NCBI GenBank assembly: GCA_016432725.1
Contig: JACJDG010000003.1
Coordinates: 6,106,001-6,170,000, forward strand
Source of the DNA: Streptomyces sp. DHE7-1
Lineage (GTDB): Bacteria > Actinomycetota > Actinomycetes > Streptomycetales > Streptomycetaceae
Length of the DNA: 64,000 nt
Reading direction: 5' to 3'
Shown here one piece after another: positions 1-64,000 of this stretch; within the stretch, counting starts at the first letter, position 1; each line of letters opens with the position of its first letter. The notes below the pieces were generated by a model that did no database searches, was not told the DNA's origin, and was given only the letters and a program-made list of their open reading frames with translations. A program made the position numbers and the translations under genes.

Positions 1-2
1 AA

Positions 3-473
3 TCCGGCCCGGTCTGCCGATGCGGAAACCGTGGCTGCCTGGAGACTTTCACGGCCGCGCGCTACGTGCTTCCGCTGCTCCAGCCCAGCCACGGCACCGA
101 TCTGACCATGGAGGGCGTCGTACGGCTGGCCAGGGACGGAGACCCGGGCTGTCGTCGGGTGATCGCCGACGTCGGCCGCCACATCGGCAGTGGAGTGGCC
201 AATCTCTGCAATCTGCTGAACCCGAGCCGGGTGGTCCTCGGTGGTGATCTCGCCGAGGCCGGAGAGCTCGTCCTCGGGCCCATCAGGGAGTCCGTCGGCC
301 GCTACGCGATCCCCAGCGCGGCGCGTCAACTGTCCGTTCTTCCCGGGGCACTTGGGGGCCGTGCGGAGGTGCTCGGAGCGCTCGCTCTCGCACTCAGCGA
401 GATGGGCGATTCGACCCTTCTGGACGGATCTGTCGCGGGTACGCTCGCGGCGGTCACCCCTGCCTTCACTTAG
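3..473 (+). CDS. rok7B7: ROK-family transcriptional regulator, C-terminal part (Rok7B7-like)
   Basis: The gene enters from outside the window, so only about 156 C-terminal residues are present. The first residues contain CRCGNRGCLE, the CxCGxxGCxE zinc-binding signature of ROK repressors and sugar kinases. The rest (VGRHIGSGVANLCNLLNPSRVVLGGDL) fits the end of the ROK fold. ROK proteins bind sugars and, when they carry an N-terminal winged helix, repress sugar genes; that helix would lie upstream and is not visible. The next three genes are a xylose-type ABC transporter, and in S. coelicolor the ROK regulator Rok7B7 sits in this place and controls xylFGH. The gene symbol rests on that shared order. 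A sugar kinase of the same family is the alternative but is less likely here. Confidence 0.8.
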   Translation, partial: SGPVCRCGNRGCLETFTAARYVLPLLQPSHGTDLTMEGVVRLARDGDPGCRRVIADVGRHIGSGVANLCNLLNPSRVVLGGDLAEAGELVLGPIRESVGRYAIPSAARQLSVLPGALGGRAEVLGALALALSEMGDSTLLDGSVAGTLAAVTPAFT

Positions 474-594
474 AGAACGGATGGCACCGTTGCCATCTCG
501 TTAAGGATTTACTTCTTGACGTCGCACGTGTGGCCGAGTTGACTTCCAGCCACCTCGGCCGCAACGACGCGGCCTCGTCAGGGAGGTTTACAGA
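474..594 (+). promoter_or_regulatory. xylF promoter region with a perfect dyad
   Basis: This gap of 121 bases holds a perfect inverted repeat, GATGGCA (480-486) and TGCCATC (491-497), 4 bases apart, flanked by AACG and CGTT that can extend the pairing. TTGAC occurs twice downstream (near 517 and 538), one of which could be a -35 element, and GGGAGG (580-585) is the xylF ribosome binding site. The dyad starts 7 bases after the regulator's stop codon. It may be a short terminator for that gene, an operator for the ROK regulator or another repressor, or both. The sequence alone does not decide. Confidence 0.5.
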
Positions 595-1710
595 GTGAAC
601 ACGCGTATGCGTCGTGCCGCCGTTGCCGTTGCCGCTGGTGCGATGGCCGTCTCGCTGGCCGCCTGTGGCAGTGCCAAGGAGTCCAAGGGAGACGACAGCT
701 CTTCGGCGTCGTCCGCCAAGAAGGGCGACGACATCAAGGTCGGTCTCCTGCTTCCGGAGAACAAGACCGCCCGCTACGAGAAGTTCGACAAGCCCCTGAT
801 CACGAAGAAGATCCAGGAGCTGACGAACAACAAGGCGGAGATCCAGTACAACAACGCCCGCCAGGACGCGAACCTGCAGGCCCAGCAGGTCGACACCATG
901 ATCACCAACAAGGTGGACGTGCTGATCCTGGACGCGGTGGACGCCAAGGCGATCCAGAACTCGGTCCAGAAGGCCAAGGACGCCGGCATCAAGGTCGTCG
1001 CGTACGACCGTCTCGCCGAGGGCCCGATCAGCGCCTACACCTCGTTCGACAACGAGGAGGTCGGCAAGACCCAGGGCGAGGCCCTGCTGAAGGCGCTGGG
1101 CGGCAAGGCCACCAAGTCCTCCAAGATCGTCATGGTCAACGGCTCGGTCACCGACCCGAACGCCGCCCAGTTCAAGAAGGGCGCGCACTCCGTCCTCGAC
1201 GGCAAGGTCACCGTCGCCAAGGAGTACGACACCAAGGAGTGGTCGCCGGACAACGCCAACTCCGAGATGGAGGCGGCGATCTCCTCGGTCGGCAAGGGCA
1301 AGATCGCGGGTGTCTACTCCGCCAACGACGGCATGGCCGGCGGTATCATCACCGCTCTGAAGGCCGCGGGCATCTCCGTCCCGGTCACCGGCCAGGACGC
1401 CGAGCTGGCCGGTGTGCAGCGCATCGTCTCCGGTGAGCAGTACATGAGCGTCTACAAGCCGTACGCCCCCGAGGCCGAGGCCGCCGCCGAGATGGCCGTC
1501 GCCCTCGCCAAGGGCGAGAGCCTGGACTCCGTCGCCAAGGACAAGGTCTCCTCCGGCTCCGCCAAGGACGTCCCCTCGGTGCTCGTCCCGGTCACCGCGC
1601 TGACCAAGGACAACATCAACGACACCGTCATCAAGGACGGCGTCTACACCGTCGCCGACATCTGCACGGGCAAGTACAAGTCCGCCTGCGACAAGATCGG
1701 CCTGAAGTAA
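595..1710 (+). CDS. xylF: xylose-type ABC transporter, substrate-binding lipoprotein
   Basis: Extracellular sugar-binding protein of 371 residues that delivers its ligand to the XylG/XylH importer. It starts with a charged and hydrophobic signal ending in the lipobox LAAC (Cys24), so the mature protein should be a lipoprotein on the outer face of the membrane. The body is a periplasmic-binding fold of the ribose/xylose class: VGLLLPENKTARYEKFDKP at the start, then QVDTMITNKVDVLILDAVD, and late ANDGMAGGIITALKAAG and VTGQDAE. The GTG start follows GGGAGG by 9 bases. Length and motifs match XylF. Sugar specificity (xylose rather than another pentose) is inferred from family resemblance and from the ROK-xyl gene order. 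Confidence 0.9.
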   Translation: MNTRMRRAAVAVAAGAMAVSLAACGSAKESKGDDSSSASSAKKGDDIKVGLLLPENKTARYEKFDKPLITKKIQELTNNKAEIQYNNARQDANLQAQQVDTMITNKVDVLILDAVDAKAIQNSVQKAKDAGIKVVAYDRLAEGPISAYTSFDNEEVGKTQGEALLKALGGKATKSSKIVMVNGSVTDPNAAQFKKGAHSVLDGKVTVAKEYDTKEWSPDNANSEMEAAISSVGKGKIAGVYSANDGMAGGIITALKAAGISVPVTGQDAELAGVQRIVSGEQYMSVYKPYAPEAEAAAEMAVALAKGESLDSVAKDKVSSGSAKDVPSVLVPVTALTKDNINDTVIKDGVYTVADICTGKYKSACDKIGLK

Positions 1711-1733
1711 GCAGCACCGATTCCCGTCCCCGT

Positions 1734-1759
1734 ACCGGCGTTCGGTCCAGAACGCCGGT
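1734..1759 (+). terminator. hairpin between xylF and xylG
   Basis: Perfect 10-base arms, ACCGGCGTTC (1734-1743) and GAACGCCGGT (1750-1759), with a 6-base loop, lie 23 bases after the xylF stop in a 198-base gap. There is no T-run. Hairpins at this position often let the binding protein be made in excess over the membrane and ATPase subunits by partial termination or by protecting the upstream mRNA. That role is inferred. Confidence 0.5.
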
Positions 1760-1908
1760 GCCGGGCCGGACCGGGTGCTCCCAGGCTCCTCCGGTGCCCC
1801 GCGCATTCACGCAGCCCCGCAAGCTCGGCGCGGGGCGCCGGACGGAACTACCCCCAAACTCTTCTGCACAACCTCCCGCCGGGTCAGGCGGCGAAGGAGA
1901 TGGTTCAC

Positions 1909-2691
1909 GTGTCCGCTACGCCCGTGCTGGCGTTGCGCGGGGTCTCCAAGCGGTTCGGTGCCGTTCAGGCGCTCACCGACGTAGAGCTTGAGGTCCACGC
2001 CGGTGAGGTGGTCGCCCTGGTGGGCGACAACGGCGCCGGAAAGTCCACGCTGGTCAAGACGATCGCCGGCGTGCACCCCATCGATGAGGGCGCCATCGAG
2101 TGGGCCGGCAAGCCCGTGTCGATCAGCCGTCCGCACGACGCCCAGGCCCTGGGCATCGCGACGGTCTACCAGGACCTCGCGCTGTGCGACAACATCGACG
2201 TCGTCGGCAACCTCTTCCTCGGCCGCGAGCTGAAGAAGTTCGGTGTCCTGGACGAGGTCGAGATGGAGCGCCGCGCCCGCGAGCTGCTCACCACGCTGTC
2301 GATCCGCATCCCCAGCGTCCGTATCCCGATCGCCTCGCTCTCCGGCGGTCAGCGCCAGACCGTGGCCATCGCCCGTTCGATGCTCGGTGACCCCAAGCTG
2401 GTCATCCTCGACGAGCCCACCGCCGCCCTCGGCGTCGAGCAGACCGCCCAGGTCCTCGACCTCGTGGAGCGTCTGCGCGAGCGCGGTCACGCCGTCATCC
2501 TCATCAGCCACAACATGGCGGACGTGAAGGCGGTGGCGGACAAGGTCGCCGTCCTGCGCCTCGGCCGCAACAACGGCGTCTTCGAGGTCAAGACGACCTC
2601 GCAGGAGGAGATCATCTCCGCCATCACCGGCGCCACCGACAACGCCGTGACCCGCCGTGCGGCGCGCACGAACGGGGAGGTTTCCAAGTGA
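1909..2691 (+). CDS. xylG: xylose-type ABC transporter, ATP-binding protein (single ABC module)
   Basis: Cytoplasmic ATPase that powers sugar uptake through XylH. Walker A is GDNGAGKST (about residues 39-47), the signature is LSGGQRQ and Walker B is LVILDEPTAAL. It is about 260 residues with one ABC module; enteric XylG and RbsA carry two fused modules in about 500 residues, so this protein presumably works as a dimer. An in-frame ATG at 1900 is also open, but GAAGGAG (1893-1899) ends directly beside it, while it lies 9 bases before the GTG at 1909, so I choose 1909. Its stop overlaps the xylH start (GTGA), which indicates translational coupling. Confidence 0.88.
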   Translation: MSATPVLALRGVSKRFGAVQALTDVELEVHAGEVVALVGDNGAGKSTLVKTIAGVHPIDEGAIEWAGKPVSISRPHDAQALGIATVYQDLALCDNIDVVGNLFLGRELKKFGVLDEVEMERRARELLTTLSIRIPSVRIPIASLSGGQRQTVAIARSMLGDPKLVILDEPTAALGVEQTAQVLDLVERLRERGHAVILISHNMADVKAVADKVAVLRLGRNNGVFEVKTTSQEEIISAITGATDNAVTRRAARTNGEVSK

Positions 2692-4001
2692 GCGTCGACA
2701 AGACCTCCGCGAACGTCGACAAGACGTCCCAGCCCGGCGGGGACGCCCCCGTCGTGAACCCCGAGGCCGCCGCCGCCGCGGTCACCGCGGTCGACCCCCG
2801 GCTGCTGGTGCGCGAGCAGGGCCTGCTCGGCTACTGGACCGAGTTCAAGCGGAAGATGAAGGCCGGTGAGCTGGGTTCCCTCCCGGTGATCCTGGGCCTC
2901 GCGATCATCTGCATCATCTTCCAGGTCCTGAACTCCGAGTTCCTCTCCGCGCAGAACATCAGCAACATCACGGTCACGATGGTCGGCACGGGCATGATCT
3001 CCGTCGGCATCGTCTTCGTGCTGCTGCTCGGTGAGATCGACCTGTCGGTCGGCTCGGTCAGCGGCGCGGCCAGCGCCCTCGCGGCCGTCCTCACGGTCAA
3101 CCAGGGCTGGCCCGAGTGGGTGGCCGTCCTGGTCGCCATCGCCGCCGGCGCCCTCATCGGCTCGCTGCACGGCTTCTTCTTCGCGGTGCTCGGCGCCCCC
3201 GCCTTCGCCGTCACCCTGGCCGGTCTGCTGTTCTGGCTCGGCTTCATGCTGAAGGTGCTGGGCGAGGACGGCACGATCAACCTCGACAGCGACGGCCTGA
3301 TCGGCAAGCTGACCACGTACACCTTCACCGACCTGGCCGCCGCCTACGGTCTGGCCGCCGTCGTGGTCGTGCTGTTCTTCGTCAGCTCCTTCCTCGGCAA
3401 CCGGCGCCGCGAGGCCGCGGGCGTCCCGTCCCGGCCGCTCAGCGACACGGTCCTGCGCACCGTCCTGCTGGCCGTGGTCTCCTTCGCCGCGGCGTACATG
3501 TACAACCAGTACAAGGGCCTGCCGCTGGCCACGGTGATCTTCCTCGCCTTCCTGGTCGGCACGGACTTCCTGCTGCGCCGCACCTCCTACGGCCGCAAGA
3601 TCTTCGCGCTCGGCGGCAGCGTCGAGGCCTCCCGGCGTGCGGGCATCAACGTCACCGCGGTGCGGATCTCCGTGTTCGCCATCTCCGGCGGGTTCGCCGC
3701 GATCGGCGGTCTGTTCCTGGCCTCCAAGATCGCCTCCGCCAACCAGAGCGCCGGCACCGGCGACCTGCTGATGAACGCGATCGCCGCGGCCGTCATCGGC
3801 GGCACCTCGCTCTTCGGTGGCCGTGGCCGCACCTGGAACGCCCTGCTGGGTGTGCTGGTGATCGTGTCCATCCAGTACGGTCTCCAGCTGGAGTCCATCG
3901 CGGAGCCGGTGAAGTACATGATCACCGCCGCGGTCCTGCTGACCACCGTGGTCATCGACTCCGTCACGCGCAAGACGCAGAAGACCGCGGGCCGCGCGTA
4001 G
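2688..4001 (+). CDS. xylH: xylose-type ABC transporter, permease
   Basis: Integral membrane subunit of the sugar importer, 437 residues. After a hydrophilic N-terminus of about 60 residues there is a series of hydrophobic segments (for example LPVILGLAIICIIFQVL, ISVGIVFVLLLGEIDLSVG and FAVTLAGLLFWLGFMLKVL). The GEIDLSVGSV and GRKIFALGGS-VEASRRAGI blocks are typical of the RbsC/XylH permease family, the latter being the cytoplasmic loop that contacts the ATPase. GTG at 2688 overlaps the xylG stop by 4 bases. A strong hairpin follows at 4015-4050, so xylFGH ends here. Confidence 0.9.
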   Translation: MSVDKTSANVDKTSQPGGDAPVVNPEAAAAAVTAVDPRLLVREQGLLGYWTEFKRKMKAGELGSLPVILGLAIICIIFQVLNSEFLSAQNISNITVTMVGTGMISVGIVFVLLLGEIDLSVGSVSGAASALAAVLTVNQGWPEWVAVLVAIAAGALIGSLHGFFFAVLGAPAFAVTLAGLLFWLGFMLKVLGEDGTINLDSDGLIGKLTTYTFTDLAAAYGLAAVVVVLFFVSSFLGNRRREAAGVPSRPLSDTVLRTVLLAVVSFAAAYMYNQYKGLPLATVIFLAFLVGTDFLLRRTSYGRKIFALGGSVEASRRAGINVTAVRISVFAISGGFAAIGGLFLASKIASANQSAGTGDLLMNAIAAAVIGGTSLFGGRGRTWNALLGVLVIVSIQYGLQLESIAEPVKYMITAAVLLTTVVIDSVTRKTQKTAGRA

Positions 4002-4014
4002 CGTCCCGGGTCCA

Positions 4015-4050
4015 GACAGTGCCCGGCACCGGAAGGTGCCGGGCACTGTC
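4015..4050 (+). terminator. terminator after xylFGH
   Basis: Perfect 16-base arms (4015-4030 and 4035-4050) enclose the tetraloop GGAA, 14 bases after the xylH stop. No T-tract follows, as is usual for terminators in high-GC actinobacteria. Confidence 0.85.
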
Positions 4051-4126
4051 GTGTCCCGCAAACCCGGAACATTAGACTCGACAAGCCCGGCAACAGCTCG
4101 ATCAGCTCTACTGCAAGGAGGCACGG

Positions 4127-6054
4127 GTGCCGCTGCTGACCCGCATCAGGGGACCGCGCGATCTGGACCGGCTCAGCCTGGAGGAGCTGGACCAGCTGGC
4201 AGGGGAGATCCGGACCTTCCTCGTCGACGCCGTTTCCAAGACCGGTGGCCACCTCGGCCCCAACCTGGGCGTGGTCGAGCTCACCATCGCCCTGCACCGC
4301 GTCTTCCACTCCCCTAAGGACAAGGTCCTCTGGGACACCGGACACCAGTCCTACGTCCACAAGCTGCTCACCGGCCGGCAGGACTTCTCCCGGCTGAAGA
4401 TGAAGGGCGGCCTGTCCGGCTACCCCTCGCAGGCCGAGTCCGAGCACGACGTCATCGAGAACAGCCACGCCTCCACGGTGCTCGGCTGGGCGGACGGCAT
4501 CGCCAAGGCCAACCAGCTCAAGAAGCGGGACAGCCACGTCGTCGCCGTCATCGGTGACGGGGCGCTGACCGGCGGCATGGCCTGGGAGGCGCTGAACAAC
4601 ATCGCCGAGGCCAAGGACCGCCCGCTGGTCATCGTCGTCAACGACAACGAGCGCTCCTACGCGCCGACCATCGGCGGCCTCGCCAACCACCTGGCGACCC
4701 TGCGCACGACCGACGGCTACGAGCGCTTCCTCGCCCGGACGAAGGACATCCTCGACCGCACCCCGGTCGTCGGCAAGCCGCTGTACGAGACCCTGCACGG
4801 GGCCAAGAAGGGGCTGAAGGACTTCATCGCCCCGCAGGGCATGTTCGAGGACCTGGGCCTGAAGTACGTCGGCCCGATCGACGGCCACGACGTCGAGGCC
4901 CTGGAGTCGGCGCTGGCGCGGGCCAAGCGGTTCGGCGGGCCCGTCATCGTGCACTGCCTGACCGAGAAGGGCCGCGGCTACCAGCCCGCGCTGCAGGACG
5001 AGGCCGACCGCTTCCACGCCGTCGGCAAGATCCACCCCGACACCGGGCTGCCGATCGCCAGCTCCGGCGCCGACTGGACCTCGGTCTTCGGCGACGAGAT
5101 GGTCAAGCTCGGCGAGGAGCGCGAGGACGTCGTCGCCATCACGGCGGCCATGCTCCAGCCGGTCGGCCTGGACAGGTTCGCCAAGCGCTTCCCCGACCGC
5201 GTCTACGACGTCGGCATCGCCGAGCAGCACGGAGCCGTGTCGGCGGCGGGTCTGGCCCACGCCGGCGTCCACCCGGTCTTCGCCGTCTACGCCACCTTCC
5301 TCAACCGCGCCTTCGACCAGGTCCTGATGGACGTGGCCCTGCACAGGTGCGGGGTGACCTTCGTCCTGGACCGGGCCGGTGTCACCGGCACCGACGGCGC
5401 CTCCCACAACGGCATGTGGGACATGTCGATCCTGCAGGTCGTGCCCGGCCTGCGGCTCGCCGCCCGCGCGACGCCGACCAGGTACGCGCCCAGCTCCGCG
5501 AGGCGGTCGCCGTCGACGACGCGCCGACCGTGGTCCGCTTCTCCAAGGGCGCCGTCGGCCCCGCCGTACCGGCCGTGGGCCGGGTCGGCGGCATGGACGT
5601 GCTGCGCGAGCCCGGCACCGACCGCCCGGACGTGCTGCTGGTCTCCGTGGGGGCCCTCGCGCCGATGTGCCTGGAGATCGCCGGCCTGCTCGAGCGGCAG
5701 GGCATCTCCACCACCGTGGTCGACCCGCGCTGGGTCAAGCCGGTGGACGAGGCCATGGCCCCGCTCGCCGAGCGGCACCGGGTCGTCGTCACCGTCGAGG
5801 ACAACAGCCGCGTCGGCGGTGTGGGCTCCGCGATCGCCCAGGCCCTGCGCGACGCCGGCGTGGACGTGCCGCTGCGCGACTTCGGCATCCCGCCGCGCTT
5901 CCTCGACCACGCCTCCCGCGCCGAGGTCATGGCGGAGATCGGGCTGACCGCGCCCGACATCGCCCGCCAGGTCACCGGTCTGGTCTCCAAGCTGGACGGC
6001 CGGTTCGACCGTACGGCGGCAGAGGTCGACTCCGTCGAGCCCGCGCGCGACTAG
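4127..6054 (+). CDS. dxs: 1-deoxy-D-xylulose-5-phosphate synthase (frame broken once in this sequence)
   Basis: Thiamine-diphosphate enzyme that condenses pyruvate and glyceraldehyde 3-phosphate, the first step of the MEP isoprenoid pathway. Seen: [32 protein letters not shown], the ThDP/Mg motif [11 protein letters not shown] with NDNERS, the transketolase pyrimidine-domain block [10 protein letters not shown], and a transketolase C-terminal domain ([14 protein letters not shown]). GTG at 4127 follows AAGGAGG. The frame breaks near 5464: one C is missing from the run in LRLAAPRD, and with it restored the protein is about 642 residues, the normal Dxs length. The downstream half begins with [20 protein letters not shown]. 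An essential gene is unlikely to be dead, so I read this as a sequence error. Confidence 0.92.
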
Positions 6055-6068
6055 GAAAAAGCGGCCTC

Positions 6069-6110
6069 AGGGCCGGTTCCGCCCCGTTCCCCGGTGGCGG
6101 AACCGGCCCT
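6069..6110 (+). terminator. terminator after dxs
   Basis: Arms of 15 bases (6069-6083 and 6096-6110) pair perfectly around a 12-base loop, 14 bases after the dxs stop. Confidence 0.85.
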
Positions 6111-6195
6111 TCTGCGTGAACCTGCCTGTGCCGGGGCATACGCACACCCGGCCCTCTCGATCATGTCGAGGACGACAAGCGTGGGAGGTAGGCAC

Positions 6196-7719
6196 GTGAG
6201 CAGCGCGCTCTTCAGGACGAAGAACGTCGAACAGTCCATCCGGGACACCGAGGAACCCGAGCATTCTCTCAAGAAGTCCCTCTCCGCCCTCGATCTGACC
6301 GTCTTCGGCGTGGGTGTCATCATCGGCACCGGCATCTTCGTCCTCACCGGACAGGTGGCCAAGAACAACGCCGGTCCGGCGGTGTCCCTGGCCTTCGTCG
6401 TGGCCGGCGTGGTCTGCGCGCTCGCCGCGCTCTGCTACGCCGAGTTCGCCTCCACGGTCCCCGTGGCGGGCTCCGCGTACACCTTCTCGTACGCCTCCCT
6501 CGGCGAACTGCCCGCCTGGATCATCGGCTGGGACCTCGTCCTGGAGTTCGCCCTCGGTACGGCGGTGGTGGCCGTCGGCTGGTCGGGCTACATCCGCTCG
6601 CTGCTCGACAACGCGGGCTGGCACCTGCCGGACTACCTGGCCGGCCGGGACGGGGCGTCCGGGTTCGGCTTCGACATCCTCGCCGCGGCGCTCGTCCTGG
6701 TGCTCACCGCCGTCCTCGTGCTCGGCATGAAGCTGTCCGCCCGGATCACCTCGGTCGTCGTCGCCATCAAGGTGGCCGTCGTCCTCGTCGTGATCATCGC
6801 CGGTGCCTTCTTCGTCCACGGCGAGAACTACAAGCCGTTCGTCCCGCACCCCGAGCCGGTACCGGCGGGCGGCAGTCTCAAGGCGCCGCTGATCCAGCTC
6901 ATGTTCGGCTGGGCGCCCGCCAACTTCGGTGTGATGGGCATCTTCACCGCCGCCTCGGTGGTGTTCTTCGCGTTCATCGGCTTCGACATCGTCGCCACCG
7001 CCGCCGAGGAGACCCGCAACCCGCAGCGGGACATGCCGCGCGGCATCCTCGGCTCGCTGCTCATCTGCACCGTGCTCTACGTCGCCGTCTCCATCGTCGT
7101 CACCGGCATGCAGAAGTACACCCGCCTGTCGGTGGAGGCCCCGCTGGCCGACGCCTTCAAGGCCGTCGGGCACCCCTGGTACGCGGGCGTGATCAGCTTC
7201 GGCGCCGCCGTCGGCCTGACGACCGTCTGCATGATCCTGCTGCTCGGCCAGACCCGGGTGTTCTTCGCGATGAGCCGCGACGGCCTGCTGCCGCGCTTCT
7301 TCTCGCGCGTCCACCCGCGCTTCAAGACCCCGCACCGGCCGACCATCCTGCTCGGCGTGATCATCGCGGTCGTCGCCGGGTTCACGAGCCTGAGCGAGCT
7401 GGCCGAACTGGTGAACATCGGCACCCTGTTCGCGTTCGTCGTCGTCGCGATCAGCGTCATCATCCTGCGCAGGACACGCCCGGACCTGCCCCGCGCGTTC
7501 CGCACCCCCTGGGTCCCGGTGGTCCCGATCGTGTCCGTGTGCGCCACGCTGTGGCTGATGCTCAACCTGCCGGCCGAGACCTGGCTCCGCTTCGCCATCT
7601 GGATGGTCATCGGCATCGTGGTCTACCTCCTCTACGGCCGCAAGCACAGCATGCTCGCCCTGCGGGAGAAGTCCCCGGCGGGCGAGGTGCCCGGGGCGCC
7701 GCCCGGAAAGAAGCAGTAG
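6196..7719 (+). CDS. APC-family amino acid permease
   Basis: Membrane transporter of 507 residues in the amino acid-polyamine-organocation family, close to the cationic amino acid (CAT/YfnA-like) group. The N-terminal signature FGVGVIIGTGIFVLTGQVA is the substrate-binding broken helix of APC proteins. About 12 hydrophobic segments follow, with the conserved AFIGFDIVATAAEETRNPQRDMP loop. The reading frame is open upstream of the start, but GTG at 6196 has a good ribosome binding site (GGGAGGT, 6183-6189) and leaves the dxs terminator outside the gene. It appears to be transcribed alone. The substrate is not determinable; arginine, lysine or similar is a guess from the subfamily. Confidence 0.88.
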   Translation: MSSALFRTKNVEQSIRDTEEPEHSLKKSLSALDLTVFGVGVIIGTGIFVLTGQVAKNNAGPAVSLAFVVAGVVCALAALCYAEFASTVPVAGSAYTFSYASLGELPAWIIGWDLVLEFALGTAVVAVGWSGYIRSLLDNAGWHLPDYLAGRDGASGFGFDILAAALVLVLTAVLVLGMKLSARITSVVVAIKVAVVLVVIIAGAFFVHGENYKPFVPHPEPVPAGGSLKAPLIQLMFGWAPANFGVMGIFTAASVVFFAFIGFDIVATAAEETRNPQRDMPRGILGSLLICTVLYVAVSIVVTGMQKYTRLSVEAPLADAFKAVGHPWYAGVISFGAAVGLTTVCMILLLGQTRVFFAMSRDGLLPRFFSRVHPRFKTPHRPTILLGVIIAVVAGFTSLSELAELVNIGTLFAFVVVAISVIILRRTRPDLPRAFRTPWVPVVPIVSVCATLWLMLNLPAETWLRFAIWMVIGIVVYLLYGRKHSMLALREKSPAGEVPGAPPGKKQ

Positions 7720-7808
7720 CCGGCCGACCGCGCCCTCCGGCCGACCGCTCACTTCGGCCCCGTATGTTCCGCTTCGCCGGAACTGCGGGGCCGGATAACG
7801 TTCTGTCC

Positions 7809-9339
7809 GTGCTGCCCACGCTCGCCGCCCCGCTCACCCCCGCACGGCCCGCGGTCACCCGGACGGCGTACTGGATACGGCTCCTCCCCGCCCTGGCGGC
7901 GCTGGCCTGCGTCACCCGGGTGCCGTCCTTCGTCCGCCCGCTGTGGAACCCCGACGAGGGCTATCTGGCCGTCCAGGCGGGCCTCCTCGCCCACGGCGGT
8001 CGGCTGTACGAGACGGTCGTGGACCGCAAGCCGCCCCTGCTGCCCTGGCTGTACGAGGCCGCCTTCGCGGTCTGCGGCTCCGGCTCGCTCACCCCGCTGC
8101 GGGTGCTGGCCGTGGCCGCGCAACTGCTCACCGCGGCCCTGCTCGCCTCCGTGGCCCGGCGCCGCTGGGGCGACACCGCCGGGCGCACCGCCGGGGTGCT
8201 GTACCTGCTGGTGTCGGTGGGACTCAACCCGGAGGACGCGCAGGCCGCCACCTTCGAGGTCTTCATACTGCCGGGCACCGCGGCCGCCCTCTGGTGCGCG
8301 GACCGTGGCCGCTGGGGCGCGGCCGGCACCGCCGTGGCCTGCGCCTTCCTCACCAAGCAGACGGGCGGCGCGGTACTGCTGCCGGTGCTCTGGCTGCTGT
8401 ACCGGCGGGGCGGGGCGCCGGTGCGGGGTGCCCGACGGGCGGGGGCCGTACGGGCTCCGCGGGCGGGGGGTGTGCGGCTCGCGGCGGGTTTCGCGCTGCC
8501 GGTCCTGTGCGCGGCCCTCGCCACCGACCCCGCCGGATTCCTGTTCTGGACGGTCACCGGATCCGCCGCCTACGCCTCCTTCGCCGGTTCGGAACTGCTC
8601 GTCCTCGGCCGGGGCTGGCCAACACCGCGATCCTGGCGGTGGCCTGCGCGGGCCTGGTCCCCCGGTGCTACGGGCGCTACGGGCCCGTACCACCGGCGCC
8701 GCCCGTGCGCCTGCGGCCGGGGGAGCCATGGGGGCCGACCTGTGGCTCTGGCTGGCGTCCTCGGCCGGCGCGGTCGTCCTCGGCTTCCACTTCTTCGGGC
8801 ACTACTACCTGCAACTCCTCCCGCCCGTCGCCCTGCTGGCCACGGCGGCCCTCCAACTCCTGCCCCGCGCACGCCTGACGTCCGCCGTCTTCACCTCGGG
8901 CTGCTGCTGCGCCCTGTTCCTGACCTGGGGCCTGCTCGCCCCGCGTCCCGAACTCGCCCACGCCCAGCGCCTGGCCACCGCGCTCGCCCAGCGCACGGCA
9001 CCGGCGGACCGGGTCCTGGTGTGGGGCATGCACCCCGAGACGTACTGGCTGGCGGACCGCACCCCGGCCAGCCGCTATCTGACCGCGGGCCTGCTCACCA
9101 ACTACAGCGGCGGCCGCGACGGTCCCCGCGTCGGCGAGAAGTACGCGGTCGCGGGCGCCTGGCCCGTCTTCCGCGCGGAGATGACCACGCGGGCCCCGGC
9201 CCTGGTGGTCGACGACTCCCGGGGCGCGCCGTACCGCCCCGACCGTCTCCCCAGCCTGCGCCGGCTGCTGGCCGGTCGGTACGAGGAGGTGGCCCGGGTC
9301 GACGGAGCGGTGTTCTACCGCCGGATCCCGGTCGGCTGA
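7809..9339 (+). CDS. polytopic membrane glycosyltransferase-like protein (two frame breaks)
   Basis: About 510 residues after repair. The N-terminal half has WNPDEGYLAVQAGLLAHGG and YETVVDRKPPLLPWLY, the acidic loop and following helix typical of GT-C/ArnT-PMT glycosyltransferases that use lipid-phosphate sugars on the outer face of the membrane. Many hydrophobic segments follow, and a soluble C-terminus (VLVWGMHPETYWLADRTP) may be extracellular. The frame breaks near 8611 (G-run, GRGLANTAILAVACAG) and near 8731 (G-run, EPWGADLWLWLASS), each equal to one lost base. GTG at 7809 was chosen because the hydrophobic and acidic-loop regions follow it directly; ATG at 7764 is possible. The acceptor is unknown. 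Confidence 0.72.
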
Positions 9340-9375
9340 AGGGGAGTTGACCCGGGTCGGCGCGACCGTCCCTGC

Positions 9376-9409
9376 TATGCTCGGAACGATCATTTGAACA
9401 CGTTCAAAT
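9376..9409 (+). promoter_or_regulatory. TATGCT -10 and TetR-type operator palindrome
   Basis: A perfect dyad, ATTTGAAC (9392-9399) and GTTCAAAT (9402-9409) with 2 bases between, lies just downstream of the -10-like TATGCT (9376-9381). This places it at the likely transcription start, where a bound repressor would block the promoter. TTTGAAC-N2-GTTCAAA is the usual form of TetR-family operators in actinobacteria. No TetR gene lies nearby, so the repressor would act from elsewhere. The gene controlled is the small membrane protein at 9431. Confidence 0.65.
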
Positions 9410-9430
9410 TACGTGCACCAGGGGGATCAC

Positions 9431-9718
9431 ATGCCCGCGCCGACCACTTCGGACCCCGGCGACACACCCGCCGTCGCCCTCGGCCCCACCGCGCTCTTCC
9501 TCGGGATCGTCGCCGCCCCCGGCTTCTGGCCCGGCCTCATGTTCGTCCTGCTGCCGTGGTCGTGGCTGGCGGGCGCCCTCGCCGTCACCTTCGGCCTGGC
9601 GGGCATCCACTACGCCCGCCAGGGCACCGGCCGCATGTGGCCCGCCGTGACCGGCACGGTCCTCGGCTTCGTCGGCCTGGCCGGCTTCTTCCTCCTGGCG
9701 GTGCCGTTCCCGGCCTGA
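9431..9718 (+). CDS. small two-helix membrane protein (DUF4190-like)
   Basis: 95 residues with a short hydrophilic N-terminus and two hydrophobic hairpins (TALFLGIVAAPGFWPGLMFVL and VTGTVLGFVGLAGFFLLAV) joined by a loop with GIHYARQGTGR. The alternation of a Gly-rich helix, HYARxGxG and a second helix is typical of DUF4190-like proteins, whose function is unknown. ATG at 9431 follows GGGGGAT. It stands alone behind a TetR-type palindrome, so it is probably induced by some ligand. I see no catalytic motif. Confidence 0.7.
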   Translation: MPAPTTSDPGDTPAVALGPTALFLGIVAAPGFWPGLMFVLLPWSWLAGALAVTFGLAGIHYARQGTGRMWPAVTGTVLGFVGLAGFFLLAVPFPA

Positions 9719-9836
9719 CGGCCTTCACGGGCCGGGCCCGCCGCCCCACCCCGCCCCCGGTACCGCGAGCGGGCGGGGCGCCTCAGGAACGGGCCGCCCC
9801 CGGGCGTCCCTCGTCCTGGCGCCGAAGGCCCGGCGC

Positions 9837-10227
9837 TCAGCCGAGCACCGTGCGCGGACCCGTCACCTCCGCGCCCAGCTCGGTCACCCGGCGCCGCAGT
9901 TCACGGTCGGCCGTGACCACCAGCCGGCGCCGGCCGGCGGACTCCGCGGCCAGCTCCACGATCCGGTCGTCCCCGCTGCCGGGCGCCGACTCCACCCGTA
10001 CCCCCGGCACGGACTCCACCCCACGGGCCGCGCCCTCGACCACGAGCACGATCTCCAGAGCGCCGTCGTGTCCCGGCAGTCCCTCGGCGGCCAGCCGGTC
10101 CCGCAGCCGCCCGGCGGCGCCCCGGCGGTCCCGCCACCAGCCGTCCGGCCGCGAGCCGACGACGTTCGCGCCGTCGACGATCAGCAGCAGGGGCCGTCGG
10201 GGGCCGGGGAGCCGAGGGGTCCGTCAT
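9837..10227 (-). CDS. NYN/PIN-like nuclease-domain protein (frame disturbed near the start)
   Basis: About 130 residues. The conserved start reads LLLIVDGANVVGSRPDGWW, the NYN/PIN pattern in which the Asp of VDGAN is a metal ligand. Later DDRIVELAAESAGRRRLVVTAD carries two more acidic positions. Related actinobacterial proteins are annotated as RNA-binding or NTP-hydrolase-like; a ribonuclease role is only inferred. The ATG at 10227 is not in frame with the core: near 10190 the frame shifts by what equals two lost C or one extra base, the one break here that is not a simple one-base loss. The core frame itself has no ATG or GTG before residue 60, which supports the disturbed start. Confidence 0.55.
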
Positions 10228-10274
10228 GGTCCAAGCGTCCCACGCCGGTGCCGGACCGTGAGGTACGGCGAGTG

Positions 10275-11378
10275 TCAGGCCGAACCGCCGCCCGTGGCGG
10301 GGGACTTCTTCGCGGACTCCGGGATCGTGGTGTCGCGGCGGAGCGCCTTCCACAGCTGCGACGCCTGCGGCTCGGCGGCGACCACGCGGTTGGGGTCGGC
10401 CTTGTCGTACTGCACCGGCAGCATGATCGTCTCCATGGTGGAGGGGTCGACACCGTTGAGGCTGCGTCCGAACTCCGCCAGCTTGGTCAGCGAGGCGAGG
10501 TCGGAGTCGGTGGTGAGGGCGGCGGTGAGCTTGTCCGCGATCTTGTAGGACTTGGTGGGGCTGCCCAGCAGGTCCTGCTTCTTGATCTCGCTCAGCAGGG
10601 CCAGCATGAACTTCTGCTGCAGTCCGATGCGTCCGAGGTCGCTGCCGTCGCCGATGCCGTGCCGGGTGCGCACGAACTGAAGGGACTGGGTGCCGTCCAG
10701 CTTGTGGGTGCCGGCGGTCAGGTCGAGGCCGCTGGAGCTGTCGTGGATGTCCTTGTCGACGGTGACGGTGACCCCGCCTATCGCGTCCACGAGCCCCTTG
10801 AAGCCCGCGAAGTCGATCTCGACGTAGTGGTCCATGCGGACCCCGGAGATCTGCTCGACGGTCTTGACCACGCAGGCGGGACCGACCTGGGAGTAGATGG
10901 AGTTGAACATCACGCGCTTCGCGGACGAGACCGTGGAGCCGTCCGACCTGGTGCACTCGGGCCGGGTCACCAGGGTGTCGCGGGGGATGCTGACGGCGAC
11001 GGCCTTGGTGCGGCCCTCGGGTATGTGCATCACCAGCGCGGTGTCGGAGCGGGCCCCCGAGACGTTGCCCGTGCCCAGCGAGGCGTTGGCGCCGGCCCGC
11101 GAGTCGGAGCCCAGGACCAGGATGTTCTGGCCGGAGGTGGGCAGCTTCTCGGGCCGGTCGTCGCCGATCGCCCTGTCGATGTCGACGCCCTTGATGTTGC
11201 CGTCGAGGTCGCTGTAGAGCCAGTAGGCCGTGCCGCCGAGCGCGAGGACGAGAACGAGCAGGGAGAGGAGCACGATCCGGCCGGTCCGGCGTTTCTTCTT
11301 CTGGGCTCTGCGGTTGCCGCGCTTGTCGGGCGGGGACTGGCGGTCAGGCGGCACAGGGGTGCTCAGGTCGTGGCTCAC
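10275..11378 (-). CDS. LytR-CpsA-Psr (LCP) family cell-wall polymer ligase
   Basis: 367 residues: a short cytoplasmic basic tail (RRAQKKKRRTGR), one transmembrane helix (IVLLSLLVLVLALGGTAYWLY), then an extracellular LCP domain. LCP motifs seen are ILVLGSDSRAG, GARSDTALVMHI and VSIPRDTLV, whose Arg and Asp residues bind the pyrophosphate of the lipid-linked polymer. These enzymes move wall polymers (teichoic acid or other glycopolymers) from undecaprenyl-pyrophosphate to peptidoglycan. GTG at 11378 has GAGGA upstream; a longer in-frame start adds a tail without a good ribosome binding site. It is divergent from the surface-polymer cluster at 11720-21952, which suggests that it attaches that polymer. 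Confidence 0.87.
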   Translation of the reverse strand: MSHDLSTPVPPDRQSPPDKRGNRRAQKKKRRTGRIVLLSLLVLVLALGGTAYWLYSDLDGNIKGVDIDRAIGDDRPEKLPTSGQNILVLGSDSRAGANASLGTGNVSGARSDTALVMHIPEGRTKAVAVSIPRDTLVTRPECTRSDGSTVSSAKRVMFNSIYSQVGPACVVKTVEQISGVRMDHYVEIDFAGFKGLVDAIGGVTVTVDKDIHDSSSGLDLTAGTHKLDGTQSLQFVRTRHGIGDGSDLGRIGLQQKFMLALLSEIKKQDLLGSPTKSYKIADKLTAALTTDSDLASLTKLAEFGRSLNGVDPSTMETIMLPVQYDKADPNRVVAAEPQASQLWKALRRDTTIPESAKKSPATGGGSA

Positions 11379-11719
11379 GGCGGGTCCTCGCAACTCATGC
11401 CCTGAAGGGCAAGGGCAGCAGGCCGCTCCCGTGAGGGCCGGGTCGGTGCTGCTCGGCTGACACTTGGTTGGCATTGAACTATAGACGCGCGCTCGCACAC
11501 GTGTGTGAGCGATGTGAACGGTTGTCCGCCCTGGTGAAGACGGCGGGCCGGCCCGTCCCGGGAGGTGCCGTCCGCGCCCGGAAGCGGTCCGCGGGCCGTG
11601 CCCCGAGGCCCGTGCGGCTCCGACGCGGCAGCGGGACGTGTGTTCGGACGTGCTTATGATGTGGCGGATTCCGGAGTGATTTGTGGGCAGCGTGCCTGGG
11701 GCGGGAAGGGGCGGCGCAC
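11379..11719. promoter_or_regulatory. divergent promoter region, LCP gene / polymer cluster
   Basis: 341 bases without a gene. A near-perfect dyad, GCTCGCACAC (11491-11500) and GTGTGTGAGC (11501-11510), has one mismatch. Just left of it, on the minus strand, TATAGT near 11480 could be the -10 of the LCP gene. On the plus strand TATGAT (11655-11660) could be the -10 for the beta-propeller gene, without a clear -35. The rest shows no reading frame I would trust. Confidence 0.4.
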
Positions 11720-12850
11720 ATGCGCGGCAGAGGTGCGCAGGCCGTGGACCGGCGGTCCCGGGCCGGTGTCGGGACCGAGGCGCGGCCCCGGCGGACGGCC
11801 GCGGCGGCGGTGGCCACGGGGTCGTGGCTGCTGCGCGGGAACGACGACCGCCTCGCCGTGTACGCGCTCGTCGGAGGCGGTGTGCACCGCTGGACGGAGA
11901 CCGCGGTCGGCGGCGGGTTCCGGAGCGGGCCCGACTTCTTCCCCGCCGAGGGGCTGACCGCCCTCGCCGTCGCCCAGGGCGCCAATCGGTACGCGCACTT
12001 CCTCGGACGCAGGGAGACCCGGCAGGGGGGCGGCGTACCGAAGGTCGACCTGCTCTACGCCGTGCAGTACCAGTCGGGCCGGACCCTGGGGGACTGGCGT
12101 TCCCTCGGCAACCCGTACCGCGACCCGAAGGACGCCGCGTCCCTCGGTGTGCCGGCCGCCGCGGTCGACGGGCAGGGCACCGTCCACGTCTTCGTCTCCG
12201 GCGGCCCCGGTGGGGTCATGCTCCGGCGCGAGTCCAAAAGCGGTGCGTGGGAGGCCTGGCAGGACCTGCGCGGAGGCGCGGTCGCCGGCGTGCCGGCCGC
12301 CGCGGCGAACTCCGCCGGACTGGTGGAAGTCCTCGCGCCGGGCAACCGGTCGGTCATGCGCTGGGTCCAGACGGAGCCCGGAGCGGTCCTGCGCCGGGCG
12401 CAGGACCTCATGCCCGCTCCGGCACCCGGCTCGGCCGCGCTCCTGGAGACCGCTCCCGGGGTGTTCACCGCGTACTGGTCCGAGCAGAGCGGGACGGGCG
12501 TCTACGCGCAGCGGCCCGGCGAGTGGGCCCTGCCCGCGGGCGGGGCTCCGGGAGAAGGGGCCCACGCCACGCTCCGGGCCCGCGTCGACGGCTACGACTG
12601 CACGCTCCTGGCCCACCAGGGGCGTACGGGAACGGCCGTGCTCGGCGTCTGCGGCACCGGCGGGGAGTCCGGCGGACTGTGGTGGACCGACACGGGGATG
12701 CCCTGCGCCGGCCCTCCGGCCCTGGCCCTCGACGGTCTCGGCCGGGTCGTCATGGCGATGGTCGCGCCGGACGGCGGTGTCCTGGTGAACCGGCAGCGGC
12801 CGGAACCGGGGCTCACCCTGTCCGACTGGGAGCGCCTGCCGGACGCCTGA
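11720..12850 (+). CDS. beta-propeller (lectin/tectonin-like) protein
   Basis: 376 residues without a signal peptide or membrane helix. At least five repeats share the pattern of a Trp-containing strand after a Gly/Ala-rich strand: GDWRSLG, AWEAWQDL, GVFTAYW, GLWWTDTGMP and LSDWERL, with blades ending in phrases such as VDGQGTVHVFVSGGPGG and LDGLGRVVMAMVAPDGG. This is typical of PLL-like or tectonin-like beta-propellers that bind sugars. ATG at 11720 was chosen over an earlier in-frame start for its purine-rich upstream (GAAGGGG). It leads the polymer cluster and may bind the polymer or a precursor; that is inference. No enzyme motif is seen. Confidence 0.6.
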   Translation: MRGRGAQAVDRRSRAGVGTEARPRRTAAAAVATGSWLLRGNDDRLAVYALVGGGVHRWTETAVGGGFRSGPDFFPAEGLTALAVAQGANRYAHFLGRRETRQGGGVPKVDLLYAVQYQSGRTLGDWRSLGNPYRDPKDAASLGVPAAAVDGQGTVHVFVSGGPGGVMLRRESKSGAWEAWQDLRGGAVAGVPAAAANSAGLVEVLAPGNRSVMRWVQTEPGAVLRRAQDLMPAPAPGSAALLETAPGVFTAYWSEQSGTGVYAQRPGEWALPAGGAPGEGAHATLRARVDGYDCTLLAHQGRTGTAVLGVCGTGGESGGLWWTDTGMPCAGPPALALDGLGRVVMAMVAPDGGVLVNRQRPEPGLTLSDWERLPDA

Positions 12851-13042
12851 TCCGCACCCGTCCCACCCCGGGCCGGCCTGGCCCGCGATCCGTGCTGCCC
12901 GCTGATACACCACTTCTTCCTGCGAGTCCAGGAAATAAAAGGTTGTACCGCTCATCAAGTGATGATTGACACGTGCCGCTACCTGTCCATGGGCTGTCTC
13001 GGGCTGAACTTTTAGGAGATCATTATGTGAAAGTTTGACGGA
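12851..13042 (+). promoter_or_regulatory. promoter/operator region before the Stealth gene
   Basis: An AT-rich island in very GC-rich surroundings. TTCCTG and CAGGAA pair around 12916-12933. A perfect dyad, TCATCA (12952-12957) and TGATGA (12960-12965), touches a consensus TTGACA (12966-12971). I see no good -10 at 17 bases. AGGAG (13014-13018) is a ribosome binding site placed for ATG at 13025, but that ATG is followed at once by TGA, so the real start of the next gene is unsettled. Confidence 0.5.
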
Positions 13043-14877
13043 TTGCTGGTGTGGAATGGTGGATGCCTTGTGGTCGGCTCGGACAACCCTGAGGCCGCGG
13101 CGCTGATTTCGGCGTACCGGTCAGCGGTCCCGACCGGCGCGAGACGGCGGATCGTGCGGGGGGTGCCGACCCCGGTCCGCAAGGCCGTGAAGTCCTCCCT
13201 CACCGCCGCGGACTCCATGCGCTCCGCCACCGTGGTCTGGGCGATGGGGGCAAGCGCAAGGCGCCCCGGCACAGCACCGCCCACAGCCGGCGGGTCGTCC
13301 GCGTCGGCCGCCGCCACATGCGTGCGCTGCTGGTCGAGGGCGCGACGGACTGGGCGGCCCGCGCCCGCAACCTGAACATCCTGGTCTCCGTCCTGGAGGC
13401 GGCGGACGTCGACTACTTCTGCGTGCGCGGCACGACCAGCGGACTGCCCGCCGTCGCCGTCCTCGCCGCGTCCCGCCCGCTGGTCGAGGAACTGCTCCGG
13501 GCGGCCTTCGCGCAGGCCCCGGGCTACGTGGGGCCGGCCGACGGCAACGAGACCCGCATGGAGCCCGGCGACGAGGAGCGGTCGTGGCGGCAACTGCGCA
13601 AGCACAAGGTGCTGCGGGTCGCCTGGTACGTGTGCGACCCGACCCAGCAGCTGGTCTTCGGCGCGGCCTCCGGATGCGACCTGGAGGTGTGGACGGAACG
13701 GGACGGGGAGCTGCGTGCCCCGCGGCCCAACCGGGTCATCGACGCCGTTCCGGCGAGCGCTCCGCGCAAGTCGGCACCGCAGAGTCTGTTCAGCCCCATA
13801 CCCTCCGCGTACCACACGGGGGAGGCCAGGACGCTGGCCGAGTTCGCGGTGCCGCTCCCGGAGGACCACCGCTTCCCCATCGACGTCGTGTACACCTGGG
13901 TGGACGACTCGGACCCGGTCTGGCGGGCCTCCCGCGACCGCGCGCGAGGGCGGCTGGCCGCGGACGGGCTGCACGAGCAGGCGGCGAACGACTCGCGCTA
14001 CACGAGCCGCGACGAACTGCGCTACTCGCTGCGGTCGCTCCACCAGAACGCACCCTGGGTGCGCAACATCTACCTCGTCACGGCCGGCCAGGTCCCGTCC
14101 TGGCTCCACGTTCAGCACGCGAACCTCCGAGTGGTGGACCACCGGGAGATCTTCTCGGACCCCGCCGCCCTGCCGACGTTCAACTCGCACGCCATCGAGA
14201 GTCAGCTCCACCACATCCCGGGACTCTCGGAGTGCTTCCTCTACCTCAACGACGACGTGTTCTTCGGCCGGCCGGTGACACCCGCCCACTTCTTCCACCC
14301 GAACGGCATCACCAAGTTCTTCACCTCGCCGGCGCTGATTCCCGGCGGCGGCGTCTCCTCGGCCGATCTGCCGGTCAACGCCGCGGGCAAGAACAGCCGG
14401 TGGCTCATCGCGCAGAAGTTCGGCACCGCCATCTCCCAGAAGATGAAGCACACGCCGCACGCGCTGCGCAGGAGCGTGCTGCAGGAGATCGAGGAGACCT
14501 TCGCGGAGCAGCACGCCGACACCCAGAACTCGCGCTTCCGGTCGCCCGATGACGTACCGATCGCCTCCTCACTGCACCACTACTTCGCGTACCACTCCGC
14601 CCGGGCCACGGTGGGCGACATCCAGTACCGGTACATCGACCTCTCGGCCGAGCTGGCCGAGCGGCGCCTGAACACGCTCCTCGCCAACCGGAACATGGAC
14701 ACCTTCTGCCTCAACGACACGGTGGAATCGGCCGACCCGGAGGCGCAGCGGCTCATGCTCGCGCGCTTCCTCGAGACGTACTTCCCGGTGCCCAGCCCTT
14801 ATGAGGTCGCGGAGCCCGAGAACGCTCTGGAGCGCCCCGCCGAGACGGGGAGGAGCATCGATGCCGCCGGCCGATGA
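13043..14877 (+). CDS. Stealth-family sugar-phosphate transferase (one frame break)
   Basis: About 610 residues after repair. It carries the Stealth conserved regions: CR1 IDVVYTWVDDSDPVW (near residue 280), CR2 running from DELRYSLRSL through LPTFNSHAIES to YLNDDVFFGRPV, and a late NMDTFCLND block. Stealth proteins are hexose-1-phosphate transferases making phosphodiester-linked glycans (capsules, and GlcNAc-phosphate chains in other actinobacteria). The N-terminal 270 residues are poorly conserved. The frame breaks near 13250 (one G lost from a run; restored reading WAMGGKRKAPRH). The start is uncertain: TTG 13043 is used here, GTG 13049 is possible, and ATG 13025 has the best ribosome binding site but is followed by TGA. 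It shares 17 bases with the next gene, so they are likely co-translated. Confidence 0.85.
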
Positions 14878-17712
14878 CCTCCCCTTCCCTCCGCACCGCA
14901 CGCGAGTGAGTCCCCGACAGATGAATTCCTACGACGTCACGCTGGTCGTGCCGGTCTACAACGTGGAGCAGTACCTCCAGGAGTGTCTGGCCTCCATAGA
15001 GGCGCAGACCGTGTTCGAACGCTGCGAGGTCATACTCGTCGACAACGGCAGTACGGACGGCTCCTACCGGCTCTGCGCGGAGTTCGCGTCCCGCCACGCC
15101 AACACCACGGTGCTGGTGCGCCTCGGCGGCGGCGCCGGAGCGGCCCGCAACCTCGGCATGGACCGGGCGACCGGCGCGCGGATCGCGTTCTGCGACTCCG
15201 ACGACGTGCTCCCGCCCACCGCGCTCGAACGCATGCTGGACGCCTCCGTGGCGACCGGCGCCCAGGTCGTGGTGGGCGCGATGGAGACGTTCCCCAAACC
15301 GACCAACTGGGCCTGGAAGGAGCACTTCGGCAAGGGCGACCGGACGTTCGGCAGCCTGGCCGAGATGCCCGAACTGGTGCACAGCGCGAGCGCCTGCAAC
15401 AAGCTCTTCGACCTGTCCTACCTGCGCTCCCACGCGATCCGCTTCGCGGAGGGCGTCCACTTCGAGGACGCCTACGTCGGCGTACCCGCGCTCGTCCTCG
15501 CCGGCCGGCTCGCCCTGGTCGACGCCTGCGTCTACCGGTACCGCAAGCGCGCCGCGGGGAACTCCACCATGGACGCGATCTGGACGCGGCGGCAGAACTA
15601 CCGGGACCACCTCCAGCTCGTCGAGCACCTGCACCGGATGGGCGCGGGCCTCCCGGAGTCCTCGCGAGCCGTGCTGGACCTCTTCCTGGTCCGGAGCTAC
15701 CAGGGCTTCGCGCTCCGGGCGCCCGACCTCTTCCAGGGTGCGGAGCTGGAGGAGATCTACTCGCGGTGCCGCGCGGTCTACTGGAACGTCTCGCCCGACG
15801 TGGTCGTCAGGGCCACCGCCGACGCGCGTCACCGTGTGGCCTACCTCGCCTTCATCACCGGGGACTTCGGCCTCTTCGCGGACCGGGCGGCGAGACTGCG
15901 CGAGCCCGTGGTGCGCGACGGCCGCCCGTACCTCACCGGCGGACTTCCGGACCGGCTCGCCCCGCTGGCGCACGCCACGCCCTTCACCGCCCATCTGGAG
16001 CACGTCCGTCTGCTGCCGGGAACCGGGACGCTGCGGATCGCCGGACGGTTCGAGATCAGCGGCATGCCCCTGGTGCGGCCCCTGACGGGGCGGCTCGGCC
16101 TGCGGGTCCGGGGAAGCCGCCTCGGCGTCCCCGCCGCGCAGGTCCGCCGGCGGGACCTGCGGAACACGCGGCCCGACACGGAGTGGGGCGGCTTCACCGC
16201 CGACCTGCCCTCGACGCCCTGCGGCCCGGGGTCCACGACCTCGAACTCGTCCTCGACACCGGGGACGGCCAGGCGGCCACCCCGTGCCTGGTCGCCGCGG
16301 GCTACCTGCGCGGGGCGCGCGAGGTCGAGCACGGCGGGACCCGGGTGGTGCCGCACTGGAAGGGAAAGAACCGCGCGGTCCTCATGGTCTCCTCCGGGGC
16401 GCGCCGGTGGCGCGGGCGCGGCGTGCTGGACAGTCTCCTCGTCAAGGACGCCAAGCACGTGCTGCGCCGCCGGCCGTTCTGGAAGCAGCGCCTGATACGC
16501 CTGTTCACGAAGCCGCTGGCGCCGCTGTTCCTCGGCCGGGACATCTGGCTCTTCGCCGAACGGGGCGACACCGCGCAGGACAACGGCCGGCACCTGTTCC
16601 GCCACGCCCGCACCGCCGGGAAGCGGCGCGGCGCGTACTACGTCATCCGGGCCGGCAGCCCCGACCGGGCCCGTCTGGCGGGGCTCGGGCACGTCGTCGC
16701 GCACAGCTCCTGGAAGCACAAGCTGCTGATGCTGCACGCGGCCGCGCTCGTCAACGCCTACGACATCGACACCTACATGCTGCCCGACGGCTGGGACCGG
16801 ACCCGCTACCTCAAGCACCTGAACTGGCGCGTGGGCGCCCGCAGGGTCTTCCTCCAGCACGGTGTGACGGACAAGGACGTCAGCAAGGGCCTGCACCGCA
16901 ACCGCACGGGCGTCGACCTCATCCTCGCGGTGAGCCGGCACGAGGGGTGGTTCCTGTCGGAGGAACTGGGCTACGAGGGCAGGTGGAGGTCATCGGCTTC
17001 CCCGCTTCGACGCGCTGGTCCCCGCCCGGGGCGGCCGCACCATCCTGTTCATGCCGACGTGGCGCGCCTATCTGGCCGTCGCCTCCTACAGCCGGGACGG
17101 CGGCCACGAGGCACGGCAGGCGGCGCGCGACCGGTTCCTGGCCTCCGGCTACCGGGAGTTCATGGTCCGCTTCCTCAACGACCCCGGTCTGCTGGCCGCG
17201 CTGGAACGGTACGACTACACCCTGGAATTCCTGCCGCACTACGAGATGCGCGCGATGGTCGGGGAGATGGTCCCGGACCGGGACCGGGTCCGGATCGTCG
17301 ACCAGGACGAGGTCGGTGTGCAGGAGGCCATGCGGCGCTGCGACCTCTTCGTCACCGACTGGTCCTCCACCGCCTTCGACGTGGCCTACCTCGGAACTCC
17401 CTGGTCTACGCCCAGTTCGATGCCGAGGAGTACTGGGACGGGCACTACCAGAAGGGCTACTTCGATGCCCGCCGGGACGGATTCGGGCCGGTCGGCGAAA
17501 CGGTCGAGCAGGTCGTGGACGAGGTGGTCCGCTACCTGCGGGCGGGGTGCGTCCGGGAGCCCGGATACCTGCTGCGAGTGGAGAAGTTCTTCGAGTACCG
17601 GGACCAGCGGAACAGCGTGAGGGCGCTGGAAGCGATCGACCGCCTCGTTGGGGGTCGTATCAGTGATGTGGTGTGCCAGGAGGAAAAATGTCCCAAGCCA
17701 GCCGTGACGTGA
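14861..17712 (+). CDS. bifunctional GT2 glycosyltransferase / TagF-like polyol-phosphate transferase A (four frame breaks)
   Basis: About 951 residues after repair. N-terminal GT2 (GT-A fold) domain: VTLVVPVYNVEQYLQECLAS, ILVDNGSTDGS and the DxD-type CDSDDV near residue 111. A beta-rich linker domain follows (about 380-470), then a CDP-glycerol glycerophosphotransferase (TagF/TagB) domain with VAHSSWKHKLLMLHAAALVN, FLQHGVTDKD and DLFVTDWSSTAFDVAYLGTP. It would add sugars and polyol- or sugar-phosphate units to a wall polymer on the cytoplasmic face. Breaks lie near 16210, 16983, 17003 and 17401, each one lost base. The start ATG 14861 follows GGGGAGGAG; ATG 14921 is the alternative. The closely similar gene at 19212 served to confirm the repaired reading. 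Confidence 0.83.
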
Positions 17713-19161
17713 CGGTCGTCGTCCCGTTTCGCGACGTCCAGAACTTCTTCGCCGAGTTCCTGCGGTCGGTGGCCGCGCAGACGGCCTTCGCGCGCGCCCA
17801 CGTGATCCTCGTCGACAACGGCAGCAGCGATCAGTCGGTGGCGATCGCGAGCGAGTTCGCCGACACGCACGCCAACGTCGACCTGGTCTCGCAGCCTCAG
17901 GGGCGGGCCGGCGACGCGCGCAACCTGGGCATGGACATGGCCACGACGCCGTACATCGTCTTCTGGGACGCCGACGACACCGTGCCCGAGCGGTCGCTCG
18001 AGGTGCTGCGGGACACCATCGTCAGGACCAGGGCCACGGTCGTCGTGGGCCGCGAGAAGCACGTCCCGAAGCCGGTCAAGGCCCCGTGGCACAAGTACTT
18101 CGGCAAGAACGTCAAGACGGTGGGCAGCGTCGTCGACGTTCCCGACCTGATCCACTCCGCCTCCTGCTGGAACAAGATCTTCGACCTCGACCTGCTGCGC
18201 TCCCAGGGCATCCGGTTCGGTACCGGCACCGCCTTCGAGGACGCCTACGTCTCGCTGCCCGCGCTGCTGCTGTCGGAGCGCATCGCGCTGGTCGACGCGC
18301 CCGTCTACGAGTACCGCAGGCGTGGCGACGGCACCTCCGTGATGGACACCATCTGGGACCTCCCGCAGAACTACGCCGACCAGCTGATGATGCTGGAGTC
18401 CCTCGCGGGCATGCGCCAGGGACTCACGCCGTACGAGCAGGAGACGCTGGAGCGGTTCCTCATCCGCAGCATGCAGGGCTTCCTGCTGAGGGCGCCGCGG
18501 GTCTTCGGCGAGGCCGACTGCCGGCAGCTCTTCGAGCGCTGCCGCACGCTCTACTGGGGGATCACCTCGGAGCAGTTCGCCCGCAGCACGAACGACACCA
18601 GGCACCGCATCCCCTACCTCGCGCTGCACTTCGGGGACTTCGACCTCTTCTACCGACCGGCCTCCGTCCTCGGCTCGGTCTTCGGCCGCGAGGGGACCTG
18701 CACCTCGACTATCCGGGGACGTCCTGGGGGCTGCCGCTCACCAAGGTCACGTCGGTCCCGGCCCGGATCGAGGGGGTCTCCGCCGGCGAGGGCGGGACGG
18801 CGGTCGTCCACGGCCGGTTCTCCCTCAACGGCCTTCCCGACGAACTGCTGGCCAAGCTCGAACTGCAGGTCTGGTTCGAACGGAGCGGCAAGACCCTGCC
18901 CGCGGTCAACCACGGGCAGGCGCACGACCGGCCCGGCGAGGCGGGAGCCGTCTTCAGCGTCACCGTCGACCCCCGCGAGTTCCCGGCCGGCTCCTTCCCC
19001 GTCCGTCTGGTGCTGTGCACCCGGGCAGGGACGTCTCGCGCCCGTGCACGGTCTCCCCGGCGCTGACCCGGCAACCGGGCGGCAACGCATTCCACGGCCT
19101 CGCGCACGTCACCGCCGAGGACGGCACCGCCCGGCTCGTCATCGAGTCCACCCAGCACTGA
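17688..19161 (+). CDS. GT2-family glycosyltransferase without TagF domain (two frame breaks)
   Basis: About 491 residues after repair. GT2 domain: VTVVVPFRDVQNFFAEFLRS, ILVDNGSSDQS and the metal-binding FWDADDTVPE near residue 94. The second half has the same beta-rich linker domain as its two neighbours (LPLTKVTSVPARIEGVSAGE, VHGRFSLNGLP) but ends there with HVTAEDGTARLVIESTQH, lacking the TagF domain. ATG 17688 follows AGGAGG and overlaps the previous gene by 25 bases. Breaks near 18693 (G-run) and 19021 (C-run), each one lost base. It is likely a partner transferase that adds one sugar of the repeat. Confidence 0.8.
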
Positions 19162-19211
19162 TCAGGGTCCGCTCCAGAAATGGGGTACGCGGCAGAAAAC
19201 AGGAGTCACAC

Positions 19212-21952
19212 GTGTTCGATCCCCTCTACGACGTCGCCGTCGTCGTGCCCATTTTCAACGTGGAGAGATACCTCCAGGAGTGCCTCGACTCCCTGGCGCG
19301 GCAGACGATGTTCAGCCGCTGCCAGGTGATCCTGGTCGACAACGGCAGCGCCGACGACTCGCCCGCCATCGCCGCGGACTTCGCCGCCCGGCACCAGAAC
19401 GTGTGGGCGCTCGTGCACCCCGAGGGCAAGGCCGGCGGGGCGAGGAACGCGGGACTGGAACTGGTCAGCGCCCGCTACGTCACGTTCTGCGACTCCGACG
19501 ACGTCCTGCCCGACGACGCCCTGGAAACCATGTGGCGGACCGCGGTCAAGGAGCGTGTGCCGCTCACCATCGGGCGGATGGAGACGTTCCCCGAGGAGAC
19601 CAACTGGCCCTGGCTCCGCTACTTCGCGAAGCACGTCCAGGTGCATCCCGGCATCGAGAACATCCCCGAGATGATTCACGGTGGAAGCGCCTGCCACAAA
19701 CTCTTCGACGTCGAGTTCATCCGCGCGAACGACATCCGGTTCCGCGAAGGGGTGCACTTCGAGGACGCGTTCTTCTCCGTTCCCGCCATGCTGCTCGCCG
19801 ACCGCATCGCGATGGTGCCGAACACGGTCTACCGGTACCGCAAGCGCGCCACCGCGGACTCCACCATGGACAAGCTGTGGGAGCGCACGGAGAACTACTG
19901 GGACCACCTCCTCCTGGAGGAGTACCTGATGACGCTCCGGCCCCGCCTCTCCGGCCACCGGCAGGAGGTCCTCAACCGGTTCCTGGTGCGCAGCTACCAG
20001 GGTTTCGCCCTGCGCGCGCCGCAGGTCCTGCCCGAGGAGGAACTGCTCAGACTCTTCTACCGGGCCCGCGCCGTCTTCACCCAGGTACCGCCGGACGCGG
20101 TCCTGGCCTCCACCCACGACACCCGCCACCGGGTGCCGTTCCTCGCGATGTACATGAACCTGTACGAGCTGTTCGCGCGCCCGGAGCAGGAGATCAGCGG
20201 GCTGTACGGACGAGGCGGAGACCTCTACCTCGACATCACGGTGCCGAGCGCGCTGCTCCCGCTGACGAAGGTCTCCTCCACCAGCGTGCACGTGGAACGG
20301 ATCCAGGCGGAGCCCGAGTCCGGCGGAGTCCTCGTCGCCGGCCGGTTCGTGCTCAACGGGTTCCCGATGGGCCGGCCCATGCGCAACCCCCTGCAGCTGT
20401 GGGTGGAGAAGAGCGGTCAACTGGTGACCGCGCGGCAGGTGTGGCGCAGCGACCTGATGGCGACGCGGGACGATCTCGCCTGGGGCGGGTTCGAGGCGGT
20501 CGTGCCGGCGGACGCCCTCAAGGACGGCGAGTTCCCGCTGAAGCTGGTGTTCTGCACCTCCGGCCGTGATGTCTCGCGTCCCTGCATGACCACCACCGCG
20601 ATGCTGCGCGGCGCCCGCCCGATGAAGGTCGCGGACCGGTGGATCCTTCCGCTGTCGCAGGGCAAGGACAACACGGTCCTGGTGGTCCGGGAGGCGCTGG
20701 GCCGGGACGGCGACCGGGCCTGGGAGAAGTTCCTGGAGGGCATGGACGAGGACCAGAAGAAGCGCAAGGCGCCCTTCTGGCGCGCCCGCGCCATCCGGCG
20801 GGCCACGCTCAGGTTCTTCCGCCGCAAGGAGATCTGGCTGATCGGTGAGCGCAAGGACACCGCGCAGGACAACAGCCTGCACCTGTTCACCTATCTGCGC
20901 ACGCACGAGCGCCGCCGCAAGGCCTACTACGTCATCGACAAGAGCAGCCCGGACCGGGCCAAACTGAAGCGCCTGGGGAACGTGGTGGCGCACAGTTCCT
21001 GGAAGCACAAGCTGCTCATGCTGCACGCGTCGCTGCTCGTCAACGCCTACGACATCGACTCGTACATGCTCCCCGACGGCTGGGACCGCACCAGGTACCT
21101 CAAGCACCTCAACTGGCGCGTGGGGGCCCGGCGGGTCTTCCTCCAGCACGGCGTCACCGACGAGGACGGCAGCAAGGCCCTGCACCGCAACCGGACCGGT
21201 GTGGACCTGGTGTTCGCGACCAGTGACCGGGAGGCCCGGTACTTCTCCGAGCACATGCACTACGGAGACCGGGCCAAGGCGCTGGGCTTCCCGCGCTTCG
21301 ACGCCCTGCAGCCGGACCGCGGCCGACGGCGCGTCCTGCTGATGCCCACCTGGCGCAAGTACCTGACCATCCCCTCCTACCTCCAGCAGGACGGCGCCGG
21401 CCAGGACGCGGTCGACGAGATCTTCCGGGAGTCGACGTACCGGGAGTTCCTGGTGCAGCTGCTGGGCCACCCGAAGCTGATGGAGGCGCTGGAGCACTAC
21501 GACTACGTGCTCGACTTCCTGCCGCACTACGAGATGCGGAACATGGTCGACGGGGTCGTACCGGACCACCCCGGGTGCGGCGCCTGGACCAGACGAAGAC
21601 CAGCGTGCAGACGGCCCTGCGCCAGTGCGACCTGTTCATCACCGACTGGTCCTCGGTCCACTTCGACATGGCCTACCTCGGCACGCCGCTCGTCTACGCC
21701 CGGTTCGACCCGGACGAGTACTGGGCCAAGCACGCCCGGAAGGGCTACTTCGAGGCGGCGCACGACGGGTTCGGGCCCGTGTGCGGCAACGTCGAGGAAG
21801 TGGTGAACGAGGTGATCCGCTACCTCGGCAACGGGTGTGTGCGCGAGCGGGAGTACGACTACCGTGCGCGCGCGTTCTTCGCCTTCGACGACCGCGAGAA
21901 CTGCGCCCGCGCGACGGCCGCGATCGCGGAGCTCGCGGCGTCGGACGTGTAG
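19212..21952 (+). CDS. bifunctional GT2 glycosyltransferase / TagF-like polyol-phosphate transferase B (one frame break)
   Basis: About 913 residues after repair. Domains in order: GT2 (VAVVVPIFNVERYLQECLDS, CDSDDVLPDD near residue 94), the beta-rich linker domain, and a C-terminal TagF domain (about 480-910) with SSWKHKLLMLHASLLVN, VFLQHGVTDEDGSKALHRNR, LLMPTWRKYL and DLFITDWSSVHFDMAYLGTP. The TagF half is very close to that of the gene at 14861, a clear paralogue pair. GTG 19212 follows AGGAGT. One break near 21570 (C-run). A strong hairpin after it closes the polymer operon. Confidence 0.85.
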
Positions 21953-21980
21953 GGCCCGCCGCCTCACCGGTTGCGGTGAA

Positions 21981-22039
21981 AGAGGTGTGGGGCGACAGCG
22001 TGACCGGCCACAGCCGGTCCGCGGTCGCCCCACACCTCT
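21981..22039. terminator. bidirectional terminator between polymer cluster and fadB
   Basis: Outer arms of 16 bases (21981-21996 and 22024-22039) pair perfectly; inside, GACCGGC (22002-22008) pairs with GCCGGTC (22013-22019). The two-part hairpin stands between convergent genes and can serve both. Confidence 0.85.
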
Positions 22040-22061
22040 CAGGCTTCCCGGACGGGAGCGC

Positions 22062-24191
22062 TTACGCGGGCACGCTCGCCACGCCGGGCTCCAGGAACCG
22101 CTTCCCGTTCACCCGCTCGGAGACACCCTCGCGGTCCAGGTACGGCGTGATGCCGCCCAGGTGGAAGGGCCAGCCGGCGCCCGTGATCAGGCACAGGTCG
22201 ATGTCCTGGGCCTCGGCGACGACGCCCTCGTCGAGCATCAGCCCGATCTCCTGCGCCACCGCGTCCAGGACGCGGTCGCGGACCTGCTCCTCGGTCAGGA
22301 CGGTGTCGCCCTGCTTCAGCAGCGCGGCGACCTCCGGGTCCAGCTCCGGCTTGCCGCTGTCGTAGACGTAGAAGCCGCGCTTGCCCGCCTTGACGACGGC
22401 CGCGAGGTTCGGGGAGACCGTGAAGCGGTCCGGGAAGGCCCGGTTGAGGGTCTCCGAGACGTGCAGACCGATCGCCGGGCCGACCAGCTCCAGCAGCACC
22501 AGCGGGGACATCGGCAGACCGAGCGGCTCGATGGCCTTCTCGGCGACCTCGACCGGGGTGCCCTCGTCGATGACGTTCTGGATCTCGCCCATGAAGCGGG
22601 TCAGGATGCGGTTCACGACGAACGCCGGGGCGTCCTTGGTGAGGACCGCGGTCTTCTTCAGCTTCTTGGCGACGGCGAACGCGGTCGCGAGGGACGCGTC
22701 GTCCGTCTTCTCGCCGCGGACGATCTCCAGCAGCGGCAGGATCGCGACCGGGTTGAAGAAGTGGAAGCCGACGACCCGCTCGGGGTGCTTCAGCTTCGAC
22801 GCCATCTCCGACACCGACAGCGACGACGTGTTGGTGGCCAGGATCGCGTGCGCCGGGGCGACCGCCTCGACCTCCGCGAACACCTGCTGCTTGACGCCGA
22901 TCTCCTCGAAGACGGCCTCGATGACGAAGTCGGCGTCCGAGAAGCCCTCGGCCTTGTCCAGGACACCGGTGACCAGCGCCTTGAGGCGGTTGGCCTTGTC
23001 CTGGTTGATCCGGCCCTTGCCGAGCAGCTTGTTGATCTCGGCGTGGACGTAGCCCACACCCTTGTCGACGCGCTCCTGGTCGATGTCGGTCAGGACGACC
23101 GGCACCTCGAGGCGGCGCAGGAAGAGCAGGGCGAGCTGCGAGGCCATCAGACCTGCGCCGACGACACCGACCTTGGTGACCGGGCGGGCCAGGTTCTTGT
23201 CCGGGGCGCCGGCGGGACGCTTGCCGCGCTTCTGGACGAGGTTGAACGCGTAGATGCCGGAGCGCAGTTCGCCACCCATGATCAGGTCGGCGAGGGCCTT
23301 GTCCTCGGCGTCGTAACCCTGCTGCAGGTCGCCGTTCTTGGCGGCCTCGATGATCTCCAGGGCCCGGTAGGCGGCCGGGGCCGCGCCGTGCACCTTGCCG
23401 TCGGCGATGGACCGGCCGCGGGCGACGGCCTGGTCCCAGGCCTCGCCGCGGTCGATCGCCGGGCGCTCGACGGTGACGTCGCCCTTGAGGACGTTCGCCG
23501 TCCAGACGAGGGACTGCTCCAGGAAGTCGGCACCCTCGAAGAGGGCGTCGGCGATGCCCAGTTCGAAGACCTGCTTGCCCTTGAGCTGCTTGTTCTGGTT
23601 GAGGCTGTTCTCGATGATCACCGAGACGGCCTTCTCCGCGCCGATCAGGTTCGGCAGCAGCGCGCAGCCGCCCCAGCCGGGGACCAGGCCGAGGAAGACC
23701 TCGGGCAGGGAGAACGCCGGGATCGCCTTGGAGACGGTCCGGTAGGAGCAGTGCAGGCCGACCTCGACGCCGCCGCCCATGGCCGCGCCGTTGTAGTACG
23801 CGAAGGTCGGGACCGCGAGGCCCGCGAGGCGCTTGAAGACCTCGTGGCCGCCCTTGCCGATGGCGAGCGCGTCCTCGTGGTTCTTCAGCAGCTCGACACC
23901 CTTGAGGTCGGCGCCGACCGCGAAGATGAACGGCTTGCCGGTGATGCCGGCGCCGACGATGTCACCGGCCGCGGCCTCCGCCTCGACCTGGTCGATCGCG
24001 GTGTTGAGGTTCGCCAGCGAGGCCGGACCGAAGGTGGTCGGCTTGGTGTGGTCGAAGCCGTTGTCGAGGGTGATGAGCGCGAAGCGCCCCGCACCGAACG
24101 GCAGGTCGAGGTGGCGTACATGCGCGGACGTCACGACCTCGTCGGGGAACAGCTCGGCCGCACCCTTCAAAAGCTCAGCGGTGGTGCTCAC
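22062..24191 (-). CDS. fadB: fatty-acid oxidation complex alpha subunit: enoyl-CoA hydratase / 3-hydroxyacyl-CoA dehydrogenase
   Basis: Bifunctional beta-oxidation enzyme of 709 residues, intact in frame. The N-terminal crotonase half has NGAAMGGGVEVGLHCSYR, the oxyanion-hole region. The dehydrogenase half begins with the NAD-binding VGVVGAGLMASQLALLFLRR, followed by ATNTSSLSVSEMA, VGFHFFNPVAILPLLEIVRG and the C-terminal helical domain. It hydrates enoyl-CoA and oxidises the 3-hydroxyacyl-CoA. The GTG start at 24191 overlaps the true end of the thiolase gene (GTGA), so the two are translationally coupled, as in other FadBA pairs. Confidence 0.92.
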   Translation of the reverse strand: MSTTAELLKGAAELFPDEVVTSAHVRHLDLPFGAGRFALITLDNGFDHTKPTTFGPASLANLNTAIDQVEAEAAAGDIVGAGITGKPFIFAVGADLKGVELLKNHEDALAIGKGGHEVFKRLAGLAVPTFAYYNGAAMGGGVEVGLHCSYRTVSKAIPAFSLPEVFLGLVPGWGGCALLPNLIGAEKAVSVIIENSLNQNKQLKGKQVFELGIADALFEGADFLEQSLVWTANVLKGDVTVERPAIDRGEAWDQAVARGRSIADGKVHGAAPAAYRALEIIEAAKNGDLQQGYDAEDKALADLIMGGELRSGIYAFNLVQKRGKRPAGAPDKNLARPVTKVGVVGAGLMASQLALLFLRRLEVPVVLTDIDQERVDKGVGYVHAEINKLLGKGRINQDKANRLKALVTGVLDKAEGFSDADFVIEAVFEEIGVKQQVFAEVEAVAPAHAILATNTSSLSVSEMASKLKHPERVVGFHFFNPVAILPLLEIVRGEKTDDASLATAFAVAKKLKKTAVLTKDAPAFVVNRILTRFMGEIQNVIDEGTPVEVAEKAIEPLGLPMSPLVLLELVGPAIGLHVSETLNRAFPDRFTVSPNLAAVVKAGKRGFYVYDSGKPELDPEVAALLKQGDTVLTEEQVRDRVLDAVAQEIGLMLDEGVVAEAQDIDLCLITGAGWPFHLGGITPYLDREGVSERVNGKRFLEPGVASVPA

Positions 24192-25404
24192 TTGTCCCCT
24201 CGAAGTGCGGGTTCTCCCAGATGACGGTCGCGCCCATGCCGAAGCCGACGCACATGGTGTTCAGGCCGTAGCGGACGTGCGGCTGCTCCTCGAACTGGCG
24301 GGCCAGCTGCGTCATCAGACGGACGCCGGAGGAGGCCAGCGGGTGGCCGTAGGCGATGGCTCCGCCGTACTGGTTGACGCGCGCGTCGTCGTCGGCGATG
24401 CCGTAGTGCTCCAGGAAGGCGAGGACCTGGACGGCGAAGGCCTCGTTGATCTCGAAGAGACCGATGTCGGAGATGGACAGCCCCGCCTGGGCGAGCGCCT
24501 TCTCCGTGGCCGGGATCGGGCCGTAGCCCATGACCTCGGGCTCGACGCCCGCGAAGGCGTAGGAGACCAGGCGCATCTTGACCGGCAGGTCGTTCTCGCG
24601 GGCGAAGTCCTCGCTCGCGATGATCGACGCGGTCGCACCGTCGTTCAGACCGGCCGCGTTGCCCGCGGTGACCCGGCCGTGGACGCGGAACGGCGTCTTG
24701 AGGCCCGACAGGTTCTCCAGGGTGGTGCCCGGGCGCATCGGCTCGTCGGCCGTGACCAGGCCCCAGCCGGTCTCGCCGGCCTCGGGGTTGGTGCGGCGCA
24801 CCGAGACCGGCACCAGGTCCTGCTGGATCTTGCCGTCGGCGTACGCCTTGGCGGCCTTCTCCTGCGAGCGCACGGCGTACTCGTCGGCGCGCTGCTTGGT
24901 GATGCTGGGGTAGCGGTCGTGCAGGTTCTCGGCGGTCATGCCCATGAACAGGGCGGACTCGTCGACCAGCTTCTCGCTCACGAAGCGCGGGTTCGGGTCC
25001 ACGCCCTCGCCCATCGGGTGGCGGCCCATGTGCTCCACGCCACCGGCGATGACGGCGTCGTAGGCGCCGAACGCGATCGAACCGGCGGTGGTCGTCACGG
25101 CGGTCAGGGCGCCGGCGCACATGCGGTCGATCGAGTAGCCGGGGACGGACTGCGGCAGGCCCGCGAGGATGCCGGCCGTGCGGCCGAGGGTCAGGCCCTG
25201 GTCACCGATCTGGGTGGTCGCCGCGATGGCGACCTCGTCGATCTTCTTCGGGTCCAGACCCGGGTTGCGGCGCAGCAGCTCCCGGATCGCCTTGACGACG
25301 AGGTCGTCGGCCCTGGTCTCGTGGTAGATGCCCTTCGGGCCCGCCTTGCCGAACGGGGTGCGGACGCCGTCGACGAAGACGACGTCCCTGACGGTACGAG
25401 GCAC
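24188..25404 (-). CDS. fadA: acetyl-CoA acyltransferase (thiolase) (frame break in the last codons)
   Basis: About 405 residues. It cleaves 3-ketoacyl-CoA, the last step of beta-oxidation. The nucleophilic Cys is in DRMCAGALTAV, the general bases in NEAFAVQVLAF and YGHPLASSG, and the second Cys in NTMCVGFGMG. As written the frame runs to 24175 with an odd tail (FEGTSEHHR). With one G restored in the run at 24196-24199 it ends ENPHFEGDK with TGA at 24188-24190, the ending expected for this family, giving a 4-base overlap with fadB. GTG 25404 has a strong GGAGGAGAG site. Confidence 0.92.
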
Positions 25405-25770
25405 GATGGCTCTCCTCCAGGTGCGGGATGCTGAGCGCTTGCTTACGGGCCATGCTACTTGTGAGTAACGTGACTGCCCAGCCCTCCCCCGGCCGGAGCG
25501 GCGAACGTCACACCCGCGGGGCCGCCCGCCCCCGCGGAGCCCGGCGCCGATCCGCCGGGGCGCGCGGCCGGGCCCGCTCCCGTGTCCGCGGGTACGGAGG
25601 CCGTGACCCCTGCGAACAGGGCCCGCGCCCCGTTCGGGGTGCGGGCCCTCGGCCGCGGGACGGGGCGCGTGGGCACGGCCCCAGGATCCGGAAGCGGGGC
25701 GCGTGCACGCGCCCAGGATCTTGGCGTGATTTCGACGTCCGGGTTCCGGATCAGACGTCAGGGCTCCGGA
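25405..25770. other. 366-base gap with terminator and direct repeats
   Basis: No gene is supported here. A hairpin (25618-25649) probably ends RNase D transcription. Further right, CGGGGCGCGTG begins two imperfect direct repeats (25661-25688 and 25695-25720), both ending CCAGGATC, and TCCGGATCAG occurs twice near 25745 and 25766. Short reading frames in this stretch look like third-position GC shadows. The thiolase promoter is presumably near 25405-25500. Confidence 0.5.
25618..25649. terminator. terminator downstream of the RNase D gene
   Basis: Arms of 14 bases (25618-25631 and 25636-25649), with one G-T pair, enclose the loop GTTC. The hairpin lies between the RNase D stop and the thiolase gene, both on the minus strand. 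Confidence 0.75.
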
Positions 25771-27059
25771 TCAGGCGGCCGCGCCGGCCAGCGCCGCCAC
25801 CAGGACGGGGGTCACCTGCTCCACCTGCCAGGGCCGCGCACCGTATCCGGCCAGCGCGTCCGCCACCGTCCCGGCGTCCACCGCGGCCGGCGGCTCCCAG
25901 CACACCCGCCGCACGGTGTCGGGGGAGACCAGGTTCTCCTGCGGCATGCCGAGCTGCTCGGCCAGCGCCGACACCCCCGCCCGCGCGGCCGACAGCCGGG
26001 CCGCCGCGGCGGGGTCCTTGTCGGCCCACGCCCGCGGCGGCGGCGGTCCGGTGACCTGTTGCCCCGGCTGGGGCAGCTGCGCCTCGGGCAGCGCCTTCGC
26101 CCGGTCGACCGCCGCCTGCCACTGATCGAGCTGACGGCGTCCCACCCGATGCCCGAACCCGTTCAGCGCGGCCAGCGCGTGCACGTTGGCCGGAAGCGAG
26201 AGCGCGGCCTCCACGATGGCCGCGTCCGACAGCACCTTGCCCGGTGAGACGTCCCGCCGCTGCGCGATCCGGTCCCGCGTCTGCCACAGCTCCCGCACGA
26301 CGGCGAGCTGCCGGCGCCGCCGCACCTTGTGCATCCCGGACGTGCGGCGCCAGGGGTCCTTGCGGGGTTCGGCGGGCGGCGCCGCCGCGATCGCCCCGAA
26401 CTCCTGGAGCGCCCAGTCGAGCTTGCCCTGCCGGTCCAGCTCCTTCTCCAGGGCGTCCCGCAGGTCCACGAGGAGTTCGACGTCCAGGGCGGCGTAGCGC
26501 AGCCAGGGCTCCGGCAGCGGCCGGGTCGACCAGTCGACGGCGGAGTGGCCCTTCTCCAGGACGAAGCCGAGCACGCCCTCGACCATCGCGCCGAGACCGA
26601 CCCGGGGGAACCCGGCGAGCCGGCCGGCCAGCTCGGTGTCGAACAGCCGGGTCGGGACCATGCCTATCTCCCGCAGGCAGGGCAGGTCCTGGGTGGCCGC
26701 GTGCAGCACCCACTCGACGCCTGTCAGGGCCTCGCCCAGACCGGAGAGGTCGGGACAGGCGACGGGGTCGATGAGCGCGCTGCCCGCGCCCTCGCGGCGG
26801 AGCTGCACCAGGTAGGCGCGCTGGCCGTAGCGGTATCCGGACGCTCGCTCGGCGTCGACGGCGACGGGGCCGGAGCCGGCGGCGAAGGCGGCGATCACCT
26901 CGGCGAGCGCGGTCTCGTCGGCGATCACGGGCGGAATGCCCTCGCGGGGTTCGAGCAGCGGAGTCGGCGCCCCCAGCACAGAGGCCCCGGCCTCGTCCGG
27001 AGGGGTGCCCCGGTGATGCGCACGGAACTGTCTGCTGCGGTCTCTTGGGCGTCGGTCAC
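25771..27059 (-). CDS. rnd: ribonuclease D-like 3'-5' exonuclease with HRDC domain (frame break near the start)
   Basis: About 429 residues after repair. The DEDDy exonuclease core shows PVAVDAERASGYRYGQ (first two acidic ligands), RLFDTELAGRLAG (third) and WLRYAALDVELL (Tyr and fourth Asp). The HRDC region follows (VRELWQTRDRIAQRRDVSPGKVLSDAAI). It would trim structured RNAs such as tRNA precursors. As written the open frame begins at 27084 with an unlikely N-terminus; the better start is GTG 27059 (VTDAQETAADSSVRITG), which joins the core frame (TPPDEAGASVLG) if one base is restored in the C-run near 27010. Confidence 0.85.
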
Positions 27060-27084
27060 CTGTCAAGGGTATCCGTGTGTGCAC

Positions 27085-27120
27085 GGCGCCCGTCGACGGA
27101 ACGTTCCGTCGACGGGCGCC
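27085..27120. terminator. perfect 36-base palindrome, probable terminator of the regulator gene
   Basis: Positions 27085-27102 and 27103-27120 are exact reverse complements with no spacer. It lies 95 bases after the response-regulator stop and just upstream of the RNase D start on the minus strand. As RNA it would form a very stable hairpin. As DNA it could also be a protein-binding site, being fully symmetric and containing GTCGAC twice. Confidence 0.7.
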
Positions 27121-27214
27121 GCAGGGTCGTAAACCAGTCAGGCCGGTGAAACTTCCGGTTCATATGAGTGAACGGATGCTGCGCTCACGAGGCGTACGGA
27201 GGAGTCGGTAGGGG

Positions 27215-27876
27215 TCAGTGGATGATGCCGGTCCGCAGGGCCACGGCCACCATGCCGGCGCGGTCGCCGGTGCCGAGCTTGCGGGCGATACGGGCCAGGT
27301 GGCTCTTCACGGTCAGCGCGGACAGGCCCATCGAGACGCCGATCGCCTTGTTGGACTGGCCTTCGGCGACCAGGCGGAGCACCTCGACCTCCCGTCCGGA
27401 CAGCTCGCGGTAGCCGCCCGGGTGGCTCGGGGCACCCGGGGGCGGCGGTGCATACGGCCGGGCCCGGCGCCGAGGGGAGCGGCGCCGGGACGGGTGGGGA
27501 GGCCGATGTTGGTTCGGGTTCCGGTGACGACGTAGCCCTTGACCCCGCCCGCGAGGGCGTTGCGGACGGCGCCGATGTCGTCGGCGGCCGAGAGCGCCAG
27601 CCCGTTGGGCCAGCCCGCGGCGCGGGTCTCGGACAGCAGGGTCAGGCCGGAGCCGTCGGGCAGGTGGACGTCGGCGACGCAGATGTCGCGGGGGTTGCCG
27701 ATGCGGGGACGAGCCTCCGCGACGGACGAGGCCTCGATCACGTCGCGCACACCGAGGGCCCACAGATGGCGGGTGACGGTGGAACGGACGCGCGGGTCGG
27801 CCACGACCACCATGGCGGTCGGCTTGTTCGGGCGGTAGGCGACCAGGCTTGCGGGCTGCTCGAGGAGAACGGACAC
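27215..27876 (-). CDS. LuxR/NarL-type response regulator (one frame break)
   Basis: About 220 residues after repair. The receiver domain has VVVADPRVRST, the probable phospho-acceptor Asp in ICVADVHLPDGSG, Ser in LALSAADD and Lys in GVKGYVV; the first acidic pair is reduced to A-D. The C-terminal LuxR helix-turn-helix reads LSGREVEVLRLVAEGQSNKAIG-VSMGLSALTVKSHLARI. The two halves lie in different frames; one base is lost near 27468. No histidine kinase is next to it, so it is an orphan regulator here. GTG 27876 follows AGGAGG. Targets are unknown. Confidence 0.85.
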
Positions 27877-28155
27877 CAGGCCTCCTGGGTGGGGGACGGG
27901 GCCGGCTTGTGGGGAGGAAGCCGGGACAAACGTGCTTTCAGGGTCACAGTCGTCTTCGGCAGCAGAGGCGTGCGCCTTTAGAGAATGATCACGATCTAGT
28001 GAGTAACAATCCGTTCAATTCGGACAGGCGATCGATCATCCGAAGATCGAATCGGTTCGAGCCGATGCGATTCGAGGTCAGAAAGTGGCCGTATCGACAA
28101 AGAGAGAGTCAATAGGCCGCCCAAGAGGATGAATCCGGTACGCCCGGCGCTCAGC
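27877..28155. promoter_or_regulatory. AT-richer promoter region of the response regulator
   Basis: 279 bases without a gene. Positions about 27980-28110 are unusually AT-rich for this window and contain many overlapping GATCGA, CGATTCG and TCGAATCGGTTCGA elements that can pair or bind a protein. This probably holds the promoter of the regulator (minus strand) and the end of DUF3000 transcription. I cannot assign a particular site. Confidence 0.4.
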
Positions 28156-28833
28156 TCACCGTGACTGCGGACCCCTGCGCTGCGGCAGGGTCACCACCGA
28201 GGCGTCCCCCGGACCGGCCGGCGGAAGACCGCCGACCTGGGCCAGCAGATCGCACCACGAGGCCAGGTGCGCGGCCGTGTCCGGTGTCCCGCCGTGCCCC
28301 TCGCGCGGCGTCCAGGAGGCGCGGATCTCGATCTGGGAGGCGGCCGGGCGCGCGGACAGCCCGCCGAAGTAGTGCGAACTCGCGCGCGTGACGGTGCCGC
28401 TCGGCTCGCCGTACGTCAGGCCGCGGGCCTGGAGCGCCCCGGTCAGCCACGACCAGCAGACCTCGGGCAGCAGCGGGTCGGCCGCCATCTCCGGCTCCAG
28501 CTCGGCGCGCACCAGCGTCACCAGCCGGAAGGTTCCGTGCCAGGCCTCGTGCCCGGCCGGGTCGTGCAGCAGCACCAGCCGTCCGTCGGCCAGGTCCTCG
28601 TCGCCGTCGACCACCGCGGCCTCCAGCGCGTACGCGAAGGGCGCGAGCCGCTGCGGGGCGGGCGTCGCCTCCACCTCGATCTGCGGCCGCAGCCGCGCGG
28701 TGCGCAGCGCGTCGACCGCGGCCCGGAACGCCGGCGGCGCCGCCGTCCCTGTCCGGCCCTCCGCCTGAGCGGAGTCCTTCGTATCGTCCATTCCGTCAGC
28801 GCCGTCCGACGATCGTCCCTGAGCCGCAGCCAT
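28156..28833 (-). CDS. DUF3000 family protein
   Basis: 225 residues, no signal peptide or membrane helix. The conserved part starts AFRAAVDALRTARLRPQIEVE and includes RLAPFAYALEAAVVDGD, GRLVLLHDPAGHEAWHGTFR and WSWLTGALQARGL. This family occurs widely in actinobacteria, usually beside hemE as here. Its function is not known. The gene is divergent from hemE, with only 96 bases between them that must hold both promoters. ATG 28833 was chosen as the first in-frame ATG; the first 30 residues are low in complexity. Confidence 0.8.
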   Translation of the reverse strand: MAAAQGRSSDGADGMDDTKDSAQAEGRTGTAAPPAFRAAVDALRTARLRPQIEVEATPAPQRLAPFAYALEAAVVDGDEDLADGRLVLLHDPAGHEAWHGTFRLVTLVRAELEPEMAADPLLPEVCWSWLTGALQARGLTYGEPSGTVTRASSHYFGGLSARPAASQIEIRASWTPREGHGGTPDTAAHLASWCDLLAQVGGLPPAGPGDASVVTLPQRRGPQSR

Positions 28834-28929
28834 GCGGGGAAGAGTAAGGGGAACAGCGCCCCGGTGCAGGGAGGACACCCCTGAGGGCGGCCGCACTTCT
28901 CGCTTCGCGGCCGTGCGAGACTTGCCGAC

Positions 28930-29997
28930 GTGAGTGCCAACGGAAGCCCCACGGGCAAGCAGCCGACCGCTACGTACGACAGCGCCTTCCTCAAGGCGTG
29001 CAGGCGTGAACCCGTGCCGCACACCCCCGTGTGGTTCATGCGCCAGGCCGGCCGCTCGCTGCCCGAGTACCGCAAGGTGCGCGAGGGCGTCCCGATGCTC
29101 GAGTCCTGCATGCGGCCCGAGCTGGTCACCGAGATCACGCTGCAGCCGGTGCGCCGGCACAACGTGGACGCGGCGATCTACTTCAGCGACATCGTCGTCC
29201 CGCTCAAGGCCATCGGCCTCGACCTGGACATCAAGCCCGGCGTCGGCCCGGTCGTGGAGCAGCCCGTGCGCACCCGCGCCGACCTGGCCCGGCTGCGCGA
29301 CCTCACGCCCGAGGACGTCTCCTACGTCACCGAGGCGATCGGCCTGCTCACCCGCGAGCTGGGCGGGACCCCGCTGATCGGTTTCGCCGGGGCGCCGTTC
29401 ACCCTGGCGAGCTACCTGGTCGAGGGCGGCCCGTCGCGCACGTACGAGAACGCCAAGGCGATGATGTACGGCGACCCGCAGCTCTGGGCCGACCTGCTGG
29501 ACCGCCTCGCCGACATCACGGCCGCGTTCCTGAAGGTGCAGATCGAGGCGGGTGCCTCGGCGGTCCAGCTCTTCGACTCCTGGGTCGGCGCGCTGGCCCC
29601 GGCCGACTACCGGAAGTCGGTCATGTCCGCCTCGGCGAAGGTGTTCGACGCTGTCGCCGGTTACGGCGTCCCGCGCATCCACTTCGGCGTCGGCACCGGC
29701 GAACTGCTGGGGCTGATGGGCGAGGCCGGCGCCGACGTGGTCGGCGTCGACTGGCGCGTCCCGCTGGACGAGGCCGTCCGCCGCGTCGGACCCGGCAAGG
29801 CGCTCCAGGGCAACCTGGACCCGACGGTGCTGTTCACCGACAAGGACACCGTCGAGGCCCGGGCCGGCGAGGTGCTCGACGCGGCCGCCGGCCTGGAGGG
29901 CCACGTCTTCAACCTCGGCCACGGCGTCATGCCGAACACCGACCCCGACGCGCTCACCCGGCTCGTGGACTACGTCCACACCCGCACGGCCCGCTGA
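28930..29997 (+). CDS. hemE: uroporphyrinogen decarboxylase
   Basis: 355 residues, cytoplasmic. It removes four acetate carboxyls from uroporphyrinogen III to give coproporphyrinogen III. The conserved start [16 protein letters not shown] contains the PxWxMRQAGR substrate-binding motif; the catalytic Asp is in [29 protein letters not shown] and the ending [19 protein letters not shown] with its conserved His are also seen. GTG 28930 starts the frame. It is intact. The later heme genes hemY and hemQ follow 4 kb downstream. Confidence 0.95.
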
Positions 29998-30025
29998 GCG
30001 CGGCCGCGCACCGTACGCCCACCGC

Positions 30026-30850
30026 TCACCACACCTGACGGGGCCGCGCCTGCCTGCCGAACACCAGGCGGCGCGGCTCCGGCGGTGGCGGCGTGCCCGG
30101 TTTGAGCGGCCAGGCCAGCAGCATGCCCACCACGAAGCCGACCACGTGGGCCGAGTAGGCCACCGTCCCGGCGCCGGACACCCCGTGCCCGGACGAGTAC
30201 ACCGCCTGCAGCCCGAACCAGAAGCCCAGCACCAGCCAGGCGGGCAGCCGCAGCGGCAGGAAGACCAGGAACGGCACCAGCACCCAGACCCGCGCCCGCG
30301 GATACAGCACCAGATAGGCGCCCAGCACACCGGCGATCGCGCCGGACGCGCCGATCAGCGGGTCGGCGGAAGTGGCGTTGAGCAGCGCGAAGCCGTAACC
30401 GGCCGCGTAGCCGCAGAAGAGGTAGAAGAGGAAGAAGCGGATGTGACCCATCCGGTCCTCGACGTTGTTGCCGAAGATCATCAGGAACAGCATGTTGCCC
30501 AGCAGGTGCAGCCAGCCGCCGTGCAGGAACATCGCCGTGAACACGGACAGCGCCGGGGACTTGTCGTAGCCGGGCGCCGCCACCACACACCCGGGGCCGT
30601 GCGGGCCCACGCCCACGCCGCCGGTCGGGACCACCCGGGGCAGCTGATGGTGGATCAGCTCCCTCGGGACCGCCGCGTAGTGGTCCATGAAGGCCTGCAC
30701 ATGGCAGAGCTGCGCCAGTTCGCTCGAACCCGGCATCGAACCGAGGGTGCCGGGGGTGACGAGGAAGACGAGGACGTTGGCGGCGACGAGGGCGTACGTG
30801 ACATAGGGGGTGCGGCGCGCCGGGTTCACGTCATGGACGGGGATGACCAC
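30026..30850 (-). CDS. rhomboid-family intramembrane serine protease
   Basis: 274 residues with six or more hydrophobic segments. The catalytic Ser lies in LIGASGAIAGVLGAYL and the His in YSAHVVGFVVGMLLAW. The conserved TAMFLHGGWLHLLGNMLFL with HxxxxHLxxN, and GNNVEDRMGHIRFFLFY, also match rhomboids. It would cut transmembrane substrates inside the membrane. It is convergent with hemE (28 bases apart). GTG 30850 starts it. The substrate is unknown. Confidence 0.9.
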   Translation of the reverse strand: MVIPVHDVNPARRTPYVTYALVAANVLVFLVTPGTLGSMPGSSELAQLCHVQAFMDHYAAVPRELIHHQLPRVVPTGGVGVGPHGPGCVVAAPGYDKSPALSVFTAMFLHGGWLHLLGNMLFLMIFGNNVEDRMGHIRFFLFYLFCGYAAGYGFALLNATSADPLIGASGAIAGVLGAYLVLYPRARVWVLVPFLVFLPLRLPAWLVLGFWFGLQAVYSSGHGVSGAGTVAYSAHVVGFVVGMLLAWPLKPGTPPPPEPRRLVFGRQARPRQVW

Positions 30851-30942
30851 ACAGAAGTACTGCCCGGGATACGGCGCGTGAATCGGTGAACGCCGGCGGG
30901 CGCGGCCGCGTATCTCCCCTCAACCGACGTGAGGATCAGGCG

Positions 30943-31233
30943 ATGAGTGCGAACGCTCCGCAGGTGACCGCGATGCAGGCGCTGCCCGACGGCGAGGCCG
31001 AGCTGTCCTTGGTGATACGGATTCCCTGGGAGGACGTCGCCCGGCTCGGTCAGGAGGCCGGGCGGCTGGCGGCGCAGATGCAGCGGCCGGTGACGCTGGA
31101 CGAGGCGGTGAGCTACCGGCTGCGGTCCACCCGGCCGTCCGCCTCGCACGCCAAACCCGCGGGGGAGCAGCCCGCGGCCGTGACGGCCGGCGGAGGCGTC
31201 ACCTCCCTGCCGCGGATCAGCACCACGGCCTGA
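30943..31233 (+). CDS. small conserved hypothetical protein
   Basis: 96 residues. The first 65 (LPDGEAELSLVIRIPWEDVARLGQEAGRLAAQ and VTLDEAVSYRLR) predict a short beta strand and a long amphipathic helix; the Ala/Ser/Pro tail looks disordered. I recognise no family. ATG 30943 follows AGGATCAGG. It is divergent from the rhomboid gene (92 bases between), convergent with the next gene, and therefore transcribed alone. Confidence 0.6.
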   Translation: MSANAPQVTAMQALPDGEAELSLVIRIPWEDVARLGQEAGRLAAQMQRPVTLDEAVSYRLRSTRPSASHAKPAGEQPAAVTAGGGVTSLPRISTTA

Positions 31234-31237
31234 CCGC

Positions 31238-32638
31238 CTACCGCTGGGAGGCCCGCACCTTCGCCGCCGCCTTTCTCGCCGCCACCAGGACCGGGTCCCA
31301 CACCGGCGAGAAGGGCGGGGCGTACCCGAGGTCCAGAGCCGTCATCTGCTGCACCGTCATCTGCGCGGTCAGCGCCACCGCCGCGATGTCGACCCGCTTG
31401 CCGGCGCCCTCCCGGCCGACGATCTGGACACCGAGCAGCCGGCCCGTGCCCCGCTCGGCGAGCATCTTCACCGTCATCGGGGAGGCGCCGGGGTAGTAGC
31501 CGGCCCGGCTGGTCGACTCGATGACGACCGATTCGAACCGCAGGCCCGCCCGGTGGGCGTCCTTCTCGCGCAGACCGGTGCGGGCGATCTCCAGGTCGCA
31601 GACCTTGCTGACCGCGGTGCCGACCACACCCGGGAAGGTGGCGTAGCCGCCGCCCGCGTTGGTGCCGATGACCTGGCCGTGCTTGTTGGCGTGGGTGCCC
31701 AGCGGAACGTACTGCTCCTGCCCCGAGACCAGGTTCAGCACCTCGACGCAGTCGCCGCCCGCCCAGATGTCCTCGTGGCCGCGCACCCGCATCGCGAGGT
31801 CGGTGAGCAGGCCGCCGTGCGCGCCGAGGGGCAGCCCCGCCGCGCGGGCGAGCGAGGTCTCCGGGCGCACACCGATGCCCAGGACCACGAGGTCCGCCGG
31901 GTACTCGGCGTCCTCGGTGGCCACCGCGCGGACCCGGCCGTCCTCGCCGGTGAGCAGCTTGGTCACCTCGGCGTCGTTCACCATGGTGATGCCGAGGCCC
32001 TCCATGGCGCCGTGCACCATCCGCCCCATGTCCGGGTCCAGGGTCGACATGGGCTCCTTGCCGCGGTTGACGACCGTCACCTCGAAGCCCCGGTTGATCA
32101 GCGCCTCGGCCATCTCGACGCCGATGTAGCCGGCGCCCACGACCACCGCGCGCCGGCCGGGCGCCCGCTCCAGCGAGTCCAGCAGCGCCTCGCCGTCGTC
32201 CAGGGTCTGCACCCCGTGCACGCCCGGCGCGTCCACGCCCGGCATGTCGGGGCGGACCGGGCGGGCGCCGGTGGCGATGACCAGCCCGTCGTACGACGTC
32301 CACGACTCCGCGCCGGATTCGACGTCGCGCGCGCGTACCCGCCGTCCTGCCACGTCGATCGCGACGACCTCGGTACGCATCCGCAGGTCGATCCCGCGCG
32401 CGCGGTGCTCGGCCGGGGTGCGCGCGACGAGCTGGTCGCGTTCGGGCACGTCACCGCCCACCCAGTACGGGATCCCGCACGCCGAGTAGGAGCTGAAGTG
32501 GCCCCGCTCGAAGGCCACGATCTCCAGTTCGTCCGGGCCCGACATCCGGCGCGCCTGCGACGCCGCGGACATCCCCGCGGCGTCGCCGCCGATCACCACC
32601 AGCCGTCGCCTGCCGTCCCGCCCACCGTTCATGCTCAT
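31238..32638 (-). CDS. FAD-dependent pyridine nucleotide oxidoreductase, CoA-disulfide reductase type
   Basis: 466 residues. The FAD-binding VVIGGDAAGMSAASQARR opens the protein; the single redox Cys is in SSYSACGIPYW (about residue 50), the position of the catalytic Cys in CoA-disulfide reductases and NADH oxidases. NAD(P)H-binding VVVGAGYIGVEMAEAL, a second FAD motif around IWAGGDCVEV and a C-terminal dimerisation domain follow. A likely role is thiol redox balance, reducing CoA disulfide or a related low-molecular-weight disulfide; NADH oxidase or a persulfide-active enzyme are alternatives. It is intact in frame. Confidence 0.85.
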   Translation of the reverse strand: MSMNGGRDGRRRLVVIGGDAAGMSAASQARRMSGPDELEIVAFERGHFSSYSACGIPYWVGGDVPERDQLVARTPAEHRARGIDLRMRTEVVAIDVAGRRVRARDVESGAESWTSYDGLVIATGARPVRPDMPGVDAPGVHGVQTLDDGEALLDSLERAPGRRAVVVGAGYIGVEMAEALINRGFEVTVVNRGKEPMSTLDPDMGRMVHGAMEGLGITMVNDAEVTKLLTGEDGRVRAVATEDAEYPADLVVLGIGVRPETSLARAAGLPLGAHGGLLTDLAMRVRGHEDIWAGGDCVEVLNLVSGQEQYVPLGTHANKHGQVIGTNAGGGYATFPGVVGTAVSKVCDLEIARTGLREKDAHRAGLRFESVVIESTSRAGYYPGASPMTVKMLAERGTGRLLGVQIVGREGAGKRVDIAAVALTAQMTVQQMTALDLGYAPPFSPVWDPVLVAARKAAAKVRASQR

Positions 32639-32690
32639 GTGAACACGCTACGGTGCGCGGCCACTTCGGTCCTGACCGGGCCTGCGCGCG

Positions 32691-33643
32691 TCAGTCCTGA
32701 CCGGGCTCGCGCGCGGGACGCGCGTGCGGCAGCGGACCCGGCGCGGCCGTCGCCGGTGCGGGGACCGGCTCCGGGCGGCGCGGCAGCCGGGGCCGGACGA
32801 GCCGTGCCCACACCAGGGCCAGCAGCGCGGCGAGCGCGGCGAACGGCAGCAGCGCGCCCAGGACCAGGGCGATCCAGCGCAGCATCGTGACGAACGCGTG
32901 CCAGCCGCCCGACAGCGCGTCCACGAAGCCGGGCGTGCCGTCCTCGGCGGCCTTCTTCACGGGCGTCTCGGACAGCGACAGGGTGATGGTCGCCAGGCTG
33001 GTGCGGTCCTTCAGGGACGCCTGCTGGGCGAGCAGCGCCTCCAGGTCCGCCTCCCGGCTGCTCAGCTCGCCCTCCAGGGTGACGACGTCGCTCAGCTTGG
33101 TCGCCCGGTCCATCAGCGTCCGGATGCGGGCCACGCTCGCCCGCTGCGACCTGACCCGGCTGTCCACGTCCACGACCTGGTCGGTGACGTCCCGCGCCTT
33201 CGCGGTGCGCTCGACGAGCCGGCCGGCGCCCTGCAGATCGCCGAGGACCTCGTCGTACCGCGCGGACGGCACCCGCAGCACCACGCGCGTGTACTCGTGG
33301 CCGTCGGAGTCCCGGCCGGTGTTCTCGCCGCCGACGTAACCGCCCGCGCTCTCCGCGGTCGTGCGGGCCTCCTCCAGCGCCCTGGGCACGTCCTTGACCT
33401 CGACCGTGAGGGAGGCGGTGCGGATGACGGCGCTCGGCACGGACGCGGGCGTCCGGCGGGCGGACTTCGCGTCCTGCGCCTTGCCGCCGGCGGCACCCGC
33501 CTGCCGCTCCGCGCCGTCCGCGGCGGACTTGGCGGAGCCCCGCCCGAGTCGTCCGCGGCACTGCATCCGGCCAGAGCCAGACAGGCGGCGAGCAGGACCC
33601 CGGACAGGGCCCGGACGGGTCGTACGGAACGTGGTGCGCGCAT
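32691..33643 (-). CDS. DUF4349 membrane-anchored lipoprotein (one frame break)
   Basis: About 317 residues after repair. The N-terminus is a lipoprotein signal with lipobox LAGC (LLAACLALAGCSAADDSG). The DUF4349 body reads VIRTASLTVEVKDVPRALEEA, AGGYVGGEN and YDEVLGDLQGAGRLVERTA, followed by a coiled-coil stretch (VVTLEGELSSREADLEALLAQQ), then a C-terminal membrane helix (ALVLGALLPFAALAALLALVWA) and a basic, Pro-rich tail. The signal and body are in different frames; one base is missing from the run at 33538-33541. Function unknown; domain order suggests an envelope protein tethered at both ends. Confidence 0.8.
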
Positions 33644-33814
33644 GGCGGTACCCCGGGAACGGTGAGACACGACGGCGATGACCTCTGACGCTCCTTCGAC
33701 GCCCGGGCGGCCCGGACCGTTGGGGCGCGCCGGTTCCGATGCGGTCACGGTCCGGACTCGTCCCGGACACCGGCCCGGGACGGGAGCGCCCGCGGGGTCT
33801 GAGAGAGTGGGGAC

Positions 33815-35269
33815 ATGAGCGCAACGGGTACGCATTCGGGGCATGTCGTCGTCGTGGGAGCCGGCATCTCGGGGCTGGCCGCCGCCCACCGGCTGCTGCG
33901 GCGAGGCGCCCGGGTGACCGTGCTGGAGGCCTCCGACCGGGTCGGCGGCAAGCTGCTCCCGGGCGAGATCGCGGGCGTCCGGGTGGACCTCGGTGCCGAG
34001 TCGATGCTGGCCCGCCGCCCCGAGGCGGTCGCCCTCGCGCGTGAGGTGGGCCTCGCCGAGCGGCTCCAGCCGCCGGCCACCGCGACCGCGTCGATCTGGA
34101 CCCGCGGCGCGCTGCGCCCCATGCCCAAGGGGCATGTGATGGGCGTCCCCGGCACCGCCGCCGCCCTCGCCGGCGTGCTGTCCGACGAGGGCCTCGCCCG
34201 CATCGGGCGCGACGCCGTACTGCCCCGCACCGAGATCGGCGACGACGTGGCGGTCGGCGAGTACGTGGCGGCGCGGCTCGGCCGGGAGGTCGTCGACCGG
34301 CTGGTGGAACCGCTCCTGGGCGGGGTGTACGCGGGCGACGCGTACCGCATCTCGATGCGCTCCGCCGTCCCGCAGCTCTTCCATGCCGCCCGCGCCCACG
34401 ACTCCCTCACCGAGGCCGTGCGCGACATCCAGGCCAGGGCCGAGGCCGACCGGCGGACCGGGCCGGTGTTCATGGGCATCGAGGGCGGTGTGGGCCGGCT
34501 GCCGCTCGCGGTCGCCGATTCGGTGCGCGCCCTCGGCGGTGACGTCCTCTGCCGCACCCCGGTGACCGGCCTGCGCCGGGAGGCGTCCGGCCGCTGGCGG
34601 GTCACCGCGGGGGAGCGGGTACTGGACGCCGACGCGGTGATCGTCGCCGTACCCGCCCCGGCCGCCGCCGCGCTGCTGAGCGCCGAGTCCCCGGAGGCCG
34701 CGGCCGAACTCGCCGCCGTCGAGTACGCCTCCATGGCCCTGATCACCCTCGCCTACCGCCGCACCGGCCTCGCCCTGCCCGAGGGCAGCGGCTTCCTGGT
34801 GCCGCCCGTCGACGGCCGCACCATCAAGGCGTCCACCTTCGCCTCCCGGAAGTGGGGCTGGATCGCCGACGAGGACCCGGACGTGGTCGTGCTGCGCACC
34901 TCGGTCGGACGGCACGGCGAGACCGAGGTGCTCCGGCGCGAGGACGCCGAGCTGGTCGACGTCTCGCGGCACGACCTGCGCGAGGCCACCGGCCTGGACG
35001 CCAAGCCGCTGGAGACCCGCGTGACCCGCTGGACCGACGGGCTGCCCCAGTACCCGGTGGGCCACCACGCGCGCGTGGCCCGCGTCCGCGAGCACGTGGC
35101 CAGGCTGCCGGGCCTCGCGGTGTGCGGCGCGCAGTACGACGGCGTCGGCATCCCGGCCTGCGTCGCGAGCGCCCACGCGGCCGTCGACCAGCTCGCCGGC
35201 GACCTCGACGGTGTGCGCAAGCTGACGGCCGACCCGGTGCAGAGCCTGCACGGCGGAGCGGGAGAATAG
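33815..35269 (+). CDS. hemY: coproporphyrinogen III / protoporphyrinogen oxidase
   Basis: FAD enzyme of 484 residues. The dinucleotide-binding start is [18 protein letters not shown] with [12 protein letters not shown]; the C-terminal FAD motif is [20 protein letters not shown]. In actinobacteria this protein (also called CgoX) oxidises coproporphyrinogen III to coproporphyrin III for the HemQ-dependent pathway. ATG 33815 follows GAGTGGGGA. The hemQ start lies 4 bases after its stop, so the two are surely co-transcribed. It is intact. The nearby hemQ argues for the coproporphyrin function over classic protoporphyrinogen oxidation. Confidence 0.93.
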
Positions 35270-35273
35270 GCAC

Positions 35274-36005
35274 ATGAGTGACGACGCCCCCACCACCGAG
35301 ACCGGCAGGATCCCGAACAAGGGCAAGCTGGCCAAGGACCTCAACGAGGTCATCCGCTACACGCTGTGGTCCGTCTTCAAGCTGAAGGACGTGCTCCCGG
35401 AGGACCGCGCGGGCTACGCCGACGAGGTCCAGGAGCTGTTCGACCAGCTCGCCGCGAAGGACGTGACGGTCCGCGGCACCTACGACGTCTCCGGGCTGCG
35501 CGCCGACGCCGACGTGATGATCTGGTGGCACGCCGAGACCAGCGACCAGCTCCAGGAGGCGTACAACCTCTTCCGGCGCACCCGGCTCGGCCGCGCGCTG
35601 GAGCCGGTGTGGTCGAACATGGCGCTGCACCGCCCCGCCGAGTTCAACCGCTCGCACATCCCGGCGTTCCTCGCCGACGAGACGCCCCGCGACTACGTGA
35701 GCGTCTACCCCTTCGTGCGCTCCTACGACTGGTACCTGCTGCCCGACGAGGACCGCCGCCGCATGCTCGCCGACCACGGCAAGATGGCCCGCGGCTACCC
35801 GGACGTCCGCGCCAACACGGTCGCCTCGTTCTCGCTCGGCGACTACGAGTGGATGCTGGCCTTCGAGGCCGACGAGCTGTACCGCATCGTCGACCTCATG
35901 CGCCACCTGCGCGGCTCCGAGGCCCGCAGGCACGTCCGCGAGGAGGTCCCCTTCTTCACGGGCCGCCGCAAGGACGTCGCGGACCTGGTGGCGGGGCTGG
36001 CCTGA
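35274..36005 (+). CDS. hemQ: coproheme decarboxylase (HemQ/ChdC, chlorite dismutase fold)
   Basis: 243 residues. It performs two oxidative decarboxylations of iron-coproporphyrin III to make heme b. Seen are [50 protein letters not shown] and [17 protein letters not shown], which carries the catalytic Tyr, then the conserved His region [23 protein letters not shown]. The protein lacks chlorite dismutase activity in characterised HemQ relatives. It starts 4 bases after hemY, with GGAG upstream. Confidence 0.93.
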
Positions 36006-36109
36006 GTCCTCGGCCCAGGGTCCCGGGTGCGTCCTCCGGGAGACGCGGCACCGGGCGTCGCGAGGCCGTCGCGGACCCGGTGGCCGGGCCGGCCTCGGAG
36101 GGACGCCCC

Positions 36110-37741
36110 CTAGGACGCCTTGCCCTTGAGGGCGTCCCGTTCGGTGCGCTTGGCGGCGGGGGAGGCCGGGGCCTCGGGCCTCGGCTCCGGGCGCGGCGCG
36201 CAGGCGGCGCGCCGCCCCGGAACGCGGCCTTCGAGCAGGTAGCCGTCCAGGTGGCCGTTCACGCACCTGTTGGGGCCGCCCCCGATGCCGTGCGTGCCGG
36301 CGTCCCGCTCGGTCACCAGCGCCGACCCGGCCAGCCGCCGGCTCATCTCCAGCGCACCCGAGTACGGGGTGGCGGCGTCCCGCTCGGCGGCCAGGATCAG
36401 CACGGGCGGCAGCTCACCGGGGCCCGTCCGCACGTCCAGCGGCCGCTGCCGGGGGGCCGGCCAGTAGGCGCAGGGCAGGTTCATCCACGCGTTGTCCCAG
36501 GTCTCGAACGGCGCGCTGCGCGCGAGCCGGGTGTTGTCGCGGTCCCACACCTTCCAGTCGGTCGGCCAGGGCGCGTCGTTGCACTCGACGGCGGTGTAGA
36601 CCGCGCTCCCGTTCTCCGCCTCGGCGGCCGCCCCCGCGTCCGGTGCGGCCAGTTCGACCAGCGCCTTGGCGTCGCCCTTCAGATAGGCCGACAGCGCGGC
36701 GGCCCGGCCCGGCCAGAGGTCGTCGTAGTACCCGGCCTGGAGGAACGCGTTCTGCAGCTGGCCCGGCCCCACCCTGCCGCCCGCCGCCTTCCCCGCCAGC
36801 CGGCCGCGCGCGGTGTCGTAGCTGTCCTGCACCTTCGCGGGGGTGTCGCCGAGCCGGTACACGTCGTCGTGCCGGGCGACCCACTCCCGGAAGTCCGTCC
36901 AGCGGTCCTCGAACGCGGCGGACTGGTCCAGGTTGGCGCGGTACCAGACCTTCTGCGGGGACGGGTCCACCGCCGAGTCCAGCACCATCCGCCGGACGTG
37001 CGAGGGGAACAGCGTCGCGTACAGCGCGCCGAAGTAGGTGCCGTACGACGCGCCCATGTACGTGAGCCGGTCCTCGCCCAGCGCCGCCCGCAGGACGTCC
37101 AGGTCACGGGCGTTGCTGAGCGAGTTGTAGTACCGCAGCCCGCTTCCCGACCGCTCGGCGCAGCCGCGCGCGTACGCCTTCGCCCGGGCGATGCGCTGCC
37201 GCTTGTACCGCTCCGAGGGGTGGGCCGGCGACTCGGCGGGCGCGTGGAAGAAGAGCTTCGGCTCGACGCAGGACAGCGGCGCGGAGCGGCCCACCCCGCG
37301 CGGGGCGTAGCCGACGAGGTCGTACGCGGCGGCGATCCGCTGCCACGCGGGCAGGGTGCGGGCCATCGGGAAGTACATGCCGGAGGCGCCGGGGCCGCCC
37401 GGGTTGTAGACGAGTGCGCCCTGCCGGGGCACCTTCCGCTTGCTGTTGCGCGGGTCCTTCTGGGTGGCCCGGGCCCGGCTGACGGTCAGCTCGATCTGCC
37501 TGCCGCCGGGCCGCGCGTAGTCCAGCGGGACGCGCACCGTGCCGCACTCCAGGCTCCGCGGCGCGTCCCGCCCGTCGCACCGGGTGAACTCGATGCCGCT
37601 CTCGCGCGCCCGCTGGACGGCCACCGCGGTCCCGCGCGCCTCGGCGGCGCCCGGCGCGCCCGCCGCGCCGTCGGCCGGCGCCGCCGCCAGGGCCGCGATC
37701 AGCAGGGATCCGGCGGCCGTGTACAGGGCGGCAGCTCTCAT
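36110..37741 (-). CDS. secreted tripeptidyl-aminopeptidase-like alpha/beta hydrolase (S33, TAP family)
   Basis: 543 residues with an N-terminal signal peptide (LYTAAGSLLIAALAAAPADGA). The alpha/beta hydrolase core has the oxyanion region LVYNPGGPGASG, the nucleophile in YMGASYGTYFGALYA, an Asp near LILAAERDAATPYSG and the His in DAGTHGIGGGPNRC. The TAP-like C-terminal domain matches Streptomyces tripeptidyl aminopeptidases, which release tripeptides from secreted proteins; esterase activity is possible. ATG 37741 follows GGAGGGAT. It is intact and convergent with hemQ. Confidence 0.88.
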   Translation of the reverse strand: MRAAALYTAAGSLLIAALAAAPADGAAGAPGAAEARGTAVAVQRARESGIEFTRCDGRDAPRSLECGTVRVPLDYARPGGRQIELTVSRARATQKDPRNSKRKVPRQGALVYNPGGPGASGMYFPMARTLPAWQRIAAAYDLVGYAPRGVGRSAPLSCVEPKLFFHAPAESPAHPSERYKRQRIARAKAYARGCAERSGSGLRYYNSLSNARDLDVLRAALGEDRLTYMGASYGTYFGALYATLFPSHVRRMVLDSAVDPSPQKVWYRANLDQSAAFEDRWTDFREWVARHDDVYRLGDTPAKVQDSYDTARGRLAGKAAGGRVGPGQLQNAFLQAGYYDDLWPGRAAALSAYLKGDAKALVELAAPDAGAAAEAENGSAVYTAVECNDAPWPTDWKVWDRDNTRLARSAPFETWDNAWMNLPCAYWPAPRQRPLDVRTGPGELPPVLILAAERDAATPYSGALEMSRRLAGSALVTERDAGTHGIGGGPNRCVNGHLDGYLLEGRVPGRRAACAPRPEPRPEAPASPAAKRTERDALKGKAS

Positions 37742-37889
37742 CGCGTAATCCCTCCGGTGCGCGGCGGCGATGGCACGGCTGCCACGGCCCGACGATCACA
37801 CAAGGGATGTTTCGTTCGGCTCCCGGTGAAGGCAAGCACCGCACGGCGGTGTCGCCGGGAATGCCCCCGGTGCGCCCCGAAGGGCGGTC

Positions 37890-38673
37890 TCACTCCCCCT
37901 GGGGCCGGTCGCGGTGGGCGAAGGCCGCGCGCAGCTCCGGTCCGCCGGCCGCCCGGATCCCCCGCACGGCGACGGAGGTCAGGAAGGACCGCTCGTCGCC
38001 CTCCCGGGTCTGCCGCCGGGGCAGGGCGCCGAGCAGCCGCTGTCCGGCGGGGAGGCCCAGCGCGAGTACGGGTGCGCCTCGACCCGGGCGATGGCGAGAC
38101 AGCTCAGGGTCAGCGTGAGGGGCAGCGCGAACCACAGCGCCACGACGAACCGCGGCATCCCCGGCTGAGCGGGCATCAGCAGGGCGGCCAGGGCCAGCGC
38201 GCACACGGCCAGTGCGGCGGCCCGCACCTGGCGGACACCGTCCGCCACCGTCGTACGCGCGCCGTCCGGCACCGCGAGTCCGGAGCGCTCCAGTCCGTCG
38301 GCGAGCCGCCGTACGGCCTCCGTGCCGGCCGCGGCGGCCCGCACCGGCGCGATCCTCGACTGGCCCTCGGGCCCTATCGCCCTATGACGGACCGTTCCAT
38401 CTCGTCGCGGCCCCGCGGGTCCACCACCGTGGCCCAGCCGGTGTGCGCGAGCAGCAGCCGACGCTGCCGGGCCATGGCGACCATGGTCACGTCGGCGACC
38501 CGCGCCGGCCCGCCGGACAGGAACGCCGCCTCGTACAGCGTCAGATCGTGCTCCCGGTCCGTGGGGACGCCCTCGGTGTCGAGGTCCGCCGAGCGGACCG
38601 CGGCCAGGCACAGCCGGGTGCACGCGATGCCCGCGAACGCCCAGGCCAGGAGCAGCAGAAGGACCCAGAACAT
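37890..38673 (-). CDS. TIGR04222-type membrane protein (two frame breaks)
   Basis: About 261 residues after repair. The N-terminal helix is MFWVLLLLLAWAFAGIACT, then DREHDLTLYEAAFLSGGPARVADVTMVAMARQRRL, the typical start of TIGR04222 proteins (YExAxLxGGPxRV). After a middle part (PVRAAAAGTEAVRRLADGL) two further membrane segments follow (AALAVCALALAALLMP and PRFVVALWFALPLTLTLSC) and a basic tail. Breaks near 38380 and 38070 are each one lost base. Some relatives end in Cys- or Gly-rich tails; this one does not. It is the last gene of the DUF692-DUF4142-TIGR04222 row. Function unknown. Confidence 0.72.
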
Positions 38674-38769
38674 GACGTGTTTCTATGCCAGGCGCCCCGG
38701 AAAGACCATGCCCGTTCCAGCATCCGGACCGAGTGTCGCCGGTACGTGACGTTCCGTTTGCCGCGCAGG

Positions 38770-39536
38770 TCAGGGGGCGTCGACGGGCAGCGGACTCGAG
38801 GCGGCGGGCGGCATGGAGTACGACTCGGAGGGCGAGGGCGCGACCGGGACCGCGGAACCGGCGTCGGTGACCGGGGGCGTGGGCACGGGGGAAGGGGTGG
38901 TCGCGAGGTCCCGGGCCAGGGCGGAGAAGTCGACGTACCCGGTCGCCTCCAGGACCTTGATGTGGTCCAGCACGGTCGTGTTGGCGTCGTCGGCGAGGTC
39001 GCGGACCAGCGCGTTCTGGGTCCCCGCGCGGACCTCGGCGACCAGCGAGAACACCCGGCCGTGGGCCAGCCGCAGCAGACCGGCGAACTGCCGGTCGAAC
39101 TCCTGGCCGCGCGCGCCGCGCAGTGTGGCGAGCCACTGCTCCTGCTGGGCGTTGGGCTCGTCGGGCAGGGGCACGCCGAGCCGGGAGGCGACGGTGCGGT
39201 CGTGCGCGTCGAGCGAGGTGTGGCCGTCCACCAGATGCTGTCCCGCGTCGCGCACGGCCTGCGTGGTGCCCTTCTCCAGGGCCAGTTGCCCGGCCGGCAG
39301 TTCCCACAGCCCCGCCAGCCGGACCTTGGTCACGAAGTCCCTGTCCCGCTCGGACAGCGGACCGTACGGCGTCGTCACGGTCCGCGCGCCGAGTACCTGC
39401 GCGCCGGCCGTGCCGCCCTGGCGGCCGTACGACCAGAGCGGGAAGAGCAGCGCCGCGGCGGTCGCCGCGAGGGCCGTGATGATGAGCCCGGTGCCGCTGA
39501 ATATGCCTCGGCCCTTGACGGGGGTCGCGGTCGCAT
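38770..39536 (-). CDS. DUF4142 domain membrane-anchored protein (frame break near the start)
   Basis: About 255 residues. One N-terminal helix (GTGLIITALAATAAALLFPLW) anchors an extracellular DUF4142 domain: LSERDRDFVTKVRLAGLWE, LALEKGTTQAVRDAGQHLVDGH, LDAHDRTVASRLGV and EFDRQFAGLLRLAHGRVFSL. This all-helical domain belongs with ferritin-like DUF305/DUF4142 proteins; its role is unknown. A Pro/Ser-rich tail ends it. The frame opens at 39555, but ATG 39536, preceded by AGGAGG, joins the frame (MRPRP, then VKGRGIFSG) if one base is restored in the run at 39520-39524. Confidence 0.78.
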
Positions 39537-39630
39537 GGTGCCTCCTGCACCGCACTCCGATGTGCTGGGTGCGGAGCTGGCATATTACTGCGGCGTCCGG
39601 GGCGACCGGTCACGGAGGCGGGCCGGCGGC

Positions 39631-40941
39631 TCAGGCCCCGCGCAGCAGCACCCGCGCCCGTGCCGCCAGCCCCCGGGGGCGGGGCGCCGGGCCCGCGCGG
39701 TGCAGCCACCACTCCCGCAGTTCACGCCGGGTCCCCGGGTCCTGGGGCCGGCCCAGCTTCAGCAGGTGCCCCGCGAAGTCCAGCGCGTCCCGGCGGTAGC
39801 CGCCGCTCATCGGCAGGCTCCGCGCGTACTCGAGGAACGCCTGCCGGTATCCGTCCCCGAGGATCACCGGGAGCTCGGGTGCCACCTTAGCCACCACGTC
39901 CGCCCGCTTCGCGGCGAGCGCCCGCGCCTGCACGCCCATCCGCGCCCGGTCGAACCCCTCCGGCACCGGCGTCCCGGCCACCAGCGAGGACAGCACCGCG
40001 GCCTGCGCGACTCCGAGCCGCTGCCGCACCCCGGCTCCGGCCGGAGCCGGCGCGGCCACCGCCGGATCACCGGCGGCCGGGCCGCCGGTGCCGCCCTGCT
40101 CCGCCGCACGGCGCGCCGCCCCCGCCGCCACGGCGGCCCGGACGGTGCCCAGCTCCCGCTCCAGTTCGGCCGGCTCGGGGAAGTTGTCGTCCCGCTCCAG
40201 CAGCACCCCGGGCGGCGCGACGCGGGACGCGAGCCCGGTCAGGATGTCGAGCACCGGACGCGGCACGGGGTGCGCGTGGCTGTCGTGCCAGACGCCGTCG
40301 CGTTCGAACCCGCCCGCGACGTGCACGTACGCGATCGCCTCCACCGGCAGTCCGGCGAGCGCCGCCGCCGGGTCCTCGCCCCGGTTGACGTGGTTGGTGT
40401 GCAGGTTGGCCACGTCGACGAGCAGCCGTACGCCGGTGCGTTCGACCAGTTCGGACAGGAACTGTCCCTCGGTCAGCTCCTCGCCCGGCCAGGAGAACAG
40501 CGCGGCGATGTTCTCCAGGGCGAGCGGCACGGGCAGCGCGTCCTGCGCGACGCGTACGTTCTCGCACAGCACGTCGAGCGCGTCCCGGGTGCGCGGCACG
40601 GGCAGCAGGTGGCCTGCCTCCAGGGGCGGGGACGCGGTGAGCGCGCCGCCCGCCCGGACGAACGCGATGTGCTCGGTGACCAGGGGCGCGCCGAGCGCCG
40701 TCACCCGCTCGGCGAGCGCCGCCAGCCGTCCCGGATCGGGCCGTTCGGCGCCGCCCAGGCCGAGGGAGACGCCGTGCGGGACCACCGTCACGCCCCGCTC
40801 GCGCAGCCGCAGCAGCGACTGCGGGAGGTGGCCGGGGCAGACGTTCTCCGCCACCACCTCCACCCAGTCGACGCCCGGCATGGCCTCCACGGCGTCCGCG
40901 ATCTCCGGCCGCCAGCCGATCCCCGTCCCCAGTCGCAGCAT
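39631..40941 (-). CDS. DUF692 / MNIO (multinuclear non-heme iron oxidase-like) protein with extra C-terminal domain
   Basis: 436 residues. The TIM-barrel DUF692 part (about 1-280) keeps the metal-ligand set: [60 protein letters not shown] and [14 protein letters not shown] enzymes such as MbnB and TglH use iron clusters to modify Cys residues of small peptides. The C-terminal part (about 320-436; [40 protein letters not shown]) is helical and may take the place of the separate partner protein seen in other MNIO systems. It is intact and lies upstream of DUF4142 and TIGR04222 genes on the same strand. No obvious precursor peptide gene is next to it. Confidence 0.85.
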
Positions 40942-41040
40942 GCCCGCACCCCCTCCTCCGAATGACGGGGTATGGCCCCGCCGGACGGACCCGAACCCCG
41001 ACCGTGCCGCGTTCAGAGCAACATTTGAGGTTCCCGGCGG

Positions 41041-41760
41041 CTACCGGCGCAGCGCGGGGTGGTCGGCGACGACCGTGCAGGAACCGGGGGCGATCTCCGT
41101 GAAGCCCGCGTCCCGGACCAGGGGGAGACCGCTGGTGGTCAGCCCGGGCCACTCGCCGGGGGCGGCGGTGCGCACGGCCAGGGGGAAGCCCTCGTCGCGC
41201 CAGGTGCCGCGGGCCTCGGGGGACAGGGCCCACCAGGCGAGCTGGGCGCCGTGCCCGGCCTGGGCCATCGTCTTGCCCGCCGACATCTCCAGCTCCGGGT
41301 TGAGCCACAGCACCGGCCGGGTGCGGTCGGCGCCGGCCGGCGGTTCCGGATCGTCCAGTTCCGTGCCCGAGACCTGGAGTTTCGCCAGATCCTTGGGCCA
41401 GCCGTCCAGCGGAACCGGCGGGAAGACCCGTACCTCCGCGGTCCCGCCGGTCACCGTGATCCCGGGCAGTGCCTCGGCGCGCCGCCACTCGGCGCCCCGG
41501 GCCCGCCGTACGACCTTGCGGATCCGGGCGTCCTCCCAGTCCCGCACGGCCTGCGCCCACTCCCCGTCCCCGGCGGCCCGGCCGTCGCTCAGCAACAGCA
41601 GCACGGCGCGGGCGGCGGTCTCCAACGCGTCGGTACGGGCGGGCGGGGCGCTCTTCTCGATCCGCGCGACGAGCGGCAGCACGAACTGCGGCGCCTCGTC
41701 ACGCGGGTTGCGCTCGGCCTGGAAGGGACTGTCACCGGGGGCGGCTGGGGCATGACTCAC
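41041..41760 (-). CDS. Pth2-like peptidyl-tRNA hydrolase domain protein
   Basis: 239 residues. The C-terminal half carries LNPELEMSAGKTMAQAGHGAQLAWW, which matches the catalytic Lys/Gln/His helix of PTH2 enzymes (archaeal and eukaryotic type peptidyl-tRNA hydrolase). The N-terminal half (FVLPLVARIEKSAPPARTDALETAA) is typical only of actinobacterial members. It may hydrolyse peptidyl-tRNA, but an actual activity in bacteria is not established, since a normal Pth1 is expected elsewhere. It starts with GTG 41760 and is intact. Confidence 0.75.
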   Translation of the reverse strand: MSHAPAAPGDSPFQAERNPRDEAPQFVLPLVARIEKSAPPARTDALETAARAVLLLLSDGRAAGDGEWAQAVRDWEDARIRKVVRRARGAEWRRAEALPGITVTGGTAEVRVFPPVPLDGWPKDLAKLQVSGTELDDPEPPAGADRTRPVLWLNPELEMSAGKTMAQAGHGAQLAWWALSPEARGTWRDEGFPLAVRTAAPGEWPGLTTSGLPLVRDAGFTEIAPGSCTVVADHPALRR

Positions 41761-41840
41761 AAGGGCCCAGCTTACGAGCAGCCCGCCCGGGCCCGCGGCC
41801 GGGCCCGGCGCACCGCCCGCGGCTCAGCCCGAGCATGCGG

Positions 41841-42695
41841 TCACCGGTGCCCCTTGGTCTCCCCGATCAGTTCGGAGACCTTCACGAACCGGTATCCCTG
41901 CCGGCGCAGCTCCGGGACGACCGCGCGGACCACGCGCTCGGTCGTGGGGGCGGCGCTGCGCGTGCAGTGCATGACGACCACCGAGCCCGGCTTCACGCCG
42001 TCCAGGACCTGCTGGACGACCGCGTCGGCGTCCGTGGCGAACGCGTCGCCGCTCACCACGTCCCACTGCACCGCGGTGACGCCGGTCGCGCTGAGCGCGC
42101 GCAGCGCCTTCTGGTCGTAACAGCCGCCCGGGAAGCGGAAGTACGGCATCGGGTGCGACACGCCCGCCGCGCGCAGGGAGGCGTACGCCCGCTCGACCTC
42201 CTTGCGCATGCCGGCCGAGCCGACCGTCGGCAGGCCGTAGCAGTCGCCGGTGAACGCGTAGTGGCTGTAGGAGTGGTTGGCGACCTCGAACTGCGGATCG
42301 TGGCCGAGGGTGCGGGCCTGGGCCGGGTACTGCTCGGCCCAGCGGCCGGTCATGAAGATCGTCGCCGGGACCTTCAGCAGGCGCAGGGTGCCGATGAGGT
42401 CCGGGTTGTCGAAGTGCTCGCCGGAGGCGGCACGGGGCCCCTCGTCGGCGGTCATGTCGGCGTCGAAGGTCAGCGCGACGGTCTTGCCGAGGTCACGCGG
42501 GCCGTGCTCGAACACCGGGGTCAGGCCGCCCGGGCCGGGGGTGAGGGTCGGCGGCCGGGAGGCGGACGGGGAGGCGGAGGGGGCCGGGTTGGCGTGTGCC
42601 GGGCGGGCGGGCCCGGGGCTGCCCGCGGTACCGCAGGCGGCGACGGCCGCGCCGAGGGCGCAGAGGGCGGTGAGACGGCGTAGAGATGCGATCAC
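41841..42695 (-). CDS. polysaccharide deacetylase-family lipoprotein
   Basis: 284 residues. The lipobox AAC in LCALGAAVAACG makes it a likely lipoprotein; a Pro/Ser-rich linker follows. NodB motifs seen are VALTFDADM (metal Asp pair), VANHSYSHYAF (metal His pair), YFRFPGGCYD and VVMHCTRSAA. It would remove acetyl groups from peptidoglycan or another wall glycan outside the cell. GTG 42695 starts it. The upstream gap (42696-42815) has an AT-rich stretch suited to a promoter. Confidence 0.87.
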   Translation of the reverse strand: MIASLRRLTALCALGAAVAACGTAGSPGPARPAHANPAPSASPSASRPPTLTPGPGGLTPVFEHGPRDLGKTVALTFDADMTADEGPRAASGEHFDNPDLIGTLRLLKVPATIFMTGRWAEQYPAQARTLGHDPQFEVANHSYSHYAFTGDCYGLPTVGSAGMRKEVERAYASLRAAGVSHPMPYFRFPGGCYDQKALRALSATGVTAVQWDVVSGDAFATDADAVVQQVLDGVKPGSVVVMHCTRSAAPTTERVVRAVVPELRRQGYRFVKVSELIGETKGHR

Positions 42696-42815
42696 CGTAT
42701 GAAAATAGGATTTATTGGACAGTTTTCAGTTCATATGACTAATGACGCTCCGGTGGAGTCACCCGGGCGGCGGGAGCCCCTCACGGGTCCCGCCGCCCCG
42801 TCCCTGCCGCCCCGC

Positions 42816-43643
42816 TCAGGTCTCCGGCTGACGCGGGGCCTGGCGCTGTCCCGCGTCCCCGTTGGGGGTGGGCAGCTGCCCGAGCTGATGACCCCTCTCC
42901 AGGAAGTGCAGCAGCTCCACGGGGATGGGCAGCACCAGGGTGGAGTTCTTCTCCGCCGCCACCGCCATCACCGTCTGCAGCAGCCGGAGCTGGAGCGCGG
43001 CCGGGGTCTCGGACATCTGCTCCGCGGCCTCGGCGAGCTTCTTGGAGGCCTGCAGCTCGGCGTCCGCGTTGATGATCCGGGCCCGGCGCTCCCGGTCGGC
43101 CTCGGCCTGGCGGGCCATCGACCGCTTCATCGTGTCCGGCAGGGACACGTCCTTGATCTCCACCCGGTCGACCTGCACGCCCCAGCCGACGGCGGGGCTG
43201 TCGATCATCAGCTCCAGGCCCTGGTTGAGCTTCTCCCGGTTGGAGAGCAGATCGTCCAGGTCGCTCTTGCCGATGATCGAGCGCAGCGAGGTCTGCGCCA
43301 TCTGGGACACCGCGAACTTGTAGTCCTCGACCTTCACCAGCGCGCTCGACGCGTCGACCACCCGGAAGTACACGACGGCGTCCACCCGCACGGTCACGTT
43401 GTCCCGGGTGATGCCCTCCTGGCCGGGGACCGGCATGGTCACGATCTGCATGTTGACCTTGTGCAGCCGGTCCACGAACGGGATCACCAGTGTCAGGCCC
43501 GGCTCGCGCACCTCACCCATGACCCGCCCGAGCCGGAAGAGCACACCCCGCTCGTACTGCTTGACCACGCGCGCCGCCATCGCGAGGTAGACGACGCCGA
43601 CGGATGCGGCGGCCGCGGCCGCCCCCAGCAGCTCCTGGAGCAT
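42816..43643 (-). CDS. slipin / SPFH (band 7) membrane protein
   Basis: 275 residues: one N-terminal helix (LLGAAAAAASVGVVYLAMAA), then the SPFH domain (VKQYERGVLFRLGRVMGEVR, PGLTLVIPFVDRLHKVNMQ, TVRVDAVVYFRVVDASSA, SLRSIIGKSDLDDLLSNREK) and a coiled-coil part (ARIINADAELQASKKLAEAAEQ). Slipins form oligomers in membrane microdomains, and bacterial ones often pair with a NfeD protease partner, which is absent here. ATG 43643 follows GAGGAGGT. Confidence 0.9.
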   Translation of the reverse strand: MLQELLGAAAAAASVGVVYLAMAARVVKQYERGVLFRLGRVMGEVREPGLTLVIPFVDRLHKVNMQIVTMPVPGQEGITRDNVTVRVDAVVYFRVVDASSALVKVEDYKFAVSQMAQTSLRSIIGKSDLDDLLSNREKLNQGLELMIDSPAVGWGVQVDRVEIKDVSLPDTMKRSMARQAEADRERRARIINADAELQASKKLAEAAEQMSETPAALQLRLLQTVMAVAAEKNSTLVLPIPVELLHFLERGHQLGQLPTPNGDAGQRQAPRQPET

Positions 43644-43792
43644 GATGACCTCCTCACCGAGAGGCCTGCCTTTTGTCCGCTGCTGTAACCATATGCCCGC
43701 GTTCGGGTGGAATCCATGGGCCGGTCGGCCGGGGCCCGGACCGGGGCGCCGAGGGGTGTCGGCACCCCGGTCCGGGGCGGCGGCCCGCGGTG

Positions 43793-45330
43793 TCAGGCCG
43801 TGGGTGCCCCGGCCGGTTCGCCCGGCGCGGACCGGGCGGCCGGCAGGGCCGGCGCGGTGACCCGGACCGGCTCGGTGCCGGCCGCGCTGTGCCGTTCGGC
43901 CCAGTTCTCCAGGGCCTTGCGGCAGGCGTGGTCCAGATGGTGCAGGCCCGACAGGTCCAGTCGCACCGGACGGTCCTGGGGCAGCGACTCCAGGCTGTCG
44001 AGGATCTTCGGCAGCCGCAGAAAGGTCGCGTTGCCCGACAGGTGGGCCTCGACCGGGCCCGCGCCCTTGTCGACGACCTCCAGCCTGAGGTGCGAGGCCT
44101 CCCAGGCCGTCTTGACGACCGCCAGGGCGAGACCGATGAGCACGCCCTCGAACATGCTGACCGCCACGATCGACACCGCGGTGACGCCCAGGATCAGCGC
44201 CTCGCCCCGGTGCTCGCGCCACAGCGCGGCCAGCGCCCGGACCGGCACCAGCTTGGCGCCGGCGTGGATCAGGACACCGGCGAGGGCCGGGATCGGGATG
44301 AGGGCGAGCACGCCCGGCAGCAGCGCGGCGAACAGCAGCAGCCACACGCCGTGCAGCACCCGGGACGCCTTGGTGCGGGCGCCCGCCTGGACGTTGGCCG
44401 CGCTGCGCACGATCACCGCGGTCATGGGCAGCGCCCCGAGCAGCCCGCACACCGTGTTGCCGGCGCCCTGCGCGATCAGCTCCTTGTCGTACGCGGTGCG
44501 CGGCCCGTCGTGCAGCCGGTCCACTGCCGCCGCGCTGAACAGCGACTCGGCGGACGCGATCAGCGTGAACGCGACGATCGTGCCGAGCAGCCCGGGGCCC
44601 GCCAGTCCGGCGAACTCGCTCAGCGGCGGTGGCTGCACCGAGCCCAGCAGCCCCTTCACCTCGACGGTCGCCACCGGCAGGCCCAGTACGGCCGCGGCCG
44701 CCGTCGCCAGGCCGACCGCGGCGAGCGGACCGGGCACCGTACGCACCCGGGCCGGCGCGAGCCGCCACAGCACCAGGACCGCGACGGTGCCCGCGCACAG
44801 GGCGAGCGAGGCGAGCGCCGGTCCGTCGCCGAGGGCGTCCACGAACGCCCGGGGCAGCCCGGCCATCTTGCCCAGGCCCGAGTCGGGAGCCTTGGCCGCC
44901 ATGGCCGGATACAGCTGGCCGGCTATCAGCACCAGCCCGATTCCGGCCAGCATGCCCTCGACCACGGAGACCGAGATGGCCCGGAAGTACCGGCCGAGCC
45001 GGAACGCGCCCATGAGCACCTGGAGCAGACCGGTGGCGAGCACGATCACGCCGAGCGCCGGCAGCCCGAACTCCTTGACCGCCTCGAAGACCAGCACGGT
45101 GAGTCCGGCGGCCGGCCCGACACCTGCAGGCTGCTGCCGCGCATCAGCCCGGTGACGAGGCCGCCCACGATGCCGGTGACGAGCCCCAGCTCGGCCGGTG
45201 CCCCGGAGGCGACGGCCACGCCCACGCACAGCGGCAGCGCGACCAGGAAGACGACGAGGGAGGCGGCGAAGTCCTGCCGCAGATGGGGGAAACGGGATAT
45301 GAGCGCCGAGTTCCTCATGGGCGCGCTCAC
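43793..45330 (-). CDS. SulP-family anion transporter with STAS domain (one frame break)
   Basis: About 512 residues after repair. N-terminal [23 protein letters not shown] and [28 protein letters not shown] are the SulP/SLC26 signature; about a dozen helices follow, then a C-terminal STAS domain ([36 protein letters not shown]). The frame breaks near 45117 (C-run). The GTG start at 45330 overlaps the stop of the carbonic anhydrase gene (GTGA), so they are coupled; ATG 45318 is the alternative. Paired with carbonic anhydrase, bicarbonate is the most likely substrate, though sulfate cannot be excluded. Confidence 0.88.
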
Positions 45331-45905
45331 AGGGCTTCGAAGGTGTCGGACTGCGGGCGGTGCGTCCGGACGGCGCCGGTGTGCACCTCGTAGTACCAGG
45401 CGTGCAGGCCGATCCGGCCCTCCGCCAGGCGCCGCTCGACGCACGGGTACGAGCGCAGCCGGAGCAGCTGGGTGAGGACATGGCTCTGGACGCCCTCGGC
45501 GACCTCCGGGTCCTCGGCGGCGCCGGCCGGGCGCGCGGCGGCGTGCGCCAGCCAGTCGCGGACGGCGGGTACACCGCTCAGGTCGTCGCCGCGCACCAGC
45601 GCGCCGACGGCACCGCAGTGCGAGTGCCCGCAGACGACGATGTCGCGGACGCCGAGCACCTCGACGGCGTACTCGATGGTGGCGGCCTCACCGGTGGGCC
45701 GCTGCGAGGCGTAGGGCGGGACGATGTTGCCCGCGGTGCGCAGCTCGAACAGCTCGCCGGGGCGGGCGCCCGTGATCAGGGCCGGGACGACCCGGGAATC
45801 GGAGCAGGTGATGAACAGGACCTGCGGCGACTGGCCTTCGGCGAGCTCCGCGAACTCCTCAGGGCGCTGTCCGAACGTACGGGCGTTGTCGATGAGGGGC
45901 TGCAT
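45327..45905 (-). CDS. beta-class carbonic anhydrase
   Basis: 192 residues. The zinc ligands are seen in [11 protein letters not shown] (Cys, with Asp-Arg dyad) and [14 protein letters not shown] (His and Cys). It interconverts CO2 and bicarbonate in the cytoplasm. The open frame runs further upstream, but ATG 45905 with GGAGGAG is the natural start. It lies upstream of and overlaps the SulP gene by 4 bases, a pairing seen in other bacteria where the two supply bicarbonate for carboxylases. Confidence 0.92.
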
Positions 45906-46374
45906 GTGTGTGGTCTCCTCCTGGCGCGCCGCACCGGCGCGTCGGGCTTGCACGACGGTCGTGGGGGAAGAGCCGTCCCTCAGCGGCGGAAGACCTGAAG
46001 GGCCGCGGGGAGTGGGCTCTGGAGGATCTCGTGGTGCGGTGGTGCGGGTCACCGGACGGGGCCGGTGACCGCGGGTCGGCCGTCTGCCGGGATATGAGCG
46101 GGTGTTCCCGCGCGCACCCGGCGGCGGGCGCGCGGTGCCGGTCCCGGGTGTGCGGGGTGCCGGTGGGTTCCTTCGGGCGGCCCGGCTCGCGGAACGGGTC
46201 CGCCTGCTCGGCGGACCGCTGCGCGGAGGACGTCATTCCGGTCCAGGCGTTGGCCTCTGCCTCACCGATGGTGTGCGCGGCTGCGAAGGTTCCCGCGGAT
46301 GTGAAGAACTGGAGCGCGAGGAGGAGGGCGGTGAGGAAGGTGAGCGTGGTCCGGGTGGTCCTACCTCGGAACAT
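45859..46374 (-). CDS. small secreted protein of unknown function
   Basis: 171 residues. A good signal peptide (LTFLTALLLALQFFTSAGTFAAA) is followed by HTIGEAEANAWTG and then a His/Arg/Pro-rich, probably disordered tail that I would not trust to its full length, because it overlaps the start of the carbonic anhydrase gene by 47 bases. ATG 46374 has a purine-rich site upstream (GGAAGGGGGG). A frameshift error could have extended it. The signal peptide and start are well supported; the C-terminus is not. Confidence 0.5.
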   Translation of the reverse strand: MFRGRTTRTTLTFLTALLLALQFFTSAGTFAAAHTIGEAEANAWTGMTSSAQRSAEQADPFREPGRPKEPTGTPHTRDRHRAPAAGCAREHPLISRQTADPRSPAPSGDPHHRTTRSSRAHSPRPFRSSAAEGRLFPHDRRASPTRRCGAPGGDHTHAAPHRQRPYVRTAP

Positions 46375-46410
46375 GCGCCCCCCTTCCACGACTTCACACC
46401 TCTTGCGCGC

Positions 46411-46476
46411 ACCAACCATTGGTCAATGGTTGGTCAAGAAACACGTTAACCCCGCAAAGTCCTTTGCAGGGTTAAC
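46411..46476. promoter_or_regulatory. two adjacent palindromic operator-like sites
   Basis: Site one: ACCAACCATTG (46411-46421) and CAATGGTTGGT (46424-46434), perfect, 2 bases apart. Site two: arms of 15 bases (46445-46459 and 46462-46476) with one mismatch, GTTAACCCC at the outer edge and GCAAAG inside, 2 bases apart. Both lie in an AT-richer segment upstream of the secreted-protein gene. The symmetry, size and tandem placement suggest binding sites for dimeric regulators rather than terminators. Confidence 0.6.
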
Positions 46477-46617
46477 TGGGGGTTAAGCGCGCAAGAGAGC
46501 GTGAAAAGCGCGGGTCCGGTGGCGCGAACCGGCTCTTGACCGGCCGGGACCCGATCGAATATTGGGCAGGCCGCGCCGTGACGGATTATGTGATTACCGG
46601 GCTGGGTGGAATCGGGG

Positions 46618-47720
46618 CTACGAGACGACGAGGCCCTTGGCGTCGCGGGCCAGCGCGGTGAGCCGGGATATCGCGCGGAAGTACTTCTTGCGGTAGCCCC
46701 CGTTCAGCATCTCCTCGCTGAACAGCCGGTCGAACGGCAGTCCCGAGGCCAGTACCGGGACCTCACGGTCGTACAGCCGGTCCGCCAGCACCACCAGCCG
46801 CAGCGCCGTCGACTGGTCCGGCACCGGCGTGACACCGGTGAGGCACACCGCGCCCAGTCCGTCCGTCAGCGCGCCGTACCGGCTCGGGTGCACCTTCGCC
46901 AGGTGCTCCAGCAGATGGGGGAAGTCGTCCAGCGAGGCGTCCGCCGTGGCGTACGCGGCCTTGGTGACCTGCTCGTCGGTGAACGGCGCCGGAGCCTCGG
47001 GCAGCCCTCGGTGGCGGTAGTCCTCGCCGTCGATCCGCAGGGCGCGGAAGTGGGCCGAGAGGCCCTGGATCTCGCGCAGGAAGTCGGCGGCGGCGAACCG
47101 GCCCTCGCCGAGCTTGCCGGGCAGCGTGTTGGAGGTGGCGGCGAGCGCCACGCCCGCCTCGACCAGCCTGCCGAGCAGCGTGGAGACCAGCACGGTGTCG
47201 CCCGGGTCGTCCAGCTCGAACTCGTCGATGCACAGCAGCCGGTGGTTGCTGAGGGTCCGCACCGTCTGCTGGAAGCCGAGGGCGCCGACCAGGTTGGTCA
47301 GCTCCACGAAGGTGCCGAACGCCTTGAGCGCCGGCTCGGCCGGGGTGGCGTGCCACAGGGAGGCGAGCAGATGGGTCTTGCCGACGCCGTAGCCGCCGTC
47401 CAGGTAGACCCCGCGGGGCCCGCCGGGGTCTTGGGCGCCCTGGACCGGCCGAAACCGAGGAAGCCCCGCTTGCCGGCGCCGGTGGCGTGCGCGCCGCCGA
47501 GCCCGGCCGCGAAGCCCTCCAGCGCCTGTACGGCCTCGGTCTGGCTGGGCTGGTTCGCATCCGGGATGTAGGTGGCGAAGCGCACCGAGTCGAACCGTGG
47601 CGGCGGCACCATCTCGGCGACCAGCCGGTCCGCGGGGACGTGCGGCTCGCGGGCGGTGAGGGACAGCGGGCCCGCGTCGGTCAGGGGGCTGGAGCCATGG
47701 GCTGCGGTGGAGGACGACAC
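46618..47720 (-). CDS. zapE: ZapE/AFG1-type cell-division ATPase (one frame break)
   Basis: About 367 residues after repair. AAA-type NTPase with Walker A GGYGVGKTH, Walker B LLCIDEFELDD and sensor-like ALAATSNTLPGKLGEGRF. The pattern VYLDGGYGVGKTHLLASLWH plus FHRALRID-type arginine region (SAHFRALRIDGEDYR) matches ZapE, which in E. coli acts on the division ring under stress. The N-terminus (VPPPRFDSVRFATYIPD) is in another frame, with one base lost near 47416. GTG 47720 is the start. It is divergent from the next gene with 37 bases between. Confidence 0.87.
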
Positions 47721-47757
47721 GGTTACCCATGCTAAACGCCGTGTCACACTGCACGAC

Positions 47758-48531
47758 ATGCGACGCCTGTTCCCTGTGACCGACGAAACACCAGACCAGG
47801 CCCGGGAGTGGAGTCTGGCCGAGCTGGCCGCCGCCTACGCCTACCCGGAGCCCGCCGCCGGCGCCCCGCGGCCGTGGCTGCGGGCCAACATGGTCTCCAC
47901 CCTCGACGGCGCCGCCCAGCACGAGGGGCGCTCGCAGCCCATCTCCAGCGCGGCCGACATGCGTGTCTTCGGCACCCTGCGCGCGCTCGCGGACGTGATC
48001 GTGGTCGGCGCGCAGACCGTACGGCAGGAGGGCTACCGGCCCGCACGCGCGCGTGCGGAGTTCGCGGCCGCCCGGCGGGCCGCCGGCCAGGGCCCGGCCC
48101 CGGCCGTCGCCGTCGTGTCCGCCGGCCTGGAGCTGGACTTCTCCCTGCCGCTGTTCACCTCGCCCCTGGTGCCGACCGTGATCCTCACCGGCGCCGCGGC
48201 GGCCCCGGACCGGGTCGCCGCGGCCGAGAAGGCCGGCGCCAGGGTGGTCGTCGCGGGTGAGGGCACGGGCGTCGACCCCGCCCGCGCGGTGAGCGCCCTC
48301 GCCGGCCTCGGGTACACCCGGCTGCTCACCGAGGGCGGCCCCACGCTGCTCGGCCAGATGGTGGCCGCCGGAGTCCTGGACGAGCTGTGCCTGACCGTCT
48401 CGCCGATGCTCACCGCCGGCGACGCGCAGCGCATCGCCGGCGGGCCGTCCCTCTCCGCCCCGCGCCGCTTCGGCCTGGTGTCCCTGCTGGAGGAGGAGGG
48501 ATTTCTGTTCAGCCGGTACCGCCGGTCCTGA
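47758..48531 (+). CDS. RibD C-terminal (dihydrofolate-reductase fold) family reductase
   Basis: 257 residues. The fold is recognised by WLRANMVSTLDGAAQHEGRS near the start, DMRVFGTLRALADVIVVGAQTVRQEGY and LLTEGGPTLLGQMVAAGVLDELCLTVSP. It resembles the reductase half of RibD (NADPH-dependent pyrimidine reductase in riboflavin synthesis), but the deaminase half is absent and no riboflavin genes are nearby, so the substrate is open. ATG 47758 was chosen; a strong terminator follows the stop. Confidence 0.82.
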   Translation: MRRLFPVTDETPDQAREWSLAELAAAYAYPEPAAGAPRPWLRANMVSTLDGAAQHEGRSQPISSAADMRVFGTLRALADVIVVGAQTVRQEGYRPARARAEFAAARRAAGQGPAPAVAVVSAGLELDFSLPLFTSPLVPTVILTGAAAAPDRVAAAEKAGARVVVAGEGTGVDPARAVSALAGLGYTRLLTEGGPTLLGQMVAAGVLDELCLTVSPMLTAGDAQRIAGGPSLSAPRRFGLVSLLEEEGFLFSRYRRS

Positions 48532-48576
48532 AAGCGACGGAATGCATCGTTCCGGTTCGCCTCGCGGCGGGCAGAC

Positions 48577-48611
48577 TGGGGCTGTCCGGTGTGATCCACC
48601 GGACAGCCCCA
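48577..48611 (+). terminator. terminator after the RibD-C reductase gene
   Basis: Arms of 15 bases (48577-48591 and 48597-48611) pair perfectly around the loop TGATC, 46 bases after the stop. Confidence 0.85.
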
Positions 48612-48692
48612 AGTCCGGTCTACCCGTGCGATCACGGGGCAGGATGGTTTCCGCAGGGCCCTGCCGGGCCCACGGGAGGAGAGAGGCGCCGG

Positions 48693-49163
48693 GTGTTCAC
48701 TAGCGTTCTGATGATCGAGAAGGCCTTGTCGTCGGTCGACGTGGAGTTCGTCACCACCCTGCACGGGGACGAGCCGGTCTCGTTCCACGTGCTTCTCCAG
48801 CCGCGCGGAGACCAGGACCGCCTGCTGCGGGCCATCGACGACATCGCGCTCGGCGAACTGGACGACGCCGTCCGCGAGGGCAGGACGCCCGAGGGCGAGG
48901 CGGCGAAGGAACCTGCCGAGAAGGCGCTCGCGGTCTCCCTGCGGGCGCTGCGCGCCGCGGGCAGCGAGGCGCAGGGGCGGCTCGTCGAGGACCATCCGCT
49001 GGACGCGCTCAAGACCCTCGTCAGCGAGGTCGGCGCGGACGAGGTGATCGTGCTGACCGCGCCGCACTACGTGGAGGAGTTCTTCCACCGGGACTGGGCC
49101 TCCCGGGCCCGCCACAAGGTGGGCGTGCCGGTGCTGAAGCTCTTCGCGCACGGCGAGGACTGA
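48693..49163 (+). CDS. small conserved protein, nucleotide-binding-like fold
   Basis: 156 residues, no membrane helix. VEFVTTLHGDEPVSFHVLLQP, a central acidic helix (AAKEPAEKALAVSLRALRAA) and a C-terminal GADEVIVLTAPHYVEEFFHRDWASRARHKVGVPVLKLFAH, which resembles the end of universal-stress-like or Rossmann-type proteins. Actinobacterial homologues are sometimes called indole-3-glycerol phosphate synthase; I see no support for that, since it lacks that enzyme's barrel and is far too short. GTG 48693 follows GGGAGGAGAGAGG; ATG 48711 is possible. Confidence 0.68.
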   Translation: MFTSVLMIEKALSSVDVEFVTTLHGDEPVSFHVLLQPRGDQDRLLRAIDDIALGELDDAVREGRTPEGEAAKEPAEKALAVSLRALRAAGSEAQGRLVEDHPLDALKTLVSEVGADEVIVLTAPHYVEEFFHRDWASRARHKVGVPVLKLFAHGED

Positions 49164-49265
49164 CGCGGCGGCGGCCGGGGGCGCCGTGCCCGTTGCGAGG
49201 GAGGCCGGGCGCGAGCGCATAGGCTAGGCACGCTCAGCCCGTACCGGATCTTGGGAGAAACGCGC

Positions 49266-50656
49266 ATGGCACCCGGACTTCCTGCCGCCATGGACCGACC
49301 GCACTTCATCGGCATCGGCGGCGCCGGGATGTCGGGATCGCCAAGATCCTCGCCCAGCGCGGCGCCGAGGTGGCCGGCAGCGACGCCAAGGAGTCGGCGA
49401 CCGCCGAGGCGCTGCGGGCCCTCGGCGCGACCGTGCACATCGGGCACGCCGCCGGGCACCTCGCCGAGGACGCGAGCTGTGTCGTGGTGTCGTCCGCGAT
49501 CCGCGAGGACAACCCGGAGCTGGTGCGCGCCGCCGAGCTGGGCATCCCGGTGGTGCACCGCTCCGACGCGCTCGCCGCGCTGATGCGGGGGCTGCGGCCG
49601 ATCGCCGTGGCCGGCACCCACGGCAAGACCACCACCACGTCCATGCTGGCCGTCTCCCTCGGCGAGCTGGGCCTGCGCCCGTCGTACGCCATCGGCGGCG
49701 ACCTGGACGCCCCCGGCTCCAACGCGCTGCACGGCGAGGGCGACATCTTCGTCGCCGAGGCCGACGAATCGGACCGCAGCTTCCACAAGTACGCGCCCGA
49801 GGTCGCCATCGTCCTCAACGTCGAGCTGGACCACCACGCCAACTACGCCTCGATGGACGAGATCTACGAGTCCTTCGAGACCTTCGCCGGCCGCATCGTG
49901 CCCGGCGGCACGCTGGTGATCTCCGCCGACCACGAGGGCGCCCGCGAACTCACCCGGCGGCTGGCCGGCTCGGTGCGCTGCGTGACCTACGGCGAGGCCG
50001 AGGACGCGGACGTGCGGGTGCTCTCCATCGTCCCGCAGGGGCTGCGCAGCGAGGTGACCGCGGTGCTCGACGGGCAGGAGCTGACGTTCACCGTCTCCGT
50101 CCCCGGCCGGCACTACGCCCTCAACGCCGTCGCCGCGCTCACCGCGGGTGCCGCGCTCGGCGTCCCGGCCGCCGGTCTGGCGAACGCGCTCGCCGCGTAC
50201 ACCGGCGTCAAGCGGCGCCTGCAGCTCAAGGGCGAGGCGGCCGGGGCGCAGGTCATCGACTCCTACGCCCACCACCCGACGGAGATGACCGCCGACCTGG
50301 AGGCCATGCGCGCCGCCGCCGGTGACGCCCGCATCCTCGTCGTCTTCCAGCCGCACCTGTTCTCCCGCACCCAGGAGCTCGGCAAGGAGATGGGCCAGTC
50401 GCTGGCGCTCGCCGACGCCTCGGTCGTGCTGGACATCTACCCGGCCCGCGAGGACCCGATCCCCGGCGTGACCAGCGAGCTGATCATCGAGGCCGCGCGC
50501 GCGGCCGGCGCCGACGTCACCGCCGTGCACGACAAGGCGGAGATCCCCGCGGTGATCGCGGGAATGGCGAAGCCCGGTGATCTCGTTCTCACCATGGGCG
50601 CGGGCGACGTGACCGACCTGGGCCCGAAGATCCTGGACCGCCTGTCGCAGCAGTGA
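49266..50656 (+). CDS. murC: UDP-N-acetylmuramate--L-alanine ligase (one frame break)
   Basis: About 463 residues after repair. It adds L-alanine to UDP-MurNAc, the first amino acid of the peptidoglycan stem. N-terminal FIGIGGAGMSGIAK is the UDP-binding loop; the ATP loop is VAGTHGKTTTTSM; ADESDRSFHKYAPEVAIVLNVE and DSYAHHPTEM are Mur-ligase signatures. The frame breaks near 49335 (one base lost in GMSGIAKIL). ATG 49266 starts it. The other mur genes are not in the window, as is known for Streptomyces where murC is separate from the division cluster. Confidence 0.93.
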
Positions 50657-50670
50657 AGGGGCTGAGGCTC

Positions 50671-51078
50671 ATGTCGTACAGCGTCGAGAAGCCGGACGAG
50701 CAGTGGCGGGCGGAGCTGACCCCGGCCGAGTACGCCGTACTGCGCCAGGCCGGCACCGAGCCGGCCTTCACCGGTGAGTACACCGACACCAAGACCGAGG
50801 GCGTCTACTCCTGCCGTGCCTGCGGCGCCGAACTGTTCACCTCGGACACCAAGTTCGCGTCGCACTGCGGCTGGCCGTCCTTCTACGACCCCAAGGACAC
50901 CGACGCCGTCGAGCTGATCGAGGACCGCTCGCACGGCATGGTCCGCACCGAGGTGCGCTGCGCCCGCTGCGGCTCCCACCTCGGCCATGTCTTCGAGGGC
51001 GAGGGGTATCCGACCCCGACCGACCAGCGGTACTGCATCAACAGCGTCTCGCTGCGGCTGGCGCCCGACGAGGGCTGA
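50671..51078 (+). CDS. msrB: peptide-methionine (R)-S-oxide reductase
   Basis: 135 residues. It reduces methionine-R-sulfoxide in proteins. Zinc-binding CxxC pairs are in YSCRACGAELF and VRCARCGSHLGHVF, and the catalytic Cys is in QRYCINSVSLRL; the conserved SHCGWPSFYDP is also present. GTG 50653, overlapping the murC stop, is an in-frame alternative start, but ATG 50671 gives the usual MSYSVEKPDEQWRAEL start. Confidence 0.92.
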   Translation: MSYSVEKPDEQWRAELTPAEYAVLRQAGTEPAFTGEYTDTKTEGVYSCRACGAELFTSDTKFASHCGWPSFYDPKDTDAVELIEDRSHGMVRTEVRCARCGSHLGHVFEGEGYPTPTDQRYCINSVSLRLAPDEG

Positions 51079-51110
51079 GCGGCCCGCCGAGGGCCGACCG
51101 GTCCGGCCGG

Positions 51111-51147
51111 GCCCAGTGATCCGGCCCGGGCCCACTGATCCGGCCCG
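51111..51147 (+). repeat. short tandem repeats in a GC-rich gap
   Basis: The 258-base gap 51079-51336 has no supported gene. Two 18-base copies differing by one base (51111-51128 and 51130-51147, core TGATCCGGCCCG) lie side by side, and GGGCCGACCGGT occurs twice around them. The right end (51300-51336) holds the start region of the next gene. Confidence 0.5.
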
Positions 51148-51336
51148 TGCCGATGACGTGCCCGGGCCGACCGGTGCCGTTGCCCGGGCCGGCCTGTGCC
51201 CTGCCCGGGCCCGCGGGCACCGTGCCCGGGGCCGCCGGTCAACGCCGTCCGCCGGAACTCACCCGCCGTGACCGGGGCCGACCGGGTGCGGCCGTTTCCG
51301 CTACCCTGCTGGCAATACCCTGCTGAGGAGGGTGAG

Positions 51337-51990
51337 TTGACGGGGAGCACAGCGGCTGTCCGGCCGGGCGGTGGCCGGGCGGGCAGGAGGGATCTGCGGG
51401 GCAGGGACTTTCCGGCGCTCACCACCGGAACCCCGCACGAGCGGCTCGAGTCGGTCCAGTCGCTGCGCGCCTGGGCCGAGCAGGAGGCCGAGGACGCCAT
51501 CGAGTGGTATCTGCGGGACAAGCGCCTCAAACGCCTCGGCTCCCGCCTCATCCGCGGTCTGATGATCGTCCTCGCGACGACCGGCACCGTCATCCCGCTG
51601 GCCGGCACCGCCACCGGCGCGGACATCCAGAGCTGGGGCTACGTCTTCCTGGCCGCCGCCGCGGGCTGCAAGGGCTTCGACTACTTCTTCGGCCTGTCCA
51701 CGGCCTGGATGCGGGACATCACCGCGGCGCAGGCGCTGCGCGGCGAGCTGAACGAGTTCCGTCTGGCCTGGTCGGCCGAGCTGCTGCGGGACGTGACCGG
51801 CGTGCCGGAACAGACCCTGATCGAACGCAGGATGCTGCTGATCGGCGGACTCGCCGGCAAGCTCCGCACCCACCTGGAGTCCGAGACCGCCGACTGGACC
51901 GCCGAGTTCCGTGCCGGGCTCCAGCAGTTCCAGGACCAGGCCGCCGCGCTGCCCGCGCCGCGCGAGGCCGGTGCCGCCGCCGAACGCTGA
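51337..51990 (+). CDS. SLATT-domain two-helix membrane protein
   Basis: 217 residues. After about 75 residues comes the SLATT pattern: IEWYLRDKRLKRLGSRLIRG, helix one LMIVLATTGTVIPLAG, then SWGYVFLAAAAGCKGFDYFFG with helix two, STAWMRDI, and a C-terminal coiled-coil-like part (LNEFRLAWSAELLRDV and so on). SLATT proteins are predicted pore-forming effectors of nucleotide-signal-controlled conflict systems (Burroughs and Aravind); partners often bind or make nucleotide signals. The start is TTG 51337, chosen because GAGGAGG lies 5 bases upstream and no ATG or GTG in frame has a comparable site. It is followed after 71 bases by the ATPase gene on the same strand. Confidence 0.75.
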   Translation: MTGSTAAVRPGGGRAGRRDLRGRDFPALTTGTPHERLESVQSLRAWAEQEAEDAIEWYLRDKRLKRLGSRLIRGLMIVLATTGTVIPLAGTATGADIQSWGYVFLAAAAGCKGFDYFFGLSTAWMRDITAAQALRGELNEFRLAWSAELLRDVTGVPEQTLIERRMLLIGGLAGKLRTHLESETADWTAEFRAGLQQFQDQAAALPAPREAGAAAER

Positions 51991-52061
51991 CCGCCCGACC
52001 CCGTCGAAGCCGCCCCCGGCCCCGTCAGCGTCACCGTTCCGCCGGCTCCCGAGGATGTGCC

Positions 52062-55000
52062 ATGCCACGCTCCACGCCCTCATTACCCCGGACGCGACAC
52101 GCGTACGGTCCCGGACCGGGCGCGCACACGGCCGACCACCTGCTGGTCCGCTCCGACCCGGCGGGCGCGCGGCTGCTGGCGGGGGCCCTGCGGTCGCTCT
52201 CGGCCACCGGTCCGCTGCTGCCGAGGCTGAGCGCCGTCTGGCTCTCGGACGACGAGATCATCGCCGAGCTGGCCGACGCGCCGGGCGCGCCGCCGCCGCT
52301 CCACCCGTGGCGGACGAGCGGTGACTCGCGCCATTGGTTCCTCGGCAGGGAGAGCGCGGAGGCCCGGGACGACGCCGGTCCGGCGGCCGGGACCGTCCCC
52401 TTCCCGTACCTGGTGACCGTCGGCACCACCGAGGGACTTCGGCTGCTGCTCAACCTCGACGCGGGCACCGGTCTCGGCGCCGTGACCGGCCCGCCCGCGG
52501 CGCGCGGCGCGCTCATCGCGGCCATGGCCGCCGAACTGGCGACGACGCCGTGGTCGGAAGGGGTCCGGATCACCGTCGTGGGAGGCGCGCACGATCTCGC
52601 CGCCCGCCACCCCGACCGCATCGAGACACTGCCCGGCATCGGTGCCCTCCTGGAGTCGATGCCCGCGGGAGCGGAACCCGCACCGGTGCTCACCGGCTGG
52701 GCACCGCGCCCCGCGCATCCCGCCACCCCGAGCCGGGTCGTCCTCGTCGCCACCGAGCCGTCGCGCGCCGAGGCCCTGGGGCTCGCCCGGCTCGCCGCCC
52801 GGGCCGGGCGGACGGGCCCGCGCCTCCTCGTCGCCACGGCCGACGAGGAGCTGCCCGGCGCCGGTTACGCCGTCCGGATCGGCGAGGACGGCCGGATCTC
52901 CGTCCCCCTGCTGGGTGTGGGGAGCCGCCGGGAACGGCGCCGCCGGCCCGGACCCGCACCCCTCCGGCCGCCCCGGCACGACGGCCCCTCTCGTGGTCGG
53001 CGGTCCGGCCCGCCCCGGTCCCGCCGTACCCGGGGGCACCGGAGGCGCGGTGGAGGTTCACCGTCGTCATGCCGGACGGGTCCGAGCTGGACATGGACCT
53101 GCGCGCCGACGGCGCGGCCCCCGTCCGGAGCGTCGGCGACCGGCTCGGCCCGCACCGGGTTCCCGGCCTGTACACGAGCGAGGGGAACCGCTGGCGCCGG
53201 ACACACCGCTCGCCCTCACCCCCTCCGCGACGGCTGCCGGATCTTCGCAGGCGCCCCGCCCGAGGGCGCGGTGCCGGCCCCGGACGGCGGGCTGCGGCTG
53301 ACCCCGGAGGGCTTCGCGCGCTTCCGCGACCGCTACGTCCACCCGGACGCCGGAGGGTCCCTGGTCTTCGACCGGTGGCGCACGGGGAGCGGGGCCGCCG
53401 AGCAGCCGCCGGAAGGTCCGGTCGGCCCGGTCGGCCCGGCACGGTCGCTGGGCCGCTTCGCGCAGCAGGCCTACGCGACCCTGAAGGGCGGCGAGCCGCA
53501 CCAGCCCGGCGAGACGAGGTCCCGCCATCCCGACTCCTTCGAACTCCCCGGCGAGATCTTCGGATCGCCCAGCCTCCTGTGGGAACGGGGCCCGGATCAC
53601 CCGGACCGCCTCGTGCTCCGCGTCGGCCGGGGCGCGGGCGGCCCGCTCACCCTCTCCCTGCCGGACAGCGGGCATCTCGGCATCGCGGCCGGCCGTGACG
53701 TGGCCCGCCGGCTGGCCGGATGGCTCGTGGCCCAGATCGTGCTGCTGCACCCGCCCTCCGACGTCGCCGTCCGGGTGCTCACCGACGACTCGGGACAGGA
53801 CTTCTGGCACTTCGCCCGCTGGCTGCCGCCCGACGCGCTGATGCGGCGCGGCTCCCAGCAGGTGCGGATCGGCCGCGACCCCGCCGCACACGCCAGGCAG
53901 CTCGACGAGGCCGCGCTGATCGTCCTCGAACGGCTCCGCACCCCTTCGGGAGCCGCGTCGCTCTGGGGCGCCGCCGAGCTGGTCCTCGTCCTCGACGGTC
54001 CGTCCGTGCTGCGCGCCGCGCCCTGGGCCACCGAGGTGCTCCGCGAGGGACCGTCCGTCGGCGTGCACGTGATCTGCCTCGCCACGCAGGAGCGGCGCCT
54101 CCCGCGCTGTGCCGGACCCGCCTGGTCTCCGACGGCGAGGGGCTGTGGATCGGGCGGCGCGGCCGGGACGGCACCGGACCCGGGCAGCGGTGCGTCCCCG
54201 ACCAGTGGGTACCGGCCCAGCTCGAGGGCGTCGCCCGGCTGCTCGCGCCCCTGCGCGAGGCCCCGCCGGGCAGCTGGTCCGCCACCGGGCCGCCCGGCTG
54301 CTGGACCTGCTCGACCTCGACGACCCGACCGCCGAGCGGATCACCGACCGCTGGCAGAGCACCCCTCGATCCCCGGCGGCGGTGCTCGGCGGTTCGGCCG
54401 GCCGCCCCCTCGTCCTGGACCTGCGCGGCGACGGACCGCACGCCCTGGTGGCCGGGATGGTCGGCTCGGGCATGGAGGCCCTGCTGTGCGCCTGGCTGAC
54501 CTCGCTGGCCGTGGCGAACCGCCCCGACGAGCTGAACCTGCTCCTCGTCCACCACGACGCCGGGGAGGCCTTCGTCCCCGCCGCCCGGCTGCCGCACACC
54601 GTGGGCGTGCACACCGCGCTCGACCCGCACGCCGCGGCCCGCGGCCTGACCGCCCTCACCGCCGAACTCGGCCGCAGACAACGGCTGGTGAAGGAGGCCG
54701 GGGCCCGCGACTTCGAGCAGTACACGGTGATCCGGGCCACCGACGCGGCAGAGCTGCCCGCCCTGCCCCGGCTGGTGCTCGTCGTCTCCGACCTCGCCCG
54801 GCTCCGCGAGAACTGCCCCGAGTTCGTCACCGGACTGCTGGACGCCGTGCGGCGCGCCCCGGAGCTGGGCGTGCACGTGGTCCTCGCCACCCGCCGCCCC
54901 GCCGACGCGGTGGACCAGGACGTGCTCGGCTTCGCCCCCTGCGGGTCGTCCTGCGCGTCGCCGACCCCGCCGACAGCGAACTGCTGCTCGGCACCCCGGC

Positions 55001-57139
55001 CGCCGCCCGGCTGGACCCGGCCCCGCACGGACTGGCCTTCGTCCGCCGCGCCTCCGGCGAGCCGGAACTCGTACGCCGGGCGACCCTCGACGGACGGCCC
55101 GCGGAGCCGTCCGCCCGGCGGGAGCCGTCCGGCACCGTCCGGCTGCGGCTCACGGACTGGACGGGCGCCCCCCGGCAGCGCGCCCGGCGGACCCCCGCCG
55201 GCGGCGACGCGCTCGCCGGCCTCGTCGACGCCGTCGTGGAGGCGGCGGGCACGCTGGACGACCTGCCCGCGTCCCACGTCCCCTGGCCGCCCCCGCTGCC
55301 CCCGTCGGTCCGGCTGCGGGAGACCGCCGCCGGTCCGGGCCCCCTGTGCCCCGTCCGGCCCCGGCCCGGAGCCCGCACCCCGGTCGTCTTCGGGCTGCGC
55401 GACGCGCCCGGCGCGCAGGGGTTCCAGCAGGCGGCCTGGGACCTCGACGCGGACGGACCGCTGCTCGTCTCGGGTGACGCGGGCAGTGGCCGCACGCAGC
55501 TCCTGCTCACCCTCGCCGTGGCCGTCGCCGAGCAGTACAGCGTGCGGGACGTGCACCTGTACGCCGTCGACTGCGGTTCGGGCGCCCTCGGTGCCCTGAC
55601 CGACCTGCCGCACTGCGGGGCCGTGGTCACCCCGGACGAGACGGACCGGATGCGGCGGCTGCTCGACAAGCTCGTCAACACCGTGCGCGGCCGCCAGGAG
55701 CTCATCACCCGGTCGGGCCTGCGGAGCCTGCACGCACACCGGCAGGAACGCCGCGCGGGGAGGGGCCGCCGTACCTGGTGCTGCTGGTGGACGGCTGGCA
55801 GGAGTTCCGCGACCGGGCCCGCCGCGACGGCGACGAGGGGTGCGTCCGGGACCTGGTGAACCTGCTCCAGGACACCCGGACCGGGATCTGTCCCGTCGTC
55901 ACCGGCGGTCAGGAGGTACTGGACCTGCGCGGGGAACTGGACCGGGCCACCACCCTCGTCCTCGGACGGGCCGGGCTCGACGGGCGGCCGCCGTCCGGGT
56001 CCGGCCCCGGCCGGGCCCGGTACGCGGACACCGGCGCCGAGGCGCAGATCGCGCTGCCCGACCGGATAGGGGAGACGGTGCGCGAGACCCGGCGGCGCGA
56101 CGCCGGCGTGCCCCTGGAGCGCAAGCCGTTCCGGATCGGCAGCAGCGCGCTGGCCGCGGACCGGTTCTCGCTGGGCCCGGCGGGCCGCCCGGTGGGCCGG
56201 GAGGACGTGTTCGCCTGGCTGGACCGCAACTACCGGGACGACGCGTGCGTCGCGCTGCTGGGGCCGCGCCGCGCCGGCAAGTCGTGGATCGTCAAGGAGC
56301 TGCAGGAACGCATGCGGTCCGACGGACTCGGCAACGTGCAGCAGGTGGTGACCCTGTCCAACCGGGAGAGCCCCGGATCCCGGGACGACCTGGCCGTCCG
56401 CCTCATGCCCGCACTGGCCACGTCCGCCCGGCCCGCCGACGCGCTGATGGACCTGGCCGAGGCGGGCAGCGGCTCCTCCCGGCTGGTCCTGCTGCTCGAC
56501 GAGGTCGGGCGGCTCACCCGCTACACCCCGGCGGCCGTCTCCTGGCTGCGCGATCTCGGGCAGGCCGGGGCCTGGCTCGTCTACTGCGGCACCTTCAAGG
56601 ACTGGAACGACACCCGGCGGCACGCGCTCAGCGAGCCGGGCTCCAGCTTCAGCAACGACGTCAACCGGTTCCCGCTCGGCCCGCTGGCCGAGCCGGACGC
56701 GCGCGAGTTCCTGACCGGCACCGCGGAGAACGAGGGACTGCTGATCCCGCCCGTCACCGCCGACCGCATCCTCCGGGACGTCGGGCCCTGGCCCTTCTAC
56801 CTCCAGGTGGTGGGCGACGCCCTCGTGCGCGCGGCGCGCGCCGGCAACACCCGGGCCCTCGACGACGGCCGCGAACTCAGGGCGCTCATCGAGCGGGAAC
56901 TCCTCGTCGAGAAGGCCGACGTCTTCCGCTCCCGGTGGAGCGAGATCGGCCCGGCGGCCCGGGCGGCCCTGCTGGACGCGCGCGGCGGCCCGCCCAAGAA
57001 CCCCAACGCGACGCAGGGCGGACAACTGCGCGACGTGGGGCTGCTGCTGTCCCAGAACAAGTGGCTGCCCGATCCGCCCTTCTTCGACTGGATCCAGTAC
57101 GCGTCCCAGGAACTGCACGACGAGGAGCAGCACCGATGA
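52062..57139 (+). CDS. degenerate EssC/FtsK-like protein fused to an AAA-type NTPase (seven frame breaks)
   Basis: About 1694 residues after repair. Parts in order: an N-terminal domain (1-285; LSDDEIIAELADAPGAPPPL, PFPYLVTVGTTEGLRLLLNL) resembling regions of large actinobacterial BTAD regulators; a small beta-rich domain (about 335-395); EssC-like module one (about 505-730); module two (about 785-960) whose Walker A is changed to GMVGSGMEA and Walker B to LVLVVSDLA; module three (about 1135; VSGDAGSGRTQ, PYLVLLVDGWQEF); and a C-terminal NTPase with intact Walker A LLGPRRAGKSW (about 1402) and Walker B LVLLLDEVG (about 1477). Breaks lie near 52915-53050, 53184, 53221, 54103, 54270, 54937 and 55764. 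It seems to be a pseudo-ATPase partner of the gene at 59147. The fusion is continuous in frame from 55778 to the stop. Confidence 0.72.
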
Positions 57140-59130
57140 GCCACTTCCGGCCGAGCCGGTCGTACGACCCGAACCTCGACATCAGGTTCCGCGGGACGCA
57201 CGTGCCGCAGTGGGCGCGCCCGCTGGTGGACCGGCACGAACCCAACGACGCGTGCTGGCTGGTGGTCATGCCCCGGCGGTCCGGCAAGAGCTGGCTCGCC
57301 GGCGCCGTGCGGCGCGCCCGGCCCGAGGGACGCACCCGGCTGGTCGACGTGCGTCAGGAGAACGACGTCCGCAGGGCGGGGCTGACCTGCCTGACCGGCG
57401 CCAAGGCCCCCGTCCGCAGCTCGGCGGCGCGGACATGGTGCTCGTCGACGAACCGGCCCTCGGTCCGGCGGCCGGACCGGCCAGGGACCCGGCCACCCTG
57501 GCCGCCGGACTCGGACGGCTGCGCGAGCAGGGCGTCGTCCCCGTCGTGTTCGCCACGCCCGCCGAACACGAGCTGCTCGTCCCGCATCTCGGCGCGGACG
57601 CCCCAAGGACGTCCTGTCCTGCCCGCCGGTGACCGACGAGGAGGCCGCGTGCATGGCGGCCCGCGCCCCCGACTGGGCGCCCGCGGTCGTGGACCTGCTG
57701 CGGGCCGAGCGGCCCGGCTGGCTGCTCACCCCCTTCCTGCTCGAACTGGCCCTGCAGACCGCCGAGTCCGAACCGGAACTGCGCACGGACCCGGCGGCGC
57801 TGTCCCGCCGGGCCGGCGAGGAGGCCGCCTTCCCGCACCTCTACATCGAGCAGTGGTTCCACAACGGACTGTCCGCCGGTCACCGGGCCGCCCTGCGGCG
57901 CGAACGCTGGCGCGGCGCCGGACACTCCTTCGATTCCGACGCCCGCGACGCGCAGACCATGAAACTGCTGGCCCCGGTGGCCGGGGACCCCGTGCTGGCC
58001 CACCACCTGCCCGAGGTGCTGCGCGTCCACCACGTGTCCGACCTCCACTTCGGCGGGGCGCACCGCACCAACGTCGACCAGAAGGACCGGACCCAGGTGG
58101 GCAGCGCCCTCGCCCGGCTCACCGGCGACGGCAGCCCGCTCGGCGGCTACCTGGAGCACGTGCGCCAGCTCGCCGAGCAGCACAGGGCGCCGCACCTCGT
58201 CATCGTCTCCGGCGACCTGGTCGACCGCCCGGTGGCGGAGAACGGGCGCGAGGCCCTGGCCTGGCTGGAGCGGCTGGCGCCGCTGCTCGCCGACCACCCC
58301 GACCTGCGCGCCGACGACCCGCGCGTCCTGCTCGTGGGCGGCAACCACGACGTCTCCTGGGACCGCTGCCTCGACGAACGGCCCGGCGCCCGGCACGAGT
58401 GGTTCGCGGAGACCTTCCGCGCCTACCCGCACCCCGACCTGGACCGGGCGGAGCACACCGCCCGCCGCCTCTACGTGCGTTACGCGGACGCGTGTCTGCG
58501 GGTCGCGCTGCTGGGCTCCGCCGAGTCGGGCGGCGAGCCGGCCCGCAACGAGGACCGCGACCGGGTGCGGGAACTCGTCGCGGAGCTGGCACGGTCCGAC
58601 GACGGCGCCCGGGTGGGCGAGCTGATGGCGAGGCTGGAGCGGTACGACCCCGGCGTGGTGGCGCACCCCGTGCTCGGCCGGCTCAAGAGGGAGCCCGGCT
58701 GCGTCAACCTCGCCGTCGTCCACCACCCGCTCTCCCCGGTGCCCGCCGTCGAAGTGGCGCCGTACGCCGGTGTCGTGAACGCCGGCCAGGCCAAGGCGGC
58801 GCTCGCCGAGGCGCACACGGCACTGGTGCTCCACGGGCACACGCACCTCGCCTTCCTCGCCTCGGAACGGCTGATCGACCCGGACGGGGCCCGCCCTGGA
58901 CGACCCGTGTCGCCGGCGCGCCCGCGCTGGCCAGCGTCCACTCCAACGAGGAGAACGGCTACAACGAGGTCTGCGTGGCCCGCGAGGGGGAGGACCACTC
59001 GCTGGCCGTGCGCACCGTGCGCTGGCGCAACGGCCAGTGGAAACCGGGCCAGGCCATCGCCTTCCGTCCGGGAGCCGCCGACGAGTGCGCGCTCGCCGAG
59101 CTGGCCGCCGACCGCCACCCGTGGAGCTGA
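57136..59130 (+). CDS. P-loop domain fused to a calcineurin-like metallophosphoesterase (three frame breaks)
   Basis: About 665 residues after repair. The N-terminal P-loop is VVMPRRSGKSWLAGAV (near residue 45), with a Walker B-like MVLVDEPALG; a helical middle part follows (WLLTPFLLELALQTAESE). The C-terminal phosphoesterase has all metal motifs: HHVSDLHFGG (about 300), SGDLVDRP (359), VGGNHDVSW (402), VVHHPLSP (528) and HGHTHLAF (567). It would hydrolyse a phosphodiester or phosphomonoester; the substrate is unknown. ATGA overlap at 57136 couples it to the previous gene. Breaks near 57410, 57603 and 58891, each one lost base. The fusion is unlike usual phosphoesterases. Confidence 0.75.
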   Translation: MSHFRPSRSYDPNLDIRFRGTHVPQWARPLVDRHEPNDACWLVVMPRRSGKSWLAGAVRRARPEGRTRLVDVRQENDVRRAGLTCLTGAKAPVRSSAARTWCSSTNRPSVRRPDRPGTRPPWPPDSDGCASRASSPSCSPRPPNTSCSSRISARTPQGRPVLPAGDRRGGRVHGGPRPRLGARGRGPAAGRAARLAAHPLPARTGPADRRVRTGTAHGPGGAVPPGRRGGRLPAPLHRAVVPQRTVRRSPGRPAARTLARRRTLLRFRRPRRADHETAGPGGRGPRAGPPPARGAARPPRVRPPLRRGAPHQRRPEGPDPGGQRPRPAHRRRQPARRLPGARAPARRAAQGAAPRHRLRRPGRPPGGGERARGPGLAGAAGAAARRPPRPARRRPARPARGRQPRRLLGPLPRRTARRPARVVRGDLPRLPAPRPGPGGAHRPPPLRALRGRVSAGRAAGLRRVGRRAGPQRGPRPGAGTRRGAGTVRRRRPGGRADGEAGAVRPRRGGAPRARPAQEGARLRQPRRRPPPALPGARRRSGAVRRCRERRPGQGGARRGAHGTGAPRAHAPRLPRLGTADRPGRGPPWTTRVAGAPALASVHSNEENGYNEVCVAREGEDHSLAVRTVRWRNGQWKPGQAIAFRPGAADECALAELAADRHPWS

Positions 59131-59146
59131 GGAGGAAGGGCCCGCC

Positions 59147-62100
59147 GTGCGTCTCACCCTCACGGCCGTCGACCCCCGCGACGGGAGAACGGCGGACGTC
59201 GTCCTCGACGCCGACCCCGGCACACCGGTGCGCGAGGTCGCCCGCGCGCTGGAACGCCGGCTCACCGGGAAGCCCGGCGAGGAACCGCCGCCCCTGTACG
59301 CCGACGGACTGCCCCTCGACGCCGGTGCCGCGCTCGGGCGGTGCGCGCTGCGCGAGGGGGCCGTCGTCAGCCTGCACACCCCCGCCGGCTGCCCGCCGCG
59401 CGAGGTCACCGGCGTCGTGGAACTGCGCGTCGCCGGCGGCCCGGACGCCGGGCCCGTGCACCGGCTCGGTCTCGGCCGCACCGACGTCGGCCGGGGCCCG
59501 GCCGCCCACGTCCGCGTCGACGACCCCGCGCTCGCCGAGCACGCCCTGACCCTCACCGTCGCCCCGGACGGCCGGTGCACGGTACGCGCGTCCGGCGCCC
59601 GGCGGATCTCCCTGGACGGAGTGCCGCTGACGGCACGAGCCGACAGCGAGCAGGACGGGGACGGCACGGTGCGCGCGGGCTGGCCGCTCGGCTCCCAGCT
59701 CGCCGTCGGCGGCTCACTGCTCGAACTGGACGTCTGCGAACCGCCCGACGTCACCCCGCGCCCGTCCGAGGACGGCACCTGCCTGGACTTCGAGCGCCCC
59801 CGGCGGCCCACCCCGCCCGCCGAGGGCCCCCTCGGTGTCCCGCCGTACCGGTCCGGCGGCGAGTCCGTGCGGGACGCGTACCGGTCGCGGGCCCTGTACC
59901 TCGCGGCGGCGGTGGCGGGTCTCCTCGCCACGGTCGTCCTGCTGGCCGCGACCGGCCGCTGGTACGCCGCTCTGCTCGCCGTGCAGTGCCCGCTCTGCGT
60001 CTGGTTCGCGGTGCGCGCCCATCGCAGGCTGCGGGGCCACGAGCACGCCGCGGCACTGGCCCGGGAGGCCGCCGAGAGCCTCAGACTGCGCGGGCTGCGC
60101 GGTGCCGCCCCCTCTCCCGGAGCCGTCCTCTCGCTGGCCACCGGCCCCGGATCCCGGCTGTGGGAGCGCCGGCCCGGCGATCTCGACCATCTGTCGGTGC
60201 GCCTGGGCACGAGGCAGGACGACGACACCCCCGTCGTGCTGCCGCTGGCGGAACTCGGCGTGCTCGGCGTCGCCGGGCCGGACGAGTCCGCCCGGGCGCT
60301 CGGGCGCTGGGCGGTGGCCCAGATCGCCGTGCTGCACAGCCCGCTCGACGTGTCGCTGTACGTCCTGACGTCCAAGGGCGCACGGGAGTCCTGGGACTGG
60401 CTGCGCTGGCTGCCCCACCTGCGTCCGGCCGGCGGCGACGCCACCGTCGCCCTCGGCATGGACGCCGAGACCGTCGGGGCACGCATCGGGGAACTCCTGC
60501 GGCTGCTCTCCGAGCGGAGTGGCGAGGCCGGCGGCGCCGACGCGCGGCCGGACGTCGTGGTCGTCTGCGACGGCTCCCGGCGGCTGCGCTCGCTGCCCGG
60601 CATGGTGCAGCTGCTGCGCGAGGGCCCCGCCGCGGGCATCCACCTGCTGTGCCTGGACGACGAGGAGCGGTTCCTGCCCGCCGAGTGCCGGGCGGTCGTC
60701 GTCGCCGAACTCCCCGGTGGCCACAGTCCCTCCGGTTCCTGGCGCGCCTTCGGACCGGGGGCCGGCGGAGAGCCGGACACCGGGACCCGGCCGGACAACA
60801 TGATCCGGCTGGAGGCCCGACGGGGGACCGCAGAACGGCCGGGTCCGCTGCTGCGGGTCGAGGCCGGTGGGGAGCGGATGCGGGACGTGCGGCCCGACTT
60901 CGTCTCCGCCCGCTGGTGCGCGGTGCTGGCCCGCTCCCTGGCACCCCTGCGGGACGCGAGCGGCGGCACCGACTCCGCGACGCTGCCCGCCCGTTCCCGG
61001 CTCCTCGACGTCCTCGCGCTCGAACCGCCGGACGGACGGGAGATCGCGGAGCGCTGGACGGCGCGCGGCCCGTCGACGTTCGCCGCCATCGGAGAGACCT
61101 ACGACGGGCCCTTCGGCATCGATCTCCGGCGCGACGGGCCGCACGCCCTCATCGCGGGCACCTCCGGCTCCGGGAAGTCCGAACTGCTGCGGACGATCAT
61201 CGCCTCGCTCGCCGTGGCCAACTCCCCCGAGCACCTGACCTTCGTGCTCGTCGACTACGGGGGCGGCGCGTCCTTCCAGGACTGCGCCCGGCTTCCGCAC
61301 ACGGTCGGCACGGTGACCGACCTCGACCCGTACCTCGTGCAGCGGGTGCTGGACTCGTTCGCCGCCGAGCTGCGACGCCGGGAACAGCTGCTGGCGGCCC
61401 TGGACGCGAAGAACATCGACGACTACCACCACCTGCTGCGGCGGACCCCCGGCGAGCCCCTGCCCCGGCTGGTCGTCGTCATCGACGAGATCGCCACGAT
61501 GGCACGCGAGCTGCCGGACTTCATCTCCGGGTGATCAACGTGGCGCAGCGCGGCAGGTCCCTCGGCGTCCACCTGATCCTCGCCACCCAGCGGCCCAGCG
61601 GCGCCGTCTCGGCGGAGATCCGGGCCAACACCAATCTCCGTATCGCGCTGCGCGTCACCGACGGCGGTGAGTCCCAGGACATCGTCGACTCGCCCGAGGC
61701 CGCCACGATCCCGAGGTCCGTGCCGGGGCGCGGCTACGCGCGGCTCGGCCACGCCTCGCTCATCCCGTTCCAGGCGGGCCGCGTCGCGGGCCCCCGCCAC
61801 GGTGCCGCGGCCTCGGCCCGGCGCGCGCCCTGGACGGCCTCGCTGACCTGGTCCGAGCTGGGCCGGCCCGCCCCGGCGCGGCCGGCCCCGGCGCCGGACC
61901 CGGACGCGCCGGTCACCACCGACTTCGACGCCCTGGTCGACGCCGTCCGCGAGGCCCATGCGGCGCTCGGTGTCCCGCCCCAGCACAGCCCGTGGCTCCC
62001 GCCGCTGCCCGGAGTCCTCACGCTCGACGAGGCCGGCGCCCCGGTGGACGGGGAGTCCGGGGACCTGCCCGCGGTGGCGTTCGCCGTCGAGGACCGGCCC

Positions 62101-63587
62101 GCGGAGCAGCGCCGCCGGCCGGTCCGTGTCGACCTCGCGCACTTCGGCCATCTGCTGGTCGCGGGCGCCCCGCGGACCGGCCGCACCCAGGCACTGCGCA
62201 CGGTCGCCGGGGCGCTGGCCCGCGTCCACTCCTGTGCCGACGTGCACCTCTACGGAATCGACTGCGGGCACAACGGACTCGCCGCGCTGGCCGGGCTGCC
62301 GCACTGCGGGGCCCTGGTGTCCCGCCGGGAGAGCGAGCGCGTCGCCCGGCTGCTGTCCCGGCTGACGGACGTACTCGACCGGCGCCAGGACGCCATGGCC
62401 CGGTCGGACCTGGCCGACATCACCGCGCAGCGCGGCCGCGCGGAACCGGCCGGCCGGTGGCCGCACCTGGTGGTCCTGCTGGACGGCTGGGAGGGCTGGC
62501 TGCCCGTCCTCGGCGAGTACGAGCACGGCCGGCTGACGGACGAGCTGTTCCGGCTGCTGCGGGAGGGCGCCCCGGCCGGCCTCCACCTGGTCGTCAGCGG
62601 TGACCGGCAGCTGCTGTCCGGCCGGATCTCCTCACTGACCGAGGAGCGGTACGCGCTGCGGCTGCCCGACCGGTCCGACTACGCCCTGCTCGGCATCCGG
62701 CCGGGCGCCGTGCCGGAAGATCTGCCCGCGGGCCGCGCCGTACGCGCGGGAAGCGGGACGGAGACGCAGTTCGCCCTGCTGACCGGCGATCCGTCGGCCC
62801 GGGCCCAGACCGAGGCGCTGGCCGCCGTCGCCGTGTCGGCGGCCGCCCGCGACGCGGCGGTGCCGGAGGGACGGCGCCCGTTCCGCGTCGACGCGCTGCC
62901 CGGCCGTATCGGCTTCGAGGAGGCGTGGCGGCTGCGCGACCCGGATGCCTCCCGGTCCCCGCTGTGGGCACTGGCCGGTGTCGGGGGGACGAGCTCACCG
63001 CGTACGGTCCGGATCTCGCCCAGGGCGTACCGGCGTTCGTCGTCGCCGGGCCGCCCGGATCGGGCCGTTCGACCGCGCTGCTGAACCTGGCACGCTCGAG
63101 TCTGCGCCAGGGCGCTCGCCTGGTCGTGGCGGCGCCGCGTCCGTCGCCCCTGCGGGAGCTGGCGGGGCGGGAGGGCGTGGTCGCGGTCTTCACGGACGGA
63201 GACATCGGCGCGGAGGAGTTCGACCGTGCCGTGGCTCCCGCCTCCGCCGAGCGGCCGACCGTGGTGGTCATGGACGACGCCGAGGTCCTCGACGACTGCG
63301 CAGCCGGGACCTCCCTGAAGCGCCTGCTCCGGCACGGCGCCGAGCACGGGCTCGCACTCGTCCTCGGTGGCGCCGAGGAGGAGGTCTGCGCGGGCTTCTC
63401 CGGCTGGCAGGTGGATGCGAAGAAGGCGCGGCGCGGGCTGCTCCTGTCACCTCAGGCTTCCTTGTCGGGGGAGCTCATCGGCCACCGGGTCGGCCGGAGC
63501 GCGGTCGGATACCCGGTGCAGCCGTGCCGGGGGCTGCTGCACCTCGGCGACGGCAGGCTGCTGTCCGTGCTGGTCCCGTCGGACTGA
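59147..63587 (+). CDS. FHA-domain FtsK/SpoIIIE (EssC/EccC-like) ATPase (two frame breaks)
   Basis: About 1480 residues after repair. Order: a ubiquitin-like N-terminal part (1-80), an FHA domain (about 87-165; RLGLGRTDVGRGPAAHVRV), two membrane helices (about 253-295), an EssC-like module one, then module two with intact Walker A GTSGSGKSELL (about 671), Walker B LVVVIDEIAT (about 776) and VHLILATQRPSG, module three with AGAPRTGRTQ (about 1006) and a last P-loop GPPGSGRST (about 1300). The domain order matches type VII secretion motor ATPases. Breaks near 61530 and 62985. GTG 59147 follows GAGGAGGAAGG. No WXG100 substrate gene is seen in the window. Confidence 0.8.
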
Positions 63588-63645
63588 ACCGCCGCGGAGC
63601 GGGATGCCCGGTGGCCGGATCGGCCCGGTTTGAGATTCTGTGCAT

Positions 63646-64000
63646 GTGTGGGGTGTGCCGCGCTGGATCCAGTCACGTCGCGGGCCTCCGACCGGCGCCG
63701 GCCGCCGCCCGCCGGGCGCGGCCGGCGGGCCGGAGGGCGGCGCGGCGCGGCCGGCGGCGCTGCGGGCCGCGCTGGGCGGGATCGGCACGACCCTCGACGA
63801 GGAGACGACCTGCGCCGAGCTGACCGCCGCCGCCGTGCGGCTGACCGGCGGTTCGGCGGCCGTTCTGTCCCGCGGCGGCGACTCCGGGCCGGGGTACGCC
63901 GGCGGCTCCGGGTCCGGTTGGGACGGTGGCACCGGATCCGGCCGCGGCGAGGGCGCCCTCGCGGGGTGCGGCGGGGACACCCGCCCCGGATACCGGGCGG
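63646..64000 (+). CDS. start of a probable GAF/SpoIIE-type (PP2C) phosphatase, cut by the window end
   Basis: About 118 residues are present. After a Gly/Pro/Ala-rich start comes LRAALGGIGTTLDEETTCAELTAAAVRLTGGSAAVL, typical of the GAF-like sensor part before the SpoIIE phosphatase domain in Streptomyces proteins. The phosphatase domain itself would lie outside the window. GTG 63646 is used; GTG 63640 and 63655 are possible. An ATG at 63644 is in another frame that stops at 63823. It begins 58 bases after the FtsK gene and may share its transcript. Confidence 0.45.
   Translation, partial: MWGVPRWIQSRRGPPTGAGRRPPGAAGGPEGGAARPAALRAALGGIGTTLDEETTCAELTAAAVRLTGGSAAVLSRGGDSGPGYAGGSGSGWDGGTGSGRGEGALAGCGGDTRPGYRA

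Follow-up and report, generated by a model that had tools for sequence, protein, structure and literature searches.

A Streptomyces MNIO enzyme with a putative fused partner domain and a candidate substrate encoded elsewhere in the genome

The window (the whole 64,000-nt stretch of Streptomyces sp. DHE7-1 DNA that was analyzed) contained a row of genes on the minus strand around an MNIO (DUF692) gene. The features of this row are as follows.

41841-42695, minus strand: conserved frame before the Pth2-like gene, polysaccharide-deacetylase-like by eye
41041-41760, minus strand: Pth2-like protein of 239 aa, adjamnio-II type (PF01981, E = 9e-9)
39631-40941, minus strand: whole MNIO/DUF692 gene, 436 aa (PF05114, E = 8.4e-77, residues 6-270)
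40117-40941, minus strand: putative MNIO catalytic barrel, residues 1-275 (PF05114, structural matches, invariant residues)
39631-40041, minus strand: fused C-terminal helical domain, residues 301-436 plus stop (separate-frame homologues, MbnC match)
38770-39555, minus strand: DUF4142 protein (PF13628, E = 4e-23)
~37890-38673, minus strand: TIGR04222 protein of type B (without Cys tail), frame broken (two TIGR04222 matches)
36110-37741, minus strand: TAP-like alpha/beta hydrolase (PF08386/PF00561)

Transcription runs in the order 41841-42695 frame, Pth2-like gene, MNIO, DUF4142, TIGR04222, and TAP-like hydrolase. The gaps were 75 bases between MNIO and DUF4142 and 96 bases between DUF4142 and TIGR04222. 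Thus, a sequence-only reading of this DNA, which had proposed a same-strand row of DUF692, DUF4142, and TIGR04222 with short gaps, named all three families correctly. The neighborhood survey that it had suggested also gave a positive answer. Of the 80 nearest named loci, 68 had 5.5 kb or more of downstream sequence, and 44 of these showed MNIO, DUF4142, and TIGR04222 in this order on one strand; because the row recurs to this extent, the order is not due to chance. The TAP-like hydrolase was a conserved downstream neighbor, placed after TIGR04222, and the Pth2-like gene was found 5′ of MNIO in 86 of the 133 Streptomyces loci with enough upstream sequence (the PTH2 match of the 239-aa protein was restricted to its C-terminal part). 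The nearest named MNIO in the scan was that of S. cellostaticus GX14503 (91% identity to the window MNIO).

The DUF4142 protein scored 82.6 bits with PF13628 (cut-off, 27 bits), and the TIGR04222 pieces scored 74.1 and 52.7 bits (NCBIfam cut-off, 43 bits). The TIGR04222 copy was not intact in this assembly: its pieces (38374-38673, 37982-38374, and 37890-38204) occupied three frames with two frame changes, the two matches being in different frames and the gene end in the third. Relatives carry TIGR04222-B as one open frame. The window was one base shorter than all three compared relatives at 38380, 38048, and 39519, and also at ~45115, by eye in another gene. The base missing at ~39519 falls near the start of DUF4142, the annotated start of which is probably shifted by it. 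The assembly consists of three contigs, with a completeness of 95.69%. Because the same one-base shortage recurs, including at ~45115 in what is apparently another gene, assembly errors in G/C runs are likely, and for TIGR04222 they appear more likely than a true pseudogene.

The MNIO matched PF05114 with 258.4 bits (cut-off, 25 bits) over residues 6-270. Its barrel (residues 1-275; AlphaFold2 mean pLDDT of 84) was most similar in VIA comparisons to MbnB (7dz9_A, Z = 26.0) and TglH (8hi7_B, Z = 25.7). Residues H56, E143, D176, H207, D220, H222, and E249 were invariant in the 18 sequences of alignment A1, which kept L233 (C-terminus apparently out of frame); alignment A3 was made without L233, L150, and L055. 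His, Glu, and Asp positions of the MNIO were common to TglH, 3bww, or MbnB in the alignments, and we take the seven invariant residues to be the iron ligands. The window MNIO is probably an iron enzyme that modifies cysteines, and characterized MNIOs oxidize cysteines on peptides (PMC12452194).

The sequence-only reading had described an intact DUF692 protein with an unusual C-terminal domain, and such an extension is present. Residues 301-436 matched no family when Pfam and NCBIfam were scanned. We examined 32 actinobacterial MNIO loci from outside Streptomyces (core score ≥250). In 22 of them, a homologue of this domain had its own frame on the MNIO strand; in six it shared the MNIO frame, and in four no match was obtained. 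Folded alone, the domain gave an AlphaFold2 pLDDT of 89, and its best VIA match was MbnC (7dz9_C, Z = 6.1 over 81 residues; next entry, 3.3). This match was modest for a helical bundle (Foldseek E = 5.8), although MbnC is itself an MNIO partner, that of MbnB. Foldseek returned nothing below E = 0.001 with the domain model, DUF2063 (3dee) and any TglI chain were absent among the structural matches listed, and a profile search against solved structures (alignment A2, one frame-shifted row) found nothing convincing. Because the domain occurs elsewhere as a separate frame near MNIO and has MbnC as its best structural match, it is most likely an MNIO partner protein resembling PME-type 2 proteins, which have been described as MNIO partners (PMC12452194). 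The likeness to PME-type 2 and MbnC would include a helical N-terminal domain, an RRE-like part that is short or absent, and a coding position after MNIO. The separate-frame homologues have the position of a PME-type 2 gene, whereas the window copy is fused to the C-terminus of the enzyme and has no Pfam or NCBIfam match.

MNIO was found in 142 and TIGR04222 in 131 of 150 Streptomyces genomes. Genomes without a match to the window protein at E = 1e-40 were called MNIO-less, a definition that remote MNIOs could escape; the window's own genome holds a second, distant MNIO. We fetched 140 regions, of which 119 with MNIO present and at least 5.5 kb downstream were counted (17 loci with <5.5 kb downstream and four without an MNIO match were left out). 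The TIGR04222 paralogues A and B were defined by profile labels, not by Cys counts. Paralogue A followed MNIO in 63 of the 119 loci and was absent from 56. The A-less loci had DUF4142 and B (32 loci), B alone (18 loci), DUF4142 alone (four loci), or neither (two loci), and A, DUF4142, and B occurred together in three loci. When the A proteins of cut loci were included (n = 67), 58 began from −4 to +7 bases around the MNIO end, and 59 had 5-10 Cys in a tail of Cys, Gly, and Ser.

B proteins had no such tail. Among the 80 nearest loci, a Cys-rich tail was found in none of the 62 complete B orthologues (the 63rd was cut). In the genus sample (n = 90), B-scored proteins had no Cys (78 proteins) or one Cys (10 proteins) after residue 200. 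The two exceptions were weak: one, labelled B with a Cys-rich tail, was at the second MNIO locus of a genome (L249 in G058), and the other (L225) was a weak match with its end apparently out of frame. After correction for L249, the loci without a Cys-tailed neighbor numbered 55 rather than 56. The window TIGR04222 protein is of type B and lacks a C-proximal, Cys-rich, low-complexity tail, as the sequence-only reading had stated. That reading had further suggested that the substrate is encoded elsewhere or that the tail was lost. Loss of the tail in this strain was rejected because the B orthologues are likewise tail-less; a substrate encoded elsewhere fits best, and the six gaps around the row contained no small Cys-rich frame. 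What was lost appears to be a separate gene, the mostly Cys-tailed A, which formerly followed MNIO.

The MNIO core tree, built by a quick method, had 117 rows and many weak forks. On it, the A label needed four changes, whereas B changed 16 times and DUF4142 changed 11 times. The tree covered 110 of the 119 loci, leaving out L249 and eight A+ loci without a complete MNIO frame. The window was placed in a 56-row clade in which only L148 and L149 were A+, with the order MNIO-A-DUF4142-B. Because A needs four changes and only two rows of the window's clade carry it, the ancestral state most likely included A, with one or a few early losses within this clade. L148 and L149 branch no earlier than some A-less rows, so A may have been lost more than once or regained. 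Replacement of A by DUF4142 was rejected, since 18 full loci had B alone, without A or DUF4142; DUF4142, found downstream of MNIO in 42 of the 119 loci, is a frequent but dispensable neighbor.

MNIO has been kept under purifying selection after the loss of A. In rows picked by hand, ten A-less rows (45 pairs) had a median dN/dS of 0.28 over the whole MNIO and 0.16 within the core. Eleven rows with no TIGR04222 at the locus (55 pairs) had a median of 0.25, and seven A+ rows (21 pairs; whole MNIO) had a median of 0.32. A second TIGR04222-like protein of the window's own genome (L250:5215-5931, with a Gly/His tail and one Cys) was rejected as the substrate. Proteins of this type were found in 31 of the 150 genomes, with and without A, and therefore do not explain the retention of MNIO.

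The search for small Cys-rich frames that the sequence-only reading had recommended was thus negative around the row, and the candidate that we propose, S, is encoded ~2 Mb away. S has ~110 residues, with one helix, a basic linker, SWWAGG, and a tail such as GGHSCGGGSSCGGGSSCGGGGGCGGGS. It was found through a pattern match in G012, a genome without TIGR04222 matches. The DNA pattern for Cys-Gly tails (16 genomes) was unspecific, its reversed control giving more matches in each genome, and the match leading to S was chosen by eye from the list; therefore, the later counts of S, and not that match, carry the argument. No Pfam or NCBIfam match above cut-off was obtained for the four S members scanned. 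S and MNIO are unlinked in Streptomyces. In the window's own genome, S has six Cys and lies on contig C1 at ~4,110,986-4,111,372.

The A-less MNIO+ genomes for which the MNIO locus was complete and the DUF2617 region was read numbered 29, the window's own among them, and each had S. S with at least three Cys was found in 38 of 42 MNIO+ genomes and in none of six MNIO-less genomes, S status being entered by hand from the regions read. For both counts, the regions were chosen irrespective of S. In 54 MNIO+ genomes, S tails had 3-6 Cys in the last 45 residues, where the minimum of three was built in by the S finder. The S table excluded G007 and G016 (contig too short) and included three rows entered by hand (G021, G148, and G002, the last as tail only). 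S orthologues at the same place in the MNIO-less G046, G102, G086, and G142 had 2, 1, 2, and 2 tail Cys, respectively, and S was sought at the DUF2617 place of the MNIO-less G085 and G135 and was not found. Genomes that departed from this pattern were G036, G110, G118, and G132, which are MNIO+ with S absent at the DUF2617 locus (three of them carry A, and the MNIO contig of G132 is cut), and G099, which has S with six Cys and no MNIO match in an assembly of 1,420 contigs. G046 and G102 fall in a starred clade of six rows, the other four of which are MNIO+ and S+. The MNIO-S link has few independent losses behind it: starred branches gave three independent pairs, for which the sign test was not significant.

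At loci outside the genus, Cys-tailed small proteins in which a helix was seen by eye were encoded between MNIO and the partner gene (L304, L310, L311, and L312) or downstream of MNIO (L300). In 19 of the 32 loci, a frame whose end is rich in Cys terminated within 90 bases of the MNIO start, and L299 and L305 had a three-Cys TIGR04222 protein at this position. The linked S-like proteins may overlap with the unexplained "very small proteins" described after MNIO (adjamnio-V; PMC12452194). These observations suggest S as the likely present target of the MNIO fusion, and we consider the odds to be about even that the enzyme with its fused partner modifies this candidate substrate in trans.

The S cysteines could instead belong to the neighborhood of DUF2617 (polyamine/envelope stress), binding metal or forming disulfides unaided, with the MNIO link being a phylogenetic coincidence. 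S adjoined DUF2617 in 30 of 30 loci examined, DUF2617 occurs in operons with polyamine genes (available text of PMC11237479), and the independent losses are few. However, DUF2617 was present in 149 of 150 genomes, MNIO-less ones included, yet all six readable MNIO-less genomes lacked a Cys-rich S tail, and S-like proteins adjoin MNIO outside Streptomyces. We therefore regard this explanation as unlikely.

A self-contained modification system is a lesser prospect still, in which the substrate would be DUF4142 or TIGR04222-B, the first helix of which retains cysteines (by eye). MNIO was accompanied by A or B in 113 of the 119 Streptomyces loci, and DUF4142 with B was as frequent as noted above (32 loci without A and three more with it). 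Nevertheless, B is without a Cys tail and occurs in two genomes called MNIO-less (G046 and G102), six full loci retain MNIO although they have neither A nor B, B and DUF4142 change often on the MNIO tree, and 57 DUF4142 proteins had 0-2 Cys each, none after residue 185. Equally improbable, in our view, is that the enzyme of the A-less clade has a moonlighting role or another substrate, such as a non-Cys peptide. Loci without A still conserve MNIO, and MNIOs act on other residues too (available text of PMC12026744 and PMC10635010), but the row gaps contained no small Cys-rich frame (a search aimed at Cys-rich frames), and every one of the 29 genomes checked had S.

The charges flanking the helices bear on the location of the tails. 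Of 52 distinct S proteins, 51 had a predicted helix, and in all 51 it was followed by positive charges. Among 20 A sequences showing the three-helix pattern, the same rule put the tail inside for 19. By this rule of thumb, the Cys tails of A and S would be on the cytoplasmic side, whereas TIGR04222 tails were placed in the periplasm in PMC12452194. Thus, of the earlier proposal of a protein-modification system at the cell surface, the modification system fits best, and the surface is doubtful because the charges put both tails inside.

The association of MNIO with TIGR04222 in Actinomycetota is not new, since it was described by Antoine et al. 2025 (PMC12452194), with the order adjamnio-II (Pth2-like), MNIO, TIGR04222 (Table 2 of that study). 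The window shares with those clusters the MNIO next to TIGR04222 and the Pth2-like gene in first place. The same study regarded Cys-rich C-proximal TIGR04222 tails as putative substrates and reported that more than one-fourth of TIGR04222 proteins have no C-proximal Cys. In its available text, no mention was found of an MNIO-partner fusion in Streptomyces, of a loss of A with MNIO kept, or of an unlinked tail protein, and DUF4142 had no occurrence in the main text. What the present analysis adds to the open papers in PMC that were searched is comparative evidence on the fusion, the loss of A, and the candidate substrate S.

In the bufferin system, MNIO acts with a DUF2063 partner and a Sec-exported, Cys-rich precursor in copper protection (PMC12452194). 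The window MNIO core scored best with the BufB model, and the substrates in both cases are Cys-rich (a candidate here). However, the score with the BufB equivalog was 177.8 bits (cut-off, 310), the seven window proteins scanned had no match to DUF2063 (PF09836), DoxX, or bufferin, S and A have transmembrane helices, and S is unlinked. The likeness to MbnB-MbnC is in the fold of the enzyme and, less surely, of the partner domain; the TIGR04159 score of the window MNIO was 26.8 (cut-off, 325). MbnB and MbnC are encoded by separate genes and act on a short peptide precursor.

We propose that the window MNIO is fused to its own substrate-recruiting partner domain, which would bring a disordered, Cys-rich tail to the barrel, and that the barrel would oxidize cysteines that membrane proteins carry in long, disordered tails rich in Gly, Ser, and His. 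Elsewhere among the actinobacterial loci sampled, MNIO, its partner, and a Cys-tailed membrane protein are mostly encoded by separate genes. In Streptomyces, MNIO and the putative partner form one protein, which would serve two classes of tails, those of TIGR04222-A after MNIO and those of S beside DUF2617. Since the window's clade appears to have lost A, the enzyme would now most likely work in trans on S. Because the charges put both tails in the cytoplasm, the expected place of MNIO, modification may yield a chelator of metal, perhaps copper, tethered to the inner face of the membrane; such a chelator is a natural guess as to function. The complete reading, to which we assign a probability of roughly 0.45, is that of a nearly genus-wide modification in Streptomyces, in which the MNIO-partner fusion would oxidize the cytoplasm-facing tail of S into a tethered metal-binding tail, and in which the tail cysteines would be lost once MNIO is lost.

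MNIO substrates are usually sought among adjacent genes, and the nearly universal Streptomyces MNIO was without a Cys-tailed TIGR04222 neighbor in approximately half of the loci surveyed. The fusion of MNIO and partner would be a convenient single-protein reagent for work in E. coli. If the proposal is true, co-decay rather than gene neighborhood would have revealed S as an MNIO substrate, and MNIOs could act on anchored proteins, beyond secreted peptides. A substrate in trans would then give access to a modification that is common in a genus under intensive study.

The window had one base fewer than all three near relatives compared at positions 38048, 38380, 39519 and 45115, and one base fewer than two of the three at positions 33539, 45962 and 46005; part of these single-base deficits fell within genes. 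Judged from these sequence comparisons, the G/C runs of the window's assembly probably contain errors, so frame breaks in the strain's genome are to be distrusted.

The strain's genome carried a second MNIO (DUF692) gene far from that of the window (locus L002, C1:7369373-7370032; PF05114, 49 bits). It was preceded by a radical-SAM-like protein and followed by a cupin/JmjC-like frame (both labeled by eye), and looks like part of another RiPP cluster. At the second MNIO locus of Streptomyces genome G058 (L249), a TIGR04222-like protein adjoined, with the tail end HSCGGCGGGGGCGGCGCGG; its profile label was type B (without a Cys tail), at a weak score. A further TIGR04222-like protein was an orphan:

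L250:5215-5931 (strain's contig C1, about 6,328,200-6,328,930), orphan TIGR04222-like protein

This protein had a Gly/His tail with one Cys and adjoined an apparent glyoxylate-carboligase gene (labeled by eye). Among 150 Streptomyces genomes, 31 encoded relatives of the protein.

At loci L036, L044, L055, L060 and L063, an extra DUF4142 gene lay upstream of the MNIO gene, which thus has DUF4142 paralogues on either side. Outside Streptomyces, partner proteins at L299, L304, L308, L311, L312 and L316 bore an added C-terminal stretch with an ALRAPGLGT-like pattern, absent from the Streptomyces MNIO-partner fusions; this stretch is perhaps an RRE-type remnant.

Genome G009 encoded two tandem genes for S, the one-helix candidate substrate with a Cys-rich tail, on the strand opposite DUF2617 (L445:500-1710); their tails differed. 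In S proteins, SWWAG preceded the tail, and a VWCA-like motif opened the tail in 39 of 67 Streptomyces TIGR04222 proteins of type A (the paralogue after MNIO). On these sequences, a Trp-containing recognition motif common to both kinds of tail is possible.
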